Made by a program: the position numbers and the translations under genes
Source: Aliarcobacter sp.
GTDB lineage: Bacteria; Campylobacterota; Campylobacteria; Campylobacterales; Arcobacteraceae
Assembly (NCBI GenBank): GCA_028703945.1
Contig: JAQVLW010000009.1
Location: 1 to 64,000 of the forward strand
Reading direction: 5' to 3'
Length of the DNA stretch: 64,000 nucleotides
Part shown: piece after piece, positions 1 through 64,000 of the stretch
How the letters are laid out: each line of letters starts with the position of its first letter
Numbering within the stretch: the stretch's first letter is position 1
Notes under the pieces: model-generated
The model's database searches: none
Told to the model about the DNA's origin: nothing
What the model saw: only the letters and a program-made list of their open reading frames with translations

Positions 1-2
1 AA

Positions 3-107
3 TCAATTATTTTTAATGGAATTAAAATTGGTGATAAAAGATTTATTTATAATAAAGTAGAAAAAAAGTTGTTGATTTTGAATTCAGATTTTTTGGATTT
101 GATATAA
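3..107 (+). CDS. C-terminal fragment of a CDS running in from the left window edge (...SIIFNGIKIGDKRFIYNKVEKKLLILNSDFLDLI*)
   Basis: Open frame from position 3 to TAA at 105-107; ends just before the displaced ffs terminator. Confidence 0.5.
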   Translation, partial: SIIFNGIKIGDKRFIYNKVEKKLLILNSDFLDLI

Positions 108-111
108 AAAA

Positions 112-137
112 AGAGTACAAAAGTACTTTCTCCAGAT
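112..137 (-). terminator. Displaced original ffs 3' end and terminator (attL side of element)
   Basis: Minus strand reads ATCTGGAGAA-AGTACTTTTGTACT-CTTTTTTT: hairpin plus T-run. ATCTGGAGAA (plus TTCTCCAGAT, 128-137) also occurs at 5924-5933 in ffs. Confidence 0.6.
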
Positions 138-241
138 TCCTATATAGTTTATTTTAATACGATAAAATGGCGATTAGTTACTATTATAAATTATAAGAGT
201 AACGTTTAGAGTAACAATTTATAATTCCAATAGTTTAAATT

Positions 242-874
242 CTAATAAGCTTTTAGTATATTTTCTATCATAATATTTGTTATTTCACTATTTTCTTTTT
301 CATTAGGTAGTTGACATTGTTCTTTATATGGCATTATAAGTTCTTTTAATCCTGATAAGTTAAAAGTTGCATTCATTGGATTATTGTTATATGGTGCAAC
401 TTTCAAAACTAAAGTTTTTTTATACACTAGTTCATATAGTTTTGATTTTAGACTTAATTTATAGTTTGATGCTAATTCATCAAATTGGGGATAAAATATT
501 GATGTAAAATTTTTTGAAACAGGGTAGTAATTACCTTTAACATCTAATAAGTTAGCTCCAGTTCTTTCAAGATTTGCATTTGATTTATCAAATATTTCTT
601 CAGTTTTTTTGTCATAACTTACAACTCTTTCTAACATTTTTACTTTTTCTGTATGTAAAAAAGTATTCCAATCTACAATAATTTCAGGATAGTCTTTTAT
701 CCCGCATCTCACAATCAATTTTACATTTTTGCCTTGGGGGTTATCTTTTGAATTATTTATAAATGCAATACCATTTTTCCCAGTAAAAGGGTCTTTTTCT
801 AAATTAAGTTTTTCCCAATTATTTGCTGATAATGTACTTATTAATATAGTTATTAATGCTAAATATTTTTTCAT
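242..874 (-). CDS. Exported hypothetical protein, VasI-like pattern
   Basis: Signal peptide MKKYLALITILISTLSA; 'LIVRCGIKDYPEIIVDWNTFL...APYNNNPMNATFNLSGL' resembles VasI-type proteins (by-eye). Confidence 0.6.
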   Translation of the reverse strand: MKKYLALITILISTLSANNWEKLNLEKDPFTGKNGIAFINNSKDNPQGKNVKLIVRCGIKDYPEIIVDWNTFLHTEKVKMLERVVSYDKKTEEIFDKSNANLERTGANLLDVKGNYYPVSKNFTSIFYPQFDELASNYKLSLKSKLYELVYKKTLVLKVAPYNNNPMNATFNLSGLKELIMPYKEQCQLPNEKENSEITNIMIENILKAY

Positions 875-1134
875 TTAAGTTCCTTTAAATATGCAGTTAA
901 TGTGTAATAGTAAGTATCTCCATATCTTACTTTTGAAATGTTTTGACCTTCATGTACAATAGTGAAACCATATAAAACTTTACATGCACCACTACGTATT
1001 AAATCTTCAGCAACATAAGCTCTAGAATTTCTATCTGTATCTGCAATTAGATAAAGTGAACTTTCACTTTTACAAGCAAACACATTAGCAAAACTAAAAC
1101 TAACTAAAATAGATAAAAGAAAAATTTTTTTCAT
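871..1134 (-). CDS. Small exported hypothetical protein
   Basis: Signal peptide MKKIFLLSILVSFSFANVFA; overlaps the next gene by 4 bp. Confidence 0.6.
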   Translation of the reverse strand: MKKIFLLSILVSFSFANVFACKSESSLYLIADTDRNSRAYVAEDLIRSGACKVLYGFTIVHEGQNISKVRYGDTYYYTLTAYLKELK

Positions 1135-1300
1135 TCAAACTCCTTTTTTTTATATTAACATAAGAAAGAATCGGAAATGAAATATTTTAAATTATTTTAA
1201 GTGTTATAATATTTTTTGTTTCATATTCACTCTACATTTGTAACTTGATAAGATATTTCTACACAACTATACTTGCACTACACTTGTAATGTAGGTAAAT

Positions 1301-1555
1301 ATGAATAAAAAGTTTGATGATTTAAGTACAGAAGAAATATATAAACTTATTGGTAAAAATGTCGCTAAATTTAGAAAAAAAGCAAATATGAGTCAATTAG
1401 AACTTTCTTTAGAAATGGGCAATAAATCTACTAGTTTAGTATCATCAGCCGAAATATGTAAAAATAATCGTAAATTTAATATTGCCCAATTACATAAAAT
1501 TTCAAAAATCTTGAATATAGAATTTTGTGAATTCTTTAAAATACAAAAAGACTAA
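1301..1555 (+). CDS. XRE-family helix-turn-helix regulator
   Basis: 'IGKNVAKFRKKANMSQLELSLEMGNKSTSLVSSAEICKNNRKFNIAQLHKISKILNI' is a Cro/CI-type HTH. Confidence 0.85.
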   Translation: MNKKFDDLSTEEIYKLIGKNVAKFRKKANMSQLELSLEMGNKSTSLVSSAEICKNNRKFNIAQLHKISKILNIEFCEFFKIQKD

Positions 1556-1789
1556 ATCTCTAAAATTTAACTTCTTTCATATCTCATCAGACATTTATAA
1601 ATATAATTATCTAATTTCCATCTATTTCCTTAATTTTAATCTAATATAGCCTATAAAAAGGGTTTTTAATAAAATCCAATAAGATTTTAACGGAAACGGA
1701 AACCAAAATAAAAACATACACCACAGAAAGATTATAGGGTGCTGACGACCCCTATTGAATATAAAAAACTTTTTGTAGTACCTTAAAAA

Positions 1790-2446
1790 TTACAGCATAT
1801 TTACAAAATTTCTAAATTCATGTAAGGGTAATGCCAATACTTTAATATTAGGAATAATTACTTTTGCTTCAATTCTCCACAAAGGAAAATCTAATTTATT
1901 CTTATATGCTTTATCATAAATAGTTATTCTTTCAATCATATTGTTAAAGGTTTCATTTATGTAATAAGTTTTATAAAATAAACCATTTTTAATATATTGT
2001 TTAACATTGTAGTAACTACTTATATTTTCAATATTTGGTTTTTTATTCATATCAAAACAAATATCTACATTTGTAATATTTTTTAAAATACTAATAATTT
2101 TATCAATCAAATTATATGGTGGTGGCTCTTTATGATATTGTTTCATTCCAAATATTACCATAGTAGCTTTTTTATATTTTGGTTTATCTTCATTTGAGTT
2201 GTAATAATAAATATTATAGTTTTCAAGTTGATATACACTTGTAATCTCTTTATCTACATATCTTCTTTTTAGTTTTTGAATAATGTAAGAATTTTTTTTT
2301 AATTTATGCCAATTACCTAACTTTTTTAAAGGCTCCAATTTATACTCTTTACTAAATTTAGTTCTAATTGTATCTATTGAAAAAGTCATATTATTTTCTA
2401 AATTAAATTCTTTGATTTCTATTTCTAAATTAGATAGAATGTTCAT
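1790..2446 (-). CDS. Putative phage/plasmid-type replication initiation protein
   Basis: 'VDICFDM', 'ITIYDKAYKN...LWRIEAKV' resemble Rep_trans/gene II-like Rep proteins; inference only. Confidence 0.4.
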   Translation of the reverse strand: MNILSNLEIEIKEFNLENNMTFSIDTIRTKFSKEYKLEPLKKLGNWHKLKKNSYIIQKLKRRYVDKEITSVYQLENYNIYYYNSNEDKPKYKKATMVIFGMKQYHKEPPPYNLIDKIISILKNITNVDICFDMNKKPNIENISSYYNVKQYIKNGLFYKTYYINETFNNMIERITIYDKAYKNKLDFPLWRIEAKVIIPNIKVLALPLHEFRNFVNML

Positions 2447-2576
2447 AGTGTTTTAAGACCTATTATAAAGAACTATACTTAACCAACCTATATAGAATAT
2501 CGCCAAATACCACTATATAAGGGTTTAGTATAGTTTTCTGATTTTAAGGTAGTCTAAAAATTAGATTACCTTGAAC

Positions 2577-2834
2577 TTACCTATACGGTGTATTATTTAC
2601 CTTTTTTCTTTTTTTTCTAAAATCTAAATCTTTTCTTTTTTCTAATATTTCATTTCTTCTTCTCGAAATAGTTTCTAATGTACTTAAACATTCTAAAGGA
2701 AGATAAATATTATGTATTTCTTGTAGATAAACTTGTTTAATTGCAGGATTACCTAACTCTGAACCATAAAAACGATTACTTTCTAGTTTTTCTAAAACCC
2801 ATAATTTTAAATGGGTATTTACAAATTTATCCAT
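2577..2834 (-). CDS. Hypothetical protein of the integrative element
   Basis: ORF, overlaps the neighbouring gene by 8 bp in the same operon. Confidence 0.5.
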   Translation of the reverse strand: MDKFVNTHLKLWVLEKLESNRFYGSELGNPAIKQVYLQEIHNIYLPLECLSTLETISRRRNEILEKRKDLDFRKKRKKVNNTPYR

Positions 2835-3084
2835 TATTTACCTTTCTTAACTTATTCATTTCTGATGTTAAAGTTTGCATAATATCTTTATCCAGAAATT
2901 CAACTATGTTTGAATCTCTATCCATTCTCGTATAGAATAAATCTATACAGTTAATATATAGAATTTCTAATAATTGAAGTCTAGTAACTTTTTTAGGTTT
3001 AACTCCATCTTCTTTTACAAAAAACTTTAAAGCTTTATAATTTACATTATATTTAGTTGCAATTTCTCTAATTAAACTTTTCAT
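2827..3084 (-). CDS. Hypothetical protein of the integrative element
   Basis: ORF, overlaps upstream ORF by 4 bp. Confidence 0.5.
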   Translation of the reverse strand: MKSLIREIATKYNVNYKALKFFVKEDGVKPKKVTRLQLLEILYINCIDLFYTRMDRDSNIVEFLDKDIMQTLTSEMNKLRKVNNG

Positions 3085-3290
3085 TTTGTTACCTCATTAT
3101 TTAGGTTAAATACTTTATTTATTTCATCTATTGAAAAAACAGTTACTCTATCACTAATTTTAATTGGAGTAATACGTTTATTTTTTGCATACAGCCATAC
3201 TGTACTAAGTCCTATTCCTAAAAGTTTTGCTAACTCTTTAGCTCTGTAAAACTTTTTATTTTTAAGTTCTGTAAATATTTCTTTTGACAT
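3081..3290 (-). CDS. AlpA/MerR-like HTH (excisionase-type) DNA-binding protein
   Basis: 'KFYRAKELAKLLGIGLSTVWLYAKNKRITPIKISDRVTVFSIDEI' matches the AlpA/HTH_17 pattern. Confidence 0.8.
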   Translation of the reverse strand: MSKEIFTELKNKKFYRAKELAKLLGIGLSTVWLYAKNKRITPIKISDRVTVFSIDEINKVFNLNNEVTK

Positions 3291-3425
3291 AAATTTCCTT
3301 TTAAAGTAAATTTACAATTGCAATTGTATTTGTATGTACATAACGGAATTATATTAGGTTAAAATTGGAAAATTAACGAAAGAAAAGAGTGTTTAATTCT
3401 TAGGAATTGAGATATCTTTCAATTC

Positions 3426-4454
3426 CTAATTTTTAAGACCTGTTATAAGTTCTTTATATTTTAGTTTGTCAATGTATTCTTTAGCAATATCTAAATATTT
3501 ATTTATAGTCCCATAATCTACTAAATGTTTATCATGGTAATTAGTAAGTCCCATTTGTATTATAGATTTTTTTACATCTTTATTTATGCTATCGTAAATA
3601 TAAAACATATCAGCTAAAGTTTGTGTATCTATTTTATTGGTTTTTTTATTAATATATAGGATTTTATTTGCTTTTTCTAAGTCTTCTCCTAATAACTCTG
3701 AATAACTTTTTATTCTATTACTTGAATAAATATCATTTAGTACATCTTTTACAAATGCTTCGATATCTTTTTGTGGTAAATTTTGATTAATCTCAATATT
3801 GTAATTTTTCATTTTGGAAAAGTTCCCTAATAATTCAGGTCTTTTATAGTTTGGTTTTATAGTATTAGTCATTATATTATACGTATCATCAGTATGGTAT
3901 ATTTGAGTTAAATTGTAAGAACTTTTAGTAATATATCTAAAAATAAAATCATCTTCTATATTTTCTATTTCATTATCATTTTTATATTGAAAGAAGATTT
4001 GATTATATTCATTTATATATTTTTCTCTATTTATTAATTTTTGTTTATATTCAGGGAAATTATTGATATCTTTTATTGTTTCTAATTCATAATCAATTCT
4101 TTGTCTAATATATTGCTTTTCTTTACTTTTATACTGTTTTATTAAAGCATCAAACCAAGGATAATCTAAAAATAAATTCAATACACTTATACATTTTTTA
4201 TCCATAAGTTGAATAGCGTGTATATTATAGTATCGTGAAGTTTTATCCCTAAAAATATCTGTAGATAAAATTGGCTTATAATCACAGTATGATAATAAAT
4301 TTTCTGAATGCAAATTTAGAAATTTTTTAATTAATTCAATAACCTCTTGATTTCTAATTGTAAATTCATAAGCAACACAAATATTTATTTCATGTTCATT
4401 AAAATTTTCTATATCTTTATAAACCGTATTTTCTCTTGGAAGTGATTTATTCAT
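3426..4454 (-). CDS. Hypothetical integrase-companion protein
   Basis: 342-aa ORF overlapping the integrase stop by 8 bp. Confidence 0.55.
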   Translation of the reverse strand: MNKSLPRENTVYKDIENFNEHEINICVAYEFTIRNQEVIELIKKFLNLHSENLLSYCDYKPILSTDIFRDKTSRYYNIHAIQLMDKKCISVLNLFLDYPWFDALIKQYKSKEKQYIRQRIDYELETIKDINNFPEYKQKLINREKYINEYNQIFFQYKNDNEIENIEDDFIFRYITKSSYNLTQIYHTDDTYNIMTNTIKPNYKRPELLGNFSKMKNYNIEINQNLPQKDIEAFVKDVLNDIYSSNRIKSYSELLGEDLEKANKILYINKKTNKIDTQTLADMFYIYDSINKDVKKSIIQMGLTNYHDKHLVDYGTINKYLDIAKEYIDKLKYKELITGLKN

Positions 4455-5718
4455 CCAATAACCTTTTTATGTAATTACTCCACCATTTAACTAATGGTTT
4501 CATTTGTTCAAAAAATTCTGCTCTATGGTTATAAGCTAATTCTACTTTATTACTATCATGATGGTCTAAAAATCTTTTTTTTACATCGTAACTTATGTTA
4601 TGCTCATTTTGATGTGTATCTATTAAACTTCTATATATACCTCTAAATCCATGTAGTGTTTGTTTATTTTTATAACCCATTCTTTGAAGTGCTACATTTG
4701 GAGTATTAGAATTTAGTACTTTATTGTTTACTGATAAGAAAACATATTCTTGATGTGATGTATATTCATATTGATTTTTTAATATATTTACAACCTCATC
4801 AGATAGTGGGACTTTAAAATCAGGAAGATTTTTATTTTTTACTTTCATGAGCTTTCTTGGAATAGTTAAACTTCTATTTTCAAAATTTATATATTCCCAT
4901 AAAAGATTCGTAAGATTAGATGCTCTTAACGGTAAATGAATACCCAATTTTAAAGAGTTGATAGTGCTGTAATGACCATTGTAATTATATATATCATTTA
5001 TTAGATTTTTTAGCTCATTTGTTTCTGTAATTTTTGCATAGTGAGTAATATCAGCTTTTGGTATGATGAGGTCTTTTAGAATATTATCAAAAGGATTTTT
5101 TTCTGCAAAACCTAAAGTAATTGCATATTTAAAAATTGTATTTAGATAATTATATAGTTTATTTGCAGTTTCTATACCATCAGGTGGATTATCATTATCT
5201 TTAGCTGAATGTATTTTTTTAGCTAATCTTTCTTTTAATACTTTGATAATATCTTGGTGGCTTATATTATCAATAGATTTATTTTGTAAGTAAGGATAAG
5301 CATCATTTTGAACTATTGCTTTTTTTCTTTTAAATGCTTTTGGGCTTATGTGTTGTTCTTTAAAATCTAACCATTGTTCAGCAATATTTTTGAAATTGTT
5401 ATTTTCTTTTTTTATGATGTTTTGTTTTTCTTCATGTTTATTATCAATAGGGTCTATACCTTTACTGATGAGGTCTAAACATTCATTGGTTCTATCTCTT
5501 GCAGTTGATAAAGAAGTATTAGGGTAATATCCAAAAGTAGTCTTTCGGCGTCTTTTTTTACCTTGATTAGTATATTGAGTTGGACTTGAATAAATAAATT
5601 CCCATTTTTTACTTTTATCGGGTTTTATTAATATTTGTAATCCACCTCCATCAGATAAAGCATAATCTTTCTCTTTTGGTTTTAAACTTTTAAGTTTTGT
5701 ATCTGTAAGCTTACCCAT
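4447..5718 (-). CDS. Tyrosine recombinase/integrase (P4-type, N-terminal arm-binding domain)
   Basis: 'LTDTKLKSLKPKEKDYALSDGGGLQILIKPDKSKKWEF' N-term; C-term 'LHGFRGIYRSLIDT...KRFLDHHDSNKVELAYNHRAEF'. Confidence 0.93.
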   Translation of the reverse strand: MGKLTDTKLKSLKPKEKDYALSDGGGLQILIKPDKSKKWEFIYSSPTQYTNQGKKRRRKTTFGYYPNTSLSTARDRTNECLDLISKGIDPIDNKHEEKQNIIKKENNNFKNIAEQWLDFKEQHISPKAFKRKKAIVQNDAYPYLQNKSIDNISHQDIIKVLKERLAKKIHSAKDNDNPPDGIETANKLYNYLNTIFKYAITLGFAEKNPFDNILKDLIIPKADITHYAKITETNELKNLINDIYNYNGHYSTINSLKLGIHLPLRASNLTNLLWEYINFENRSLTIPRKLMKVKNKNLPDFKVPLSDEVVNILKNQYEYTSHQEYVFLSVNNKVLNSNTPNVALQRMGYKNKQTLHGFRGIYRSLIDTHQNEHNISYDVKKRFLDHHDSNKVELAYNHRAEFFEQMKPLVKWWSNYIKRLLDE

Positions 5719-5905
5719 AATATAGCCTTTAGATAAGTTAGTGTTACTTTGAATATTACTCTAAAGTGTTACTTTATTTTAGAGGTAACACTTAAGGTAA
5801 CAAATATGTAAAGATTTTGTTACTCTAACTTAGATTTAGTTAGATTATTGTATCATAAAAAAAGTTATTGATTGATTGGTTTTATAGGCTTTGTCAAACT
5901 TGATT

Positions 5906-5924
5906 AGAGTACTTAAAGTACTCT
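5906..5924. repeat. Perfect 9-bp inverted repeat AGAGTACTT-A-AAGTACTCT at the attR side
   Basis: Direct reading of sequence. Confidence 0.8.
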
Positions 5925-6022
5925 TCTCCAGATACCCAAACACACCATTAAATAAAGTGCCTTGCTATGTTCCCATCCTGGGGCTTTGCCTTAGATAATA
6001 ATTGTAAGGGTCTAAAGAAGAG
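5921..6022 (-). ncRNA. ffs: Signal recognition particle RNA (4.5S type)
   Basis: Minus strand: CTCTTCTTTAGACCC ... CCCCAGGATGGGAACATAGCAAGGCA ... GGGTATCTGGAGAAGAG. Closing stem pairs; apical part is CAGG-AUG-GGAA-CAU-AGCA (GGAA tetraloop with SRP symmetric-loop motif). Confidence 0.8.
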
Positions 6023-6052
6023 CATTCAAAATATTTAAAATATTCTCAATGC
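6022..6052. repeat. 15-bp imperfect inverted repeat upstream of ffs 5' end
   Basis: GCATTCAAAATATTT-A-AAATATTCTCAATGC. Confidence 0.6.
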
Positions 6053-6113
6053 TTTTCTTTTAAAGATGTGAATTATATCTTAAATATCTTTATATTTGCT
6101 TTGAAAGAGAAAC

Positions 6114-6521
6114 ATGGTTTATTTAATACTTTTTATTACTTCACTTATTTCGGCGACTTTATTTCCTCTTGGAAGTGAAGCTTTACTTATTTATGATATT
6201 AAAGAAGGATATAATTTATATTTATTGCTTTTATTCGCAACTATTGGGAATAGTTTGGGCTCAGTTATAAACTATTTTTTAGGTTTAAAAGGGGAAGAGT
6301 ATCTTTTAAAAAAATCTTTAATAAAAGAAAGTTATATAATAAAATGTAAAAAATATTTTGATAAATATGGCTTATATACAATTCTTTTTTCTTGGTTACC
6401 AATAATTGGTGACCCTATTACTTTTGTGGCCGGAATTTTAAAATATGATTTTAAGAAATTTTTGTTTTTAGTAATTATTGCTAAGTTTTCTAGATATTTA
6501 TTTTTAGTAATTATTATATAA
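6114..6521 (+). CDS. YqaA/DedA-family SNARE-associated membrane protein
   Basis: 'FPLGSEALLIY...GNSLGSVINYFLG...FSWLPIIGDPITFVAGILKY'. Confidence 0.8.
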   Translation: MVYLILFITSLISATLFPLGSEALLIYDIKEGYNLYLLLLFATIGNSLGSVINYFLGLKGEEYLLKKSLIKESYIIKCKKYFDKYGLYTILFSWLPIIGDPITFVAGILKYDFKKFLFLVIIAKFSRYLFLVIII

Positions 6522-6524
6522 ATT

Positions 6525-6552
6525 ATCGTTGTATATTAATTTATATAATGGT
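6525..6552. promoter_or_regulatory. ModE box 1
   Basis: ATCGTTGTATA-TTAATT-TATATAATGGT; close to the ModE palindrome ATCGnTATATA-N6-TATATAACGAT. Confidence 0.7.
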
Positions 6553-6567
6553 AAAATTTTTTAATTT

Positions 6568-6595
6568 ATCGTTATATAAGTTTATATATAACCAA
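6568..6595. promoter_or_regulatory. ModE box 2
   Basis: ATCGTTATATA-AGTTTA-TATATAACCAA; left half is an exact ModE half-site. Confidence 0.75.
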
Positions 6596-6605
6596 AAGGA
6601 TTTAA

Positions 6606-7388
6606 GTGGAGATTTTATCAAATTTAACTTTAGAAATTTTTAATCAACCTTTTTTATTAGAAAAAAGAATTGAGTTATTAATTGCAGTTAAAAGAACAGG
6701 CTCAATTAGCAAAGCTGCGAAAGAAGTTCCTATGAGTTATAAAGCTGCATGGGAAGCTATTGAAGCTATGAATAATCTATCAACTATACCAATTGTACAA
6801 AGAGAAACAGGTGGGGTTGGGGGTGGAGGAACGACACTTACACCTTATGGGGAAAATCTTATAGAAACCTTTGAAATTTTAAGAAATGAACAAAAAAAGT
6901 TTCTTAAGAATTTAAGCCAAATAACTGATATAAATACAGGGACATTAAAAACTATAAGGAAATTATCAATGCAAATTAGTGCTAGAAATCAGATTAGTGG
7001 TATTGTTGAATTAATTGAACATGGGAAAATAAATGCACAAGTGTTTATTAAATTAAAAAGTGGAAATACTCTTGTTTCAGTTATTACAAATACAGCAGCA
7101 AATAATCTAAATTTGGAAATTGGTGATGATGTGGTAGCTATTTTTAAATCAAGCACCGTATTAATTACAACAGATATGGCATTAAATATTAGTGCAAGAA
7201 ATAAATTTGATGGAATAGTTGATTCTATTAATCAAGATGAAATTAATACAGAATTAGTAATTGATATTGGAAATAGCGAAAAAATTGCCTCTATAATAAC
7301 TTCAAGCTCAGTTGAAAGGTTAAAAATAGAAAAAGGGTCACAGGTGAGTGCTATTATAAAAGCCTCGGATGTAATAATTGGAAAATAA
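6606..7388 (+). CDS. modE: Molybdate-responsive transcriptional regulator ModE (HTH + two TOBE/Mop domains)
   Basis: 'LLIAVKRTGSISKAAKEVPMSYKAAWEAIEAMNN' and two 'SARNQ(K)..GIV..I' TOBE repeats; GTG start. Confidence 0.93.
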   Translation: MEILSNLTLEIFNQPFLLEKRIELLIAVKRTGSISKAAKEVPMSYKAAWEAIEAMNNLSTIPIVQRETGGVGGGGTTLTPYGENLIETFEILRNEQKKFLKNLSQITDINTGTLKTIRKLSMQISARNQISGIVELIEHGKINAQVFIKLKSGNTLVSVITNTAANNLNLEIGDDVVAIFKSSTVLITTDMALNISARNKFDGIVDSINQDEINTELVIDIGNSEKIASIITSSSVERLKIEKGSQVSAIIKASDVIIGK

Positions 7389-7397
7389 GGAAAAAAA

Positions 7398-8174
7398 ATG
7401 AAAAAGATAATCTTAGGATTTATGGTTTTATGTTCAAGTATATTTGCAGGTGAGATTACAGTTGCCGCTGCTGCAAATGTTACTTATGCTATGGATAAAT
7501 TAGTAAAAGAATTTAATGTTGCTAACCCTGATACAAAAGTTGTTGTTACATTAAGTAGTAGTGGGAAATTAGTTTCACAAATCGAAAATGGTGCACCATT
7601 TGATATTTTTATGTCAGCAGATATGAAATTCCCACAAGCACTATTTGATAAAAAATTAACAACAATAGCACCTGTAATATATGCTCAAGGTGCCTTAGCA
7701 ATGTTAAGTTCAAAAGAGCTTGATTATTCAAAAGGAATAAATATATTAAATGATATTTCAATATCAAAAATTGCAGTTGCTAATCCAAAAACTGCACCTT
7801 ATGGAGCGGCTGCTATTGAAGCAATTAAAAATGCAAAAATAGGAAATGGCGTTGAAAGCAAATTTGTATTCGCAGAATCAATTTCACAAGCTGTAACTTA
7901 TGCTATTACTGCTGCTGATGTTGGTTTTATCGCAAAATCATCTTTATATGAAGATAATATGACTAAATATAAAGAAAATAAAAATTGGATAACTGTTGAT
8001 CCAAAACTTTATACTTCAATTGACCAAGGAATCGTAATAATTGACCATTCAAATAGTCTTGTTGGATTGATTAAAGATAACAATAAAAAAGAAGAAGTAA
8101 AAGCTTTTTATGATTTTATTTTAGGTGCAAAAGCTAAAAAAATATTTGAAGATTATGGTTATATAACAAAATGA
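7398..8174 (+). CDS. modA: Molybdate ABC transporter substrate-binding protein
   Basis: 'EITVAAAANVTYAMDKLVKEF...SSSGKLVSQIENGAPFDIFMSADMKFPQ'. Confidence 0.95.
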   Translation: MKKIILGFMVLCSSIFAGEITVAAAANVTYAMDKLVKEFNVANPDTKVVVTLSSSGKLVSQIENGAPFDIFMSADMKFPQALFDKKLTTIAPVIYAQGALAMLSSKELDYSKGINILNDISISKIAVANPKTAPYGAAAIEAIKNAKIGNGVESKFVFAESISQAVTYAITAADVGFIAKSSLYEDNMTKYKENKNWITVDPKLYTSIDQGIVIIDHSNSLVGLIKDNNKKEEVKAFYDFILGAKAKKIFEDYGYITK

Positions 8175-8572
8175 GCCAATTAGTTGCAACAATAAAAAAA
8201 ATAAATTCTATTGATAATCTAAATATTGTAGAGTTTGATTTTCATGGATTAACTCTAAAAATGATGAGTTTAGATTTAAATACTGATGTACAAATAGGTA
8301 AAAAAGTAAAACTTTCTGTTAAACCTACAAACATCTCTATTGCTAAAAATCTAATAGGTGAAATAAGTTTATCAAATCAAATTGTTGCAACTATTGAAAA
8401 TTTAGAAAATGGGCAATTACTCTCTAGTGTTAGCCTAAAAGTTCATAATACACTACTTGAAAGTATTATAACTGTAGATTCATCAAAAAGAATGAATCTA
8501 CAAATTGGGGAAGTTGTTACAATTTTGATTAAAGCAAGTAATTTATCTATTGATGAAGTGCTAAATGATTGA
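8171..8572 (+). CDS. TOBE-domain molybdate-binding (Mop-like) protein
   Basis: Two TOBE-like repeats, 'IGKKVKLSVKPTNISIAK...IGEVVTILIKASNLSI'; between modA and modB. Confidence 0.8.
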   Translation: MSQLVATIKKINSIDNLNIVEFDFHGLTLKMMSLDLNTDVQIGKKVKLSVKPTNISIAKNLIGEISLSNQIVATIENLENGQLLSSVSLKVHNTLLESIITVDSSKRMNLQIGEVVTILIKASNLSIDEVLND

Positions 8573-9266
8573 AATATTAAGAAATATTGATTTTGAACCG
8601 TTTATACTCTCTTTTAAATTAGCAGGAATTACTACTTTAATTTTGTTTCTTATTAGCTTACCAATTGCTTGGTATTTATCTCAAACTAAATCAAAATTTA
8701 AACCTATATTAGAAGCAGTTACCGCTTTACCTATTGTTTTACCTCCTTCTGTTTTGGGGTTTTATATACTTGTTTCTTTGTCTCATAATTCACCAATAGG
8801 TCAGTTTTTCCAAGAATATTTTGGTACGAAATTGGTTTTTAATTTCACAGGTTTAATAATTGCTAGTTGTTTTTATAGTTTGCCTTTTATGGTTCAGCCT
8901 TTACAAGGTGGTTTAGAAAGTATAAATAAAAATATGCTTGAAGCTAGCTATATAAGTGGCAAAAGTAAACTAGAAACTCTTTTTAGAGTTGCTTTACCAA
9001 ATATAAAACCCGCTTTATTAACAGCAATTATAATTACTTTTTCTCATACTGTTGGAGAATTTGGAGTTGTTTTAATGATTGGTGGAAGTATTCCAGGAGA
9101 AACAAAAGTAGCATCTATCGCTATTTATGAATTTACAGAAACTATGGATTATACTAATGCACATATTTATAGTGCAATTATGATAACTCTTAGTTTTCTT
9201 ACTCTTCTAGGCGTTTATATTTTTAATGGAAAACAAAAAAGAGTATTTGCAGGATTTAGTAAATGA
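8565..9266 (+). CDS. modB: Molybdate ABC transporter permease
   Basis: 'ALPIVLPPSVLGFYIL...SHTVGEFGVVLMIGGSIPGETKVASIAIYE'. Confidence 0.95.
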   Translation: MIEILRNIDFEPFILSFKLAGITTLILFLISLPIAWYLSQTKSKFKPILEAVTALPIVLPPSVLGFYILVSLSHNSPIGQFFQEYFGTKLVFNFTGLIIASCFYSLPFMVQPLQGGLESINKNMLEASYISGKSKLETLFRVALPNIKPALLTAIIITFSHTVGEFGVVLMIGGSIPGETKVASIAIYEFTETMDYTNAHIYSAIMITLSFLTLLGVYIFNGKQKRVFAGFSK

Positions 9267-10117
9267 TAAAAATTGATATAAATAAAAAACTTCATGGTGC
9301 AAATGGAGAGATGGATTTAAATATAAATCTTGAAATAAAACAAGGTGAATTTTTAGCACTTGCAGGACTTAGTGGAAGTGGTAAAACAACTCTTTTAAGG
9401 ATTTTAGCTGGTCTTGAAGAGGCAAGTGGAACTATAAATATTGATAATGATATTTGGTTAAATGATAAATTTTCTTTAGCTCCTCAAAAAAGAGAGATAG
9501 GTTTTGTATTTCAAGATTATGCTTTATTCCCAAATTTTTCAGTAATAGATAATCTTTTATATGTAAATAAAGATAAAAATTTGGCTAATTATTTGTTGAA
9601 AATGACTGAATTGGATGAATTAAAAAATAGATTTCCTCAAACACTAAGTGGAGGACAAAAACAAAGAATTAGTTTGTGTCGGGCATTAATGAATAGACCA
9701 AAAATATTATTAATGGATGAACCTTTATCCGCACTTGATTCTAATATGAGAACAAAACTTCAAGATGAAATTCTTGCTTTACATAAAGAATTTAAAACTA
9801 CAACAATTATGGTAAGCCATGATTCAAGTGAAATTTACCGTTTAGCAAACCGTATGGTAGTTTTAAATTATGGGCAAATAATAAGTGATGGAAGACCTAA
9901 AGATATACTTCTAAAAACAAAAGGTAGCCAAAAATTCTCATTTGAAGGTGAACTTTTAGATATAGTAAAAGTTGATGTAATTTATGTAGCAATTGTTTCA
10001 ATTGGACAACAATTAGTCGAAGTTGTTGTTAGTAAAGATGAAGTAATAAATTTAGAAATTGGACAACGAGTAACTCTTTCTACCAAAGCATTTTCACCTA
10101 CAATACAAGGTCAATAA
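9263..10117 (+). CDS. modC: Molybdate ABC transporter ATP-binding protein
   Basis: Walker A 'GLSGSGKTT', signature 'LSGGQKQR', Walker B 'ILLMDEP', C-terminal TOBE. Confidence 0.94.
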   Translation: MIKIDINKKLHGANGEMDLNINLEIKQGEFLALAGLSGSGKTTLLRILAGLEEASGTINIDNDIWLNDKFSLAPQKREIGFVFQDYALFPNFSVIDNLLYVNKDKNLANYLLKMTELDELKNRFPQTLSGGQKQRISLCRALMNRPKILLMDEPLSALDSNMRTKLQDEILALHKEFKTTTIMVSHDSSEIYRLANRMVVLNYGQIISDGRPKDILLKTKGSQKFSFEGELLDIVKVDVIYVAIVSIGQQLVEVVVSKDEVINLEIGQRVTLSTKAFSPTIQGQ

Positions 10118-10136
10118 GTCAATTTAAAGGAAAATT

Positions 10137-10949
10137 ATGGGATTAATTCAAACAAATTTAGACACTTTAAATTTTGCAGAACTTTATAAAGAGCAAATGA
10201 AAAGTTCAACTTTTAAAGGGAAAAATAGCCAAGATTGGGACAAAAGAGCAAGTGGTATGAATTTAAATGTTCATAAAAGTATCTATACAAAAACTTTTAT
10301 TGATAAAATTGATACAACAAATGCTTCTTCACTTTTAGATGTTGGATGTGGACCAGGAACAATTACTTTAGCAATTGCTTCTAAAATGCAAAAAGTTTAT
10401 GCTCTTGATTATTCAGAAGGAATGTTAGATTGTGTAAAGAATAATTGTAAAGAAAAGAAACTTTCAAACGTAGTTACTATTCATAAATCTTGGGAAGATA
10501 ATTGGGATGATGTACCAAAAGCTGATATTGTTGTAGCTTCAAGATCAATGGAAGTAAAAGACATAAAAGATGCACTTATAAAACTAAATTCAAAAGCAAA
10601 TAAAAGAGTTTACCTTACTACAAAAGTTGGTGGAAGTTTTATAGATACGCAGATTTTAAATCAATTAGAAAGAGAAGTTTACCCAAGACCTGATTATATA
10701 TATTTAGTAAATGTTTTACATAGTATGGGAATATTTGCTCATGTTGATTTTATTTTGAGTGAAAATACAAAATTTGAGAGTTCAAGTGATGATGAATTTA
10801 TAGAAAGAGTTGGTTGGAGTTTAGGTGAACTTTCAAATGAAGAAAAAATTGTATTAAAAAACTATTTTAATACAACATATAAATATAAAAAAAATAGTGA
10901 TTATTTAAATTGGGCTTTAATTTCGTGGGAAATAGAAGAAAATATATAA
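10137..10949 (+). CDS. Class I SAM-dependent methyltransferase in the mod operon
   Basis: 'SLLDVGCGPGTITLAIASKMQKVYALDYSEGML'. Confidence 0.85.
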   Translation: MGLIQTNLDTLNFAELYKEQMKSSTFKGKNSQDWDKRASGMNLNVHKSIYTKTFIDKIDTTNASSLLDVGCGPGTITLAIASKMQKVYALDYSEGMLDCVKNNCKEKKLSNVVTIHKSWEDNWDDVPKADIVVASRSMEVKDIKDALIKLNSKANKRVYLTTKVGGSFIDTQILNQLEREVYPRPDYIYLVNVLHSMGIFAHVDFILSENTKFESSSDDEFIERVGWSLGELSNEEKIVLKNYFNTTYKYKKNSDYLNWALISWEIEENI

Positions 10950-11048
10950 AAGATTACAATACAAGATTCTGAAAAAGTAATCTATTGATTTTCCCTCCTA
11001 TTTTTTTGTTATTTTTTGTAGCACAAATTTTTTTTGAAAAGAGAAAAA

Positions 11049-11894
11049 ATGTTTAATTTATCAATAAGAGAATTAGAAAATTATATCCAAGATGATTTAC
11101 CATATTTTGATTTAACTACTAGTTTACAAAATTGTAATAATACAAAAGCTCAAATTGAAGTTTTTACAAGGGAAGATATTATTATTTCATGTAGTGAAGA
11201 AGCGGCAAAAATAGCTGAACTTTTGGATTGTAAAGTTGAGTTTTTTGTAAAAAGTAAAAATAAAGTTGAAAAAGGAAATACTATTTTAAAGTTTTCAGGA
11301 CTTTATGAAGATGTTCATAAAGCTTGGAGATTAACTCAAGTTCTTTTAGAATATAGCTGCAAAATAAGTACTTATGCTCATCAAATGAAAGAAAAAATAG
11401 AGAAAATAAATCCATCTTGCGAACTACTAACTACAAGAAAAACTTTTCCTTTTTCAAAAAGATTTTGCATAAAAGCCACAATTTGTGGTGGTGCAACGAT
11501 TCATAGATTAAATTTATCTGAAACTATTTTATTTTTTGATGGACATAGAATTTTATTTAAGAATAATGAAGAATTTTACAAAGATTTAGAAAGAATAAAA
11601 ATAAAAATTCCAGAAAAAAAACTAAATGTGGAAAGCTACACTTTTGAAGATAGTATAAATCTAATGAAATATGGTGTTGATGTAATTCAACTTGATAAGA
11701 TAGATTTAAATGAGTTAGAAAAAGTTGTAATTTATAAAAATAAAAACTTCCCAAATATAAAAATAACAGTGGCTGGTGGAATAAAACTTTCAAATGTTGA
11801 AGAATATGTTAAAAAAGGTGTAGATGGAATTGTCACAAGTTCTGTATATAACTGTGGAATGGCAGATATTAGTAGTAAATTAAAAATTATTTAA
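11049..11894 (+). CDS. modD: ModD (nicotinate-nucleotide pyrophosphorylase-like protein)
   Basis: 'DDLPYFDLTT', 'TTRKTFPFSKRFCIKATICGGATIHRLNLSETILFFDGH'; ATG at 11049 preferred over TTG 11034. Confidence 0.88.
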   Translation: MFNLSIRELENYIQDDLPYFDLTTSLQNCNNTKAQIEVFTREDIIISCSEEAAKIAELLDCKVEFFVKSKNKVEKGNTILKFSGLYEDVHKAWRLTQVLLEYSCKISTYAHQMKEKIEKINPSCELLTTRKTFPFSKRFCIKATICGGATIHRLNLSETILFFDGHRILFKNNEEFYKDLERIKIKIPEKKLNVESYTFEDSINLMKYGVDVIQLDKIDLNELEKVVIYKNKNFPNIKITVAGGIKLSNVEEYVKKGVDGIVTSSVYNCGMADISSKLKII

Positions 11895-11919
11895 ATATAA
11901 GGAGTTCCCTATATTTAAA
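11890..11919. terminator. Bidirectional terminator-like hairpin between modD and the convergent RluA-type gene
   Basis: TTTAAATATA-AGGAGTTCCC-TATATTTAAA. Confidence 0.55.
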
Positions 11920-11924
11920 CTATG

Positions 11925-12821
11925 TTAGTTTATAAATTCATTATAAAGGTCTTTATTTTTAGAGAAAATTTTATAAGTTATATCTTTGTATGTAAACTCT
12001 AAATAATTTGCATGAAGCCATAATCTATTTGATTTTGTAACTTCAAATCTATCTTCTTCACTTAAAGTTTTATTTAGATAATTTTCTGCATTTTCATCAT
12101 CTATTCCATAGATTGGGTCACCTAAAATTCTGTGACCAATTGAATATAAATGAACTCTAATTTGATGTTGTCTTCCTGTTAATGGAATCGCTTCAATAAG
12201 CGTTAAATCTTTTTCTTTATTGTATTTTAGAGGTTTAATGATTGTTACTGATTCTTTTCCATCATCACAAACTTTCATTCGTACACCAATAACAAGCCCT
12301 TCTCTATCAAGTCCTTTGTCTATTCTAATTTCTTCTTTTATATGTCCTTGAGCAATTGCTAAATATGATTTGTGATATTTTTTATCTTGAAACATCTCTT
12401 TTAAAGAAACTTCACTTTTTTTGTTTTTCCCAACTATTATAAGTCCCGAAGTTTCGGCATCGATTCTATGAATTAAATTTGCATTTTCTCCAAAATGAAA
12501 TCTAATTTCATCGAGTAAAGAGTAAGGTGTGTTTTTTGAAATAGGATGAACCATTAGGTTTGTTGGTTTATCAAATATTGCGAAATCATTAAATTCAATT
12601 AAAGGTTTTAATCCCCTAGAAACACCCTCGAAAACAGCTATATAAATATAATCAGTAGGAATAGTTTCCCCTGTATTTATGGTATTCATATTTTCATCAA
12701 ATATTCTTCCTTTTGATGTTAATCTTTGCCCTATTTTTGGGTCTAATCCCAAATCATTTATTAAAAATATTTGTATTTTCTTATCTTTTATAGCTTTATG
12801 TTTTTTAAGTGTAAATGGCAA
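11925..12821 (-). CDS. RluA-family 23S rRNA pseudouridine synthase
   Basis: 'LIHRIDAETSGLIIVGKN', 'TGRQHQIRVHLYSIGHRILGDPIYG'. Confidence 0.92.
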   Translation of the reverse strand: MPFTLKKHKAIKDKKIQIFLINDLGLDPKIGQRLTSKGRIFDENMNTINTGETIPTDYIYIAVFEGVSRGLKPLIEFNDFAIFDKPTNLMVHPISKNTPYSLLDEIRFHFGENANLIHRIDAETSGLIIVGKNKKSEVSLKEMFQDKKYHKSYLAIAQGHIKEEIRIDKGLDREGLVIGVRMKVCDDGKESVTIIKPLKYNKEKDLTLIEAIPLTGRQHQIRVHLYSIGHRILGDPIYGIDDENAENYLNKTLSEEDRFEVTKSNRLWLHANYLEFTYKDITYKIFSKNKDLYNEFIN

Positions 12822-12958
12822 ACTTTTGTCCTATTCTTTTTTGGAAATCTGTTATTTCTTATCAGATTTTTTAATTTTAGATTTTGTCTTTTTAGATACA
12901 ATATCATACTAAAATAATCAAAAATACTTTATAAAAACGAAAACAAGGGACTATTAAA

Positions 12959-14287
12959 ATGGTTGAAAGATATGCTAGAGAAGAAATGACAAAACAATGG
13001 ACACAGCATGCAAGATACGCAGCGTGGCTTGAAGTTGAAAAGGCGGCTGTAAAAGCATGGAATAAACTAGGTCTTATCCCTGATGCTGATTGTGAAAAAA
13101 TTATTAAAAATGCTACTTTTTCAGTTGAGCGAATTGAAGAAATAGAAGCTGTTACAAAACATGATTTAATCGCTTTTAATACAAGTGTAAGTGAGAGTTT
13201 AGGTGAAGAATCAAGATGGTTTCACTATGGTATGACATCTTCAGATGCTGTTGATACGGGTGTTGCTCTTCAAATGAGAGACTCTTTAAAAATTATTATT
13301 GAAGATGTAAAAATGCTAATGGAATCTATTAAAAAAAGAGCAATTGAGCATAAAATGACTTTAATGGTTGGAAGAAGTCATGGTATTCATGGTGAGCCTA
13401 TTACTTTTGGTTTAACTTTAGCTGTTTGGTATGATGAGATGGCAAGACATCTAACAAATTTAGAACAAACTATGGAAGTAATTGCTGTTGGTCAAATTTC
13501 AGGTGCAATGGGTAATTTTGCTCATGCACCTTTAGAGCTTGAAGAGTATGCAATGGCTGAATTAGGTTTAAAATGTGAGCCTTGTTCAAATCAAGTAATT
13601 CATAGAGATAGATATGCAAGACTTGCAACAACACTTGCACTTTTAGCATCTTCAATTGAAAAATTCGCAGTTCAAGTAAGACATTTACAAAGAACAGAAG
13701 TTTATGAGTGTGAAGAGTATTTTGCAAAAGGTCAAAAAGGTTCTTCTGCAATGCCTCATAAAAGAAATCCAATTTTAACAGAAAATATAACTGGACTTGC
13801 AAGAATGATTAGAGCATACGCTGCACCTGCCATGGAAAATGTTGCACTTTGGCATGAAAGAGATATTTCACACTCATCAACTGAAAGATTCTGGTTACCA
13901 GATGCATTTATTACATCTGATTTTATGTTACACAGAATGAATAGCGTAATTGCAAACTTAACAGTTATGCCTGAAAATATGATGAAAAATTTAAACCTAA
14001 CTGGTGGATTAGTATTCTCTCAAAGAGTATTATTAGAACTTCCATTACAAGGTGTAAGTAGAGAAGATGCTTATAGAATTATTCAAAGAAATGCAATGAA
14101 AGTTTGGGAAGAAATCCAACACGGAAAACCTACAACAAATGAAAAAGGCGAATCATTATATCTTCAATATCTTTTAGCAGATGAAGAATTGAGAAATTCA
14201 TTAAGTGAAGAAAAAATAAGAGAGTGTTTTAATTTTGATTATTACACAAAAAATGTAGACGCTATTTTTAATAGAGTTTTTAAATAA
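12959..14287 (+). CDS. purB: Adenylosuccinate lyase
   Basis: 'MVERYAREEMTKQW', 'KGSSAMPHKRNPILTENITGLAR'. Confidence 0.96.
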   Translation: MVERYAREEMTKQWTQHARYAAWLEVEKAAVKAWNKLGLIPDADCEKIIKNATFSVERIEEIEAVTKHDLIAFNTSVSESLGEESRWFHYGMTSSDAVDTGVALQMRDSLKIIIEDVKMLMESIKKRAIEHKMTLMVGRSHGIHGEPITFGLTLAVWYDEMARHLTNLEQTMEVIAVGQISGAMGNFAHAPLELEEYAMAELGLKCEPCSNQVIHRDRYARLATTLALLASSIEKFAVQVRHLQRTEVYECEEYFAKGQKGSSAMPHKRNPILTENITGLARMIRAYAAPAMENVALWHERDISHSSTERFWLPDAFITSDFMLHRMNSVIANLTVMPENMMKNLNLTGGLVFSQRVLLELPLQGVSREDAYRIIQRNAMKVWEEIQHGKPTTNEKGESLYLQYLLADEELRNSLSEEKIRECFNFDYYTKNVDAIFNRVFK

Positions 14288-14298
14288 TAAGGTAATTT

Positions 14299-16683
14299 AT
14301 GGGAATTATGATTAAAAAAAGAAATGGTCGTAAAGAGATTTTAGATATTACTAAAATTCAAAAAATGACTATTGAATCAACAGCCGATTTAGATGGTGTA
14401 TCTCAAAGTGAACTTGAACTTGATGCTCAAATAAAATTTGTAGATGGAATGAGTTCATCTGACATACAAGATGCACTTATAAAAACGGCAGTAGAAAAGA
14501 TTGATATTGATGTTCCAAATTGGACTTTTGTTGCAGCAAGACTTTTTGTTTTTGATTTATACCATAGAGTTGGAAAAGCAACTCATGGAATAAAAGGTGA
14601 GCCATATTGTCATTTAAAAGATTATTTAAAATATGGAAAAGATGCAGGAAGATTAATACCTAATCTGGGTGTTGGTTATGATTTAAATGATTTAGATAAT
14701 TATATTGATTCATCAAGAGACTTTTTATTTAACTACTTAGGTATCAAAACTTTATACGATAGATATTTAATCAAAAATAATAAAGCTGAACCAATCGAAT
14801 TACCACAACATATGTTTATGGCAATAGCTATGTTTTTAGCTCAAGATGAAGTTAATAAACAACAATGTGCAAAAGAGTTTTATGATGTAATCTCTAAATT
14901 CGAAGTTATGTTAGCAACTCCAACTCTATCAAATGCAAGAACAAATAGACACCAATTATCTTCATGTTATATTGGAAGTTCTCCTGATAATATCGAGGGA
15001 ATTTTTGATGGTTACAAAGAAATGGCATTATTGTCAAAATTTGGTGGAGGAATCGGTTGGGATTGGAATCAAATCAGAGCTTTAGGTGGTGTTATTGATG
15101 ACCATAAAAGTGCAGCTGGTGGAACTGTTCCATTTTTAAAAATCACAAATGATATAGCAATTGCTGTCGACCAATTAGGTACACGAAAAGGTGCGATTGC
15201 TGTTTATATGGAACCTTGGCATATGGATATTGTTGATTTTATTGATTTAAAGAAAAACTCAGGTGAAGAAAGAAGAAGAGCCCACGATTTATTCCCTGCT
15301 TTATGGATTACTGATTTATTTATGGAAAGAGTTTTAGAAGACTCTTATTGGACTTTATTTGACCCTTATGAAGTAAAAGATTTAAGCGAATGTTATGGTG
15401 ATGAATTCAAAGCTAAATATATTGCTTATGAAGAAGATGCAACTATTACAAAAAATACAATGAAAGCAAAAGATTTATGGAAAAAAGTTCTAACTTCATA
15501 TTTTGAATCTGGAAGTCCATTTTTATGTTTCAAAGATACAGCAAATAGAGCAAATCCAAATGCACATGTTGGGCATATAAGAAGTTCAAATTTATGTACA
15601 GAGATTTTCCAAAATACAAATCCAAACCACTATAAAATCAAATTAGAGTTTATGGATGGAACGATTTCTACTTATGAAGAAGAAGATTTAATTGTTGTTG
15701 ATGGTGGAATCACTAAAAAAGCAAATAAAGTTTCTGCCCTTGATAGTGTAAATGGAAAAAGAGTATTTATCGTAGAAAAAGAAAAAATTGATGGTGATAC
15801 GGCCGTTTGTAATTTAGCATCTGTAAATCTTTCAAGAATTAACACAAAAGAAGATATTGAAAGAGTTGTGCCAATAGCTATTAGAATGCTTGATAATGTT
15901 ATTGATTTAAATTTCTATCCATTAAGAAAAGTAAAAGCTACAAACTTAAAATCAAGAAGTATTGGTCTTGGAGTTATGGGTGAAGCTGAAATGTTAGCTG
16001 AATACAAACTTGTTTGGGGTTCAAATGAACACTTCAAAAAAATTGATCAAATTATGGAATCAATTTCATATAATGTTATAAAATCAAGTTCAGATTTGGC
16101 GAGTGAAAAAGGTATTTATCCAACATTTAATGGTTCAAATTGGTCAAAAGGAATCATGCCTCATGATCATGCTCCTCAAGCTGTAAATGCTCTTGTAAAC
16201 AAAGATTTATTTGATGCTTCTTATGATTGGGATAGCTTAAGAGAAAAAGTAAAAAAAGATGGAATGAGAAATGGTTACTTAATGGCAGTTGCTCCAACTT
16301 CATCTATTTCTATTTTAGTAGGAACTACGCAAGCTATTGAGCCTGTTTATAAAAGAAAATGGTTTGAAGAAAACTTATCAGGATTAATCCCAGTTGTTGT
16401 TCCAAAACTATCTCCTGAGACTTGGAATTATTATACACCTGCTTTTGAAATTGACCAATTATTAGTTATAAAAGCAGCAGCTATAAGACAAAAATGGATA
16501 GACCAAGGTCAATCTACAAATATTTTTATGAGTTTAGATAAAGCAAGTGGAAAACATTTACATGAAATCTATACATTAGCTTGGAAGTTAGGACTTAAAT
16601 CTACATATTATTTAAGAAGCCAATCACCAGAAGCAAAAAATGATGTTGAAGATAGAAGTATGGAGTGTTCAGGTTGTCAATAA
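14299..16683 (+). CDS. nrdA: Class I ribonucleoside-diphosphate reductase alpha subunit
   Basis: 'MLATPTLSNARTNRHQLSSCYIGS', 'AVCNLASVNLSRI', C-terminal 'ECSGCQ'. Confidence 0.96.
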   Translation: MGIMIKKRNGRKEILDITKIQKMTIESTADLDGVSQSELELDAQIKFVDGMSSSDIQDALIKTAVEKIDIDVPNWTFVAARLFVFDLYHRVGKATHGIKGEPYCHLKDYLKYGKDAGRLIPNLGVGYDLNDLDNYIDSSRDFLFNYLGIKTLYDRYLIKNNKAEPIELPQHMFMAIAMFLAQDEVNKQQCAKEFYDVISKFEVMLATPTLSNARTNRHQLSSCYIGSSPDNIEGIFDGYKEMALLSKFGGGIGWDWNQIRALGGVIDDHKSAAGGTVPFLKITNDIAIAVDQLGTRKGAIAVYMEPWHMDIVDFIDLKKNSGEERRRAHDLFPALWITDLFMERVLEDSYWTLFDPYEVKDLSECYGDEFKAKYIAYEEDATITKNTMKAKDLWKKVLTSYFESGSPFLCFKDTANRANPNAHVGHIRSSNLCTEIFQNTNPNHYKIKLEFMDGTISTYEEEDLIVVDGGITKKANKVSALDSVNGKRVFIVEKEKIDGDTAVCNLASVNLSRINTKEDIERVVPIAIRMLDNVIDLNFYPLRKVKATNLKSRSIGLGVMGEAEMLAEYKLVWGSNEHFKKIDQIMESISYNVIKSSSDLASEKGIYPTFNGSNWSKGIMPHDHAPQAVNALVNKDLFDASYDWDSLREKVKKDGMRNGYLMAVAPTSSISILVGTTQAIEPVYKRKWFEENLSGLIPVVVPKLSPETWNYYTPAFEIDQLLVIKAAAIRQKWIDQGQSTNIFMSLDKASGKHLHEIYTLAWKLGLKSTYYLRSQSPEAKNDVEDRSMECSGCQ

Positions 16684-16749
16684 GATAACCTGCCTTACCA
16701 ACGAACAATTTAATTAATATAAAATTTTAGAAAAAATAGAGGACTTCAA

Positions 16750-17769
16750 ATGGAGCGAAAAACCATATATAACCCAGATTCAAAAGAGAGTTTAAACGAT
16801 AGAAGAATTTTTGGTGGAAATAGTGATGGTATGATTAATTTCACAAAAATGAAATATCAATGGGCATTAAATCTTTGGGATACAATGGAAGCTAATACTT
16901 GGTTTCCAAGAGAAGTTCAAATGACAGGGGATGCAAAAGATTATAAATATCTTACTGAACCTGAAAAAAGAATGTATGATTTAGTTTTATCTCAATTAAT
17001 TTTTATGGATTCTTTACAAACAAATAATCTAATGGACAACATAAATCCATATATCACAGCTCCTGAAATAAATGCTTGTTTAAGTAGACAATCTTATGAA
17101 GAAGCAAATCATAGTAAATCTTATGCAGTTATGGTTGAGTCTATTTCTGATAATTCAGACCAAATTTATGATATGTGGAAAACAGATTTAAAACTAAAAG
17201 AAAAAAATAATTATATTGCTACTGTTTACAAAAACCTTTCAGGTCATGTTACAGATGAAAAAATAGTATTAGCACTTTTTGCAAATCAGATTTTAGAGGG
17301 ATTATACTTTTATGCTGGATTTGCTGCTATGTATGCTCTTGGTAAATCAGGAAAAATGTTAGGAAGTTCACAAATGATTAGATTCATCCAAAGAGATGAA
17401 GTTACACATTTATTACTTTTTCAAAATATGATAAATTCAGTTAGAAAAGAAAGACCAGATTTATTTACAGTTGATTTAGAAGAAAAAGTAAGAGTAATGT
17501 TTAGAAAAGCCGTAGAATTAGAATCATCTTGGGGTTCATATATCACTCAAGGACAAATCCTAGGTTTCACAGATGGAATCATAAAACAATATATTCAATA
17601 TCTAGCAGATAAAAGATTAGATGCAGTTGGATATAAACCAGAATACAATGTAAAACACCCTATTCCATGGGTTGATGGATACGCAAGTTTTAATGACCAA
17701 AGAACAAACTTCTTCGAAGGAAATGTAGTTAATTATAGTAAGGGTTCTATTGATTTTGATGATTTCTAG
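16750..17769 (+). CDS. nrdB: Ribonucleoside-diphosphate reductase beta subunit
   Basis: '[16 protein letters not shown]', '[14 protein letters not shown]' diiron ligands. Confidence 0.96.
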
Positions 17770-17876
17770 AATTTAGATTTATGTGTTGAAGTTTTAAAAC
17801 TCCACATAATTTCTTGTTAAATGTTTATAGGTGATTAAATAAAAGTCATCGATTAAAATCGATAACAGATGTCTTT

Positions 17877-18227
17877 ATGAAATTTATGCCAAAGACAAAT
17901 ATTAAAGAGTGGAATCTTATTATGGCTCACAGCTCTTTTGATTTCCTAAAAGAGGTATTTTGGAGTAAGGAAGTTATTGTAAAAACTGCTATTGCAAAAC
18001 TTGGTAATTCTTCTATTGAATTAATCCACGCACTTTATCAAGAAGGAAAACTTTGTACAACGGGGAAGTGTATTCTTATTCATTATAACTTTGAGACAAA
18101 AACATCTGTTAAAATCCCTGATAAAATAAGATTAGAGTTAGAAAATCATCTATTTACTGAACATTGGACTGTTACTTTGGATGAATTAGAATTGTTACAA
18201 AAGAATTATAATGATAAAAATAAATAG
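17877..18227 (+). CDS. Thioesterase-like (hot-dog) protein, apparently N-terminally short
   Basis: 'FWSKEVIVKTAIAKLGNSSIELIHALYQEGKLCTTGKCILIHYN' hot-dog core; no recognisable N-terminal segment. Confidence 0.6.
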   Translation: MKFMPKTNIKEWNLIMAHSSFDFLKEVFWSKEVIVKTAIAKLGNSSIELIHALYQEGKLCTTGKCILIHYNFETKTSVKIPDKIRLELENHLFTEHWTVTLDELELLQKNYNDKNK

Positions 18228-18594
18228 ATTAGACCACCTAGTTTTAACGGTTAAAGATATAGATAAAACTGTTGATTTTTATACAAAAGTTTTAGGTATG
18301 GAGAAAGAGATTTTTAAAGGCACAAGAGTTGCTTTAAAATTTGGAAATCAAAAAATTAATCTACACCAGTTAGGAAATGAATTTGAGCCAAAAGCATTTA
18401 ATGTAAAAAATGGAAGTGCTGATTTATGTTTTATCATTGATATACCTTTAATTGAGGCTAAAAACTATATAGAGAGTTTAAATATTGTTATTGAAGAAGG
18501 AATTGTTAGTAGAACTGGTGCAAATGGAGAAATCGACTCTATTTATTTAAGAGACCCCGATTTAAATTTAATTGAATTATCAAATTACAAATAA
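18211..18594 (+). CDS. VOC/glyoxalase-family protein
   Basis: 'RLDHLVLTVKDIDKTVDFYTKVLGMEKE...IYLRDPDLNLIELSNY'. Confidence 0.9.
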   Translation: MIKINRLDHLVLTVKDIDKTVDFYTKVLGMEKEIFKGTRVALKFGNQKINLHQLGNEFEPKAFNVKNGSADLCFIIDIPLIEAKNYIESLNIVIEEGIVSRTGANGEIDSIYLRDPDLNLIELSNYK

Positions 18595-18612
18595 AAGAAT
18601 CTTTTAAATATT

Positions 18613-20574
18613 TTAGTTTTCATAAATAACAACTTTATTTCGACCACTATTTTTTGCTTTATAAAGGGCTGTATCTGCTTGATTTAATAATTCATTTATT
18701 AGTATATTTGTATTATTATTTGTAAATGTAACTCCAAATGAAGCAGCAAATTTAACTTCTTCATCTAAAGAAGAAAAAACTTTTGTATCTGATATGGCAA
18801 TCCTTAATCTCTCAGCTACTTTTTCGGCTTCAATAATATTTGTTTCAGGCAATAAAATAGCAAATTCTTCACCTCCAATACGACCTGCAATATCAACTTC
18901 CCTTAAGATAATATAACAAACATTTGCAATCTCTTTTAAAACTAAATCACCGGTATTATGTCCGTATTTATCATTAATATATTTAAAATAATCTATATCA
19001 AACATAATAAGAGAAAATTCTCTTCCATATCTTTCTTTTCTGTGTAACTCCATTTCTGTTTTTTCTATAAATGAACGTCTGTTATTTAAACCAGTTAGAT
19101 AATCTGTATAGGCCTGTTTTTCCAAATCTATACGATTATCTTTATTTTCTATGGCAATTGCTGCTATATTTGCTGCAAAATTGATTCGTTCTATATCTGA
19201 TTCATTTGGTTTACTTGGATTTTTATGATAAATTGCAAATGTTCCTAGAACTTTTCCATTTGATGCAATAATTGGTTCAGACCAACATGATCTAAGGTTT
19301 GCCTGTTTTGCTATTTCTTTATATGGTTGCCAAAATTTATGAGTCATAATATCATCAACAATTACTCTTTCTTTTATCATTGCAGCTGTTCCACAAGAAC
19401 CAGCGCCAACAGCTATTTTAAGACCATTTATTGCATTATTATAAAAATTTGGGAGCCTATTTTTAATGCTATTTATTAGATGGTTACCTTCTTTATCTAA
19501 TAACAAAATACTACAAAGTGAATCTGAATCTTCAAACTCAATAGTTCGTAATATTTCTTCTAAAACATCCTTTAATTCAACACCTTTTGCAACTAAACCA
19601 AGGATTCTATCATGGGCTCTATTTCTTTGTTCACTTTTCCAATGGATAGTAATATCACTAAAGTTAAATAGTTTTTTATCACCAATTAATGATACTCTTA
19701 TAAGCACATGTCGATAAGTTCCATCTTTACATTTCACTGTAACTTCTAGTTCTGAAGATGAAATAGCATTTTCATAACTATTCTCTAGACTTTTATACCA
19801 TGGATTAACAATTTTTTGCCTATATTTTGAATTTGGAAATGCTTTTTTTAGCCAAATATCTAAAGTGGGAATATCGTCTTTTTCATAACCAAATAATTTT
19901 GTAAATTGGTGGTTAAGATATTCTATTTCACCTTTTACATTTGACCACCCAATACCATTTGGAGAGAAATCTAAAATATCAGATAAATGTATTACCTTTT
20001 TATTACTATTTAATAAATTCTTCTCTAGTTCAAAATGTTCCAATTTTGATAAACCATTTTGCGCTAACATTTGAGCTATGCTAACAATACATTTTATCGA
20101 AGATTGGATCTTATCATTTGAAACAATTGGAACTTCTTTGATTGCTTTGAGATAAGTTTTTTTATCAAAATTAAACTTGTTACTTTGTTTTTCAAAAGAT
20201 TTGAGATTAGGTGATTTCGTTAAAACTTGACCTAAAAATAAAGTTGCTATTCTTTGCTCTTTTATTATAATAGGTGTGGCATAATCAATTAATCCATTTT
20301 TACATAATGAAGTTGTAATTTCACCATCTCTTATATTTTCTATTAATTTAAAATTACTTTTTAGACAATTTTTCTTACTTTCAGTACTTACTTTATGGAA
20401 ATTTTCGCATGCACTTATCCATCCAGATTGAGAAATCACTTCACCGTCTATTGCTATTAATCCGTTCGGGATTCCTGTCGCACTATAAAAGCTATCTAAA
20501 ATTTTTGAAAATTCAACAACATCTACTAAATCACTGAATTTGTAATTTGTTACGGTTAATTCATTTAAAAGCAT
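18613..20574 (-). CDS. Diguanylate cyclase with PocR-like, PAS and GAF sensory domains
   Basis: N-term PocR-like; GAF; 'GRIGGEEFAILLPET' GGEEF motif. Confidence 0.9.
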   Translation of the reverse strand: MLLNELTVTNYKFSDLVDVVEFSKILDSFYSATGIPNGLIAIDGEVISQSGWISACENFHKVSTESKKNCLKSNFKLIENIRDGEITTSLCKNGLIDYATPIIIKEQRIATLFLGQVLTKSPNLKSFEKQSNKFNFDKKTYLKAIKEVPIVSNDKIQSSIKCIVSIAQMLAQNGLSKLEHFELEKNLLNSNKKVIHLSDILDFSPNGIGWSNVKGEIEYLNHQFTKLFGYEKDDIPTLDIWLKKAFPNSKYRQKIVNPWYKSLENSYENAISSSELEVTVKCKDGTYRHVLIRVSLIGDKKLFNFSDITIHWKSEQRNRAHDRILGLVAKGVELKDVLEEILRTIEFEDSDSLCSILLLDKEGNHLINSIKNRLPNFYNNAINGLKIAVGAGSCGTAAMIKERVIVDDIMTHKFWQPYKEIAKQANLRSCWSEPIIASNGKVLGTFAIYHKNPSKPNESDIERINFAANIAAIAIENKDNRIDLEKQAYTDYLTGLNNRRSFIEKTEMELHRKERYGREFSLIMFDIDYFKYINDKYGHNTGDLVLKEIANVCYIILREVDIAGRIGGEEFAILLPETNIIEAEKVAERLRIAISDTKVFSSLDEEVKFAASFGVTFTNNNTNILINELLNQADTALYKAKNSGRNKVVIYEN

Positions 20575-20680
20575 AAGTTCTCTTTTGTTTATATAGTTAA
20601 ATTATACTCTCATTATTCTATTTTTGTATAATAGAAACTTGTAATAATATTAGTAAAAAATAAGTAAAAAGGATTAATTA

Positions 20681-20941
20681 ATGTCAAAAGAAAGAATAAA
20701 AGATTTTATTGATAAACAACTTGAAAATTTAGAGGACAGTATATATAAAATCGAAGAAGATAAGAATCATATTTATGTTATTTTTAGTGAGATTCTAAAT
20801 GAAAATACAAATAAAGAGATTACTTTTAAAATATTAGATGAAGTTTTATATATGCACTCTATTTCTTATGGATGGAAACCAGTAGAAAAAGGAGTAGCAA
20901 ATAAATATTTTTGGATTGAATTATTAAAAACAGAAGCTTAA
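20681..20941 (+). CDS. Hypothetical protein
   Basis: 86-aa ORF, stop overlaps convergent gene. Confidence 0.6.
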   Translation: MSKERIKDFIDKQLENLEDSIYKIEEDKNHIYVIFSEILNENTNKEITFKILDEVLYMHSISYGWKPVEKGVANKYFWIELLKTEA

Positions 20942-22155
20942 ACAGCGACTGTTTTTGCAGGAAGAGTTGAAATAAATTCTTCAATTGATATTGCAACTCT
21001 TTTTGAAAAGGCAACAGCTTCAACAACGGTTCTAGCACCAGTTACTACATCTCCAGAGGCAAAAACACCTTTCCTTGCTGTTATTCCATTTTCATCACTT
21101 TGAAGTAATCCATTTTCACCTAAAGATAATCCAGTATTATTTTTAACAATTAAATCTCGTGCTGTTTGACTAATAGCAACTAAAATAGAATCTGCTTCTT
21201 CAAAACATTCTTCATTAATTTCTTGATTAGTTGTTATATACCGAATACCTTTTTCTGTAAGTTCTAAAGGTAAGCTATGAAGTTTAAATTTTACTCCATC
21301 TATTTTTGCATGGTCAATTTCAATCTTTTCAGCAGGCATATCTTCTTCACCTTTTCTATACATTATTGAGACATCATTAGCACCATTTCTAATAACAGTT
21401 CTTGCAACATCCATAGCAACATTTCCAGCACCAATGACAACAACTCTTTTACCTAACTCATAAGCTTTTGGTGTTTTTAAATAATCAATTGCGAAGTGTA
21501 CATTTCCTAAACTTTCACCTTTAATTCCTAATTTTTTTGGAGCCCAAACACCTGTTCCTATAAAAATTGCATCAAATCCATCTCTTTGCATATCATCAAG
21601 AGTAATATGTTTGCCAATCATAATATTTTTTCTGATGTTAACACCCAATTTTTTTAGGTTAACCTCAATTTTGTCAAGTATAGTTTTGTCAAGTCTAAAA
21701 TCAGGAATACCATATCTTAAAACACCACCTATTTGCTCATTCCCTTCATACATTGTTACATGGTACCCTTTCATTGCCATCATCATTGCAAGACTAATTC
21801 CCGCTGGTCCTGAACCAATTATTGCTAAATTTCGTCCATTAGGAGTTGGTTTCTCAAATTCTCTATAATTCATATAATAAGTTGAGATATAGTTTTCAAT
21901 TCCTCCAACATTAACAGGGATAGATTTTTTATTTAAAATACAGTGACCCTCACAATGTTTTTCATGTGGACAAACAAGTGAACAAATAATTGATAAAGGA
22001 TTATTTTGGAAAACTTTTTCTCCTGCTTCTTTAATATCACCACTTAAAAAAAGTCTAATCATTTCTGCTATTGGAGTACCAACGGGACAACCTGTTTGAC
22101 ATCTTGGTTTTTTGCAATCTAAGCAAGTTTGGGCTGAATTTATTATATGTTGCAT
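20938..22155 (-). CDS. NAD(P)-dependent oxidoreductase, glutamate synthase small-subunit-like
   Basis: 'CLDCKKPRCQTGCPVGTPI', 'AIIGSGPAGISLAMMMA', 'GAGNVAMDVARTVIR'. Confidence 0.88.
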   Translation of the reverse strand: MQHIINSAQTCLDCKKPRCQTGCPVGTPIAEMIRLFLSGDIKEAGEKVFQNNPLSIICSLVCPHEKHCEGHCILNKKSIPVNVGGIENYISTYYMNYREFEKPTPNGRNLAIIGSGPAGISLAMMMAMKGYHVTMYEGNEQIGGVLRYGIPDFRLDKTILDKIEVNLKKLGVNIRKNIMIGKHITLDDMQRDGFDAIFIGTGVWAPKKLGIKGESLGNVHFAIDYLKTPKAYELGKRVVVIGAGNVAMDVARTVIRNGANDVSIMYRKGEEDMPAEKIEIDHAKIDGVKFKLHSLPLELTEKGIRYITTNQEINEECFEEADSILVAISQTARDLIVKNNTGLSLGENGLLQSDENGITARKGVFASGDVVTGARTVVEAVAFSKRVAISIEEFISTLPAKTVAV

Positions 22156-22332
22156 TTTATTCTCTTTAGTAATTTCTATCTAATTATAACAAATAAATTA
22201 AATTTTTAAATTAATTTTTAAAAATAAGCTAATATTCTAATTATTTCCTTACTAATTGAGTATAATGTCAAACTTAATTAAATTTAGCCACCAAAAGATT
22301 TAATATCAATAATTTCCGAGAAAAGGGTATCA

Positions 22333-23370
22333 ATGTCACTTGTTAAAAAAGTAGTATTTTTAATAATTTTATTTATTGGATTTATAATCTATTCTGTATA
22401 TAGTTTTGATTTTGATTCTTCATCAAATACCCAAACTTTAGTTTATACGCCAATTAAAACAGAAATTAGTTCTAATGATACGGGCTTGATTGACAAGATT
22501 ATTAACTTTTTTGTTTCAGCAGATGATAAAGAGTTAAAGCCATTTAACTTGGTTTTAACTAAAAAAGATGGAATTGTTACAATGGATGGAGTATTTGCAA
22601 ATCAATTAGACGCAAAAAGGGTTGCAGATATTTTGAATATCAATAGAGATGGTGAATATACTTATGAAGATGATATTGCTATAGATGAAGTTTTACTCTC
22701 AAAAGTTGCTGTATTAATCACGCCTTTTAAAGATTTTTTTGCAGATGGTGCAAAACTTCTTATTATGAATGATGAAGTATCAATATCTGGTGAATTAAAA
22801 GATCCAAATTATTATGCTTTATTAGAGTCTATAACTTCAAGAATGGATATTAATTTAATAAAAGATATAAATATTGCTAACCCAACTCTTATAACTACTA
22901 CGGATGAAGATAACATAAATAATGAAGAGAATCTTCCTGCAAATAACAATAAAGCCACTCCTATTAGTCAAAAAGAAAATATCGTAAAAACTGGTGCAAT
23001 GCCAAAAGATATGCAAAGTATTATTAATCAAATTGTTGCAGAAAAAAAGGTTCAATTTGAACGAAAAAGCTCAACAATTACACCTGATTCAAATGTAACT
23101 TTGGCGCGAATTGCGAAAGTATTGGAAGATAACAAAAATATTAAAATTGAAATTGCTGGACATACAGACTCAAGAGGCGATAAATATTTAAATAAAAAGA
23201 TTTCACAAGATAGAGCAACTAGTGTAAAAATTGCTTTAATTGATTTAGGAATAGATGAAAATAGATTAAATGCTGTTGGTTACGGAGAAGATTTCCCAAT
23301 TGCAAAAGATGATGAAAATGGTTTATCTGAGATAAACAGAAGAGTTGATTTTAATATTATAGGAGAATAA
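22333..23370 (+). CDS. OmpA-family peptidoglycan-associated protein
   Basis: 'NIKIEIAGHTDSRGDKYLNKKISQDRATSVKIALIDLGIDENRLNAVGYGE'. Confidence 0.88.
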   Translation: MSLVKKVVFLIILFIGFIIYSVYSFDFDSSSNTQTLVYTPIKTEISSNDTGLIDKIINFFVSADDKELKPFNLVLTKKDGIVTMDGVFANQLDAKRVADILNINRDGEYTYEDDIAIDEVLLSKVAVLITPFKDFFADGAKLLIMNDEVSISGELKDPNYYALLESITSRMDINLIKDINIANPTLITTTDEDNINNEENLPANNNKATPISQKENIVKTGAMPKDMQSIINQIVAEKKVQFERKSSTITPDSNVTLARIAKVLEDNKNIKIEIAGHTDSRGDKYLNKKISQDRATSVKIALIDLGIDENRLNAVGYGEDFPIAKDDENGLSEINRRVDFNIIGE

Positions 23371-23373
23371 TTT

Positions 23374-23856
23374 ATGCTAGAAACTGCTTCACTAATTATA
23401 ATAAATTTGGTTATTGCTGGAATTATAGGATTTATTTTAGGTTATGTGGTAGGGAAAAATAATTTTCCCAAAATTGAGTCAATACATAATGATAGAGTTG
23501 ATGATTCAAGGGATGATAGAATTAAAAGTACATTAAATCCTATCTTTAGAAAGAATTCTAATTTAGATTATAAACCTTTGATTTTAACTACACCAAAGCC
23601 AACAGGAAAAGATTCTTTGATAAAAATAAAAGGAATAAATTCTAAAATAGAAATTGATTTGAATAATTTAGGAATTTATCATTTTGAACAAATTTCAAGA
23701 TGGTCTAATAAAAATGCAGAATGGATAGAAGAATTCTTATTACTTCCTGGAATTGCAAGAAATAATCAATGGATTGATCAAGCAAAAATCCTTACTTTGG
23801 GTAAAGATACTCCTTATAGTTTACAAGTTGAAAATGGTGAAGTTGAAGTAGATTAA
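23374..23856 (+). CDS. Membrane-anchored protein with helix-hairpin-helix-like C-terminus
   Basis: N-terminal TM; 'LIKIKGINSKIEIDLNNLGIYHFEQISRWS'. Confidence 0.6.
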   Translation: MLETASLIIINLVIAGIIGFILGYVVGKNNFPKIESIHNDRVDDSRDDRIKSTLNPIFRKNSNLDYKPLILTTPKPTGKDSLIKIKGINSKIEIDLNNLGIYHFEQISRWSNKNAEWIEEFLLLPGIARNNQWIDQAKILTLGKDTPYSLQVENGEVEVD

Positions 23857-23864
23857 GTTTTAAT

Positions 23865-24851
23865 CTACTCTTTTATTTTCACTACATATCTTCCAACAGC
23901 TTTACCTGAAAGAAGATGTTCATAAGCTGCTTTTATTTCATCCAATGAAATTTCATTTATAATTGAATTTAAACTATTTATTTTCCATCTACTTGCTAAT
24001 TTTTCCCAAGCAGCCTGTTTCTTTTCTAATTTACACTCAACTGAATCAATTCCTATTAACCTTACACCTCTTAATATAAAAGGAAATACATTTGTATTTA
24101 GCTCATGAGAAGAAGTAAGTCCACAACAAGTTGCAACTCCATCATATTTTATTTGTTTAAGTGCATTTGCTAATATTTTTCCACCAACAGTATCAACAAC
24201 ACCTGCATATTTCTCTCTTAATAAAGTTTTTTTTGATTCTTCTTCAAACTCTTCTCTAAGAATAACTTCATTTGCACCAATTTTCTTTAAAAAATCAATT
24301 CTTTCTTTTTTCCCAGAAATGGCTGTTATGTTGTATCCTAATTTACTTAATATTGCAATTGCGATAGAACCAACACCACCTGTTGCACCAGTTACTAAAA
24401 TATCACCGCTTTCTGGTTTTATTCCATTTTCAATTAATTCATTTACACTTAGTGCAGCAGTAAGTCCAGCTGTTCCAAAAGTCATAATTTCTCTATCTGA
24501 AATTGCATCAGGAATTCTTGCAACCCAAGAAGCAGGGATCTTTACATATTGAGCATGACCACCATTTGAATTCATTCCCATGTCATAACCTGTTACAAGA
24601 ACCCTTTCCCCCACTTTAAAAATTGGTGAAGTTGATTCAAAAACAGTTCCCGCAACATCAATTCCTGTAATATGTGGAAAATGTTTACTAACTCCTGGAT
24701 TTCCAACTGAACTTAATGCATCTTTATAATTTAATGAAGAGTAAGTTACTTTTATAACAACTTCATTCTTTTCGCATTTTGGAGTCTCAACTTCTTGAAT
24801 ACTTGATTTAAATTCATTATCTCCAACTTTTTCAACTACAAAAGCTTTCAT
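23865..24851 (-). CDS. YhdH/AcuI-type quinone oxidoreductase (acrylyl-CoA reductase family)
   Basis: 'SLNYKDALSSVGNPGVSKHFPHITGIDVAGTV', 'VTGATGGVGSIAIAILSKLGY'. Confidence 0.9.
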   Translation of the reverse strand: MKAFVVEKVGDNEFKSSIQEVETPKCEKNEVVIKVTYSSLNYKDALSSVGNPGVSKHFPHITGIDVAGTVFESTSPIFKVGERVLVTGYDMGMNSNGGHAQYVKIPASWVARIPDAISDREIMTFGTAGLTAALSVNELIENGIKPESGDILVTGATGGVGSIAIAILSKLGYNITAISGKKERIDFLKKIGANEVILREEFEEESKKTLLREKYAGVVDTVGGKILANALKQIKYDGVATCCGLTSSHELNTNVFPFILRGVRLIGIDSVECKLEKKQAAWEKLASRWKINSLNSIINEISLDEIKAAYEHLLSGKAVGRYVVKIKE

Positions 24852-24877
24852 TCTCTTTTCCTTTTTTCACTATGATC

Positions 24878-25774
24878 TTAATGTTTTAATAAATCTTTTA
24901 AACTATCTTTTGGACTTTTGCCATTTAATATAAGATTTACTTCATTTGCAATAGGTGTATAAATATTGTATTTAATAGAAAGATTATGTATTGCTTCAGC
25001 CGTCTTAATTCCCTCTGCAACTTCACCTAACTCTATTAATATATCTTCTAAATTTTTATTTGAAGCTAGACCTAATCCAACTCTATAATTTCTACTCATT
25101 GTAGAATTTGCAGTTAAAAAAAGGTCACCAGCACCACTTAATCCCAAAAATGTTGATTTTTTTGAACCAAAGAATTTTCCAAATCTTTCCATTTCCACTA
25201 AACCCCTAGCAATCAGTGAAGCTTGAGCATTTTTACCTAGGTTTAATCCCTCACAAATCCCACTTGCAATTGCTAAAACATTTTTATAAGCACCTGCTAC
25301 TTCAGCTCCAATTACATCAGAACTATAATAAGTTTTTATAAAATTAGGAAAAAAAGGAGAAAATTCTTCAAAAAGTTTTTTTGAATTTGAATTTATAACC
25401 AAAGCACATGGTAAACCTTGTCTAACTTCCGTCGCAAATGATGGACCTGAGATAAATCCTATATTTTTCTCAGGAACAAAATCAGCATATATTTCATTTA
25501 AAAATTGCCCAGTCGAAGCTTCTATTCCTTTTGAAGCTACAAGAATTTTTTGTCCATTAAAAACAAAATTTTCTTTTAACCAAGATCTAATTTCTTGAGC
25601 TGGAATTGCAATTATTAAGTATTTGCACTCTAATGCAGTTTTTAAATCAACAAAATTTTCAATTTCTTTTTTTGTTCTTGAAGTTATTAAAACCTTTTGT
25701 TTTTGACTTAGTGCAAAATGAAGAGCTTGTCCCCATTTCCCTGCACCAATAACTGCGATAGAGTTATTTTTCAT
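24878..25774 (-). CDS. gpsA: Glycerol-3-phosphate dehydrogenase [NAD(P)+]
   Basis: 'AVIGAGKWGQALHFAL', 'GFISGPSFATEV', 'LSGAGDLFLT'. Confidence 0.95.
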   Translation of the reverse strand: MKNNSIAVIGAGKWGQALHFALSQKQKVLITSRTKKEIENFVDLKTALECKYLIIAIPAQEIRSWLKENFVFNGQKILVASKGIEASTGQFLNEIYADFVPEKNIGFISGPSFATEVRQGLPCALVINSNSKKLFEEFSPFFPNFIKTYYSSDVIGAEVAGAYKNVLAIASGICEGLNLGKNAQASLIARGLVEMERFGKFFGSKKSTFLGLSGAGDLFLTANSTMSRNYRVGLGLASNKNLEDILIELGEVAEGIKTAEAIHNLSIKYNIYTPIANEVNLILNGKSPKDSLKDLLKH

Positions 25775-27201
25775 TAAGATAGTCTTTGTTTTAATAATTC
25801 ATTCACTTTTGCAGGATTTGCACTACCTTTTGATTCTTTCATAGTTTGACCTACAAAAAAAGCAAATAGTTTATCTTTACCTGATTTATATTCTGTTACT
25901 TTATCTTCATTTGCAGCTAAAATAGCATCAATAATAGCTAATAAGGCACCATCATCAGATACTTGTTTAAGTCCTAGTTTTTCAATAGCGGCATCAACAT
26001 CTTTTGATTCGTTTTCAAACAAATAATCAAGTACTTCTTTAGCAGCTTTTCCAGAGATTGTACTGTCTTCAATTCTTTTTACAAGAGTTGCTAAAGTTTT
26101 TGCATCAATAATTGAATCTTCAAGTAAAGCACCCTCTTTTAATCTTGCAAGTAATTCAACAGTTAACCAAGTTACTGCATTTTTTGCACTAATTCCTTCA
26201 ATCATCATTTCATCAAAAAATTTAGCCATTTCTAAAGAAGCTGTGATTACAGAAGCATCATATTCTTTTAGTCCAAACTCTTTTACAAATCTCTCTTTTT
26301 TCTCATCAGGAAGTTCTGGAATTATTGAATATTTAGCAAGCATTTCATCTGTAATTATTACAGGTAAAAGGTCTGGATCAGGGAAATATCTATAATCAGC
26401 AGCATCCTCTTTTCCTCTCATTGATCTAGTTTCACCACGTTCAGGATCAAAAAGTCTTGTTTCTTGTACAATTTCAGTTGAGTGAACACCATCTTCCCAT
26501 GCTTCAATATGTCTATTTACTTCATATGCAATTGCTTTTTCAATAAATTTAAATGAGTTCATATTTTTGATTTCACATCTAGTGTAAAGGTTTTTGTCAC
26601 CTTTTGGTCTAATGGAAACATTTACGTCACATCTGAAACTTCCTTCTTGCATATTTGCATCAGAAATACCGAGGTATCTTACAATTGAATGAAGTTTTTT
26701 AAGATATAAAATAGCTTCTTCTGCACTTCTCATATCAGGTTCTGAAACTATTTCAAGTAAAGGTGTCCCTGCTCTATTTAAATCAACTTGAGAAACACTT
26801 CCTGCATGGATATTTTTTCCTGCATCATTTTCTAAGTGAGCTCGTGTTACTCCAATAGTTTTTTGTCTTCCATCTGGAAAATCAATTACTAATTCCCCAA
26901 GACCAACAACTGGAACTTCAAATTGAGAAATTTGATAACCACTTGGTAAATCTGGATAAAAATAGTTTTTTCTATTAAATACTGATTTTTGATTTATTTG
27001 TGCTTTAAGTGCAGTTCCAAGCATGATTGCTTTATGAACAGCCTCTTTATTTAAAACAGGTAATGCACCTGGTAATCCTAAACAAGTTGGACAAATATTA
27101 GTATTTGGCTCTTCGCCAAAACTTGTGGGACATGAGCAAAAAAGTTTACTATTAGTATTTAACTGTGTATGTACTTCTAATCCTATAATAACTTCAAACA
27201 T
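25774..27201 (-). CDS. gatB: Asp-tRNA(Asn)/Glu-tRNA(Gln) amidotransferase subunit B
   Basis: '[26 protein letters not shown]', '[17 protein letters not shown]'. Confidence 0.97.
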
Positions 27202-27210
27202 CTATTTCCT

Positions 27211-28035
27211 TTATCTAACTATTTTTATATCGGCAGTTAGTTTTTGTTTCTCAAAATAATCTTTTAAATATTTTTTTTCTCTTAAACTCATCATATCATT
27301 AAATATTTTTGCTTTTACAGTTTCAAAATCAAGAGAAGTAGTTCCTTCTTTTCTTATCACAAATAAAGAAACAAACTGTTTATTTGCTGTAAAAATAGGA
27401 GTAAAAGTATTTAGTTTCGTATCATTTAATAAAAATTGCATTTGAGGTTGTAAACTTTGAACCCCAAGTTTTAGTGGAGTTTTTTCAACATCAGCTGCAA
27501 TTACCATTGGATTATTTATAGCATTTGATAATGAAGCTTTATTTTTTGAAGTATATTGTGTTACTTCATAAGCTTTTGAAGTTGAGAATTGACCTTTATT
27601 CTTTTCATAATATAATTCCATGTCTTCTTGTGTCGCAACTGCTAATTGACCTTTTACTATTTTTTGAATTAGTTTTTGTCTAATAACAGCATCCTTTGCT
27701 TCTTCTTCAAAATCAGCATAATTTGCATATTTTTGTTTTACTATGGCTTTAAAAGAGTATAAATCCATTCCATTTGCTTTTGCTAATCTTTCAATATATT
27801 CATTTACATCAAAAACATCAGCAGTTATATTATTTTGACTTACAGCTTGTTCATATAAAGTTTTATCTATTAGTAATCCAACAGCTTCATTTTTACTGAT
27901 TTTGTTTATTGATACGGTTTTATCAATGTCATAAATTGTGATTGGTTGATCATTAACAGTTAGTGCAACACCATTAACTACACCAGCAAATGATATTCCT
28001 GAACTTACAAGTAGTGTTAAAAAAAGTTTGTACAT
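27211..28035 (-). CDS. SurA-like periplasmic peptidyl-prolyl isomerase/chaperone
   Basis: Signal peptide; 'VNGVALTVNDQPITIYDIDK...LIDKTLYEQAV'. Confidence 0.75.
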   Translation of the reverse strand: MYKLFLTLLVSSGISFAGVVNGVALTVNDQPITIYDIDKTVSINKISKNEAVGLLIDKTLYEQAVSQNNITADVFDVNEYIERLAKANGMDLYSFKAIVKQKYANYADFEEEAKDAVIRQKLIQKIVKGQLAVATQEDMELYYEKNKGQFSTSKAYEVTQYTSKNKASLSNAINNPMVIAADVEKTPLKLGVQSLQPQMQFLLNDTKLNTFTPIFTANKQFVSLFVIRKEGTTSLDFETVKAKIFNDMMSLREKKYLKDYFEKQKLTADIKIVR

Positions 28036-28107
28036 TTATTTTCCTTCTTTCATAAAACAGACATTTTACCAAAAAAATGGTAAATATCTGTTTTTGTAAA
28101 AAAAAGA

Positions 28108-30948
28108 TCACAAAGTTTTAGTTTTTGTAACTTTATTGATTAAATAAAAGATTGAATTATAATCAAGTCCTGATTCTTCACTCAATCCAATTTCACAAGT
28201 TTTACTTGTAGAAAATGCCATTTTAGCGTCAGTTGTTTGCTCTTTTAAAGCTCTTAATGCTGATTTATTTAATTCAGGGAAATTAAAACCTCTATCACCT
28301 GCAAACCCACAACATTTAACATCTGCTGGAATTATTACATTTGTTGAACATAGTTGGGCTAAAGTTTTAAACTTATCTTCTAATCCCATTTTTCGTGAAC
28401 TACAAGTTGTATGAATTGTTATAGGTTCTTCAATTGCTGTAAATTCTAAATCTTTTGTTAGAAATTTTAAAGCAAATTCTATTGGTTCATAAACATCTAA
28501 TTTATGAGAAAAACTCTCTAACATTTTTTTAGTACAAGGACTTGTATCGCATAAAATTGGGTATTCTCCAAATTCACTTGCATGTAAAAGTGCAATTTCT
28601 AATTGTGATGATTTTGTATTTGAAGCTTCATTAAATCCTTTTGATGAAAATGGCATACCACAACATAAGTTTGGTAAATTTTCAGGAAATAAGATTTGAT
28701 AACCAGCTTTTAATAATACTTCGACAGTAGTATCAAACAACTCTTTTTCTTCTTTTGATACAGCATTTAATCCCATACTTCTATTTATACATGAAGGGAA
28801 ATATACTACTTTTTTATCACTAACTTTTTGCTCAAAATTTAAATTTATATTTGTTCCTTTTGGCATAACGTCACTCCATTTAGGAAGAGAGTTTTTACTT
28901 AGGTCTCTAAATGTTTTAGTTACAGTTTCCATACTAGGAGTTCCTAAAACTTTATGAATAAAGTTAGCACTGTGAAGACCAAATCTTACACCTTTTAAAG
29001 TCATTGAGAAATTATTTGCTATAAAATTTGCAATAGATTTAGAACTATTTGAGGCTTGTTCTGCTCGTAAGTGTTTAGTTAAACTTCCTGTATCAATTTT
29101 TACGGGACAGGCACTTGAACATAAACTACATGTTGCACAAGTTTCTATTCCATCGTATTGATATAAATCTTTGTACTCTTTTGCTTCTTTGTGATTCCCA
29201 ATACTTTCAAGTCTTGAAATCTCTCTATTTATTACGATTCTTTGCCTTGGAGTTAAAGTTAATTCATTTGAAGGACATGTTGGTTCACAAAATCCACATT
29301 CAATACATTTATCAACTATTTCATTGGTCGCTGGAAGAGTTTTTAGATTTTTAAGATGAGCTTCTTTATCTTCATTTATTATTACACCTGGATTTAAAAG
29401 TCCTTTTGGGTCAAATAATGATTTGATTTTTTTCATCATAATATAAGCATCATGTCCCCACTCTACTTCTATAAATGCTGCCATATTTCGCCCTGTTCCA
29501 TGTTCTGCTTTTAAGCTTCCTTGGTATTTAACAGCAACTGAATGTACAACTTCATTCATAAGTTCATCATATCTTTTAATCTCTTTTGGATCTGAGAAAT
29601 CTTGAGTAAATACAAAGTGAAAATTTCCTTCAAGGGCATGACCAAAAATAAGAGCTTCTGAGTAACCATATTTTTTAAATAATTCTTGAAGTTCAAGTGT
29701 CGCCACAGCTAAACACTCAATTGGATATGCAACATCTTCAATAATTACAGTTGTTCCTGTAACTCTTACAGCTCCAACAGCAGGAAATAAACCTTTTCTA
29801 ATTTTCCAGTAAAGTGTATATTCATGTTCATCTTTTGTAAAATAAATTTCTCTTACAACATCAAATTCTTTTAATAACTCTTCTATTTGAGTTATTTGAA
29901 TATCTAATTGTTTATCATTTATAGCTCTTGTTTCTATTAAAAGTGCAGTTATTTCTGAACCTAAATCTTTTATATATTCAGGCATTGCTGAATCATTTTC
30001 AATACTTTTTAAAGCGGCTCTATCCATAAGTTCAACGGCATCAACAACTATTTGATTTGAATCTCGTGCTAGTTTTAATTTTGTCACAGCGCTACATGCC
30101 TCATTCATATCTTTAAAATAAATTAAGGCACTTGCTTTGTCTTTTAAATCTTCAACAGTATAATAAGTGATTTCTTCAATAAAAGCTAAAGTTCCTTCAC
30201 TTCCAATGATTAAATGTTGAAGTATTTCAAACTCATCATCAAAATCAATTAAAGCATTTATTGAGTAACCACATGTATTTTTGATTTTAAATTTTCGCTC
30301 AATTCTTGCTCTTAATTCTTCATTGTTTTTTGTATCATCTGAAAAACTTTTTAAATCTTTTAGAAAATCAGCATGGCTTTTTCTAAAGGCATCTTTACTT
30401 TCTTTGCATCCTGTATCTAGTTTTGTTCCATCACTAAAAATCAATTTTATAGATTTTAAAGTTTTGTATGAGTTTTGTGAAATCCCACAGCACATTCCCG
30501 AAGCATTATTAGCAGCAATTCCACCAATCATAGCAGCATTTATACTAGCTGGATCTGGACCAATCTTTTTAGAATATCTGGCTAATAATCCATTAGCTTG
30601 CGCGCCTGTAAGTGCTGGTTGTAATGATATAAAACTTGCATCTGGTGAGATTTTAAAATTTGAGAAATTTCTTGAAGTAACAATTAAAATTGAATCACTA
30701 ATTGCTTGACCTGATAGTGAAGTTCCACCAGCTCTAAAAGTTATGCTTAAATCCATAGAATTTGATAATTCTATAATATCTTGAACCTCTTTTGCATTAT
30801 CTGTTTTGATTACAATTTTTGGGATTAGTCTATAAAAAGATGCATCTGTTCCATAAGCTAAAGTATGTAATTTATCTGTGAAAATCTTTTTCTTTGAAAT
30901 CTTATTTATAATTTGATTATAAAAATCTTGGTATTTACCTTCTAACAT
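28108..30948 (-). CDS. FAD-binding oxidase/4Fe-4S protein, D-lactate dehydrogenase (Dld-II) type
   Basis: FAD-binding 'TFRAGGTSLSGQA'; 'CIECGFCEPTCPSN', 'CATCSLCSSACPV'; C-terminal CCG domains. Confidence 0.9.
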   Translation of the reverse strand: MLEGKYQDFYNQIINKISKKKIFTDKLHTLAYGTDASFYRLIPKIVIKTDNAKEVQDIIELSNSMDLSITFRAGGTSLSGQAISDSILIVTSRNFSNFKISPDASFISLQPALTGAQANGLLARYSKKIGPDPASINAAMIGGIAANNASGMCCGISQNSYKTLKSIKLIFSDGTKLDTGCKESKDAFRKSHADFLKDLKSFSDDTKNNEELRARIERKFKIKNTCGYSINALIDFDDEFEILQHLIIGSEGTLAFIEEITYYTVEDLKDKASALIYFKDMNEACSAVTKLKLARDSNQIVVDAVELMDRAALKSIENDSAMPEYIKDLGSEITALLIETRAINDKQLDIQITQIEELLKEFDVVREIYFTKDEHEYTLYWKIRKGLFPAVGAVRVTGTTVIIEDVAYPIECLAVATLELQELFKKYGYSEALIFGHALEGNFHFVFTQDFSDPKEIKRYDELMNEVVHSVAVKYQGSLKAEHGTGRNMAAFIEVEWGHDAYIMMKKIKSLFDPKGLLNPGVIINEDKEAHLKNLKTLPATNEIVDKCIECGFCEPTCPSNELTLTPRQRIVINREISRLESIGNHKEAKEYKDLYQYDGIETCATCSLCSSACPVKIDTGSLTKHLRAEQASNSSKSIANFIANNFSMTLKGVRFGLHSANFIHKVLGTPSMETVTKTFRDLSKNSLPKWSDVMPKGTNINLNFEQKVSDKKVVYFPSCINRSMGLNAVSKEEKELFDTTVEVLLKAGYQILFPENLPNLCCGMPFSSKGFNEASNTKSSQLEIALLHASEFGEYPILCDTSPCTKKMLESFSHKLDVYEPIEFALKFLTKDLEFTAIEEPITIHTTCSSRKMGLEDKFKTLAQLCSTNVIIPADVKCCGFAGDRGFNFPELNKSALRALKEQTTDAKMAFSTSKTCEIGLSEESGLDYNSIFYLINKVTKTKTL

Positions 30949-30992
30949 TTTTTTCCTTTTTTATTTTTTTGTTTGTGAAAAAAAATCGATTG

Positions 30993-31112
30993 CTATTCAA
31001 GTCGGGGAACCGTATAAATTCTTTGTTGAGAGTCATAAATAAAAGAGTACATTTTATCTTTTATTTTAAGTATTATATTGAAGATTAGTTTTATAAAAAG
31101 TTTTATTTTCAT
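30993..31112 (-). CDS. Small ORF, 39 aa: MKIKLFIKLIFNIILKIKDKMYSFIYDSQQRIYTVPRLE
   Basis: ATG-to-TAG ORF on minus strand between lctP and the dld-like gene; below the size cut of the ORF track. Confidence 0.45.
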   Translation of the reverse strand: MKIKLFIKLIFNIILKIKDKMYSFIYDSQQRIYTVPRLE

Positions 31113-31118
31113 AATTTC

Positions 31119-31169
31119 TTATTGATTTTCTTTAAATAAAGAAGATAATTTTTTTAATTTTAATACCAT
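31119..31169 (-). CDS. Tiny ORF, 16 aa: MVLKLKKLSSLFKENQ
   Basis: ATG preceded by a strong Shine-Dalgarno (AAGGAGAGGTTC-ATG). Confidence 0.4.
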   Translation of the reverse strand: MVLKLKKLSSLFKENQ

Positions 31170-31212
31170 GAACCTCTCCTTATTTCAATATTTCTAATTT
31201 ATATATATGTTT

Positions 31213-31244
31213 CTTCATTTAGGCATAAATATGCCTAAATGAAG
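31213..31244. terminator. 15-bp perfect hairpin downstream of lctP
   Basis: CTTCATTTAGGCATA-AA-TATGCCTAAATGAAG; no strong T-run on the minus strand. Confidence 0.5.
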
Positions 31245-31255
31245 TTATTAGTTTT

Positions 31256-32896
31256 TTATGGAATCATCCAAGTTAAAATATATGCTTGCGCCATTGTAAT
31301 AATACCAATAAATGTTACTAGTATTAAACTATGTTTTACTGTAAATCTAAATAAATCAGATTCTTTTCCAACAATTCCTGCTGATGCACATGCAATTGCT
31401 ATAGATTGAGGAGAAATCATTTTACCACATACTCCACCTGTAGTGTTTGCTGTTACCATCAATGTTTCATTAAGTCCTAATTGATGTGCAGTTTGTTGCT
31501 GTAATCCGCAGAAAAGTGCATTTGATGAAGTGTCTGATCCTGTTAAGAATACTCCTAGCCATCCAAGTAATGGTGAAAAGAATGGGAATAAGAATCCAGT
31601 ATTTGCAAGAACAAGAGCCATAGTTGTTGACATTCCTGAATAATTCATTACAAATGCAAAACCAAGAACCATACCAATTGATAAAATTGCCCATTTAAGT
31701 TCAAAAAGCGTTTCACCCATTGTTTTTGATGCAGTAGTTACATTTAATCTAAAAATAAACATTGTGATAATTGCTGTTAAGAAAATAGCAGTACCAGTTG
31801 CTGAAAGTGGATTAAATGTATATATAACTTCAAATGATTTAGGAGCACTTACAATCGGAGGCATTTTAAAAATCATATTATGAATTTCAGAGAATTCAAA
31901 TTTGAAAATTGTACCAGCAAAAATTTGATCTTTGTCAAAGAAAGCTTTAAACCATTTTGTTGTCCAAATTGTAACCATTACAGAAAGAATTATAAATGGC
32001 GACCAAGCTTTAAATACTTGAAAAGATGTGTGAGCTGTATGAACAACTTCATTTATCTCTACAACTTTCATAATATTTTTTGGTTTCCATGATTTTAAGA
32101 AAAGTGTTGTTGCAACAATAGAAACAATTGCTGAAGTAACATCTGGCAATTCAGGTCCAATAAAATTTGATGTAATATATTGAGAAATAGCAAAACTTCC
32201 ACCAGCAACAAGAGCTACAGGCCATACATCTTTTACACCCTTCCATCCATCCATCATAACTACAAGCCATAAAGGAATAATCATTGAAAGTAATGGTAAT
32301 TGACGACCAGCCATTGCTCCAATTAAAAATGGATCAATACCAGAAACTTTTCCAGCAACAATAATTGGAATACCTAAAGCACCAAATGCAACAGGAGCAG
32401 TGTTTGCGATAAGACACAATCCAGCAGCATATAATGGTTTAAATCCAAGTCCTACTAAAATAGCAGCTGTAATTGCAACAGGTGCACCAAAACCTGCAGC
32501 ACCTTCTAAAAAAGCACCAAATGAGAAACCAATTAAAATAACTTGAATTCTTTGATCTTCAGTAATTGAAATAATAGAATTCCTAATAATCTCAAATTGT
32601 CCACTTTTTACTGTTAATTTATATAAGAATACCGATGCTACGATAATCCAAGCTATTGGCCATAAACCAAACAGAAATCCATATTCAGCTGACGCGAATA
32701 CCATGTTAACTGGCATTTTAAAGCCTATTACTGCCACAATCATAGAAAGTGCTAGTGTAATAGCTGCTGCATAATGCCCTTTCATTCTAAATACTGCAAG
32801 TGCCAAGAAGAAAAAAACAATAGGAATCAGTGCTACTAGCGCTGATAGTCCTAAGCTATCTCCAATTGGAGCGTATACTTGTTGCCAAGTTTGCAT
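31256..32896 (-). CDS. lctP: L-lactate permease
   Basis: 'AALVALIPIVFFFLALAVFRMKGH', 'GAFLEGAAGFGAPVAITAAILVGLGF', 'TGSDTSSNALFCGLQQQTA'. Confidence 0.96.
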   Translation of the reverse strand: MQTWQQVYAPIGDSLGLSALVALIPIVFFFLALAVFRMKGHYAAAITLALSMIVAVIGFKMPVNMVFASAEYGFLFGLWPIAWIIVASVFLYKLTVKSGQFEIIRNSIISITEDQRIQVILIGFSFGAFLEGAAGFGAPVAITAAILVGLGFKPLYAAGLCLIANTAPVAFGALGIPIIVAGKVSGIDPFLIGAMAGRQLPLLSMIIPLWLVVMMDGWKGVKDVWPVALVAGGSFAISQYITSNFIGPELPDVTSAIVSIVATTLFLKSWKPKNIMKVVEINEVVHTAHTSFQVFKAWSPFIILSVMVTIWTTKWFKAFFDKDQIFAGTIFKFEFSEIHNMIFKMPPIVSAPKSFEVIYTFNPLSATGTAIFLTAIITMFIFRLNVTTASKTMGETLFELKWAILSIGMVLGFAFVMNYSGMSTTMALVLANTGFLFPFFSPLLGWLGVFLTGSDTSSNALFCGLQQQTAHQLGLNETLMVTANTTGGVCGKMISPQSIAIACASAGIVGKESDLFRFTVKHSLILVTFIGIITMAQAYILTWMIP

Positions 32897-32981
32897 ATAA
32901 AACCTCCATAATAAAATATAAAATATATTAATATAACAGTATGAAATTTATATGATTTTAATATGTAAAATTATTAAAGAA

Positions 32982-33626
32982 TTAAATATTTTTAAATATG
33001 TAACCAGCATCAATAATTGTTTGAATATACTCTTTGGGAAAAATTCTTCTTACCCTTCTAATAAGACTTCTTATTGATTCTAGTGAACTAAAATTACCTT
33101 CCCAAACATAACTTTCTATATTTTCATAGGTTATAACTTGATTTTTTTTACTAAGAAATAGATTTATTAAAAGTTTTTCTTTTTTTGTTAATCTTATTTC
33201 TTGATTATCAATCACAATTGTGGCTGACTTAAAATCAAAATATGAGTTTTCATCAAAATAGATTTTACTATCTTGAATATTGCAAAGTTTCTCAATTTTT
33301 ATTTCTAATTCATCTATGAAAAATGGTTTCTTTAGATAATCATTACAACCAAAATCGTAGGATTGTTTTATCACATCTAACTCGACACTCGCACTTATGA
33401 TTATTACTGGAACAATTTTGTAATATTCTCTTATTTTTTTTAGTATATTAATTCCATCTATGTTTGGAACATTTATATCTAAAATAAAACATGAAAAACC
33501 TTCTGTTATATTTTCATAAGCATCAGATCCATCAGTAAAAGAGATTACATTGTAGTTTTTTAGTTTTAATCTTTTAGTGATAGTCTCATTTAATTTTTTA
33601 TTATCTTCTAAAAGTAAGATTTTCAT
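32982..33626 (-). CDS. OmpR-type response regulator
   Basis: Receiver 'KILLLEDNKKLNETI...ILDINVPNIDGINIL'; winged-helix C-term. Confidence 0.93.
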   Translation of the reverse strand: MKILLLEDNKKLNETITKRLKLKNYNVISFTDGSDAYENITEGFSCFILDINVPNIDGINILKKIREYYKIVPVIIISASVELDVIKQSYDFGCNDYLKKPFFIDELEIKIEKLCNIQDSKIYFDENSYFDFKSATIVIDNQEIRLTKKEKLLINLFLSKKNQVITYENIESYVWEGNFSSLESIRSLIRRVRRIFPKEYIQTIIDAGYIFKNI

Positions 33627-33628
33627 TT

Positions 33629-35821
33629 TTAAACCTTTTTATGGGGAAGTTTTATTGTAAAAATGACATGATTTTCATCATTTCTTACGGTAATACTTCC
33701 TCTCATTTTTTCTTCAATTATAACTTTTGCCATATAAAGACCAAGTCCTGTTCCATCTTCTTTTGTCGTAAAATAAGGTTCAAAAATTGACTTTATAATT
33801 TTTTCATCAATTGCACCTGCATCATCAATTATCTCTATTGTATTAGAATTTGTAGAGCGTTTAATATTAATATCAATAGTTCCTTTTTGATTTATAGGTA
33901 AATTCTTTTCTACAATCTTATTTTTTGCATTATTTATTATATTTAATAAAACTTGTTTAAACTCATTTTCATATCCATAAATAAGTAACTCTTCATTTTC
34001 ATTTTTATAATTAAAGTTCATTTTAATATTTGAATAAAATACTTGTTTTCCTATGATTTCGTTTATTTCTGTTAAAGCTTTTGAAATAGAAAAAAGTTGT
34101 TTTTTAGTTGAAGGTTTTAAAAAGTTTCTAAAATCAGTTAATGTTTTTGACATATATTTTATTTGAACCATTGAATCATTTACAAACTCTTTTACATTTT
34201 TATCTTTTAACTCTTTTAATAAATAAGAAGTTTGTATATCTTGAACGAGTGCTGATAATTCTACTAAAGGTTCATTCCATTGATGTGCAATTGCTGCAAT
34301 CATATCACCCATTTCAGCTAGTTTACTTTGCTGAATTAAAAATTGTTTTTGTTGAATTCTCTCTGTTATATCATCCATAATACAAACAATTCCACCAACA
34401 CTTCCGTCTATATTTTTATAAACAGCTTTATTTAAAATAATATGTTTCATCTCATTTGAAGTTGTATAAAAAGTAAATTCAGATGTGCTTGTACTAAATG
34501 TATTAAGTAGTTCTTGATCAATTAAAGTATTTTTAGTGGCAATTGGAAGAGGAAAAAAATCAAATGCAGTCTTTCCTATTACTTCATCTCTTGAACAATT
34601 CACTAAAGAAGTGAAACTTGTGTTGCAACCCAAAAATTTGCCCTCAACATTTTTGTAATAAATTGGGTTTGGAATAGTATCAAGAAGCACTTTATCAAAT
34701 TCTATTCTATTTGAAAGTTCAAGTTCAAGTTTTTCTCTTCTTTGAATATTTGCTTTTAAAATTACAACTATGATACTTAATAGTGCAATTATAATTATTG
34801 TTATGATAAAAAACTTCGTATGTTCTTTATAAATTGATGTGGGTTCATTAATAATTATAGGATTTTCAACATACTTATAAACATCTAAATTAAATCTTTT
34901 TAGTTCATTATAATTAAACATATAAAGGTTTGGAGATTTTTCTAAAATAGGAATATCTTTTATATTTTTACCATATAAAATTTCAAGAGCCATTTTAGAT
35001 ACTGTTTCACCTTGTGCAACAGCAGAAGTTAATAAACCTCCTACCATTCCACTATTTAAGTAAAAATCCCAAAGTCCATAAATAGGCACTTGGCTTACTT
35101 TTCTTATTTCTTCAAAACTTTGTTTATAGGTGAAATATTGTCCCGTTGTATCTTTAAACAAGAGTACAAATAAAATTGCACTATTTACTTTTTCAAGATT
35201 TGAAACTTTTGTTTTTAAATCACTTATATCAAGATTATCTGTATATTCAATAGTAAATTTATTTTTGTATTTTTCAATGATTTTTGCTAAATCTTTTTTT
35301 ACAGCAAAACCAGTGGTTGAAGTATCATTGATTATTAAAAGATTTTTTAAATTAGGATGTAATCTAGATATTAATTCAAAGTTTTTTTCTATATCAACTT
35401 CTTCTGCAACTCCTGAAATATTTTTAAAAGTTAATTTATCCAACATATTTTTGTTGTAGTTATTTATTCCACAAAATAAAACAGGTATATTTTTAAATAA
35501 ATAATCATAATATAGTTCCATAAAATCAAAAGCATTATTATCACTAATAATAATTAAATCAAATTCTCTTTCTGCAAATTGTTGTTTATAAAGTTTTGCA
35601 AGATTTGTAAGATATAAAGGATCATCAATTCTTTTTGTATCCATATAAACAGTTGTTAATTCTATGTTTTTATCTGAAGAGAAGTTTTTTTCTATGGTTT
35701 TTGAAATATCATCAGTCCAAATATATCCTTTATGATATGAATGAATTAATAATACTTCTTTTAGTTCATTTGCTTGTAAGAAATTTAAAAAGAGTATGCT
35801 AAATAGTAAAAAATATTTCAT
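33629..35821 (-). CDS. Sensor histidine kinase with periplasmic ABC substrate-binding-like domain and PAS
   Basis: Signal peptide, periplasmic domain, TM, PAS, 'IAAIAHQWNEPL' H-box, 'EDGTGLGLYMAKVIIEE'. Confidence 0.92.
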   Translation of the reverse strand: MKYFLLFSILFLNFLQANELKEVLLIHSYHKGYIWTDDISKTIEKNFSSDKNIELTTVYMDTKRIDDPLYLTNLAKLYKQQFAEREFDLIIISDNNAFDFMELYYDYLFKNIPVLFCGINNYNKNMLDKLTFKNISGVAEEVDIEKNFELISRLHPNLKNLLIINDTSTTGFAVKKDLAKIIEKYKNKFTIEYTDNLDISDLKTKVSNLEKVNSAILFVLLFKDTTGQYFTYKQSFEEIRKVSQVPIYGLWDFYLNSGMVGGLLTSAVAQGETVSKMALEILYGKNIKDIPILEKSPNLYMFNYNELKRFNLDVYKYVENPIIINEPTSIYKEHTKFFIITIIIIALLSIIVVILKANIQRREKLELELSNRIEFDKVLLDTIPNPIYYKNVEGKFLGCNTSFTSLVNCSRDEVIGKTAFDFFPLPIATKNTLIDQELLNTFSTSTSEFTFYTTSNEMKHIILNKAVYKNIDGSVGGIVCIMDDITERIQQKQFLIQQSKLAEMGDMIAAIAHQWNEPLVELSALVQDIQTSYLLKELKDKNVKEFVNDSMVQIKYMSKTLTDFRNFLKPSTKKQLFSISKALTEINEIIGKQVFYSNIKMNFNYKNENEELLIYGYENEFKQVLLNIINNAKNKIVEKNLPINQKGTIDINIKRSTNSNTIEIIDDAGAIDEKIIKSIFEPYFTTKEDGTGLGLYMAKVIIEEKMRGSITVRNDENHVIFTIKLPHKKV

Positions 35822-35846
35822 TATTATCCCCTATTTAGCAATTATA

Positions 35847-36434
35847 TCAAGATTTCACGAAAATCACATATCCTGATTTTGGTCCATGAGCGCCAATAAC
35901 CAAAGATTGTTCAATGTCTGCTGTTTTAGATGGACCTGAAATAAATACTCCATAACCAGCATCCTCAAAATCGATTCTTTCATATGCTTCATGCATATTG
36001 TTTAAAAGTTCATTTTCTTCAATTACAATTATGATATTTTGTACAATAAAATATAAAGCTCTATGTCTATTATTTTCATTCTTCATCCAAATTGCACCAT
36101 TTTCAGCAACTGCAAAATTTCCTTTTACCACTGCTAAATCAATATTTTTTAAATCATGGGCATCATCAAAATCATTAGCATTAAAATTACCAACGGAACA
36201 AAAATCAACATCACTTGCTATTTGTTTTTCATCTGGATAAAGAGCTTTTATTGTTTCATCAAGTTTATCTCTTTCAATTACTAAAGCTTTACCACCTACA
36301 CTTTCAAGCATTGTAGAAAAGATTTCAAATTTATTTTCAAATTTGATACCAAAATTTTCATAGCTTGGAAGTTTTACACTTTTTACAATATTATTATCTT
36401 TAATATTTTTTAATATTTTTTCTTTGCTAGTCAT
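35847..36434 (-). CDS. lutC: Lactate utilization protein C
   Basis: LUD domain 'VVKGNFAVAENGAIWM...LVIGAHGPKSGYVIFV'. Confidence 0.9.
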   Translation of the reverse strand: MTSKEKILKNIKDNNIVKSVKLPSYENFGIKFENKFEIFSTMLESVGGKALVIERDKLDETIKALYPDEKQIASDVDFCSVGNFNANDFDDAHDLKNIDLAVVKGNFAVAENGAIWMKNENNRHRALYFIVQNIIIVIEENELLNNMHEAYERIDFEDAGYGVFISGPSKTADIEQSLVIGAHGPKSGYVIFVKS

Positions 36435-37797
36435 CTAATTCTCCATCTTTGAACATTTCTTTAAAACTTTTTGGAGGCATTTTAGGCAGATCCCTTTGTT
36501 TTCCCCAAACATTTGCTTTGTTGTATAAAATAGAATTTGGTAATTTTGGAACAATTTTTCTTGCCATTTTTCCTACGAAGTCAAATAGTATTGGTTTACT
36601 CATTAGCCAAGCAGTTACTTTCATTGCTATTTTTTTCTTTGGATCAATTAAATTTGCATTTGCTAAATCTTGTCTTAGACTATAAAGTTGTGAATCTAAA
36701 TCAATTTTCACGGGGCAAACATTCGTACATGAACCACATAAAGTACAAGCAAATGGCAAAGAATTATGCTTTTCTGGTTCTTTTTTAGAACCTAAAATTG
36801 AACCAATTGGTCCTGGAATAACATATTCATACGAGTGACCACCACTTCTTCTATAAACTGGGCAGGTATTCATACACGCACCACATCTAATACAGTTTAA
36901 TGCTTTTTTATTTTTTTCAGATGCTAAAAATTGACTTCTATTATTATCAACAATAATAATATGCATTTCTCCACCTTCAATTGGTGCATGAAAATGTGAA
37001 GTATAAGATGTAACTGGTTGTCCCGTCGCACTTCTTGCAAGTAATCTTGTAAACACAGATAAATCTTCAAGTCTTGGAATAACTTTTTCAATTCCCATTG
37101 AAGCAATATGAAGTTTTGGAACACTTGCTCCCATATCTGCATTTCCTTCATTTGTACAAACTACAACACCACCTGTTTGAGCAATTGCAAAATTTACACC
37201 TGTTAATCCTGCTTGTGCAGTTAAAAAATCTTCTCTAAGTGCTGCTCGTGCTGCTCGTGTTAGATAAGTTGGGTCGTAATTTCCTTTTTCAGTTCCCAAG
37301 TGTTCAACAAAAGTATCAGAAACATCTGATTTTTTTAAGTGAATTGCTGGAAGAACGATATGTGAAGGTGGTTCATTTCTTAATTGAACTATTCTTTCAC
37401 CTAAATCTGTATCAATAACTTCAATTCCAAGATTCTCTAAATAAGGATTTAAATGGCACTCTTCAGTTAACATTGATTTTGATTTTACAAGTTTTGTAAC
37501 ACCTTTTTCTTTTAAAATCTTTGCAACAATTTGGTTATGTTCAAGGGCATCAAATGCAAAATGAACTTTTATTCCTTTTTTTGTAGCATTTTTTTCAAAT
37601 TCTAAAAGATAAGTATCAAGATTTGCCATTGTATGAGTTTTTATTTGATTTGCAAATTCTCTTAACTGTTCCCATTCAGGAATTGATTTACTAGCTCTAT
37701 CTCTTTTTTCTCTTACAAACCAAAGTGCTTGGTCATGCCAATGCATTCTCTCATCATTTGCTACAAATTTTGCTGCATTTACGCTGTGACTACTCAT
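36427..37797 (-). CDS. lutB: Lactate utilization protein B (iron-sulfur)
   Basis: 'CIRCGACMNTCPVYRRSGGHSYEYVIPGPIGSIL', 'CTLCGSCTNVCPVKIDL'. Confidence 0.95.
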   Translation of the reverse strand: MSSHSVNAAKFVANDERMHWHDQALWFVREKRDRASKSIPEWEQLREFANQIKTHTMANLDTYLLEFEKNATKKGIKVHFAFDALEHNQIVAKILKEKGVTKLVKSKSMLTEECHLNPYLENLGIEVIDTDLGERIVQLRNEPPSHIVLPAIHLKKSDVSDTFVEHLGTEKGNYDPTYLTRAARAALREDFLTAQAGLTGVNFAIAQTGGVVVCTNEGNADMGASVPKLHIASMGIEKVIPRLEDLSVFTRLLARSATGQPVTSYTSHFHAPIEGGEMHIIIVDNNRSQFLASEKNKKALNCIRCGACMNTCPVYRRSGGHSYEYVIPGPIGSILGSKKEPEKHNSLPFACTLCGSCTNVCPVKIDLDSQLYSLRQDLANANLIDPKKKIAMKVTAWLMSKPILFDFVGKMARKIVPKLPNSILYNKANVWGKQRDLPKMPPKSFKEMFKDGELDD

Positions 37798-38543
37798 GGT
37801 TTAACTCCTGCAAGAATTTCAACAATATGCATAACTTTTATTGGATTTTTATCTCGGTTTATAATTCCATCCATGTGCATTAAACATGACATATCTGCAC
37901 CTGTCATTATCTCAGCTTTTGAATCTATATGATCTTTAATTCTATCTTTTCCCATAGCAACAGAGATTGCCTCTTCTTGAACACTAAATGTTCCTCCAAA
38001 ACCACAACATTCATCTTCTCTTTTTAAAGTTACAAGTTCAATATCAGATATTGTATTTAGAAGATTTTTTAATTTTGAATCATAAGGAATATTAAGTTCA
38101 CTAGCAGTTGCAAGTTTTAAAACTCTATGTCCATGACAAGAATTATGAACTCCTACTTTAAAAGGAAATGAAACATTAAAATTAATATTTTCAATTTTGA
38201 TAATATCATGGAAAAATTCACAAACTTCATAAATAGAAGCTTTTACTTTATTATAATCTTTGTCATTGTCAAAAAATTCTGCATAATGCTCTTTTACCAT
38301 TGAAACACATGAACCACTAGGAGCTACGATATAATCGAAATCTTTAAATGTTTTTACAAATTCAATAGCTAACTTTTTTACATCTTTAGAACATCCAGAG
38401 TTTGCCATAGGTTGTCCACAGCAAGTTTGATTTAAAGGGTATTCTATTTGTAAACCTTGATTTTTTAGTAGTTTATAGGTTGCTTTACAAATATTTGGAT
38501 ACAACTCATTCATAAAACAGGGAATAAAAAGACCTATTCTCAT
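37794..38543 (-). CDS. lutA: Lactate utilization protein A
   Basis: CCG domains 'QTCCGQPMANSG', 'DECCGFGGTFSV'. Confidence 0.94.
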   Translation of the reverse strand: MRIGLFIPCFMNELYPNICKATYKLLKNQGLQIEYPLNQTCCGQPMANSGCSKDVKKLAIEFVKTFKDFDYIVAPSGSCVSMVKEHYAEFFDNDKDYNKVKASIYEVCEFFHDIIKIENINFNVSFPFKVGVHNSCHGHRVLKLATASELNIPYDSKLKNLLNTISDIELVTLKREDECCGFGGTFSVQEEAISVAMGKDRIKDHIDSKAEIMTGADMSCLMHMDGIINRDKNPIKVMHIVEILAGVKP

Positions 38544-38606
38544 CTACGCTCCTTATTTTTTTATTAACTAATTCTATATTTTATATATGAGATATATATG
38601 ATAATT

Positions 38607-39176
38607 TTATTTTTCCATTAAGATGCTAATATCATTATCTAAATAGTTCTCTCTTATATTTATTTTATTCGATAAACTTTTGCAATAGGTATAAATATCA
38701 GTTATATTTAGTTTTGAAAGTTGATCATTTTTTAATAAATTAAAAATAAATGCTTTTTTTGAAGCGTTGAAACAATTATTTATAAAAATAAAAGCTTCAT
38801 TTTTTTCTAATATATTCATAGCTCCACTACAAATATAATAATCAGCAAAAGGAATTTCATCTTGTAAAATATTTTTAATATAAAAACTTGTATTTAAAAA
38901 TCTTTTTGATGCAATTTCTATCATTTTTTCTTCACAATCAATTCCTATATATGATTTTGGTTTTAAATTATTATCAAAAAGGTAGTTGTAATATTCTGCA
39001 AAACCGCAACCTGCATCTACGATGGTTGATTCTTTTATTTCATTTTTTATAAAACTTGTTAAAACTTCAAATCTTTTATATTGGGTATATTCAGAATTCC
39101 AATGAACTCCTTTTGCACTTATTCCATATTTTAAAATTGTTGATTTATAAAATTTATGATTATCTTTATATGCCAT
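38607..39176 (-). CDS. SAM-dependent methyltransferase
   Basis: 'STIVDAGCGFAEYYNYLFDNNLKPKSYIGIDCEEKMIEIA'. Confidence 0.85.
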   Translation of the reverse strand: MAYKDNHKFYKSTILKYGISAKGVHWNSEYTQYKRFEVLTSFIKNEIKESTIVDAGCGFAEYYNYLFDNNLKPKSYIGIDCEEKMIEIASKRFLNTSFYIKNILQDEIPFADYYICSGAMNILEKNEAFIFINNCFNASKKAFIFNLLKNDQLSKLNITDIYTYCKSLSNKINIRENYLDNDISILMEK

Positions 39177-39613
39177 TATTCAGTGATTTGTTCAATTTGA
39201 ACATGATTGTCTTTTATAAATTTTGATATAACTTCAGAATTTGTATGTTCATAAGCTTTCTCATATACAATTCTTCTAATTCCACTGGCAATTAGATTTT
39301 TTGAACATTCGCTACAAGGTTCAAGAGTTACATAAATTGTAGCACCTTCAATTGAGATTCCTTTTCTAGCTGCCCAAATAATAGCATTCATTTCTGCATG
39401 AATTTCATAAGTTTTTGACCATTCATGGTGATCTTTTGTGTATTCACCATTCCAATGCTCACTACAATTTTTGTACCCAGCTGGAGTTCCATTGTATCCT
39501 GTTGATAATATTCTTCCATCTTTTACAATTACTGCTCCAACTTGTTTTGAAACACATTTTGAAGCTTTTGCAATCTCTTTTGCAATATTTATAAAACTTC
39601 TATCGTTTAACAT
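39176..39613 (-). CDS. dCMP deaminase family protein
   Basis: 'EIHAEMNAIIWAA', 'YVTLEPCSECSKNLIASGIRRIVY'. Confidence 0.92.
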   Translation of the reverse strand: MLNDRSFINIAKEIAKASKCVSKQVGAVIVKDGRILSTGYNGTPAGYKNCSEHWNGEYTKDHHEWSKTYEIHAEMNAIIWAARKGISIEGATIYVTLEPCSECSKNLIASGIRRIVYEKAYEHTNSEVISKFIKDNHVQIEQITE

Positions 39614-39782
39614 TTTATTCCTAAGTAAATTTTTTTTGATTATATCAAAAAGATATTTTAAATAAATAAGTAGGAATTCTATTTGAAACTTAAATAAAGC
39701 TTATTTAAATATACAAAAATATATTTATCAGAAAAAATGTGCTATTATGAGAAAAAATTTTATTAAATTAAAAAGGCTTAGT

Positions 39783-40244
39783 ATGGATTTTAAAGATATC
39801 AAAGAATTAATAAGAGTATTTGATAAGAGTGAACTTAACAAATTAAAGGTTAAAGAAGGTGAATTTGAAATTTCTATGCAAAGAGGTTTTGAAGCTGGAG
39901 TTACAACTGTTACAACATCAGCACCAGTTGCACAAGCTACATATGCTACTCCTGCAGTAACATCAGTACCAGCAATTGCAGAAACTGTAATCGCTCCAAA
40001 ATTAGGTGATATTATTAATTCTCCAATGGTAGGGACATATTATTCTTCACCTTCTCCTGAATCTCCTTCTTTTGTAGAAGTTGGTGCAACGGTTAAAAAA
40101 GGGCAAACTCTTTGTATTTTAGAAGCAATGAAAATTATGAATGAAGTTGAAGCTGAATTTGATTGTAAAATTCTAGAAATTTTAGTTAAAGATGGCTCTC
40201 CGGTTGAATATGATATGCCGATTTTTGTTGTTGAAAAATTATAA
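39783..40244 (+). CDS. accB: Acetyl-CoA carboxylase biotin carboxyl carrier protein
   Basis: 'MDFKDIKELIRVF', 'ILEAMKIMNEVEAE'; start at 39783 preferred over 39747. Confidence 0.95.
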   Translation: MDFKDIKELIRVFDKSELNKLKVKEGEFEISMQRGFEAGVTTVTTSAPVAQATYATPAVTSVPAIAETVIAPKLGDIINSPMVGTYYSSPSPESPSFVEVGATVKKGQTLCILEAMKIMNEVEAEFDCKILEILVKDGSPVEYDMPIFVVEKL

Positions 40245-40253
40245 GAGTTAAAT

Positions 40254-41606
40254 ATGGCAGAAATTAAAAAAATTCTAATAGCTAATAGAGGAGAAATCGT
40301 TCAAAGAGCTGTTAGAACGATTAGAGAAATGGGTAAAAAATCTGTTGCTGTTTATAGTGCAGGTGATAAAAATGCCTCATATTTAAAACATGCTGATGAA
40401 GCTGTTTGTATTGGTGGAGCGAAATCAAAAGACTCATATTTGAATATTCCAGCAATTATAACTGCTGCTGAAATGACAGGTTGTGATGCAATTTTCCCAG
40501 GTTATGGTTTTTTATCTGAAAATCAAGATTTTGTTGAAATTTGTAGATTACATAATATCAAATTTATCGGTCCATCTGTTGAAGTAATGGAAAAAATGGC
40601 CGATAAATCAAAAGCAAAAGAAGAAATGATAAGAGCTGGAGTTCCAGTAGTTCCAGGTTCAAAAGGTTCAGTTCACTCTGTTACTGAAGGTAAAAAAGTT
40701 GCTTTAGAGATTGGTTATCCAATTATGGCAAAGGCTGCTGCTGGTGGTGGTGGAAGAGGAATGAGACTTATTCATGATGAGTCGGAATTTGACCAATTAT
40801 TTATGGCAGCATCAAGTGAAGCATTAGCAGCATTTGGTGATGGAACTATGTATCTTGAAAGATTTATAAATAATCCAAGACATATTGAAGTTCAAGTTGT
40901 TGGAGATTCACATGGAAATGCTATTCATATAGGTGAAAGAGATTGTTCATTACAAAGAAGACATCAAAAAGTTATTGAAGAGTCACCTGCTATCTTATTA
41001 AATGATGAAACAAGAGCAAAACTTCATGACGTTGCTGTAAAAGCAACTAAATATTTAAAATATGAAGGTGCTGGAACTTTTGAATTCTTAGCAGATGATA
41101 AACAAAATATCTTTTTTATGGAAATGAATACAAGACTTCAAGTTGAACATCCTGTTTCTGAAATGGTTTCAGGTATTGATATTGTTGAACTAATGATTAA
41201 AGTGGCTGAAGGTGAAAAAGTTCCACCTCAAGAATCTATAAAATTTAAAGGTCATGCAATAGAGTGCAGAATTACAGCTGAAGATCCAAATTCATTTTTG
41301 CCAAGCCCAGGAAAAGTTACTCAATGGATGGTTCCAGGTGGAAGAAATGTAAGAGTTGATTCTCATGTTTATACAAATTATGTAGTTCCTCCTTATTATG
41401 ACTCAATGATTGGAAAACTTATTGTTTGGGGAAGAGATAGAAATAAAGCTATTAATATTATGAAAAGAGCTTTAGCTGAATTTGAAGTTGAAGGAATAAA
41501 AACTACAATTCCATTTCATCAAAAAATGATGGAAAATGAAGATTTTATTTCTAATAACTATGACACAAAATATTTAGAAAACTACAAAAAACTAGACGAT
41601 TTATAA
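40254..41606 (+). CDS. accC: Acetyl-CoA carboxylase biotin carboxylase
   Basis: 'KILIANRGEIVQRAVRTIREMG', 'KAAAGGGGRGMR', 'FMEMNTRLQVEHPVSEMV'. Confidence 0.97.
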   Translation: MAEIKKILIANRGEIVQRAVRTIREMGKKSVAVYSAGDKNASYLKHADEAVCIGGAKSKDSYLNIPAIITAAEMTGCDAIFPGYGFLSENQDFVEICRLHNIKFIGPSVEVMEKMADKSKAKEEMIRAGVPVVPGSKGSVHSVTEGKKVALEIGYPIMAKAAAGGGGRGMRLIHDESEFDQLFMAASSEALAAFGDGTMYLERFINNPRHIEVQVVGDSHGNAIHIGERDCSLQRRHQKVIEESPAILLNDETRAKLHDVAVKATKYLKYEGAGTFEFLADDKQNIFFMEMNTRLQVEHPVSEMVSGIDIVELMIKVAEGEKVPPQESIKFKGHAIECRITAEDPNSFLPSPGKVTQWMVPGGRNVRVDSHVYTNYVVPPYYDSMIGKLIVWGRDRNKAINIMKRALAEFEVEGIKTTIPFHQKMMENEDFISNNYDTKYLENYKKLDDL

Positions 41607-41611
41607 GAAAT

Positions 41612-41628
41612 AGAGGTTACCTCTTTTT
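41612..41628 (+). terminator. Rho-independent terminator after accC
   Basis: AGAGG-TTA-CCTCT-TTTT. Confidence 0.7.
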
Positions 41629-41844
41629 CTTAAAGCTTAAATTTATCTAAAACTAGATATACTCCGAAAAATTATACACATTTATATGCCCATTCTACTT
41701 TGATACTTAATCAAAGATTCATTTTCATTAAACTGACTTACTTGCAAGACTCAAATTGCGTTTTAATTGTACATTTATGGGTAAGATTTAATCTAAACTA
41801 TATAACCGTGTGTATTTTTTAATAAATATATACTAAGGTAAAAA

Positions 41845-43554
41845 ATGACTTTTAACGAATTTAATTTCAAAGAACAGTTACAAGACGCTATTGAATCAGC
41901 AGGATTCAAAGAACCAAGTCCAATTCAAGAAGAAGCAATTCCTATTGTTTTATCTGGAAAAGATATGGTTGGTCAAGCACATACAGGTACAGGTAAAACT
42001 GCTGCATTTGGTCTTCCAGTGCTTAATATGATGAAGGGACAAAATGGTGTTGAAGCTGTTGTTATTGTTCCAACAAGAGAACTTGCAATGCAAGTATCAG
42101 ATGAATTATTTAGATTTGGTAAGAATTTAAACTTAAATACAGCAACTGTATATGGTGGACAATCTTATAGTACACAATTAAGAAATATTGAAAGAGCTTC
42201 TATTATTGTAGCAACTCCAGGAAGATTTCTTGACTTATTAAGAGGTGGTAAAATTAATATTAAACCATCATTTGTAATTTTAGATGAAGCAGATGAAATG
42301 CTTGATATGGGATTTTTAGATGATATTAAAGAAATTTTTACATTCCTTCCAGCTGATAGACAAACTTTGTTATTCTCAGCAACAATGCCTCAAGCTATTA
42401 AAAATCTTGCACAAACAATTTTAAAAGATCCTGCTTTTGTTACTTTAACAAAAAAAGATATGACTAATTCTAAAATTACTCAAACATTTTATGTTGTAGA
42501 TGAAAGAGAAAGAGATGATGCATTAATCAGATTATACGATTACAAAAATCCAACTAAATCTATTATATTCTGTCGCACTAAAAAAGAGGTTGATAGACTA
42601 TCAACTTTCATGGTATCTCAAGGATTCATGGCAAAAGGTCTTCATGGTGATATGGAGCAAAGACAAAGAGAAGAGTGTATTAAAGCTTTTAAATCATCTA
42701 AATTAGAGATTTTAATTGCTACAGATGTAGCTGCTAGAGGACTTGATGTTAATGATGTTTCTCATGTATTTAATTACCATTTACCATTTGATTCTGAATC
42801 TTATGTACATAGAATTGGAAGAACAGGAAGAGCTGGAAAAGAAGGTGTTGCTGTTTCAATTGTAACTCCTCATGAGTTTAGAATGTTACAAAAAATTGAA
42901 AAAAATATTGGTGCAAAATTAGAATCAAAAATTGTTCCTGATATTGATTCTGTTAAATTAAAAAAAGTTACAGAATTAAAAAATCAAATTGTTGAACAAG
43001 AAATTCAAGATTACGCATTAGCATTAATTGAAGAATTAAAAGAAGAATTTGATATTTCTACAATTGCATTTAAATTAGCATCTATGATTTCAGCGTCTAC
43101 ATTTGTTCAAGGTAATAATACTATTGGTAAATCAGAATCTGATATTAAAAGACTTATTGAAAATTCAAGTAGATATGATAATGATGGATCAAGCTCTGGA
43201 AGAAATTCAAGAGGTGGTAGAGGTGGAAGATTTGGTGGTTCTAGAGGTGGAGACTCAAGAGGTGGCGATAGAGGTCCAAGACCATCAGGAGATAGAAACT
43301 CAAGAGGTGGAGATAGGGATAGAGCGCCAAGAGGTGACAGACCAGCATCTGATAGAGGTCCAAGACCATCAGGTGATAGAGATAGAGCTCCAAGAAGTGA
43401 TAGACCAGCTGGCGACAGAGCACCAAGACCATCTGGAGATAGACCAGCATCTGATAGAGGTCCAAGACCATCAGGTGATAGACCAAAACCAAGTGGTGAT
43501 AGAGCTCCAAGAGGAGATAGACCATCGGGTGACAGAAGTAGAAAAAGAGATTAA
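41845..43554 (+). CDS. DEAD-box ATP-dependent RNA helicase with RGG/GDRP-repeat C-terminal tail
   Basis: 'AHTGTGKTAAFGLP', 'LDEADEML', 'SAT', 'HRIGRTGRAGKEG'; repetitive basic tail. Confidence 0.96.
   Translation: MTFNEFNFKEQLQDAIESAGFKEPSPIQEEAIPIVLSGKDMVGQAHTGTGKTAAFGLPVLNMMKGQNGVEAVVIVPTRELAMQVSDELFRFGKNLNLNTATVYGGQSYSTQLRNIERASIIVATPGRFLDLLRGGKINIKPSFVILDEADEMLDMGFLDDIKEIFTFLPADRQTLLFSATMPQAIKNLAQTILKDPAFVTLTKKDMTNSKITQTFYVVDERERDDALIRLYDYKNPTKSIIFCRTKKEVDRLSTFMVSQGFMAKGLHGDMEQRQREECIKAFKSSKLEILIATDVAARGLDVNDVSHVFNYHLPFDSESYVHRIGRTGRAGKEGVAVSIVTPHEFRMLQKIEKNIGAKLESKIVPDIDSVKLKKVTELKNQIVEQEIQDYALALIEELKEEFDISTIAFKLASMISASTFVQGNNTIGKSESDIKRLIENSSRYDNDGSSSGRNSRGGRGGRFGGSRGGDSRGGDRGPRPSGDRNSRGGDRDRAPRGDRPASDRGPRPSGDRDRAPRSDRPAGDRAPRPSGDRPASDRGPRPSGDRPKPSGDRAPRGDRPSGDRSRKRD
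43339..43482 (+). repeat. 42-bp exact direct repeat (43339-43380 and 43441-43482) within helicase tail
   Basis: agaccagcatctgatagaggtccaagaccatcaggtgataga at both positions, 102 bp apart. Confidence 0.9.
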
Positions 43555-43565
43555 TTCTCTTTTTC
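43541..43565. terminator. Terminator overlapping helicase stop codon
   Basis: GAAAAAGAGA-TTAAT-TCTCTTTTTC. Confidence 0.7.
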
Positions 43566-43647
43566 ACACTCTTTTTTAATTCTCCAAAAATAATCTATAA
43601 AATTTATTACTTTAATGATAAAATCTCTTAAATTTAATTAGGAATCT

Positions 43648-44565
43648 ATTATCGAAGCAATATTCTCAGTTTTACCCGTTTACTTTTTCATCTTATTAGG
43701 CTTTGTTGCAAAAAAAATTTTCACAGATGAACTTGATGAAAAAAGCTTAGTTATAATATCTTTATACTTTTTCCAACCAATACTTATATTTTGGGGTTTA
43801 ACAAAATCTCCTATTAATTACGAATTTATTGCCTCTCCTTTTATTTATATTGTTATTGTTCTTATTTCGCTTCTTATATTATTTTTAGTTAATAAAAAGA
43901 TTTTTAATGACAGAACAGACCAATCTACATATTTAGCAACCGCTTTAGTTGGAAATACGGGAAATATCGGAATTCCACTTGGAATTGCACTTTTTGGTAT
44001 AGAATCAGTTCCATATACAAGTATTATAAATATTGCAAATGTTCTATTTATCTATATGTTTTCAGTATATTTCTTTGCAAGAGAGCAATATTCATTAAAA
44101 GATGCAATTATCTCAATTTTAAAGATTCCTGGTATTTGGCTTGCCTTATTAGCTTTATTTATAAACTATCAAGGAATTACTATTAATAAGCATATTTATA
44201 ATGCTTTAGAGATGGGTGCATATACTTCAATGGTAATTCAATTATTAATCTTTGGAATGTATCTATTTAGTGTAAAAATTAAATCAATTCCATGGCATTT
44301 ATCTTTGCATATTAGTTTTGTAAAACATATTTTTTTACCTCTTGTTGGAATTTTTATAGTAATTTACTTTACTAATTTAAACTCATTTGTAGCTTCTATT
44401 TTAATAATGGAGCTTATGGTTCCACTTGCAGTTAATAATGTCAATTTAGCAGCTTTATATGGTTGTAGACCATTTAATGTTGCAGCAACAATTTTAATTT
44501 CAACAAGCATATTTATTTTTCTATTGTATTTTTATATAGAAATTATAAAATATTTTATAAAGTAG
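43648..44565 (+). CDS. AEC-family auxin-efflux-carrier-like transporter; non-canonical start (ATT 43648 or ATC 43651)
   Basis: Frame open from TAG 43639-43641; encodes '(M)IEAIFSVLPVYFFILLGFVAKKIF...GNTGNIGIPLGIALFG'; no in-frame ATG/GTG/TTG before 44056. Confidence 0.8.
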   Translation: MIEAIFSVLPVYFFILLGFVAKKIFTDELDEKSLVIISLYFFQPILIFWGLTKSPINYEFIASPFIYIVIVLISLLILFLVNKKIFNDRTDQSTYLATALVGNTGNIGIPLGIALFGIESVPYTSIINIANVLFIYMFSVYFFAREQYSLKDAIISILKIPGIWLALLALFINYQGITINKHIYNALEMGAYTSMVIQLLIFGMYLFSVKIKSIPWHLSLHISFVKHIFLPLVGIFIVIYFTNLNSFVASILIMELMVPLAVNNVNLAALYGCRPFNVAATILISTSIFIFLLYFYIEIIKYFIK

Positions 44566-44571
44566 ATTTTC

Positions 44572-46362
44572 ATGTGTGGAATTTTAGGAGCTAATTTCTT
44601 ATCTAATAATTTTAATGATGCGTTGGATTTATTAAATAATAGAGGACCAGATTATAAAAATAGTATAAGCTTTGAAAATAAACAATTTGGACATACAAGA
44701 CTTGCAATAATTGACTTAAATGAAGAAGCAAATCAACCTATGATTTTTGATGATATTTTACTTGTTTTTAATGGAGAAATTTATAATTATAAAGAATTAA
44801 TTCATCTGGAACAATTTGAGTGTAAAACTAAAAGTGATAGTGAAGTATTAATTAGACTATACCAAAAATATGGATTTAATTTTTTAAATAAATTAAATGG
44901 GATGTTTGCTTTTTGTATTTATGATATTAAAAAAGAGTTATATTTTTGTGCTAGGGATAGGTATGGAAAAAAACCATTTTTTTATTATTTTAAGAACAAT
45001 AAATTTATTTTTTCCTCATCAATAAAATCAATTTTAAATCTACTAGATTCTAAACCAAATCTAAATAAAGTTGCACTTTGTAAATATATGCAATATTTTG
45101 TTCCTTTTGGTGAAGATACTTTTTATCAAGATATTTTTAAATTAGAAGCTTCAACTTATATGATTTACGAGCCAAATAAGCCTCAAGAGCTTCAAAAGAA
45201 GAAATATTACAAGATAAACACATATAAAGCTATAAAGGACGAAAAACAAGCTTTAAATGATATTGAAGAGCTTTTAGTTAAAAGTGTTGAATATAGATTA
45301 AATAGTGATGTAGAAGTTGCTTCACTTTTAAGTGGGGGAATTGATAGTTCATTTATTTCAGCTTTATATACAAAAATTTCTGGAAAAAGAATAAATACAT
45401 TTAGCGTGGGTTATGATGAATACAAAAATTATTGTGAATTAGATTTTGCACAAATTACTGCTAATCATATTGGTTCAAATCATACTGCAATTGAAATAAA
45501 TCATAAAGAGTATATAAAGCATTTTGAAGAAACACTTGATATGTTAGAAGAGCCACATGGTGATAGTGCTGCAATTCCTTTGAATATTTTATCAAAACAT
45601 ATAAATAAAGCTGGAATCAAAACTGTATTATCAGGAGAAGGAAGTGATGAGATTTTTTTAGGTTATGACAATTATTCAAAATTTCTTAAATATTATGAGT
45701 TTGAAAAAAGTTTATCTAATAAACAAAATCTATTTTTAAATGATATTATTGGAGCTTTGCAAAATAATACAAAAGAAAGTGAATATTTAAGAAGAATAGT
45801 AAAAAAACAAAATCTTTATAACTCTTTTGGAGAAATTTATACAGATATTCAAAGAAAAAGATTATTCAAAAAAGTACCAACATTTAAAAGTGAAACTGCA
45901 AAGCAAGATCCAGTTGACTGGATGAGTTACATTGATTTAAAGATTTGGTTAGGGGAAGCACTTTTATCAAAAGTTGATAGAATTTCTATGGGGAATTCTT
46001 TGGAAGTGAGAACTCCATTTTTAGATTTTAATTTAGTAAATTATATGTTTAGTGTTGATTCAAATATAAAAGTTGGAGATACAAATAAGTATTTATTGAA
46101 AAAGATTGCTTCAAAATATATTCCAGAAGAAATTATAAATAGAACAAAAAAAGGCTTTAATTCACCTTTTAATGAGTGGTTAAATAAAGAGTATAAAGAT
46201 AAAATTCTTGATGTAATACTTGATGTAAACAATCAAACAAATCTCTTTAATCATGAATATATATTACATATTTATGAATTATCAAAATCAAATAAATTTA
46301 AACAACATCTTTATTCACTTTTTGTATTCTCTTTATGGTATAAAAAAGAGTTTCTTTCTTAA
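44572..46362 (+). CDS. asnB: Asparagine synthase (glutamine-hydrolysing)
   Basis: 'MCGILGANF', 'LLSGGIDSSFISALY', 'LSGEGSDEIFLGY'. Confidence 0.95.
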   Translation: MCGILGANFLSNNFNDALDLLNNRGPDYKNSISFENKQFGHTRLAIIDLNEEANQPMIFDDILLVFNGEIYNYKELIHLEQFECKTKSDSEVLIRLYQKYGFNFLNKLNGMFAFCIYDIKKELYFCARDRYGKKPFFYYFKNNKFIFSSSIKSILNLLDSKPNLNKVALCKYMQYFVPFGEDTFYQDIFKLEASTYMIYEPNKPQELQKKKYYKINTYKAIKDEKQALNDIEELLVKSVEYRLNSDVEVASLLSGGIDSSFISALYTKISGKRINTFSVGYDEYKNYCELDFAQITANHIGSNHTAIEINHKEYIKHFEETLDMLEEPHGDSAAIPLNILSKHINKAGIKTVLSGEGSDEIFLGYDNYSKFLKYYEFEKSLSNKQNLFLNDIIGALQNNTKESEYLRRIVKKQNLYNSFGEIYTDIQRKRLFKKVPTFKSETAKQDPVDWMSYIDLKIWLGEALLSKVDRISMGNSLEVRTPFLDFNLVNYMFSVDSNIKVGDTNKYLLKKIASKYIPEEIINRTKKGFNSPFNEWLNKEYKDKILDVILDVNNQTNLFNHEYILHIYELSKSNKFKQHLYSLFVFSLWYKKEFLS

Positions 46363-46411
46363 GAAAAAAGATTGTAGAATCAATAAATTTAAGATAATAA
46401 AAAGAGAAGAT

Positions 46412-46714
46412 ATGACTATATTAATACCAGTAGATTCTAAAAAAAGAGATGAATGTATTATTTCATCAATTGAAGAAAATAAAGCTTGGGCATTTGTTAC
46501 ATTAGATGAAGGAAGAGTTGAAAAAATTGAATTTTTTGACAGACGTGAAGATATTTCTTGTTGGATTGATGCGGTTGTTGTTATTAATGCTTTAGAATAT
46601 GTTTGGCCTTTTATGGATGAAGGAATAATTGCTTTAATTGCTCCAACTCAAAAAAGTATTGATGAAATTGTAGAAGCATTTTTATTCAAAGATTTACATG
46701 ACTTCTCAATATAA
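46412..46714 (+). CDS. NifX/NafY-like dinitrogenase cofactor-type fold protein (tentative)
   Basis: 'MTILIPVDSKKRDECIISSIEENKAWAFVTLDEGRVEKIEFFDRREDI...'; start at 46412 avoids overlap with asnB. Confidence 0.5.
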   Translation: MTILIPVDSKKRDECIISSIEENKAWAFVTLDEGRVEKIEFFDRREDISCWIDAVVVINALEYVWPFMDEGIIALIAPTQKSIDEIVEAFLFKDLHDFSI

Positions 46715-47334
46715 TGAAATTTAATAAAAAAGATTTAAATACTCTTAGAAATATTATTGTTTCAAGAAGAGATATTAGAGGCAATAATTTCATAAATAAG
46801 AAAGTATCAAATAAAAAACTAAAGGTTATTTTAGAATCAGCACTTAATGCTCCTTCTGTAGGTTATTCCCAACCTTGGGAATTTATTGTTGTTGATGAAG
46901 AAAAAAAGAATTTAGTTTATGAGCATTTTACTAAAGCTTTTAATAAAAGTAAAACTAAATTTCTTGATAAGCCTTTGTATAATTCATTAAAGCTTGAGGG
47001 AATAAAAGAATCAAATATTAACATAGCTGTTTATTACAAAAAAAGTACATCAAATGTTTTAGGTCAAACATATATGAAACGAACAGGTGAATATTCTGTT
47101 GTTTGTGCAATCTTAAATATGTGGTTAACTGCAAGAGCTTTAAATATAGGAATGGGCTGGGTTTCTATTTTGAAACCTAAAAAGATAAATAAGATATTTG
47201 ATATTGATAAAAATGAGTATAAATTTATAGCTTATTTATGTTTTGGCTATACAAAAGAATTTTACAATGAACCAGAATTAAAAAAACTTAAATGGAATAA
47301 AAAAAGAAAATTAAAAGATTGTTTTTTAAAATAG
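46714..47334 (+). CDS. bluB: Nitroreductase-family protein, BluB-like 5,6-dimethylbenzimidazole synthase
   Basis: 'SRRDIRGNNF', 'NAPSVGYSQPWEFIVV', 'KLEGIKESNINIAVYY', 'GMGWVSIL'. Confidence 0.75.
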   Translation: MKFNKKDLNTLRNIIVSRRDIRGNNFINKKVSNKKLKVILESALNAPSVGYSQPWEFIVVDEEKKNLVYEHFTKAFNKSKTKFLDKPLYNSLKLEGIKESNINIAVYYKKSTSNVLGQTYMKRTGEYSVVCAILNMWLTARALNIGMGWVSILKPKKINKIFDIDKNEYKFIAYLCFGYTKEFYNEPELKKLKWNKKRKLKDCFLK

Positions 47335-47353
47335 AAAGATTTTACCTTCTATT

Positions 47354-48088
47354 TTAAAATCCATTTGGATTAAACCCACCAAAATCATCTCCAAAACTAT
47401 TAAAATCCAAATTTTGTGTATAGGGATTTGAATATCCATTTTGAACAGAAATATTTTGTAATTGCATAATATCTGCTTTTGGATCAATGCCTTGAGGACA
47501 TACTAAAGTACAAGCGCTACATAATGTACAATCCCAAACCCCATTCGTTTGTATAGAATCAATTATATTTAGCCTATTTGCGTTCTTTTTATCATTTAGA
47601 TATCTTAACGCTCTTGTTAATGCAAAAGGACCTAGAAACTCTTTATTTATATCATAAACAGGGCATGAACTATAACATGAGTTACAAAGTATGCAATTAC
47701 TTTGAAGATCAATATTTTTCACATCTTCTTGAGATACTTGTATTGATTCTATATTTGCATCAATTGTTAAATTCAATTTTGAAATCAATAATGTTTCATG
47801 TGAAACATCTACAACTAAATCTTTTAAGATATTTGAGTTATTAATTGGTTCAATAAAATCATTTTCATTTAGATTTGTTTTGCATGCAAGTTTTTCTATG
47901 CCATTTACTCTTACTGCGCATGAACCACAAACACCACTTCTACAACCACATCTAAATGTTAATGTTGGATCTATCTCTTTTTTTATTTCAATTAAAGCTT
48001 GTAGTAAATTTATCTTACGAACATTAAATTCATCTAATTGAGCATTTGATGATAGTTCTTTATTAAATCTTTTTATATTAATTTTCAT
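47354..48088 (-). CDS. Succinate dehydrogenase/fumarate reductase iron-sulfur subunit
   Basis: 'RCGCRSGVCGSCAVRVNG', 'CILCNSCYSSCPVY', 'CTLCSACTLVCPQGIDP'. Confidence 0.92.
   Translation of the reverse strand: MKINIKRFNKELSSNAQLDEFNVRKINLLQALIEIKKEIDPTLTFRCGCRSGVCGSCAVRVNGIEKLACKTNLNENDFIEPINNSNILKDLVVDVSHETLLISKLNLTIDANIESIQVSQEDVKNIDLQSNCILCNSCYSSCPVYDINKEFLGPFALTRALRYLNDKKNANRLNIIDSIQTNGVWDCTLCSACTLVCPQGIDPKADIMQLQNISVQNGYSNPYTQNLDFNSFGDDFGGFNPNGF
47792..47807. promoter_or_regulatory. parS-like ParB-binding site (1 mismatch)
   Basis: TGTTTCATGTGAAACA vs TGTTTCACGTGAAACA. Confidence 0.55.
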
Positions 48089-49686
48089 ACTATTTCCTCA
48101 AATTTAACAACAATTTTGTCATCAACTTTTTTAATTATTGTATTTTTCTCGTACTTTTGCATTTCTGAAGGATAATCCAGTCTAAAATGACTTCCCCTAC
48201 TTTCTTTACGATTTAGTGCTGAAATTGAAGCTAATAAAGCAACATTAAGTATATTTCTAAATTCTAAAAATTCAACAAGGTTTTTATTATATGTTTTTGA
48301 TTTATCTACTATTCCCATATTTTTAATATCTAAATTTAATTCTTCTATTGTTTTTATTAGAGCAGAAATTTTCTTTTCATTTCTAAATAAACCCAAATTA
48401 TTAAAAAGTAGATTTCCAATATCATCTTTTTTTGTATAAAAATTTATTTTAGTTGAATTGTTATATATATTATTTATATTTTCTTCATCTTCTTTTGCAT
48501 AATTAGTTGATGTATTTAATTCACCAATGTTTTTTCCATCATTTGATGCATTTATTCCAGCAATTTTTCCAAAAGTGACAATTTCAAGCAATGAATTTCC
48601 ACCTAATCTATTTGCTCCATGAATAGATGCTTCCGCACATTCACCACAAGCAAAAAGATTTCTTATATTTGTTCTAGCATTTATATCAGTTTTTATTCCG
48701 CCCATACTATAATGAGATGCTGGAGATATAGGAAGCAATTGTTCTTCAATTTTTATGTTTGAATAATCATAAGCCAATCTTCTTTCTTGAGGCATTAATT
48801 CTTTAATTTTATCTATTCCTAAATGTCTTAAGTCCAAATAAACCTTTTGATTTTTTTCTATTTTTTCATATATAGCTCTTGCAACTTCATCTCTTGGTTT
48901 TAATTCATCAATAAATCTATTTTCAAATTCATCAAGTAAATATCCACCCTCGCCTCTAGCGCTTTCACTAATTAATATGTTTGAATTTTCAAGACTTGTT
49001 GGATGAAATTGAACAAACTCCATATTAGATAATATTACACCAGCATTAAAGGCAATAGAAATTCCATCTGCCGTATTTGCATAGGAATTTGTTGTGTGAT
49101 TAGTATAAATTCCAGCATAACCACCTGTTGCTATAATAGTTGTTTTTGCTAAAAATTCTTTTACAATCCCTTTTTTTATATCAAGTGCAGTTACCCCTAT
49201 ACATGAATTATTTTCAATAATTAGATTTAATAATAAATGTTCATTTTCAAACTGAATATTTTGTTTTATACATTTATCATAAAGTGTATGTAATATCTTT
49301 AATCCAGTATAATCACTTGAATAACAAGTTCTAATTTTTTTTGTTCCACCAAATTTTCTTTGTGATATTTTATTATCAATTGTTCTATTAAACGGAACTC
49401 CAATTGAATCAAGCCAAAAAATAGTTTCTTTAGCATTTTTACACATAATCTTTATATTATCTTTATTTGATAGTTTAGCAGATGCTTTATATGTGTCTTG
49501 AATATGAATATCAACACTATCATTGTCTTCGTAAAGAACTGCATTTATTCCACCTTGTGCCTGAACACTTTGGGAATGAGTTGGGTAGGTTTTTGAAAGA
49601 ACTACAACATTAGAATTATTATTTGAAGCATTTATTGCAGCTGTTAAACCAGCAATACCTGAGCCAATTATTAGTACATCAATCAT
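48085..49686 (-). CDS. Succinate dehydrogenase/fumarate reductase flavoprotein subunit
   Basis: 'VLIIGSGIAGLTAAI', 'THSQSVQAQGGINAVL', 'HGANRLGGNSLLEIVTFGKIAG'. Confidence 0.92.
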   Translation of the reverse strand: MIDVLIIGSGIAGLTAAINASNNNSNVVVLSKTYPTHSQSVQAQGGINAVLYEDNDSVDIHIQDTYKASAKLSNKDNIKIMCKNAKETIFWLDSIGVPFNRTIDNKISQRKFGGTKKIRTCYSSDYTGLKILHTLYDKCIKQNIQFENEHLLLNLIIENNSCIGVTALDIKKGIVKEFLAKTTIIATGGYAGIYTNHTTNSYANTADGISIAFNAGVILSNMEFVQFHPTSLENSNILISESARGEGGYLLDEFENRFIDELKPRDEVARAIYEKIEKNQKVYLDLRHLGIDKIKELMPQERRLAYDYSNIKIEEQLLPISPASHYSMGGIKTDINARTNIRNLFACGECAEASIHGANRLGGNSLLEIVTFGKIAGINASNDGKNIGELNTSTNYAKEDEENINNIYNNSTKINFYTKKDDIGNLLFNNLGLFRNEKKISALIKTIEELNLDIKNMGIVDKSKTYNKNLVEFLEFRNILNVALLASISALNRKESRGSHFRLDYPSEMQKYEKNTIIKKVDDKIVVKFEEIV

Positions 49687-49690
49687 AACA

Positions 49691-50059
49691 TTAATCCCAA
49701 AATTCTTTTAAAGGTTCAGGTTTATCTTTTGTCAAATCAGAATCGAATGAAAATTCATTATTCTCATCATCAAAAAAATTATGTTCAACTTCTTCTTTTG
49801 ATGCTTCAGGCTTTTCAATAATAAGCTCTTTCTTTGGTTCTTTTTTATTAAGTGCAATTCCATTTTTAAGTGATAAATATTCATTCATGATTTGTTCATA
49901 ATAGTTGAAATCTAAAAGAATAATTCCTGGTTTTCCATCTCTTAAAACTATAACTTTTTCTAATTCATTTTTGTTTAATTTATCAAAAATATTCTTACTT
50001 TTCCTAATTAAGTCAGTTGATGAAAACATTTCATTTGATGTGTATTGTAATAATCCCAT
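49691..50059 (-). CDS. Phd/YefM-like (antitoxin-fold) protein
   Basis: 'FSSTDLIRKSKNIFDKLNKNELEKVIVLRDGKPGIILLDFNYYEQIM'. Confidence 0.7.
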   Translation of the reverse strand: MGLLQYTSNEMFSSTDLIRKSKNIFDKLNKNELEKVIVLRDGKPGIILLDFNYYEQIMNEYLSLKNGIALNKKEPKKELIIEKPEASKEEVEHNFFDDENNEFSFDSDLTKDKPEPLKEFWD

Positions 50060-50070
50060 TGTTCACCTTT

Positions 50071-50092
50071 ATGTATTATAATATGTATTATA
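50071..50092. repeat. Tandem ATGTATTATA repeat (12-bp period) upstream of the Phd-like gene
   Basis: ATGTATTATA-AT-ATGTATTATA. Confidence 0.75.
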
Positions 50093-50357
50093 ACACAAGT
50101 TAGAATTAATTTATAAATTACAAATAAATTTTTTTTATAGTAAGATTTAAATTATAAAAATACTATAAAATAGTCTCTATTAATTAATTTGTTATATAAA
50201 ATAGTATTTATAATTAGTATTTAAATTAATTAAATATATATATGAATTAAAGGAAATATTTTACAACTGTATTATAATATTGTTTAATAAAAATTGATTT
50301 TAAATATGAATTATATACATACTTATAAGTATATATATAATTCATTATTTTAAGATA

Positions 50358-51761
50358 TCACTTTGAGAAAATTTCTTCAGCCCACTCTGTAATTGGGCCT
50401 CTTAGAACTTTTTGTAATTTAATTGCATATGTATTTACAAGTTTATTTTCGTTTTTTGTTGACTTTAGTAATGTTGTTAAAGCATTTGTATATTTATTTA
50501 CATAAAAGTTATCTATTTGTTTATTAGAACCAAGTACCACAACTTTACATGAACTGTCTATTCTTGAAAGAACCATTTGCATTGTTTTGTTTGACATATT
50601 TTGTGCTTCATCAATTATAATAAATGCATTAGATAGAGTCCTTCCTCTCATTTCTCCTACCCACATTGTTTCTATTCCATAATTACTAATCATTTGCTCA
50701 ATTCTCGTTGTGACTTCACTATCATCAAGTTCTGAAACAATAATATCTGGATTTTTTTTATTTCTTTTTCTTTTGTGTTCAGTTCTTATAATATAATCTA
50801 AACTATCCATCAATGGATGATTATATATTTTAAATTTTTCTTCAAGTCCTGGTAAGTATCCAACATCTTCACCTTTATCAAGAGATTCGATAGAGTTTCT
50901 TATATAAATAATTTTTTGAAAGAATTTTTGTCTAACGAGTTTTAAAGCCCCACTAAGAGCTAAAAGTGTTTTTCCTGAACCAGCCTTTGCTTCTATAATT
51001 AAAACGTTGTACAGATGATTTAAAATAGCATCACTAAAGAAAAGTTGTTCTTTATTTAATGGTGTAATTATCTGATCTCTAATTTCATCTTCATTGAGTA
51101 AATTTATTCTTTTATTCTGTATATTTGCTAATAAAACTTGATCAGATGATTTAACATTAAAACAATAAGAGAAATTATAAGGTTTATATTCTTTATCAAA
51201 TTTATCAATTAGTTGATTGTCTAAAAACTCTAAATCTTTAAAATTTATCGTTATATTCTTAGTAAATTCGAATTCAAATACATCTTTATCTTTACCAACA
51301 AGAGCATCTGTTTTAATATCAAGAGATATAGCTCTTGTTCTCGCCATTATATCAAGTGATAAAAATTCAACTTGAGTTGTATAATAAATATTTGCAAATT
51401 TTGCAATTTCTAAAATTTTTCTATCATTTATGATATTTAAAGATACATTTTTAATGTTAACTTCATACTCTTCTTTTGAAATAATATCTATAAATGTATT
51501 TTTGTCATTTATTTTTAATCTAATTATTTTATATAAGTCTCTTTTTATTGATTCAATTATTGTTGCATTTTCAAGAATTCTAGCAAATTCTCTAGCTTGG
51601 AAATTTATCTCTTCAAAGCCACTTTTTTTTGTATCAATTTCATCCAAAACAGTTTCTGCAAGAATAATAAGATTATGCCCATTTTGAGAAAGTTTAAAGA
51701 TATTTGTAGCATCTTCAAGTAAAATATTTGTATCTAAAATATAATATTTTTCAAAGTTCAT
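50358..51761 (-). CDS. PhoH-family protein with N-terminal PIN domain
   Basis: 'YILDTNILLEDATNIF', 'IIEAKAGSGKTLLALSGALK', 'FIIIDEAQNMSNKTMQMVLSRI'. Confidence 0.92.
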   Translation of the reverse strand: MNFEKYYILDTNILLEDATNIFKLSQNGHNLIILAETVLDEIDTKKSGFEEINFQAREFARILENATIIESIKRDLYKIIRLKINDKNTFIDIISKEEYEVNIKNVSLNIINDRKILEIAKFANIYYTTQVEFLSLDIMARTRAISLDIKTDALVGKDKDVFEFEFTKNITINFKDLEFLDNQLIDKFDKEYKPYNFSYCFNVKSSDQVLLANIQNKRINLLNEDEIRDQIITPLNKEQLFFSDAILNHLYNVLIIEAKAGSGKTLLALSGALKLVRQKFFQKIIYIRNSIESLDKGEDVGYLPGLEEKFKIYNHPLMDSLDYIIRTEHKRKRNKKNPDIIVSELDDSEVTTRIEQMISNYGIETMWVGEMRGRTLSNAFIIIDEAQNMSNKTMQMVLSRIDSSCKVVVLGSNKQIDNFYVNKYTNALTTLLKSTKNENKLVNTYAIKLQKVLRGPITEWAEEIFSK

Positions 51762-52279
51762 TAGTTAACCTTTTTAGGCTTCATTATTACATAAGAAATA
51801 TATGCAAATAGTATAACTATGATTGATGTAAAAAGCAATGAAAAAGATTTTGTAATAACATATCCAACAATTAATATTGCCAACATTGTTGGCATTTCAT
51901 TGTACATTCTAAAGAATTTTCCACTTTTTTTACAATTATCATGATGTAATTCTTTTCTATATTTCTCAAGTGAAAATGAATAAATAATTAATAAAATTAA
52001 AGCTGATAATTTTGCATACATCCAAGGATTTATACTAAGATCCAATAAAATAGGATTTAAAACCAACATAGTTATTCCACTTAATATTGTTGCCCACATT
52101 GCAGGAGCGCCAATGTATTTATATATTTTAAATTCTTGGATTTTTACGATTTCAACATATTCTTTTTTATCAATATTTTCTACATGATATACGAATAATC
52201 TAGGTAGATAAAAAAGCATTGCCATCCAAGACATAAAAGCTACAACATGAAAAGTTAAAATCCAAGTATAATATTCCAT
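51761..52279 (-). CDS. hemJ: HemJ-type protoporphyrinogen IX oxidase
   Basis: 'FHVVAFMSWMAMLFYLPRLFVYHVE', 'KLSALILLIIYS'. Confidence 0.82.
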   Translation of the reverse strand: MEYYTWILTFHVVAFMSWMAMLFYLPRLFVYHVENIDKKEYVEIVKIQEFKIYKYIGAPAMWATILSGITMLVLNPILLDLSINPWMYAKLSALILLIIYSFSLEKYRKELHHDNCKKSGKFFRMYNEMPTMLAILIVGYVITKSFSLLFTSIIVILFAYISYVIMKPKKVN

Positions 52280-52280
52280 T

Positions 52281-53477
52281 TTAAACCTCTTTTTTATTTT
52301 TTATTTTATTTAACCATTCATTCAAAGTTTTTTCAAACCCAATATTAGAATTTTCATAAAGCAATAAATCTTCTTTTAAATATTCTTGTTCAATGTAACC
52401 ACCAAAATTATGGGGGTATAAATAGCCTATATGCTGCGAATCAAGATGTTTTGGTATTTCTAGTATATTACCAGCTTTTATCTCTTCTAGAGCTTTATTG
52501 ACAGCATTATAAGCACTATTTGATTTTGGACTTGATGCTAGATAAATTGCACATTGCGAAAGTATTATTCTTGATTCTGGATAACCTATTTTATTACAAG
52601 CAGTCATTGTATTAACTGCTAGATTCAATGCATTTGGATTTGCATTTCCTATATCTTCACTTGCAAAAATTACTAATCTTCTAGTAATAAAATCTACACT
52701 TTCTCCACCATTAATTAATCTACTCATATAATAAAGTGCTGCATCTACATTTGAACCTCTTAAAGATTTTATCATGGCACTTGCTAAATCATAATGTGTA
52801 TCAGATGATGAAACACCATCGCCTATTACATTTTCTCTTAACTCTCTTAACAAATTTAGCTCAATATTTTTTGAAACTTTATATGCAAAGTTTAGAAGTG
52901 TAAGCATTGCTCTTGCATCTCCTGAACTTGAAGTTATCAAGTATTCTAAAGCAAGAGGTTCGATATTTATCTCTATATCTTTTAAAGCAATATCAAGAAT
53001 TTTATTCATTTCATCTTTTGTAAATGCTTTAAACTCATATAAAAATGATCTTGAACGAATTGCAGATGTTAATGTAAAAAATGGATTTTCTGTACTAGCA
53101 CCAATAATTAATGCGTCATAATTTTCCATAATAGGAAGTAGTACTTCTTGTTGGTTTTTTGAAAGTCTATGAACTTCATCAATAAATATTAAAGGTTTAA
53201 TAAGACTACCTTTGTATCTATCAAATACTTTTCGTAAATCTTCTACTTTTATACTTGTAGCATTAAAGTAAAAATAATCTGTGTTGATTTCGCGAGCGAT
53301 AATTTTTGCTAAGGTTGTTTTGCCAGTTCCTGGTTTTCCATAAAAAAATAGATGAGGAATATCTTTTTGTTTGATTAGTTTATAAAGTGCTTTATCTTTT
53401 GCGATAATATGAGATTGACCAACAAAAGTTTCTAAACTTGTTGGTCTTAGTTTATTAGAGAGGTCTATCATCTTCAT
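52281..53477 (-). CDS. rarA: Replication-associated recombination protein A (AAA+)
   Basis: 'LRPTSLETFVGQSHII', 'FYGKPGTGKTTLAKIIA', 'IFIDEVHRLSKNQQ'. Confidence 0.93.
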   Translation of the reverse strand: MKMIDLSNKLRPTSLETFVGQSHIIAKDKALYKLIKQKDIPHLFFYGKPGTGKTTLAKIIAREINTDYFYFNATSIKVEDLRKVFDRYKGSLIKPLIFIDEVHRLSKNQQEVLLPIMENYDALIIGASTENPFFTLTSAIRSRSFLYEFKAFTKDEMNKILDIALKDIEINIEPLALEYLITSSSGDARAMLTLLNFAYKVSKNIELNLLRELRENVIGDGVSSSDTHYDLASAMIKSLRGSNVDAALYYMSRLINGGESVDFITRRLVIFASEDIGNANPNALNLAVNTMTACNKIGYPESRIILSQCAIYLASSPKSNSAYNAVNKALEEIKAGNILEIPKHLDSQHIGYLYPHNFGGYIEQEYLKEDLLLYENSNIGFEKTLNEWLNKIKNKKEV

Positions 53478-54261
53478 TCATAAAGATTCTTAGATTTTTG
53501 TATTCCTCTTTAGTTAAAAATCTTGTTTTTCCTGTAGGAAGATTATTTAAAGAAATTCCACCATATTCTAATCTTTTTAAATCAAGTACATCAAGTCCAA
53601 AATGGGCAAAAAATCTTCTTAATTCTCTATTTTTACCTTCAGAAATTACAACTTTAATTTTAGAAAATTTTTCACTATTTGTTAGAATATCATAGGCTAA
53701 AAATGGAGCAAAACTCATAGATTTTATTTTACTTGTTTTAAAAGCTCCACCTGTAGCATCTTCAATTTCTAAACCATTTTGCATAGCTTGTTCAACTGGT
53801 TTTGTAATTACACCATTAACTTTAATTTTATAAACTCTTTCTAAATCAGAGTGCATTAATGCATCAACAATTTCAACACTATCAGATAAAAGTAATAGGC
53901 CTTCACTGGCATAATCAAGTCTTCCAACACTTAAAAAGTGTTTGTATTTATGATCTAATGAATCATAAATAGTACGTCTCCCTTGTGGATCTTTTTTAGA
54001 AACAATTTCACCTTTTGGTTTATTGTAAACGATTACAGTACTTATTTTATTCTTGTCTTCTCTAATCGTTTTCTTACCAATATGTACTTCATCACTATTT
54101 GAAACTTTTGTTGCAAGATTTACTACAACTTTACCATTTACTTTTACTCTACCCTCTTCTATTAGCTTATCAGCTTCTCTTCTTGAGTAGTTACTATTGT
54201 GAGATAAAAATTTATTTAATCTTACTAACTCTTCTTGTATTTCTTCACTCTTTTTTTTCAT
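53455..54261 (-). CDS. rluB: RluB/RsuA-family pseudouridine synthase
   Basis: S4 domain plus 'VGRLDYASEGLLLLSDS', 'EGKNRELRRFFAHFGL'. Confidence 0.88.
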   Translation of the reverse strand: MKKKSEEIQEELVRLNKFLSHNSNYSRREADKLIEEGRVKVNGKVVVNLATKVSNSDEVHIGKKTIREDKNKISTVIVYNKPKGEIVSKKDPQGRRTIYDSLDHKYKHFLSVGRLDYASEGLLLLSDSVEIVDALMHSDLERVYKIKVNGVITKPVEQAMQNGLEIEDATGGAFKTSKIKSMSFAPFLAYDILTNSEKFSKIKVVISEGKNRELRRFFAHFGLDVLDLKRLEYGGISLNNLPTGKTRFLTKEEYKNLRIFMNEDDRPL

Positions 54262-55220
54262 TTTATACCAGCTTCTATTAAATCATGAATATGCAATACA
54301 CCAACTAATTTATCATTCTCATCAGTTACAATTAATAGTTGAATTTTATAATCTTCTATTATTTGTAGGGCATCACTTGCTAAAAGCTCTTTATTTTTTA
54401 ACCTTTTTGGATTTTTTGTAGCAATATCTTCTACTTTACAGTCCATTGAAAAATTATCATTCATTAAAGCTCGTCTTAAATCTCCATCACTTAAAAGTGC
54501 AATTACCTTTTTATTTTCATTTTCAATAATTACACTTCCAAGTCTTCCTTCGCTCATTACTAAAATTGCATCTTTAAGCTTTGTTTCACGTGAAACAACA
54601 GGAAGATTATCTTTTCGTAACAAATCATCAACTTTAACAAAAAGTTTTTTACCTAAGCTTCCACCTGGGTGAAAAGATGCAAAATCTTCTTTTTTAAAGT
54701 TTCTTTTTTTCATTAAACAAACAGCTAATGCATCACCCATTGCCATTGTTAAAGTTGTAGAAGACATTGGTGCGGCATCAAGTGGGCAACCTTCTTTTTC
54801 TACATTTATATTTATAAAAATATCTGCATATTTAGCAAGTGTTGATTTAGGATTTCTAGCCATTGCAATTAAAGGAATATTAAATCTCTTTAAGTGAGGA
54901 AGAATTTGAACTAATTCATCACTTTCCCCACTATATGATATTCCTAAAACAATATCTTCTTTACCAACCATTCCTAAATCACCATGCATTGCTTCTGTGG
55001 GATGAAGAAAAAATGAACTTGTTCCTGTACTTGCAAGTGTTGCTGCAATTTTTGTTCCTACAAGGCCAGATTTACCAACACCTGTAACAATAAGTTTTCC
55101 TTTTGAATTTATAATTAAATCAATAGCTTTTTCAATATCAAAAGAGATAATATCAGCCGCTTTTTCTAGCTCTTTTGCCTCAGTTAATAAAACATCTTTT
55201 ACTATTTGCTTAAAATCCAT
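54258..55220 (-). CDS. kdsD: D-arabinose-5-phosphate isomerase (KpsF/GutQ family)
   Basis: SIS 'KLIVTGVGKSGLVGTKIAATLASTGTSSFFLHPTEAMHGDLGM'; CBS pair. Confidence 0.93.
   Translation of the reverse strand: MDFKQIVKDVLLTEAKELEKAADIISFDIEKAIDLIINSKGKLIVTGVGKSGLVGTKIAATLASTGTSSFFLHPTEAMHGDLGMVGKEDIVLGISYSGESDELVQILPHLKRFNIPLIAMARNPKSTLAKYADIFININVEKEGCPLDAAPMSSTTLTMAMGDALAVCLMKKRNFKKEDFASFHPGGSLGKKLFVKVDDLLRKDNLPVVSRETKLKDAILVMSEGRLGSVIIENENKKVIALLSDGDLRRALMNDNFSMDCKVEDIATKNPKRLKNKELLASDALQIIEDYKIQLLIVTDENDKLVGVLHIHDLIEAGIK
54582..54597. promoter_or_regulatory. parS ParB-binding site
   Basis: Exact 16-bp palindrome TGTTTCACGTGAAACA. Confidence 0.85.
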
Positions 55221-55229
55221 TTTTATTCC

Positions 55230-57149
55230 TTATTGAACGAAGATTGTTGGAACTATCATTGGGTATTTTTTGTATTTTCTTGTACAATGTTTTCTTACTA
55301 CTTTTCTTAGTTCATCTTCTAAAATTCTACTATTTTTAAGAATTCCTGGTTTAATGTTTTCTAAGAATACAGTTAATAAATCTTCAATTTCTTTTGCAAA
55401 GAATTTATCTTGTTTATCAGGAACTAATCCAAATGACGTCACTTTTGGTCTTTGTGCCATTGTTCTATCATCTTCATTGATTTGTGCAACAATCATAACA
55501 ACACCTTCGTTTGCCATTGTTTGTCTATCTAAAATAACGTCATCCGAAATTTTATGATTTAATTGATTGTCAATATAAACTTTTCCAGTTTTAACTGTTT
55601 TTACTTTTTTAAGATATTTAGGACTTACTTCAATTTGCTCACCATCACTCATGATATAAACATTTCGCTCTAATACACCACAATCAATACCTGTTTGACC
55701 ATGTTTTAATGCATGATTATATTCACCATGCACAGGTAAAAAGAATTTAGGTTTAACAAGTCTTAACATTAATTTTTGCTCTTCTTGAGATGCATGCCCA
55801 GATACGTGAATATCACTATACTCTTGGTAAGCAACTTTAGCTCCAGCTTTTAATAAGTGATTAATAATTCCAGATACACTTCCCTCATTTCCAGGAATTG
55901 CTTTTGCAGAAAGAATTATTAAATCATCAGGTTTAATTTTAATATGTCTGTGTTCATGAATTGCCATTCTATAAAGTGCTGACATTGATTCACCTTGTGA
56001 ACCAGTTGTTACTATTAGAATTTCATTATCATTATATTTGTTTATTTCATGTGCTTCAATAAATTGATCTTTAGGAAATTTAATATAACCAAGAGTCATT
56101 GCTAGATCTAGATTTTTTTCCATTGATCTACCAATAACACAAATTTTTCTTCCAAATGTTATTGCTCTCTCAATTGCTTGTGCAACCCTATGAATATTTG
56201 AAGAGAAAGTAGACATAAGAACTCTACCTTTTGCACCTGTAAATAATCTATCAAAAGTAGGACCAACAGTTTTTTCAGTTCTTGTAAATCCTGCTGAGTG
56301 AGAGTTTGTTGAATCTGATGTTAAAACTAAAACACCTTTTTCACCATAATGAGCAAGTCTATGTAAATCTGTTGGTAATCCATCGTATGGAGTATGGTCG
56401 ATTTTAAAGTCACCTGTATGAATCATTGTTCCAGCTTCTGTTGTAACAGCAATACAAGAACAGTCAATAATAGAGTGAGTAACATGTATCCATTCTACTT
56501 CGAATTCACCAATTTTAATAGGAGTTCTTTTTTCAATTGCTCTTAAAAAAGATCTATGTTCTCTCATTTTATGTTCATCAAGTTTTGAACCAATCATTTC
56601 AAGTGGTAATGATGTTCCATAAACTGGAAATTGCATTTCTTTGAATAAATAAGGCATTGCCCCAATATGATCTTCATGTCCATGAGTAATAATAATACCA
56701 ACAATTTTATCTTTGATTTCTCTAATATAAGTGAAGTCAGGAATTAAAATATCAACACCATGCATATTTTCATCAGGGAAACTCATACCAACATCAACAA
56801 TTATTGCTTGATTCTCGCTTTCAATAACCATCATATTTCCACCAATCTCACCTAACCCTCCAAGTGGAGTAATTTTAAGTTTGGCATTAGTATTTAGATT
56901 TAATTTATAATGAGGATTTAATCTATCTCTATGTATTTTTTCGTTGATTAAATAGGCTTTTTTAAGATCTGTAATCCAACCATCACCTTTTACTTGTTGC
57001 ACAGCTTGAGGATCTCTTGCAACTTTTGGTTTAGGTTTTCTTTTTTTGAAAGGTTTTTTAATTTCGCCCTCTATATTTTCTGGAGCAGTTTCATTTTGAT
57101 TAGCTTCATTGCTAACAACAACTTGTTCTTCTTTATTAATTTCTTCCAT
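55230..57149 (-). CDS. rnj: Ribonuclease J
   Basis: 'ITHGHEDHIGAMPYLF', 'TGDFKIDHTP', 'TGSQGESMSAL', 'HVSGHASQEEQ'. Confidence 0.94.
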   Translation of the reverse strand: MEEINKEEQVVVSNEANQNETAPENIEGEIKKPFKKRKPKPKVARDPQAVQQVKGDGWITDLKKAYLINEKIHRDRLNPHYKLNLNTNAKLKITPLGGLGEIGGNMMVIESENQAIIVDVGMSFPDENMHGVDILIPDFTYIREIKDKIVGIIITHGHEDHIGAMPYLFKEMQFPVYGTSLPLEMIGSKLDEHKMREHRSFLRAIEKRTPIKIGEFEVEWIHVTHSIIDCSCIAVTTEAGTMIHTGDFKIDHTPYDGLPTDLHRLAHYGEKGVLVLTSDSTNSHSAGFTRTEKTVGPTFDRLFTGAKGRVLMSTFSSNIHRVAQAIERAITFGRKICVIGRSMEKNLDLAMTLGYIKFPKDQFIEAHEINKYNDNEILIVTTGSQGESMSALYRMAIHEHRHIKIKPDDLIILSAKAIPGNEGSVSGIINHLLKAGAKVAYQEYSDIHVSGHASQEEQKLMLRLVKPKFFLPVHGEYNHALKHGQTGIDCGVLERNVYIMSDGEQIEVSPKYLKKVKTVKTGKVYIDNQLNHKISDDVILDRQTMANEGVVMIVAQINEDDRTMAQRPKVTSFGLVPDKQDKFFAKEIEDLLTVFLENIKPGILKNSRILEDELRKVVRKHCTRKYKKYPMIVPTIFVQ

Positions 57150-57930
57150 CTTTTACCCTTGTATGCATTTGGCTATACAAAGATGAACTTACTTCATGAG
57201 GTCTAACATTATCATCAATATTTAATTCTTTATAAATCTCAAAGATGGCATCTTTAGATAATACAGAAGTGAGATTTTTGGAAAGTTTCTTTCTAGGCTG
57301 AACAAAACAGGCTTTCAAAAACTTATTAAAATCTTTATCAAGGTATTTATCAATATCTTTTTTGATATAAAGAATTGAAGATATTATCTTTGGAGGTGGA
57401 TCAAAAGATTCAGGTGGAACATCAAAAAGTATTCTTGAATCAATGCTAATTAATTCCGTAATAATACCTAGTGATGAATAATCTTTATCATTAACTTTCG
57501 CAGTAAATTTTTCTGCTACCTCTTTTTGAACCATTACAATAATGTGTTCACAATTTTTATCTTCAAATGCTCTTAATATAATGTTTGTTGCAATATAGTA
57601 TGGTAAATTTGCAATTAAGTCATATTTACCATCATGTAAGGTTTTTTGCTTATCCCAAGCTACTAAAACATCTGTGTGAATCAGTTTTAGTTTACCCTCT
57701 TCTATTTGTATTGCAAACTTAGACTTTAAGATACTTATTAAATCAGTATCAACTTCATAGGCAGTCATATCTTTGTACTTGACTAAATTTTTGGTCAAAT
57801 CACCTAATCCAGGCCCAATTTCCACCATATAATTATTGTTGTTGGGCATCGATTGGATGATCTTATCCAAAATAGTCGTATCTTTTAAAAAGTTTTGTCC
57901 GTATTTTTTTTTTGCTTTTACTTTTTTCAT
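57136..57930 (-). CDS. rsmA: 16S rRNA (adenine1518-N6/adenine1519-N6)-dimethyltransferase
   Basis: 'KKYGQNFLKDTTILDKI', 'VEIGPGLGDLTKNL', 'ANLPYYIATNII'. Confidence 0.95.
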   Translation of the reverse strand: MKKVKAKKKYGQNFLKDTTILDKIIQSMPNNNNYMVEIGPGLGDLTKNLVKYKDMTAYEVDTDLISILKSKFAIQIEEGKLKLIHTDVLVAWDKQKTLHDGKYDLIANLPYYIATNIILRAFEDKNCEHIIVMVQKEVAEKFTAKVNDKDYSSLGIITELISIDSRILFDVPPESFDPPPKIISSILYIKKDIDKYLDKDFNKFLKACFVQPRKKLSKNLTSVLSKDAIFEIYKELNIDDNVRPHEVSSSLYSQMHTRVKDGRN

Positions 57931-58003
57931 AATTGCAAGGAGTATATCTGCTTTTAACTTACAATTAGATAAGATAATATTTAGTTATTAAGAAGGATTA
58001 TAT

Positions 58004-58765
58004 TTGAGTAGTTTTGCAAAAAGAATAATACCGTGTTTAGATGTTGATAATGGAAGAGTTGTAAAAGGTGTAAATTTTGTTGGATTAAGAGATGCAGGTG
58101 ACCCTGTTGAAGTCGCAAAAAGATATAACGCAGAAGGTGCTGATGAGCTTACTTTCTTAGATATTACAGCTAGCCATGAAAATAGAGGAACTATTGTTGA
58201 TATTGTAAAAAAAGTTGCTCAAGAAGTTTTTATACCATTAACAGTTGGTGGAGGTATTCGAAAACTTGAAGATATATACGCTTTACTTAATGTTGGTTGT
58301 GACAAAGTTTCGATTAATTCATCGGCTGTTTCAAATCCAGATTTGATAAACGAAAGTTCAAAAAGATTTGGTTCACAATGTATTGTTGTAGCAATTGATG
58401 TAAAAAGAGTTCACGATGGTTCTTACCATGTTTTTGTAAAAGGTGGACGTGAAGACACTGGACTTGATGCATTAGCTTGGGCAAAAGAGGTTTATGATAG
58501 AGGTGCAGGAGAAATACTTTTGACTTCTATGGATACTGATGGCGCTAAAACGGGATTTGAATTAAATATTACAGGACAAATTTCAAAGCTTGTAGATATT
58601 CCAGTAATTGCAAGTGGAGGAGCAGGAACTATGCAACATATAAAAGAAGCTTTTGAATGTGGAGCAAGTGCTGCACTTGCTGCTTCAATATTTCACTTTA
58701 AAGAAATAGATATTATGGACTTAAAAAGATATTTAAGAGCAAATAATATTCCAGTAAGAATATAA
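58004..58765 (+). CDS. hisF: Imidazole glycerol phosphate synthase subunit HisF
   Basis: '[21 protein letters not shown]', '[13 protein letters not shown]', '[13 protein letters not shown]'. Confidence 0.97.
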
Positions 58766-58782
58766 AAGAAAAAGGATAAAAA

Positions 58783-59475
58783 ATAAAAAAAATATTTTTT
58801 GGAATGACGTTGTGTATATTACCAATTATGTCATTTTCTTATGGATTAAATTTTAATAAAGGTTTTTCAAAAGTTGTAAATCCTGATTTACTAACAACAA
58901 GTATTGATGTTAGTATTCAAAAGAAAGATGAAAATGCAGTTAATATTGAAATTGAAAAGTTTAATAATTTTATAAAAAAAACTACTAATGTAACTTTAAA
59001 AAATGGGAGCTTTACATTAAGTCCCAAATACAAATATTATGATAATAAACAAGAGTTTATTGGATATATTGGAAATATAAGATATTCAGCTGAATCGAAA
59101 GATGCAAAAGAGTTAAATACTTTTATGGATAAATTAATTTCAATAAAAGACAGCATAAAATCAGACGATGTAAAATTGAATATTTCAAATGTTGCATGGA
59201 ATATAAGTGATGATTTACAAAACAAAAGTTTTGATGATTTAAGACTAGATGCGATTCATTGGATAGAAGCTTATTCAAAATCTTTATCTATTTCAATATC
59301 TAAAAATTGTGAAGTTACAAAAATAAATATTTCTGAAACAAACACAGGAAATATTGCTTATGCTAGAAGTGAAATGTTATATTCAACTATGTCAAAAAAA
59401 GTTGCTGATGTTGTACCTATAAATAGTGAGCAAAATATCACAATAAGTCCAAATTTTGTATTGGAATGTAAATGA
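58783..59475 (+). CDS. SIMPL-domain exported protein; likely ATA start at 58783
   Basis: In-frame upstream of ATG 58804: ATA AAA AAA ATA TTT TTT GGA ATG, giving (M)KKIFFGMTLCILPIMSFSYG signal peptide; AAAGGA 6 nt upstream. Confidence 0.65.
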   Translation: MKKIFFGMTLCILPIMSFSYGLNFNKGFSKVVNPDLLTTSIDVSIQKKDENAVNIEIEKFNNFIKKTTNVTLKNGSFTLSPKYKYYDNKQEFIGYIGNIRYSAESKDAKELNTFMDKLISIKDSIKSDDVKLNISNVAWNISDDLQNKSFDDLRLDAIHWIEAYSKSLSISISKNCEVTKINISETNTGNIAYARSEMLYSTMSKKVADVVPINSEQNITISPNFVLECK

Positions 59476-60008
59476 TTATTTGTGCTGGAAGAAATGAAAC
59501 ATTTGCTTTTGCTCACCCTATTGGAGTTGGCTTAATAGAAAGTGCAATAAACCTTACAAGAATGTGTCTATTTGATAAACCAGATTATCTACTTTTTGTG
59601 GGAAGTGCTGGATCTTATGGTAATTATAAAGTTTTTGATATTGTTGAATCAAAAAGAGCTTCAAATATCGAACTTGGATTTTTGACACAAAGTGCTTATA
59701 CACCACTTGATAATGTTTTGGAATCAGAAAATAAATTTGCAAGAAATGACACAATTGTAAACTCATCAAATTATATATCAACGAATGAAAAATTATGTAA
59801 AGAGTTTAATGAATATGGTGTTGGAATTGAGAATATGGAATTTTTTTCAATTTTAAGTGTAGCAAAAGAGTTTGAAATTCCAGTTGCTGGAATATTTGTA
59901 ATAACAAATTATACAAATGAAAATGCCCATGAAGATTTTATAAAAAATCACAAAGAGGCAATGGAAAAACTAACAAAATATTTACTTGAAAAAAATATAA
60001 TAAAATAA
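59472..60008 (+). CDS. Nucleoside phosphorylase-family protein
   Basis: 'YLLFVGSAGSYGNYKVFDIVESKRASNIEL', 'GVGIENMEFFSILSVAKEFEIPVAGIFVITNYT'. Confidence 0.8.
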   Translation: MIICAGRNETFAFAHPIGVGLIESAINLTRMCLFDKPDYLLFVGSAGSYGNYKVFDIVESKRASNIELGFLTQSAYTPLDNVLESENKFARNDTIVNSSNYISTNEKLCKEFNEYGVGIENMEFFSILSVAKEFEIPVAGIFVITNYTNENAHEDFIKNHKEAMEKLTKYLLEKNIIK

Positions 60009-60024
60009 AATACTGGAAATTATA

Positions 60025-61107
60025 ATGGCAAAAGAAGGACTACCATCTATATATGATTACTCATTAGATGAATTAAAAGAAAAATTAAAACCATCATTTA
60101 GAGCAAAACAAGTTTATAACTGGCTTTATAAAAAATATGCAAACTCTTATGATGAGATGAAAAATATTCCAAATGAATTAAAAGAAGATTTAAAAGCAAA
60201 CTACCCAATTGATGTTATGGAAATTGTTAAAAAAGAGCAAAGTATTGATGGAAGTATTAAATATCTTTTTAAATTAAGAGATAACCACACAGTTGAAGCT
60301 GTTTTACTTTTAATGAAAGAGAAGAAAAAAGATGAAGATGGAAATATTGTCCGAAGTGAAAAATATACTGTTTGTATCTCATCACAAGTTGGATGTAAAG
60401 TTGGATGTACTTTTTGTCTAACAGCAAAAGGTGGATTTGTACGGAATCTTACAGTTGGAGAGTATATAGCTCAAATTGTAAATATAAAAAGAGATAACGA
60501 TATAGCTGAAAATAAAGCTTTAAATATCGTGTATATGGGAATGGGCGAACCACTTGATAATTTTGAAAACTTTATAAAAGCAGTTTCTATTTTCTCAGAA
60601 CTTGATGGACTAGCAATTTCAAGAAGAAGACAAACAGTTTCAACATCTGGAATTGCTTCTAAAATTGAAAAACTAGGACAAATTGATTTAGGAATACAGT
60701 TAGCAATTTCTTTACATGCCGTTGATGATGAGTTAAGAAGTGAATTAATTCCCATGAATAAAGCATATAATATTGCTTCAATTATTGATGCTGTTAAAAA
60801 GTTTCCAATAGATACAAGAAAAAAAGTTATGTTCGAATATTTAGTAATTAAAAATAAAAATGATTCTGTTGAAGCTGCAAAAAAACTAATCAAACTTCTA
60901 AATGGAATTCAGGCAAAAGTGAATCTTATTTTCTTTAATCCATATCCCGGAACAACATATCAGCGTCCAGAAGTGGAAGATATGTTAAAATTCAAAGATT
61001 ATTTAAATGAACGAGGATTGATTTGTACTATTAGAGAATCAAAAGGTATCGATATATCAGCTGCTTGTGGGCAGCTAAAGGAGAAGGAAGCAAATGGGAA
61101 TTCTTGA
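60025..61107 (+). CDS. rlmN: 23S rRNA (adenine2503-C2)-methyltransferase RlmN
   Basis: 'CISSQVGCKVGCTFCLTAKGGFVRNLTVGEYIAQI', 'GMGEPLDNFENF'. Confidence 0.96.
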   Translation: MAKEGLPSIYDYSLDELKEKLKPSFRAKQVYNWLYKKYANSYDEMKNIPNELKEDLKANYPIDVMEIVKKEQSIDGSIKYLFKLRDNHTVEAVLLLMKEKKKDEDGNIVRSEKYTVCISSQVGCKVGCTFCLTAKGGFVRNLTVGEYIAQIVNIKRDNDIAENKALNIVYMGMGEPLDNFENFIKAVSIFSELDGLAISRRRQTVSTSGIASKIEKLGQIDLGIQLAISLHAVDDELRSELIPMNKAYNIASIIDAVKKFPIDTRKKVMFEYLVIKNKNDSVEAAKKLIKLLNGIQAKVNLIFFNPYPGTTYQRPEVEDMLKFKDYLNERGLICTIRESKGIDISAACGQLKEKEANGNS

Positions 61108-61195
61108 GATATCTCTATTGGTTTTTATAGCAATTGTTGCAATTGTTACAGGCGTAGGATTTTATATACAAAATAAAAAAGAAGAGGAGAAATAA
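61094..61195 (+). CDS. 33-aa single-pass membrane protein: MGILEISLLVFIAIVAIVTGVGFYIQNKKEEEK
   Basis: ATG preceded by AAGGAAGCAA; overlaps rlmN 3' end in another frame; ends 4 bp before gltX. Confidence 0.6.
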   Translation: MGILEISLLVFIAIVAIVTGVGFYIQNKKEEEK

Positions 61196-61199
61196 TTTA

Positions 61200-62609
61200 A
61201 TGGCAATTACAAGATTTGCACCAAGTCCAACAGGATATTTACACATTGGTGGACTAAGAACATCACTTTACAACTATTTATGGGCTAGAAAAACAAATGG
61301 TGAATTTAGACTAAGAATTGAAGATACAGATACAGCAAGAAACAATGAAGAAGCAATGAAAGCAATTATTAGTGCATTTGATTGGGTTGGATTAAATTAT
61401 GATGGTGAAGTATTTTATCAATCAAAAAGAACAGATATATATAAAGTTTACATTGACAAACTTTTAGAAAATGGGAATGCTTATAAATGTTATATGAGTA
61501 GAGAAGAACTTGACGCTTTAAGAGCAGCTCAAGAAGCAGCAAAACAAAATCCAAGATATGATGGAACTTGGAGACCTGAAGAGGGAAAAGTTTTACCACA
61601 GATTCCAGAAGGAATAGAGCCAGTTATTAGAATAAAAGCTCCATTATCTGGAACTATTGAGTTTGAAGATGGTGTAAAAGGTTCTATGAGATTTGATGCT
61701 AACCAAGTTGATGATTTTGTAATCGCTAGATCAAATGGAATGCCAACATATAATTTTGTTGTTGCTATTGATGATGCGTTAATGAATATGACAGATGTAA
61801 TCAGAGGTGATGACCACTTATCAAATACTCCAAAACAAATTGTAGTTTATAATGCTTTAGGATTTAAACTTCCTAAGTTTTACCATGTTCCAATGATTAA
61901 TAATCCATCAGGGAAAAAACTATCTAAAAGAGATGGTGCAATGGATGTTATGGATTATAAAAACCTAGGATATTTACCAGAAGCTTTACTTAACTTTTTA
62001 GTAAGACTTGGTTGGTCAAATGGTGATCAAGAGATATTTTCAATGGAAGAGATGTTAGAACTATTTGACCCCTCAAATATTAATAAATCATCATCTTCAT
62101 ATAATGGTGAAAAGCTTTTGTGGTTAAATTCTGAATATATAAAAGCTGTTTCAAATGATAGATTATTAGAGGAATTAAAATTCTTTGATTTAGATTTATC
62201 TCATCATTCTAAAAAAACAGAACTTTTAGATTTATCAAAACAAAGAGCTCAAACTTTAGTTGAATTAAAAAAATCTATTACAGATATTTTAGAAGTTCCA
62301 ACTTCTTATGAAGAAAGTGGAGTTAAAAAGTTTGTAAAAGAAGATACAAAAGATTTCCTAGAAAAATATCTTGAACTATTAGAAAAAAACAAAGATGAAT
62401 TATATAATATTGAAAATGTTGAGGCAATTACAAAACCATTTATTCATGATTTAGGCTTGAAATTCCCACAATTATTTCAACCAATTAGAATAGCATTAAC
62501 AGGTGGAACACAAGCGCCTTCTGTTTATGATATTATCGCTATCCTTGGCTTTAACGAAGTTTCTGCAAGGTTAAAAGAAGCCTTAAAAAGAAATTTCCAA
62601 AATACTTGA
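61200..62609 (+). CDS. gltX: Glutamyl-tRNA synthetase
   Basis: 'RFAPSPTGYLHIGGLRTSLYNYLWAR', 'GKKLSKRDGA'. Confidence 0.96.
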   Translation: MAITRFAPSPTGYLHIGGLRTSLYNYLWARKTNGEFRLRIEDTDTARNNEEAMKAIISAFDWVGLNYDGEVFYQSKRTDIYKVYIDKLLENGNAYKCYMSREELDALRAAQEAAKQNPRYDGTWRPEEGKVLPQIPEGIEPVIRIKAPLSGTIEFEDGVKGSMRFDANQVDDFVIARSNGMPTYNFVVAIDDALMNMTDVIRGDDHLSNTPKQIVVYNALGFKLPKFYHVPMINNPSGKKLSKRDGAMDVMDYKNLGYLPEALLNFLVRLGWSNGDQEIFSMEEMLELFDPSNINKSSSSYNGEKLLWLNSEYIKAVSNDRLLEELKFFDLDLSHHSKKTELLDLSKQRAQTLVELKKSITDILEVPTSYEESGVKKFVKEDTKDFLEKYLELLEKNKDELYNIENVEAITKPFIHDLGLKFPQLFQPIRIALTGGTQAPSVYDIIAILGFNEVSARLKEALKRNFQNT

Positions 62610-62662
62610 TTATTTAATAATAATCTGGCATAATAACTACACATTTACAAAGGACAAAATAG

Positions 62663-62929
62663 ATGAATATTTACGTAGGTAATTTATCATATAGAATGAA
62701 TGATAAAGAGTTAGAAGAAGTTTTCTCAAAATTTGGTGCAGTAAAAAGTGCAAAAGTTATCATGGACAGAGAAACAGGAAAATCTAAAGGATTTGGTTTT
62801 ATTGAAATGGAAGACTCAGCAGCTGGAACTAAAGCAATTGAAGCTTTAAATGGTAATGAGAATGAAGGTAGAACTTTAAGAGTTAATGAAGCACAACCTA
62901 GAGCTGAAAAACCTAGAAGACAATTCTAA
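62663..62929 (+). CDS. RRM-type RNA-binding protein
   Basis: 'NIYVGNLSYRMNDKELEEVFSKFG', 'GKSKGFGFIEM'. Confidence 0.95.
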   Translation: MNIYVGNLSYRMNDKELEEVFSKFGAVKSAKVIMDRETGKSKGFGFIEMEDSAAGTKAIEALNGNENEGRTLRVNEAQPRAEKPRRQF

Positions 62930-62936
62930 TCTAAAA

Positions 62937-62970
62937 AAGTAGTGTTTTTTTAAATCACTACTTCCTTTTT
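62937..62970 (+). terminator. Rho-independent terminator after the RRM gene
   Basis: AAGTAGTG-N11-CACTACTT-CCTTTTT. Confidence 0.75.
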
Positions 62971-63030
62971 ATACAAAAAAACAATCAAAAACAATTTCTT
63001 TTTTTATGTTATAATTTTTCAAGGATTATT

Positions 63031-63690
63031 ATGAAAATATTATTATTAGAAGATGATTTAATACTTAATGAAATTATAGAAGAACATCTACTTTCACAAA
63101 ATTATGAAGTTAGTGCAGTTTATACTGGTTTAGAAGCACAAGATTTACTATACAGCCAGAAATTTGATTTATTACTTTTAGATGTAAATGTTCCAATTCT
63201 TAATGGTTTTGAACTATTAAAAGAGTTGAGACAAAAAGAGATTTATACACCAGCCATATTTTTAACTTCCCTAAATCAAGTTAGTGACATTGAAGAGGGA
63301 TTTAAATCTGGCTGTGATGACTACATAAAAAAACCTTTCGAACTTAAAGAGTTGGATATTAGAATAAATAATATAAAACGACTCTTTAACATAAATCCAA
63401 ACAATTTAATTGAAATATCAAAAAATACATTTTTAGATAAAAAAAATCTTTTAATTAAAAAAGAACAAAATAATATACATATAACCAAAAAAGAGTGTGA
63501 GGTTCTAGAATATTTAATAAATAATAATACAAAAGTTGTAAGTATTGAAGAGCTTAGTTTAAATGTTTGGGCTTATGAAGATGCTCCTATTTCATCGACA
63601 ATTAGAACTTATATAAAAAATCTTAGAAAGATTTTAGGTGATGAATATATTATAAATCTACGAGGAGTTGGCTATCGATTTAACAAGTAG
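63031..63690 (+). CDS. OmpR-type response regulator
   Basis: 'KILLLEDDLILNEII...LLLLDVNVPILNGFELL...GCDDYIKKPFEL'; winged-helix C-term. Confidence 0.94.
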   Translation: MKILLLEDDLILNEIIEEHLLSQNYEVSAVYTGLEAQDLLYSQKFDLLLLDVNVPILNGFELLKELRQKEIYTPAIFLTSLNQVSDIEEGFKSGCDDYIKKPFELKELDIRINNIKRLFNINPNNLIEISKNTFLDKKNLLIKKEQNNIHITKKECEVLEYLINNNTKVVSIEELSLNVWAYEDAPISSTIRTYIKNLRKILGDEYIINLRGVGYRFNK

Positions 63691-64000
63691 TGAAAAAAGC
63701 ACATATTTTAGATTTTTATTATTATATTTAGGTTCTTCTTTTGTTCTAATGTTTTTTATTGCAGTTCTTTATTATCAAAATGAAAAAATTCTTTATTATG
63801 ATTTAACTAAATCAAATATGCAAAATGAAGTCTCTAAAATTTCATCTGAAATTATACTTTCACATATGAGTGGGAATAAATTTGATAAAGAAAAATTACT
63901 TGAAACAGAAAATTATAAAATCTCTTTTTATGACAAAAATCAAAATAAAATATTTGGAAATCTTGATGAAAATATCGATTTCTCAAAAAAGATTATAGAT
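63668..64000 (+). CDS. Sensor histidine kinase, N-terminal part (runs off the window)
   Basis: TTG-start frame overlapping the response regulator: '(M)AIDLTSSEKSTYFRFLLLYLGSSFVLMFFIAVLYYQNEK...', open to 64000. Confidence 0.7.
   Translation, partial: MAIDLTSSEKSTYFRFLLLYLGSSFVLMFFIAVLYYQNEKILYYDLTKSNMQNEVSKISSEIILSHMSGNKFDKEKLLETENYKISFYDKNQNKIFGNLDENIDFSKKIID

Follow-up and report, generated by a model that had tools for sequence, protein, structure and literature searches.

Chromosomal parS sites, the DNA sequences bound by ParB, have been found within protein-coding genes in other bacteria. In P. aeruginosa, nine of ten parS sites lie in coding sequences (PMC4368675), and in Caulobacter parS is found in genes that are essential or have a high fitness cost (PMC5815017). 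On the protein side, the structure of H. pylori Spo0J has been solved in complex with parS (4umk), and two ParB residues, R173 and G201 in Caulobacter numbering, are reported to be absolutely conserved (PMC7383237). For the Arcobacteraceae, a search of the literature on Arcobacter parS and ParB found no description of a chromosomal parS, and the matching work concerns plasmids.

The window considered here, a stretch of 64,000 nucleotides from a draft genome of an Aliarcobacter species, carries an exact parS palindrome inside kdsD, a gene of the arabinose-5-phosphate isomerase family. From sequence comparison, we infer with high confidence that this palindrome is a chromosomal parS, that it forms an origin-proximal cluster together with a second site, and that it is bound by ParB and serves in segregation. 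In itself, the parS in kdsD is almost certainly an ordinary, functional chromosomal parS.

parS sites in the window and across the family

The sites and the genes that bear on them are the following:

54258..55220, minus strand: kdsD/kpsF-family arabinose-5-phosphate isomerase gene, host of site 1, with SIS and two CBS domains
54582..54597, no strand assigned: parS site 1, exact palindrome TGTTTCACGTGAAACA
47354..48088, minus strand: succinate dehydrogenase/fumarate reductase iron-sulfur subunit-like (sdhB-like) gene, host of site 2 (TIGR00384)
47792..47807, no strand assigned: parS site 2, TGTTTCATGTGAAACA, one mismatch, read in its host frame as GTT TCA CAT GAA ACA (V-S-H-E-T)
44798..44813, plus strand: decayed relic of a third, weaker parS-like site in asnB, here TAATTCATCTGGAACA
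59472..60008, plus strand: mqnB-like gene, without a site here but a parS host in outgroups, in the same reading frame and with a similar peptide

The exact palindrome that the earlier note had reported inside kdsD is present at 54582-54597, and the 16-mer occurs nowhere else in exact form in the assembly (2,333,242 bases, 101 contigs). The chance expectation for an exact match is 6e-4 per genome with independent bases, or 3e-4 under a first-order Markov model. Site 1 overlaps kdsD codons 208-213 on the minus strand, close to the start of the CBS region, and consists of the third base of codon 208 followed by GTT TCA CGT GAA ACA (V209 S R E T213). The host open reading frame encodes 320 amino acids, scores 371 bits against TIGR00393 (KpsF/GutQ/KdsD subfamily, cut-off 204), and contains the domains PF01380 (SIS) and PF00571 (CBS). 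Since the product lies below the cut-off of the strict KdsD equivalog NF008141 (335 bits vs 505), the name kdsD is valid at the level of the subfamily only.

Site 2 lies 6.8 kb from site 1, and its codons are identical in all 14 of 14 sdhB genes. The position of the asnB relic reads TGATTCACGTGGAACA in most congeners with this asnB, and has decayed here and in two other genomes (G023 and G025). A TGA stop falls in one of the palindrome's three reading frames, which leaves only two able to host the site. The frame that reads VSRET is the one used in kdsD, sdhB, and mqnB, while the other (IHVE) is used in asnB. Elsewhere in the assembly, TGTTTCACTTGAAGCA on contig C45 has two mismatches and was taken as background; at up to three mismatches, the reversed-pattern control gave 32 matches and the real pattern 31.

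Within the genus, the exact copy occurs in 14 of 31 genomes, in each case once and at the same codons of kdsD, and every genome has one or two sites with at most one mismatch. Sites of this quality are found in 87 of the 104 Arcobacteraceae genomes, while the reversed pattern at the same threshold yields about 0.1 matches per genome. The usual copy number is one to five, and where a genome has multiple sites these usually fall in clusters 5-20 kb wide. The site in kdsD is the constant element across the family, and its partner varies with lineage, being located in sdhB, the asnB-yefM gap, asnB, rarA, sdhA, or the mqnB-rlmN gap. As a point against the parS reading, three lineages (g5, g7, and g12) are mostly without sites at this threshold despite having ParB, and several of them keep variants with two mismatches.

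Position relative to the origin and the parAB locus

The oriC of A. butzleri maps to ruvC-dnaA-dnaN (PMC5043019). The record of each of the 17 complete congeners begins with dnaA, and the parS sites lie 32.8-124.7 kb from it (1.6-4.3% of the chromosome), and in a family genome whose record starts elsewhere the sites are still 38-43 kb from dnaA. In the draft assembly studied here dnaA is on a separate contig (C46), and its distance from kdsD is given by synteny: an A. caeni contig on which dnaA lies 60 kb from kdsD runs collinear with the window, and contig C46 maps directly next to the left part of the window. By synteny, these observations support an origin-proximal position of the window, bearing out the prediction of the earlier note. 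Of the other landmarks that it had named, parAB is remote from the cluster (in each of the 17 complete congeners, 19-31% of the chromosome separates it from dnaA), and GC skew is noisy. In 20 sampled stretches of a close complete relative, positive skew predominates between 132 kb and 1.45 Mb and negative skew beyond, which is consistent with an origin near dnaA, without precision.

The partition genes of this genome form a birA-parA-parB locus on contig C60, followed by an atpF-like gene (the names birA and atpF-like were assigned from translations). Its ParB contains ParB_N and HTH_ParB domains, and the closest solved relative is the H. pylori protein 4umk (E 2e-65). The equivalents of R173 and G201, which fall in KSR and SAGH motifs in the alignment to 6t1f, are kept in ParB throughout the genus. 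A point that weighs against the parS reading is that the position of Q162, a parS contact in Caulobacter ParB, is occupied by His throughout the genus. ParB_N proteins are encoded in 102 of the 104 family genomes. A second ParA/ParB-like pair, on the 7.9-kb contig C52, is probably a plasmid partition system.

Taken together with what is known of ParABS, a ParB dimer supplied from the remote birA-parA-parB locus would bind the palindrome and then load onto the origin region in a CTP-dependent manner. ParA would move the resulting ParB-DNA complex, leading to segregation of the origin, and the complex would probably load SMC as well. Site 1 and site 2 would then act as a two-site cluster of origin-proximal parS.

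The window has several further features. Positions 1-5900 have a GC content of 23%, carry a tyrosine-recombinase gene (4447-5718), and have no counterpart in the A. caeni region leading into the dnaA contig; this segment looks like an island that has integrated next to the origin region. The window as a whole yielded no tRNA. By synteny, the predicted dnaA-kdsD distance in this genome is about 60 kb plus this island. The mod (molybdate uptake) gene block at 6518-10930 is inverted relative to A. caeni, and at 43309-43503 a DEAD-box helicase has a tail rich in Arg, Gly, and Asp that is encoded by tandem repeats.

Codon and amino-acid constraint in kdsD

For 51 family kdsD genes, retrieved from loci surrounding parS-like sites, substitutions were counted on a tree from whose construction the motif was left out. 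Kinship makes such genes statistically dependent, an effect that the tree-based counts lessen without removing it. Codons 209-212 (GTT TCA CGT GAA) show no third-base changes, compared to an average of 10 at each of the gene's other codons, and the 14-nucleotide core window, with five changes where the mean is 69, is the minimum of the gene. Ser210 is encoded by TCA in 51 of 51 genes and Arg211 by CGT in 46 of 46, while CGT is used at only 4 of 284 other Arg codons. The substitutions seen at the site are nonsynonymous, from R to C or H and from E to G. These changes yield a CATG centre or TGTTTCACGTGGAACA, variants that relatives also carry as parS-like sites.

To control for bias, the test was run again with kdsD genes that had been retrieved solely for the similarity of their proteins. 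In this set, the core ranks first (slowest) of 947 windows among the Arcobacteraceae-like genes, and 873rd of 947 in outgroups; one of 25 genes (L042) has lost the site. The codons equivalent to 209-212 are among the fastest evolving of the gene in outgroup KdsD. A core that is slow in the family and fast in outgroups places the constraint on DNA, and shows that it arrives with the site. Across the family, selection at the DNA level has frozen both codons and amino acids of kdsD at this position. The earlier note had claimed a constraint on codon choice, and had proposed synonymous positions in relatives as the place to look for it; conservation there holds in both sets, and the constraint extends to amino acids. 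Because parS lies within kdsD, selection for DNA binding would purge synonymous change at codons 209-212 and hold the peptide at VS(R/C/H)(E/G)T.

The same features bear on whether the palindrome could be a product of chance, with its codons kept because KdsD needs the peptide V-S-R-E-T. This peptide is indeed conserved within the Arcobacteraceae. However, selection on the protein is unable to fix one of six Ser codons and one of six Arg codons, the latter rare elsewhere in the gene, and the residues vary freely in outgroup KdsD proteins. The same DNA word also recurs in unrelated genes and at intergenic positions of the same neighbourhood. With no synonymous variant at these codons in 51 genes, this explanation is strongly disfavoured and can be regarded as extremely improbable. 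It is also very unlikely that the element acts as an mRNA hairpin (GUUUC-ACGU-GAAAC) affecting kdsD expression. The palindrome is able to fold, and its two outermost bases are complementary in 38 of 51 genes compared to 26.6 when shuffled (a count not corrected for phylogeny), but a DNA site to which a dimer binds would equally be expected to have symmetric outer bases. Moreover, folding prediction gives nothing unusual for the local structure (z = -1.33), the ACGT loop is conserved nearly as well as the stem, and in the core no compensated stem change departing from the parS sequence is seen. The occurrence of an identical sequence in intergenic DNA and in different genes also speaks against a role in kdsD mRNA.

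Another DNA-binding protein or a modification enzyme could in principle recognize the palindrome, as its CACGTG core is a common palindromic target. Conservation nevertheless covers 14 bases, the copies usually number only one to five per genome and cluster near dnaA, and nearly all genomes of the family encode a ParB of the type that recognizes such a sequence, which leaves such a target with very little probability.

Site turnover and comparison with known systems

In outgroups, including Sulfurospirillum, parS is found in mqnB, in the same reading frame as the kdsD site. There it reads GTT (T/C)CA (CGT/CAT/TGT) G(A/G)A AC(A/C) in 22 of 22 genes, within variable surroundings, and the peptide is V[SP][RCH][EG]T. 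As these genes were picked for having a visible site, the count informs on frame and codons, not on frequency. It is likely that in Campylobacterota the origin-proximal centromere shifts among neighbouring genes of one conserved block of about 20 kb (mqnB, kdsD, rarA, sdhA/sdhB, asnB, and intergenic gaps), and that in its main frame it overrides protein evolution, imposing this peptide on its host. Such peptides would be protein-level marks of centromere position, whose changes track the site preferences of ParB and not the function of the enzyme.

This locus offers a clean, quantified case in which a segregation signal appears to determine how a metabolic enzyme is encoded and which amino acids it carries. 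Since the sites turn over among neighbouring genes, how a bacterial centromere moves can be tested by comparative analysis only, and in Arcobacter the sites offer immediate targets for ParB ChIP-seq and for labelling of the origin.

Like the ParABS systems of B. subtilis (Spo0J), Caulobacter (ParB), and H. pylori (Spo0J, 4umk), the system described here has the same 16-bp palindrome clustering near the origin, both ParA and ParB encoded in the genome, and the R and G specificity residues kept in ParB. Unlike in those systems, parAB in this genus lies at 19-31% of the chromosome from dnaA, while the parS cluster is 33-125 kb from dnaA. The location of parS within protein-coding genes is shared with P. 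aeruginosa and Caulobacter, and intragenic parS is already known; what this case adds is how strong and how lineage-specific the dual constraint is, together with the relocation of the site between neighbouring genes. In comparison to the intragenic sites of P. aeruginosa and Caulobacter, the host kdsD, its codons, and its frame are here held across the whole family, synonymous change is measured as absent, and the amino-acid changes follow parS variants.
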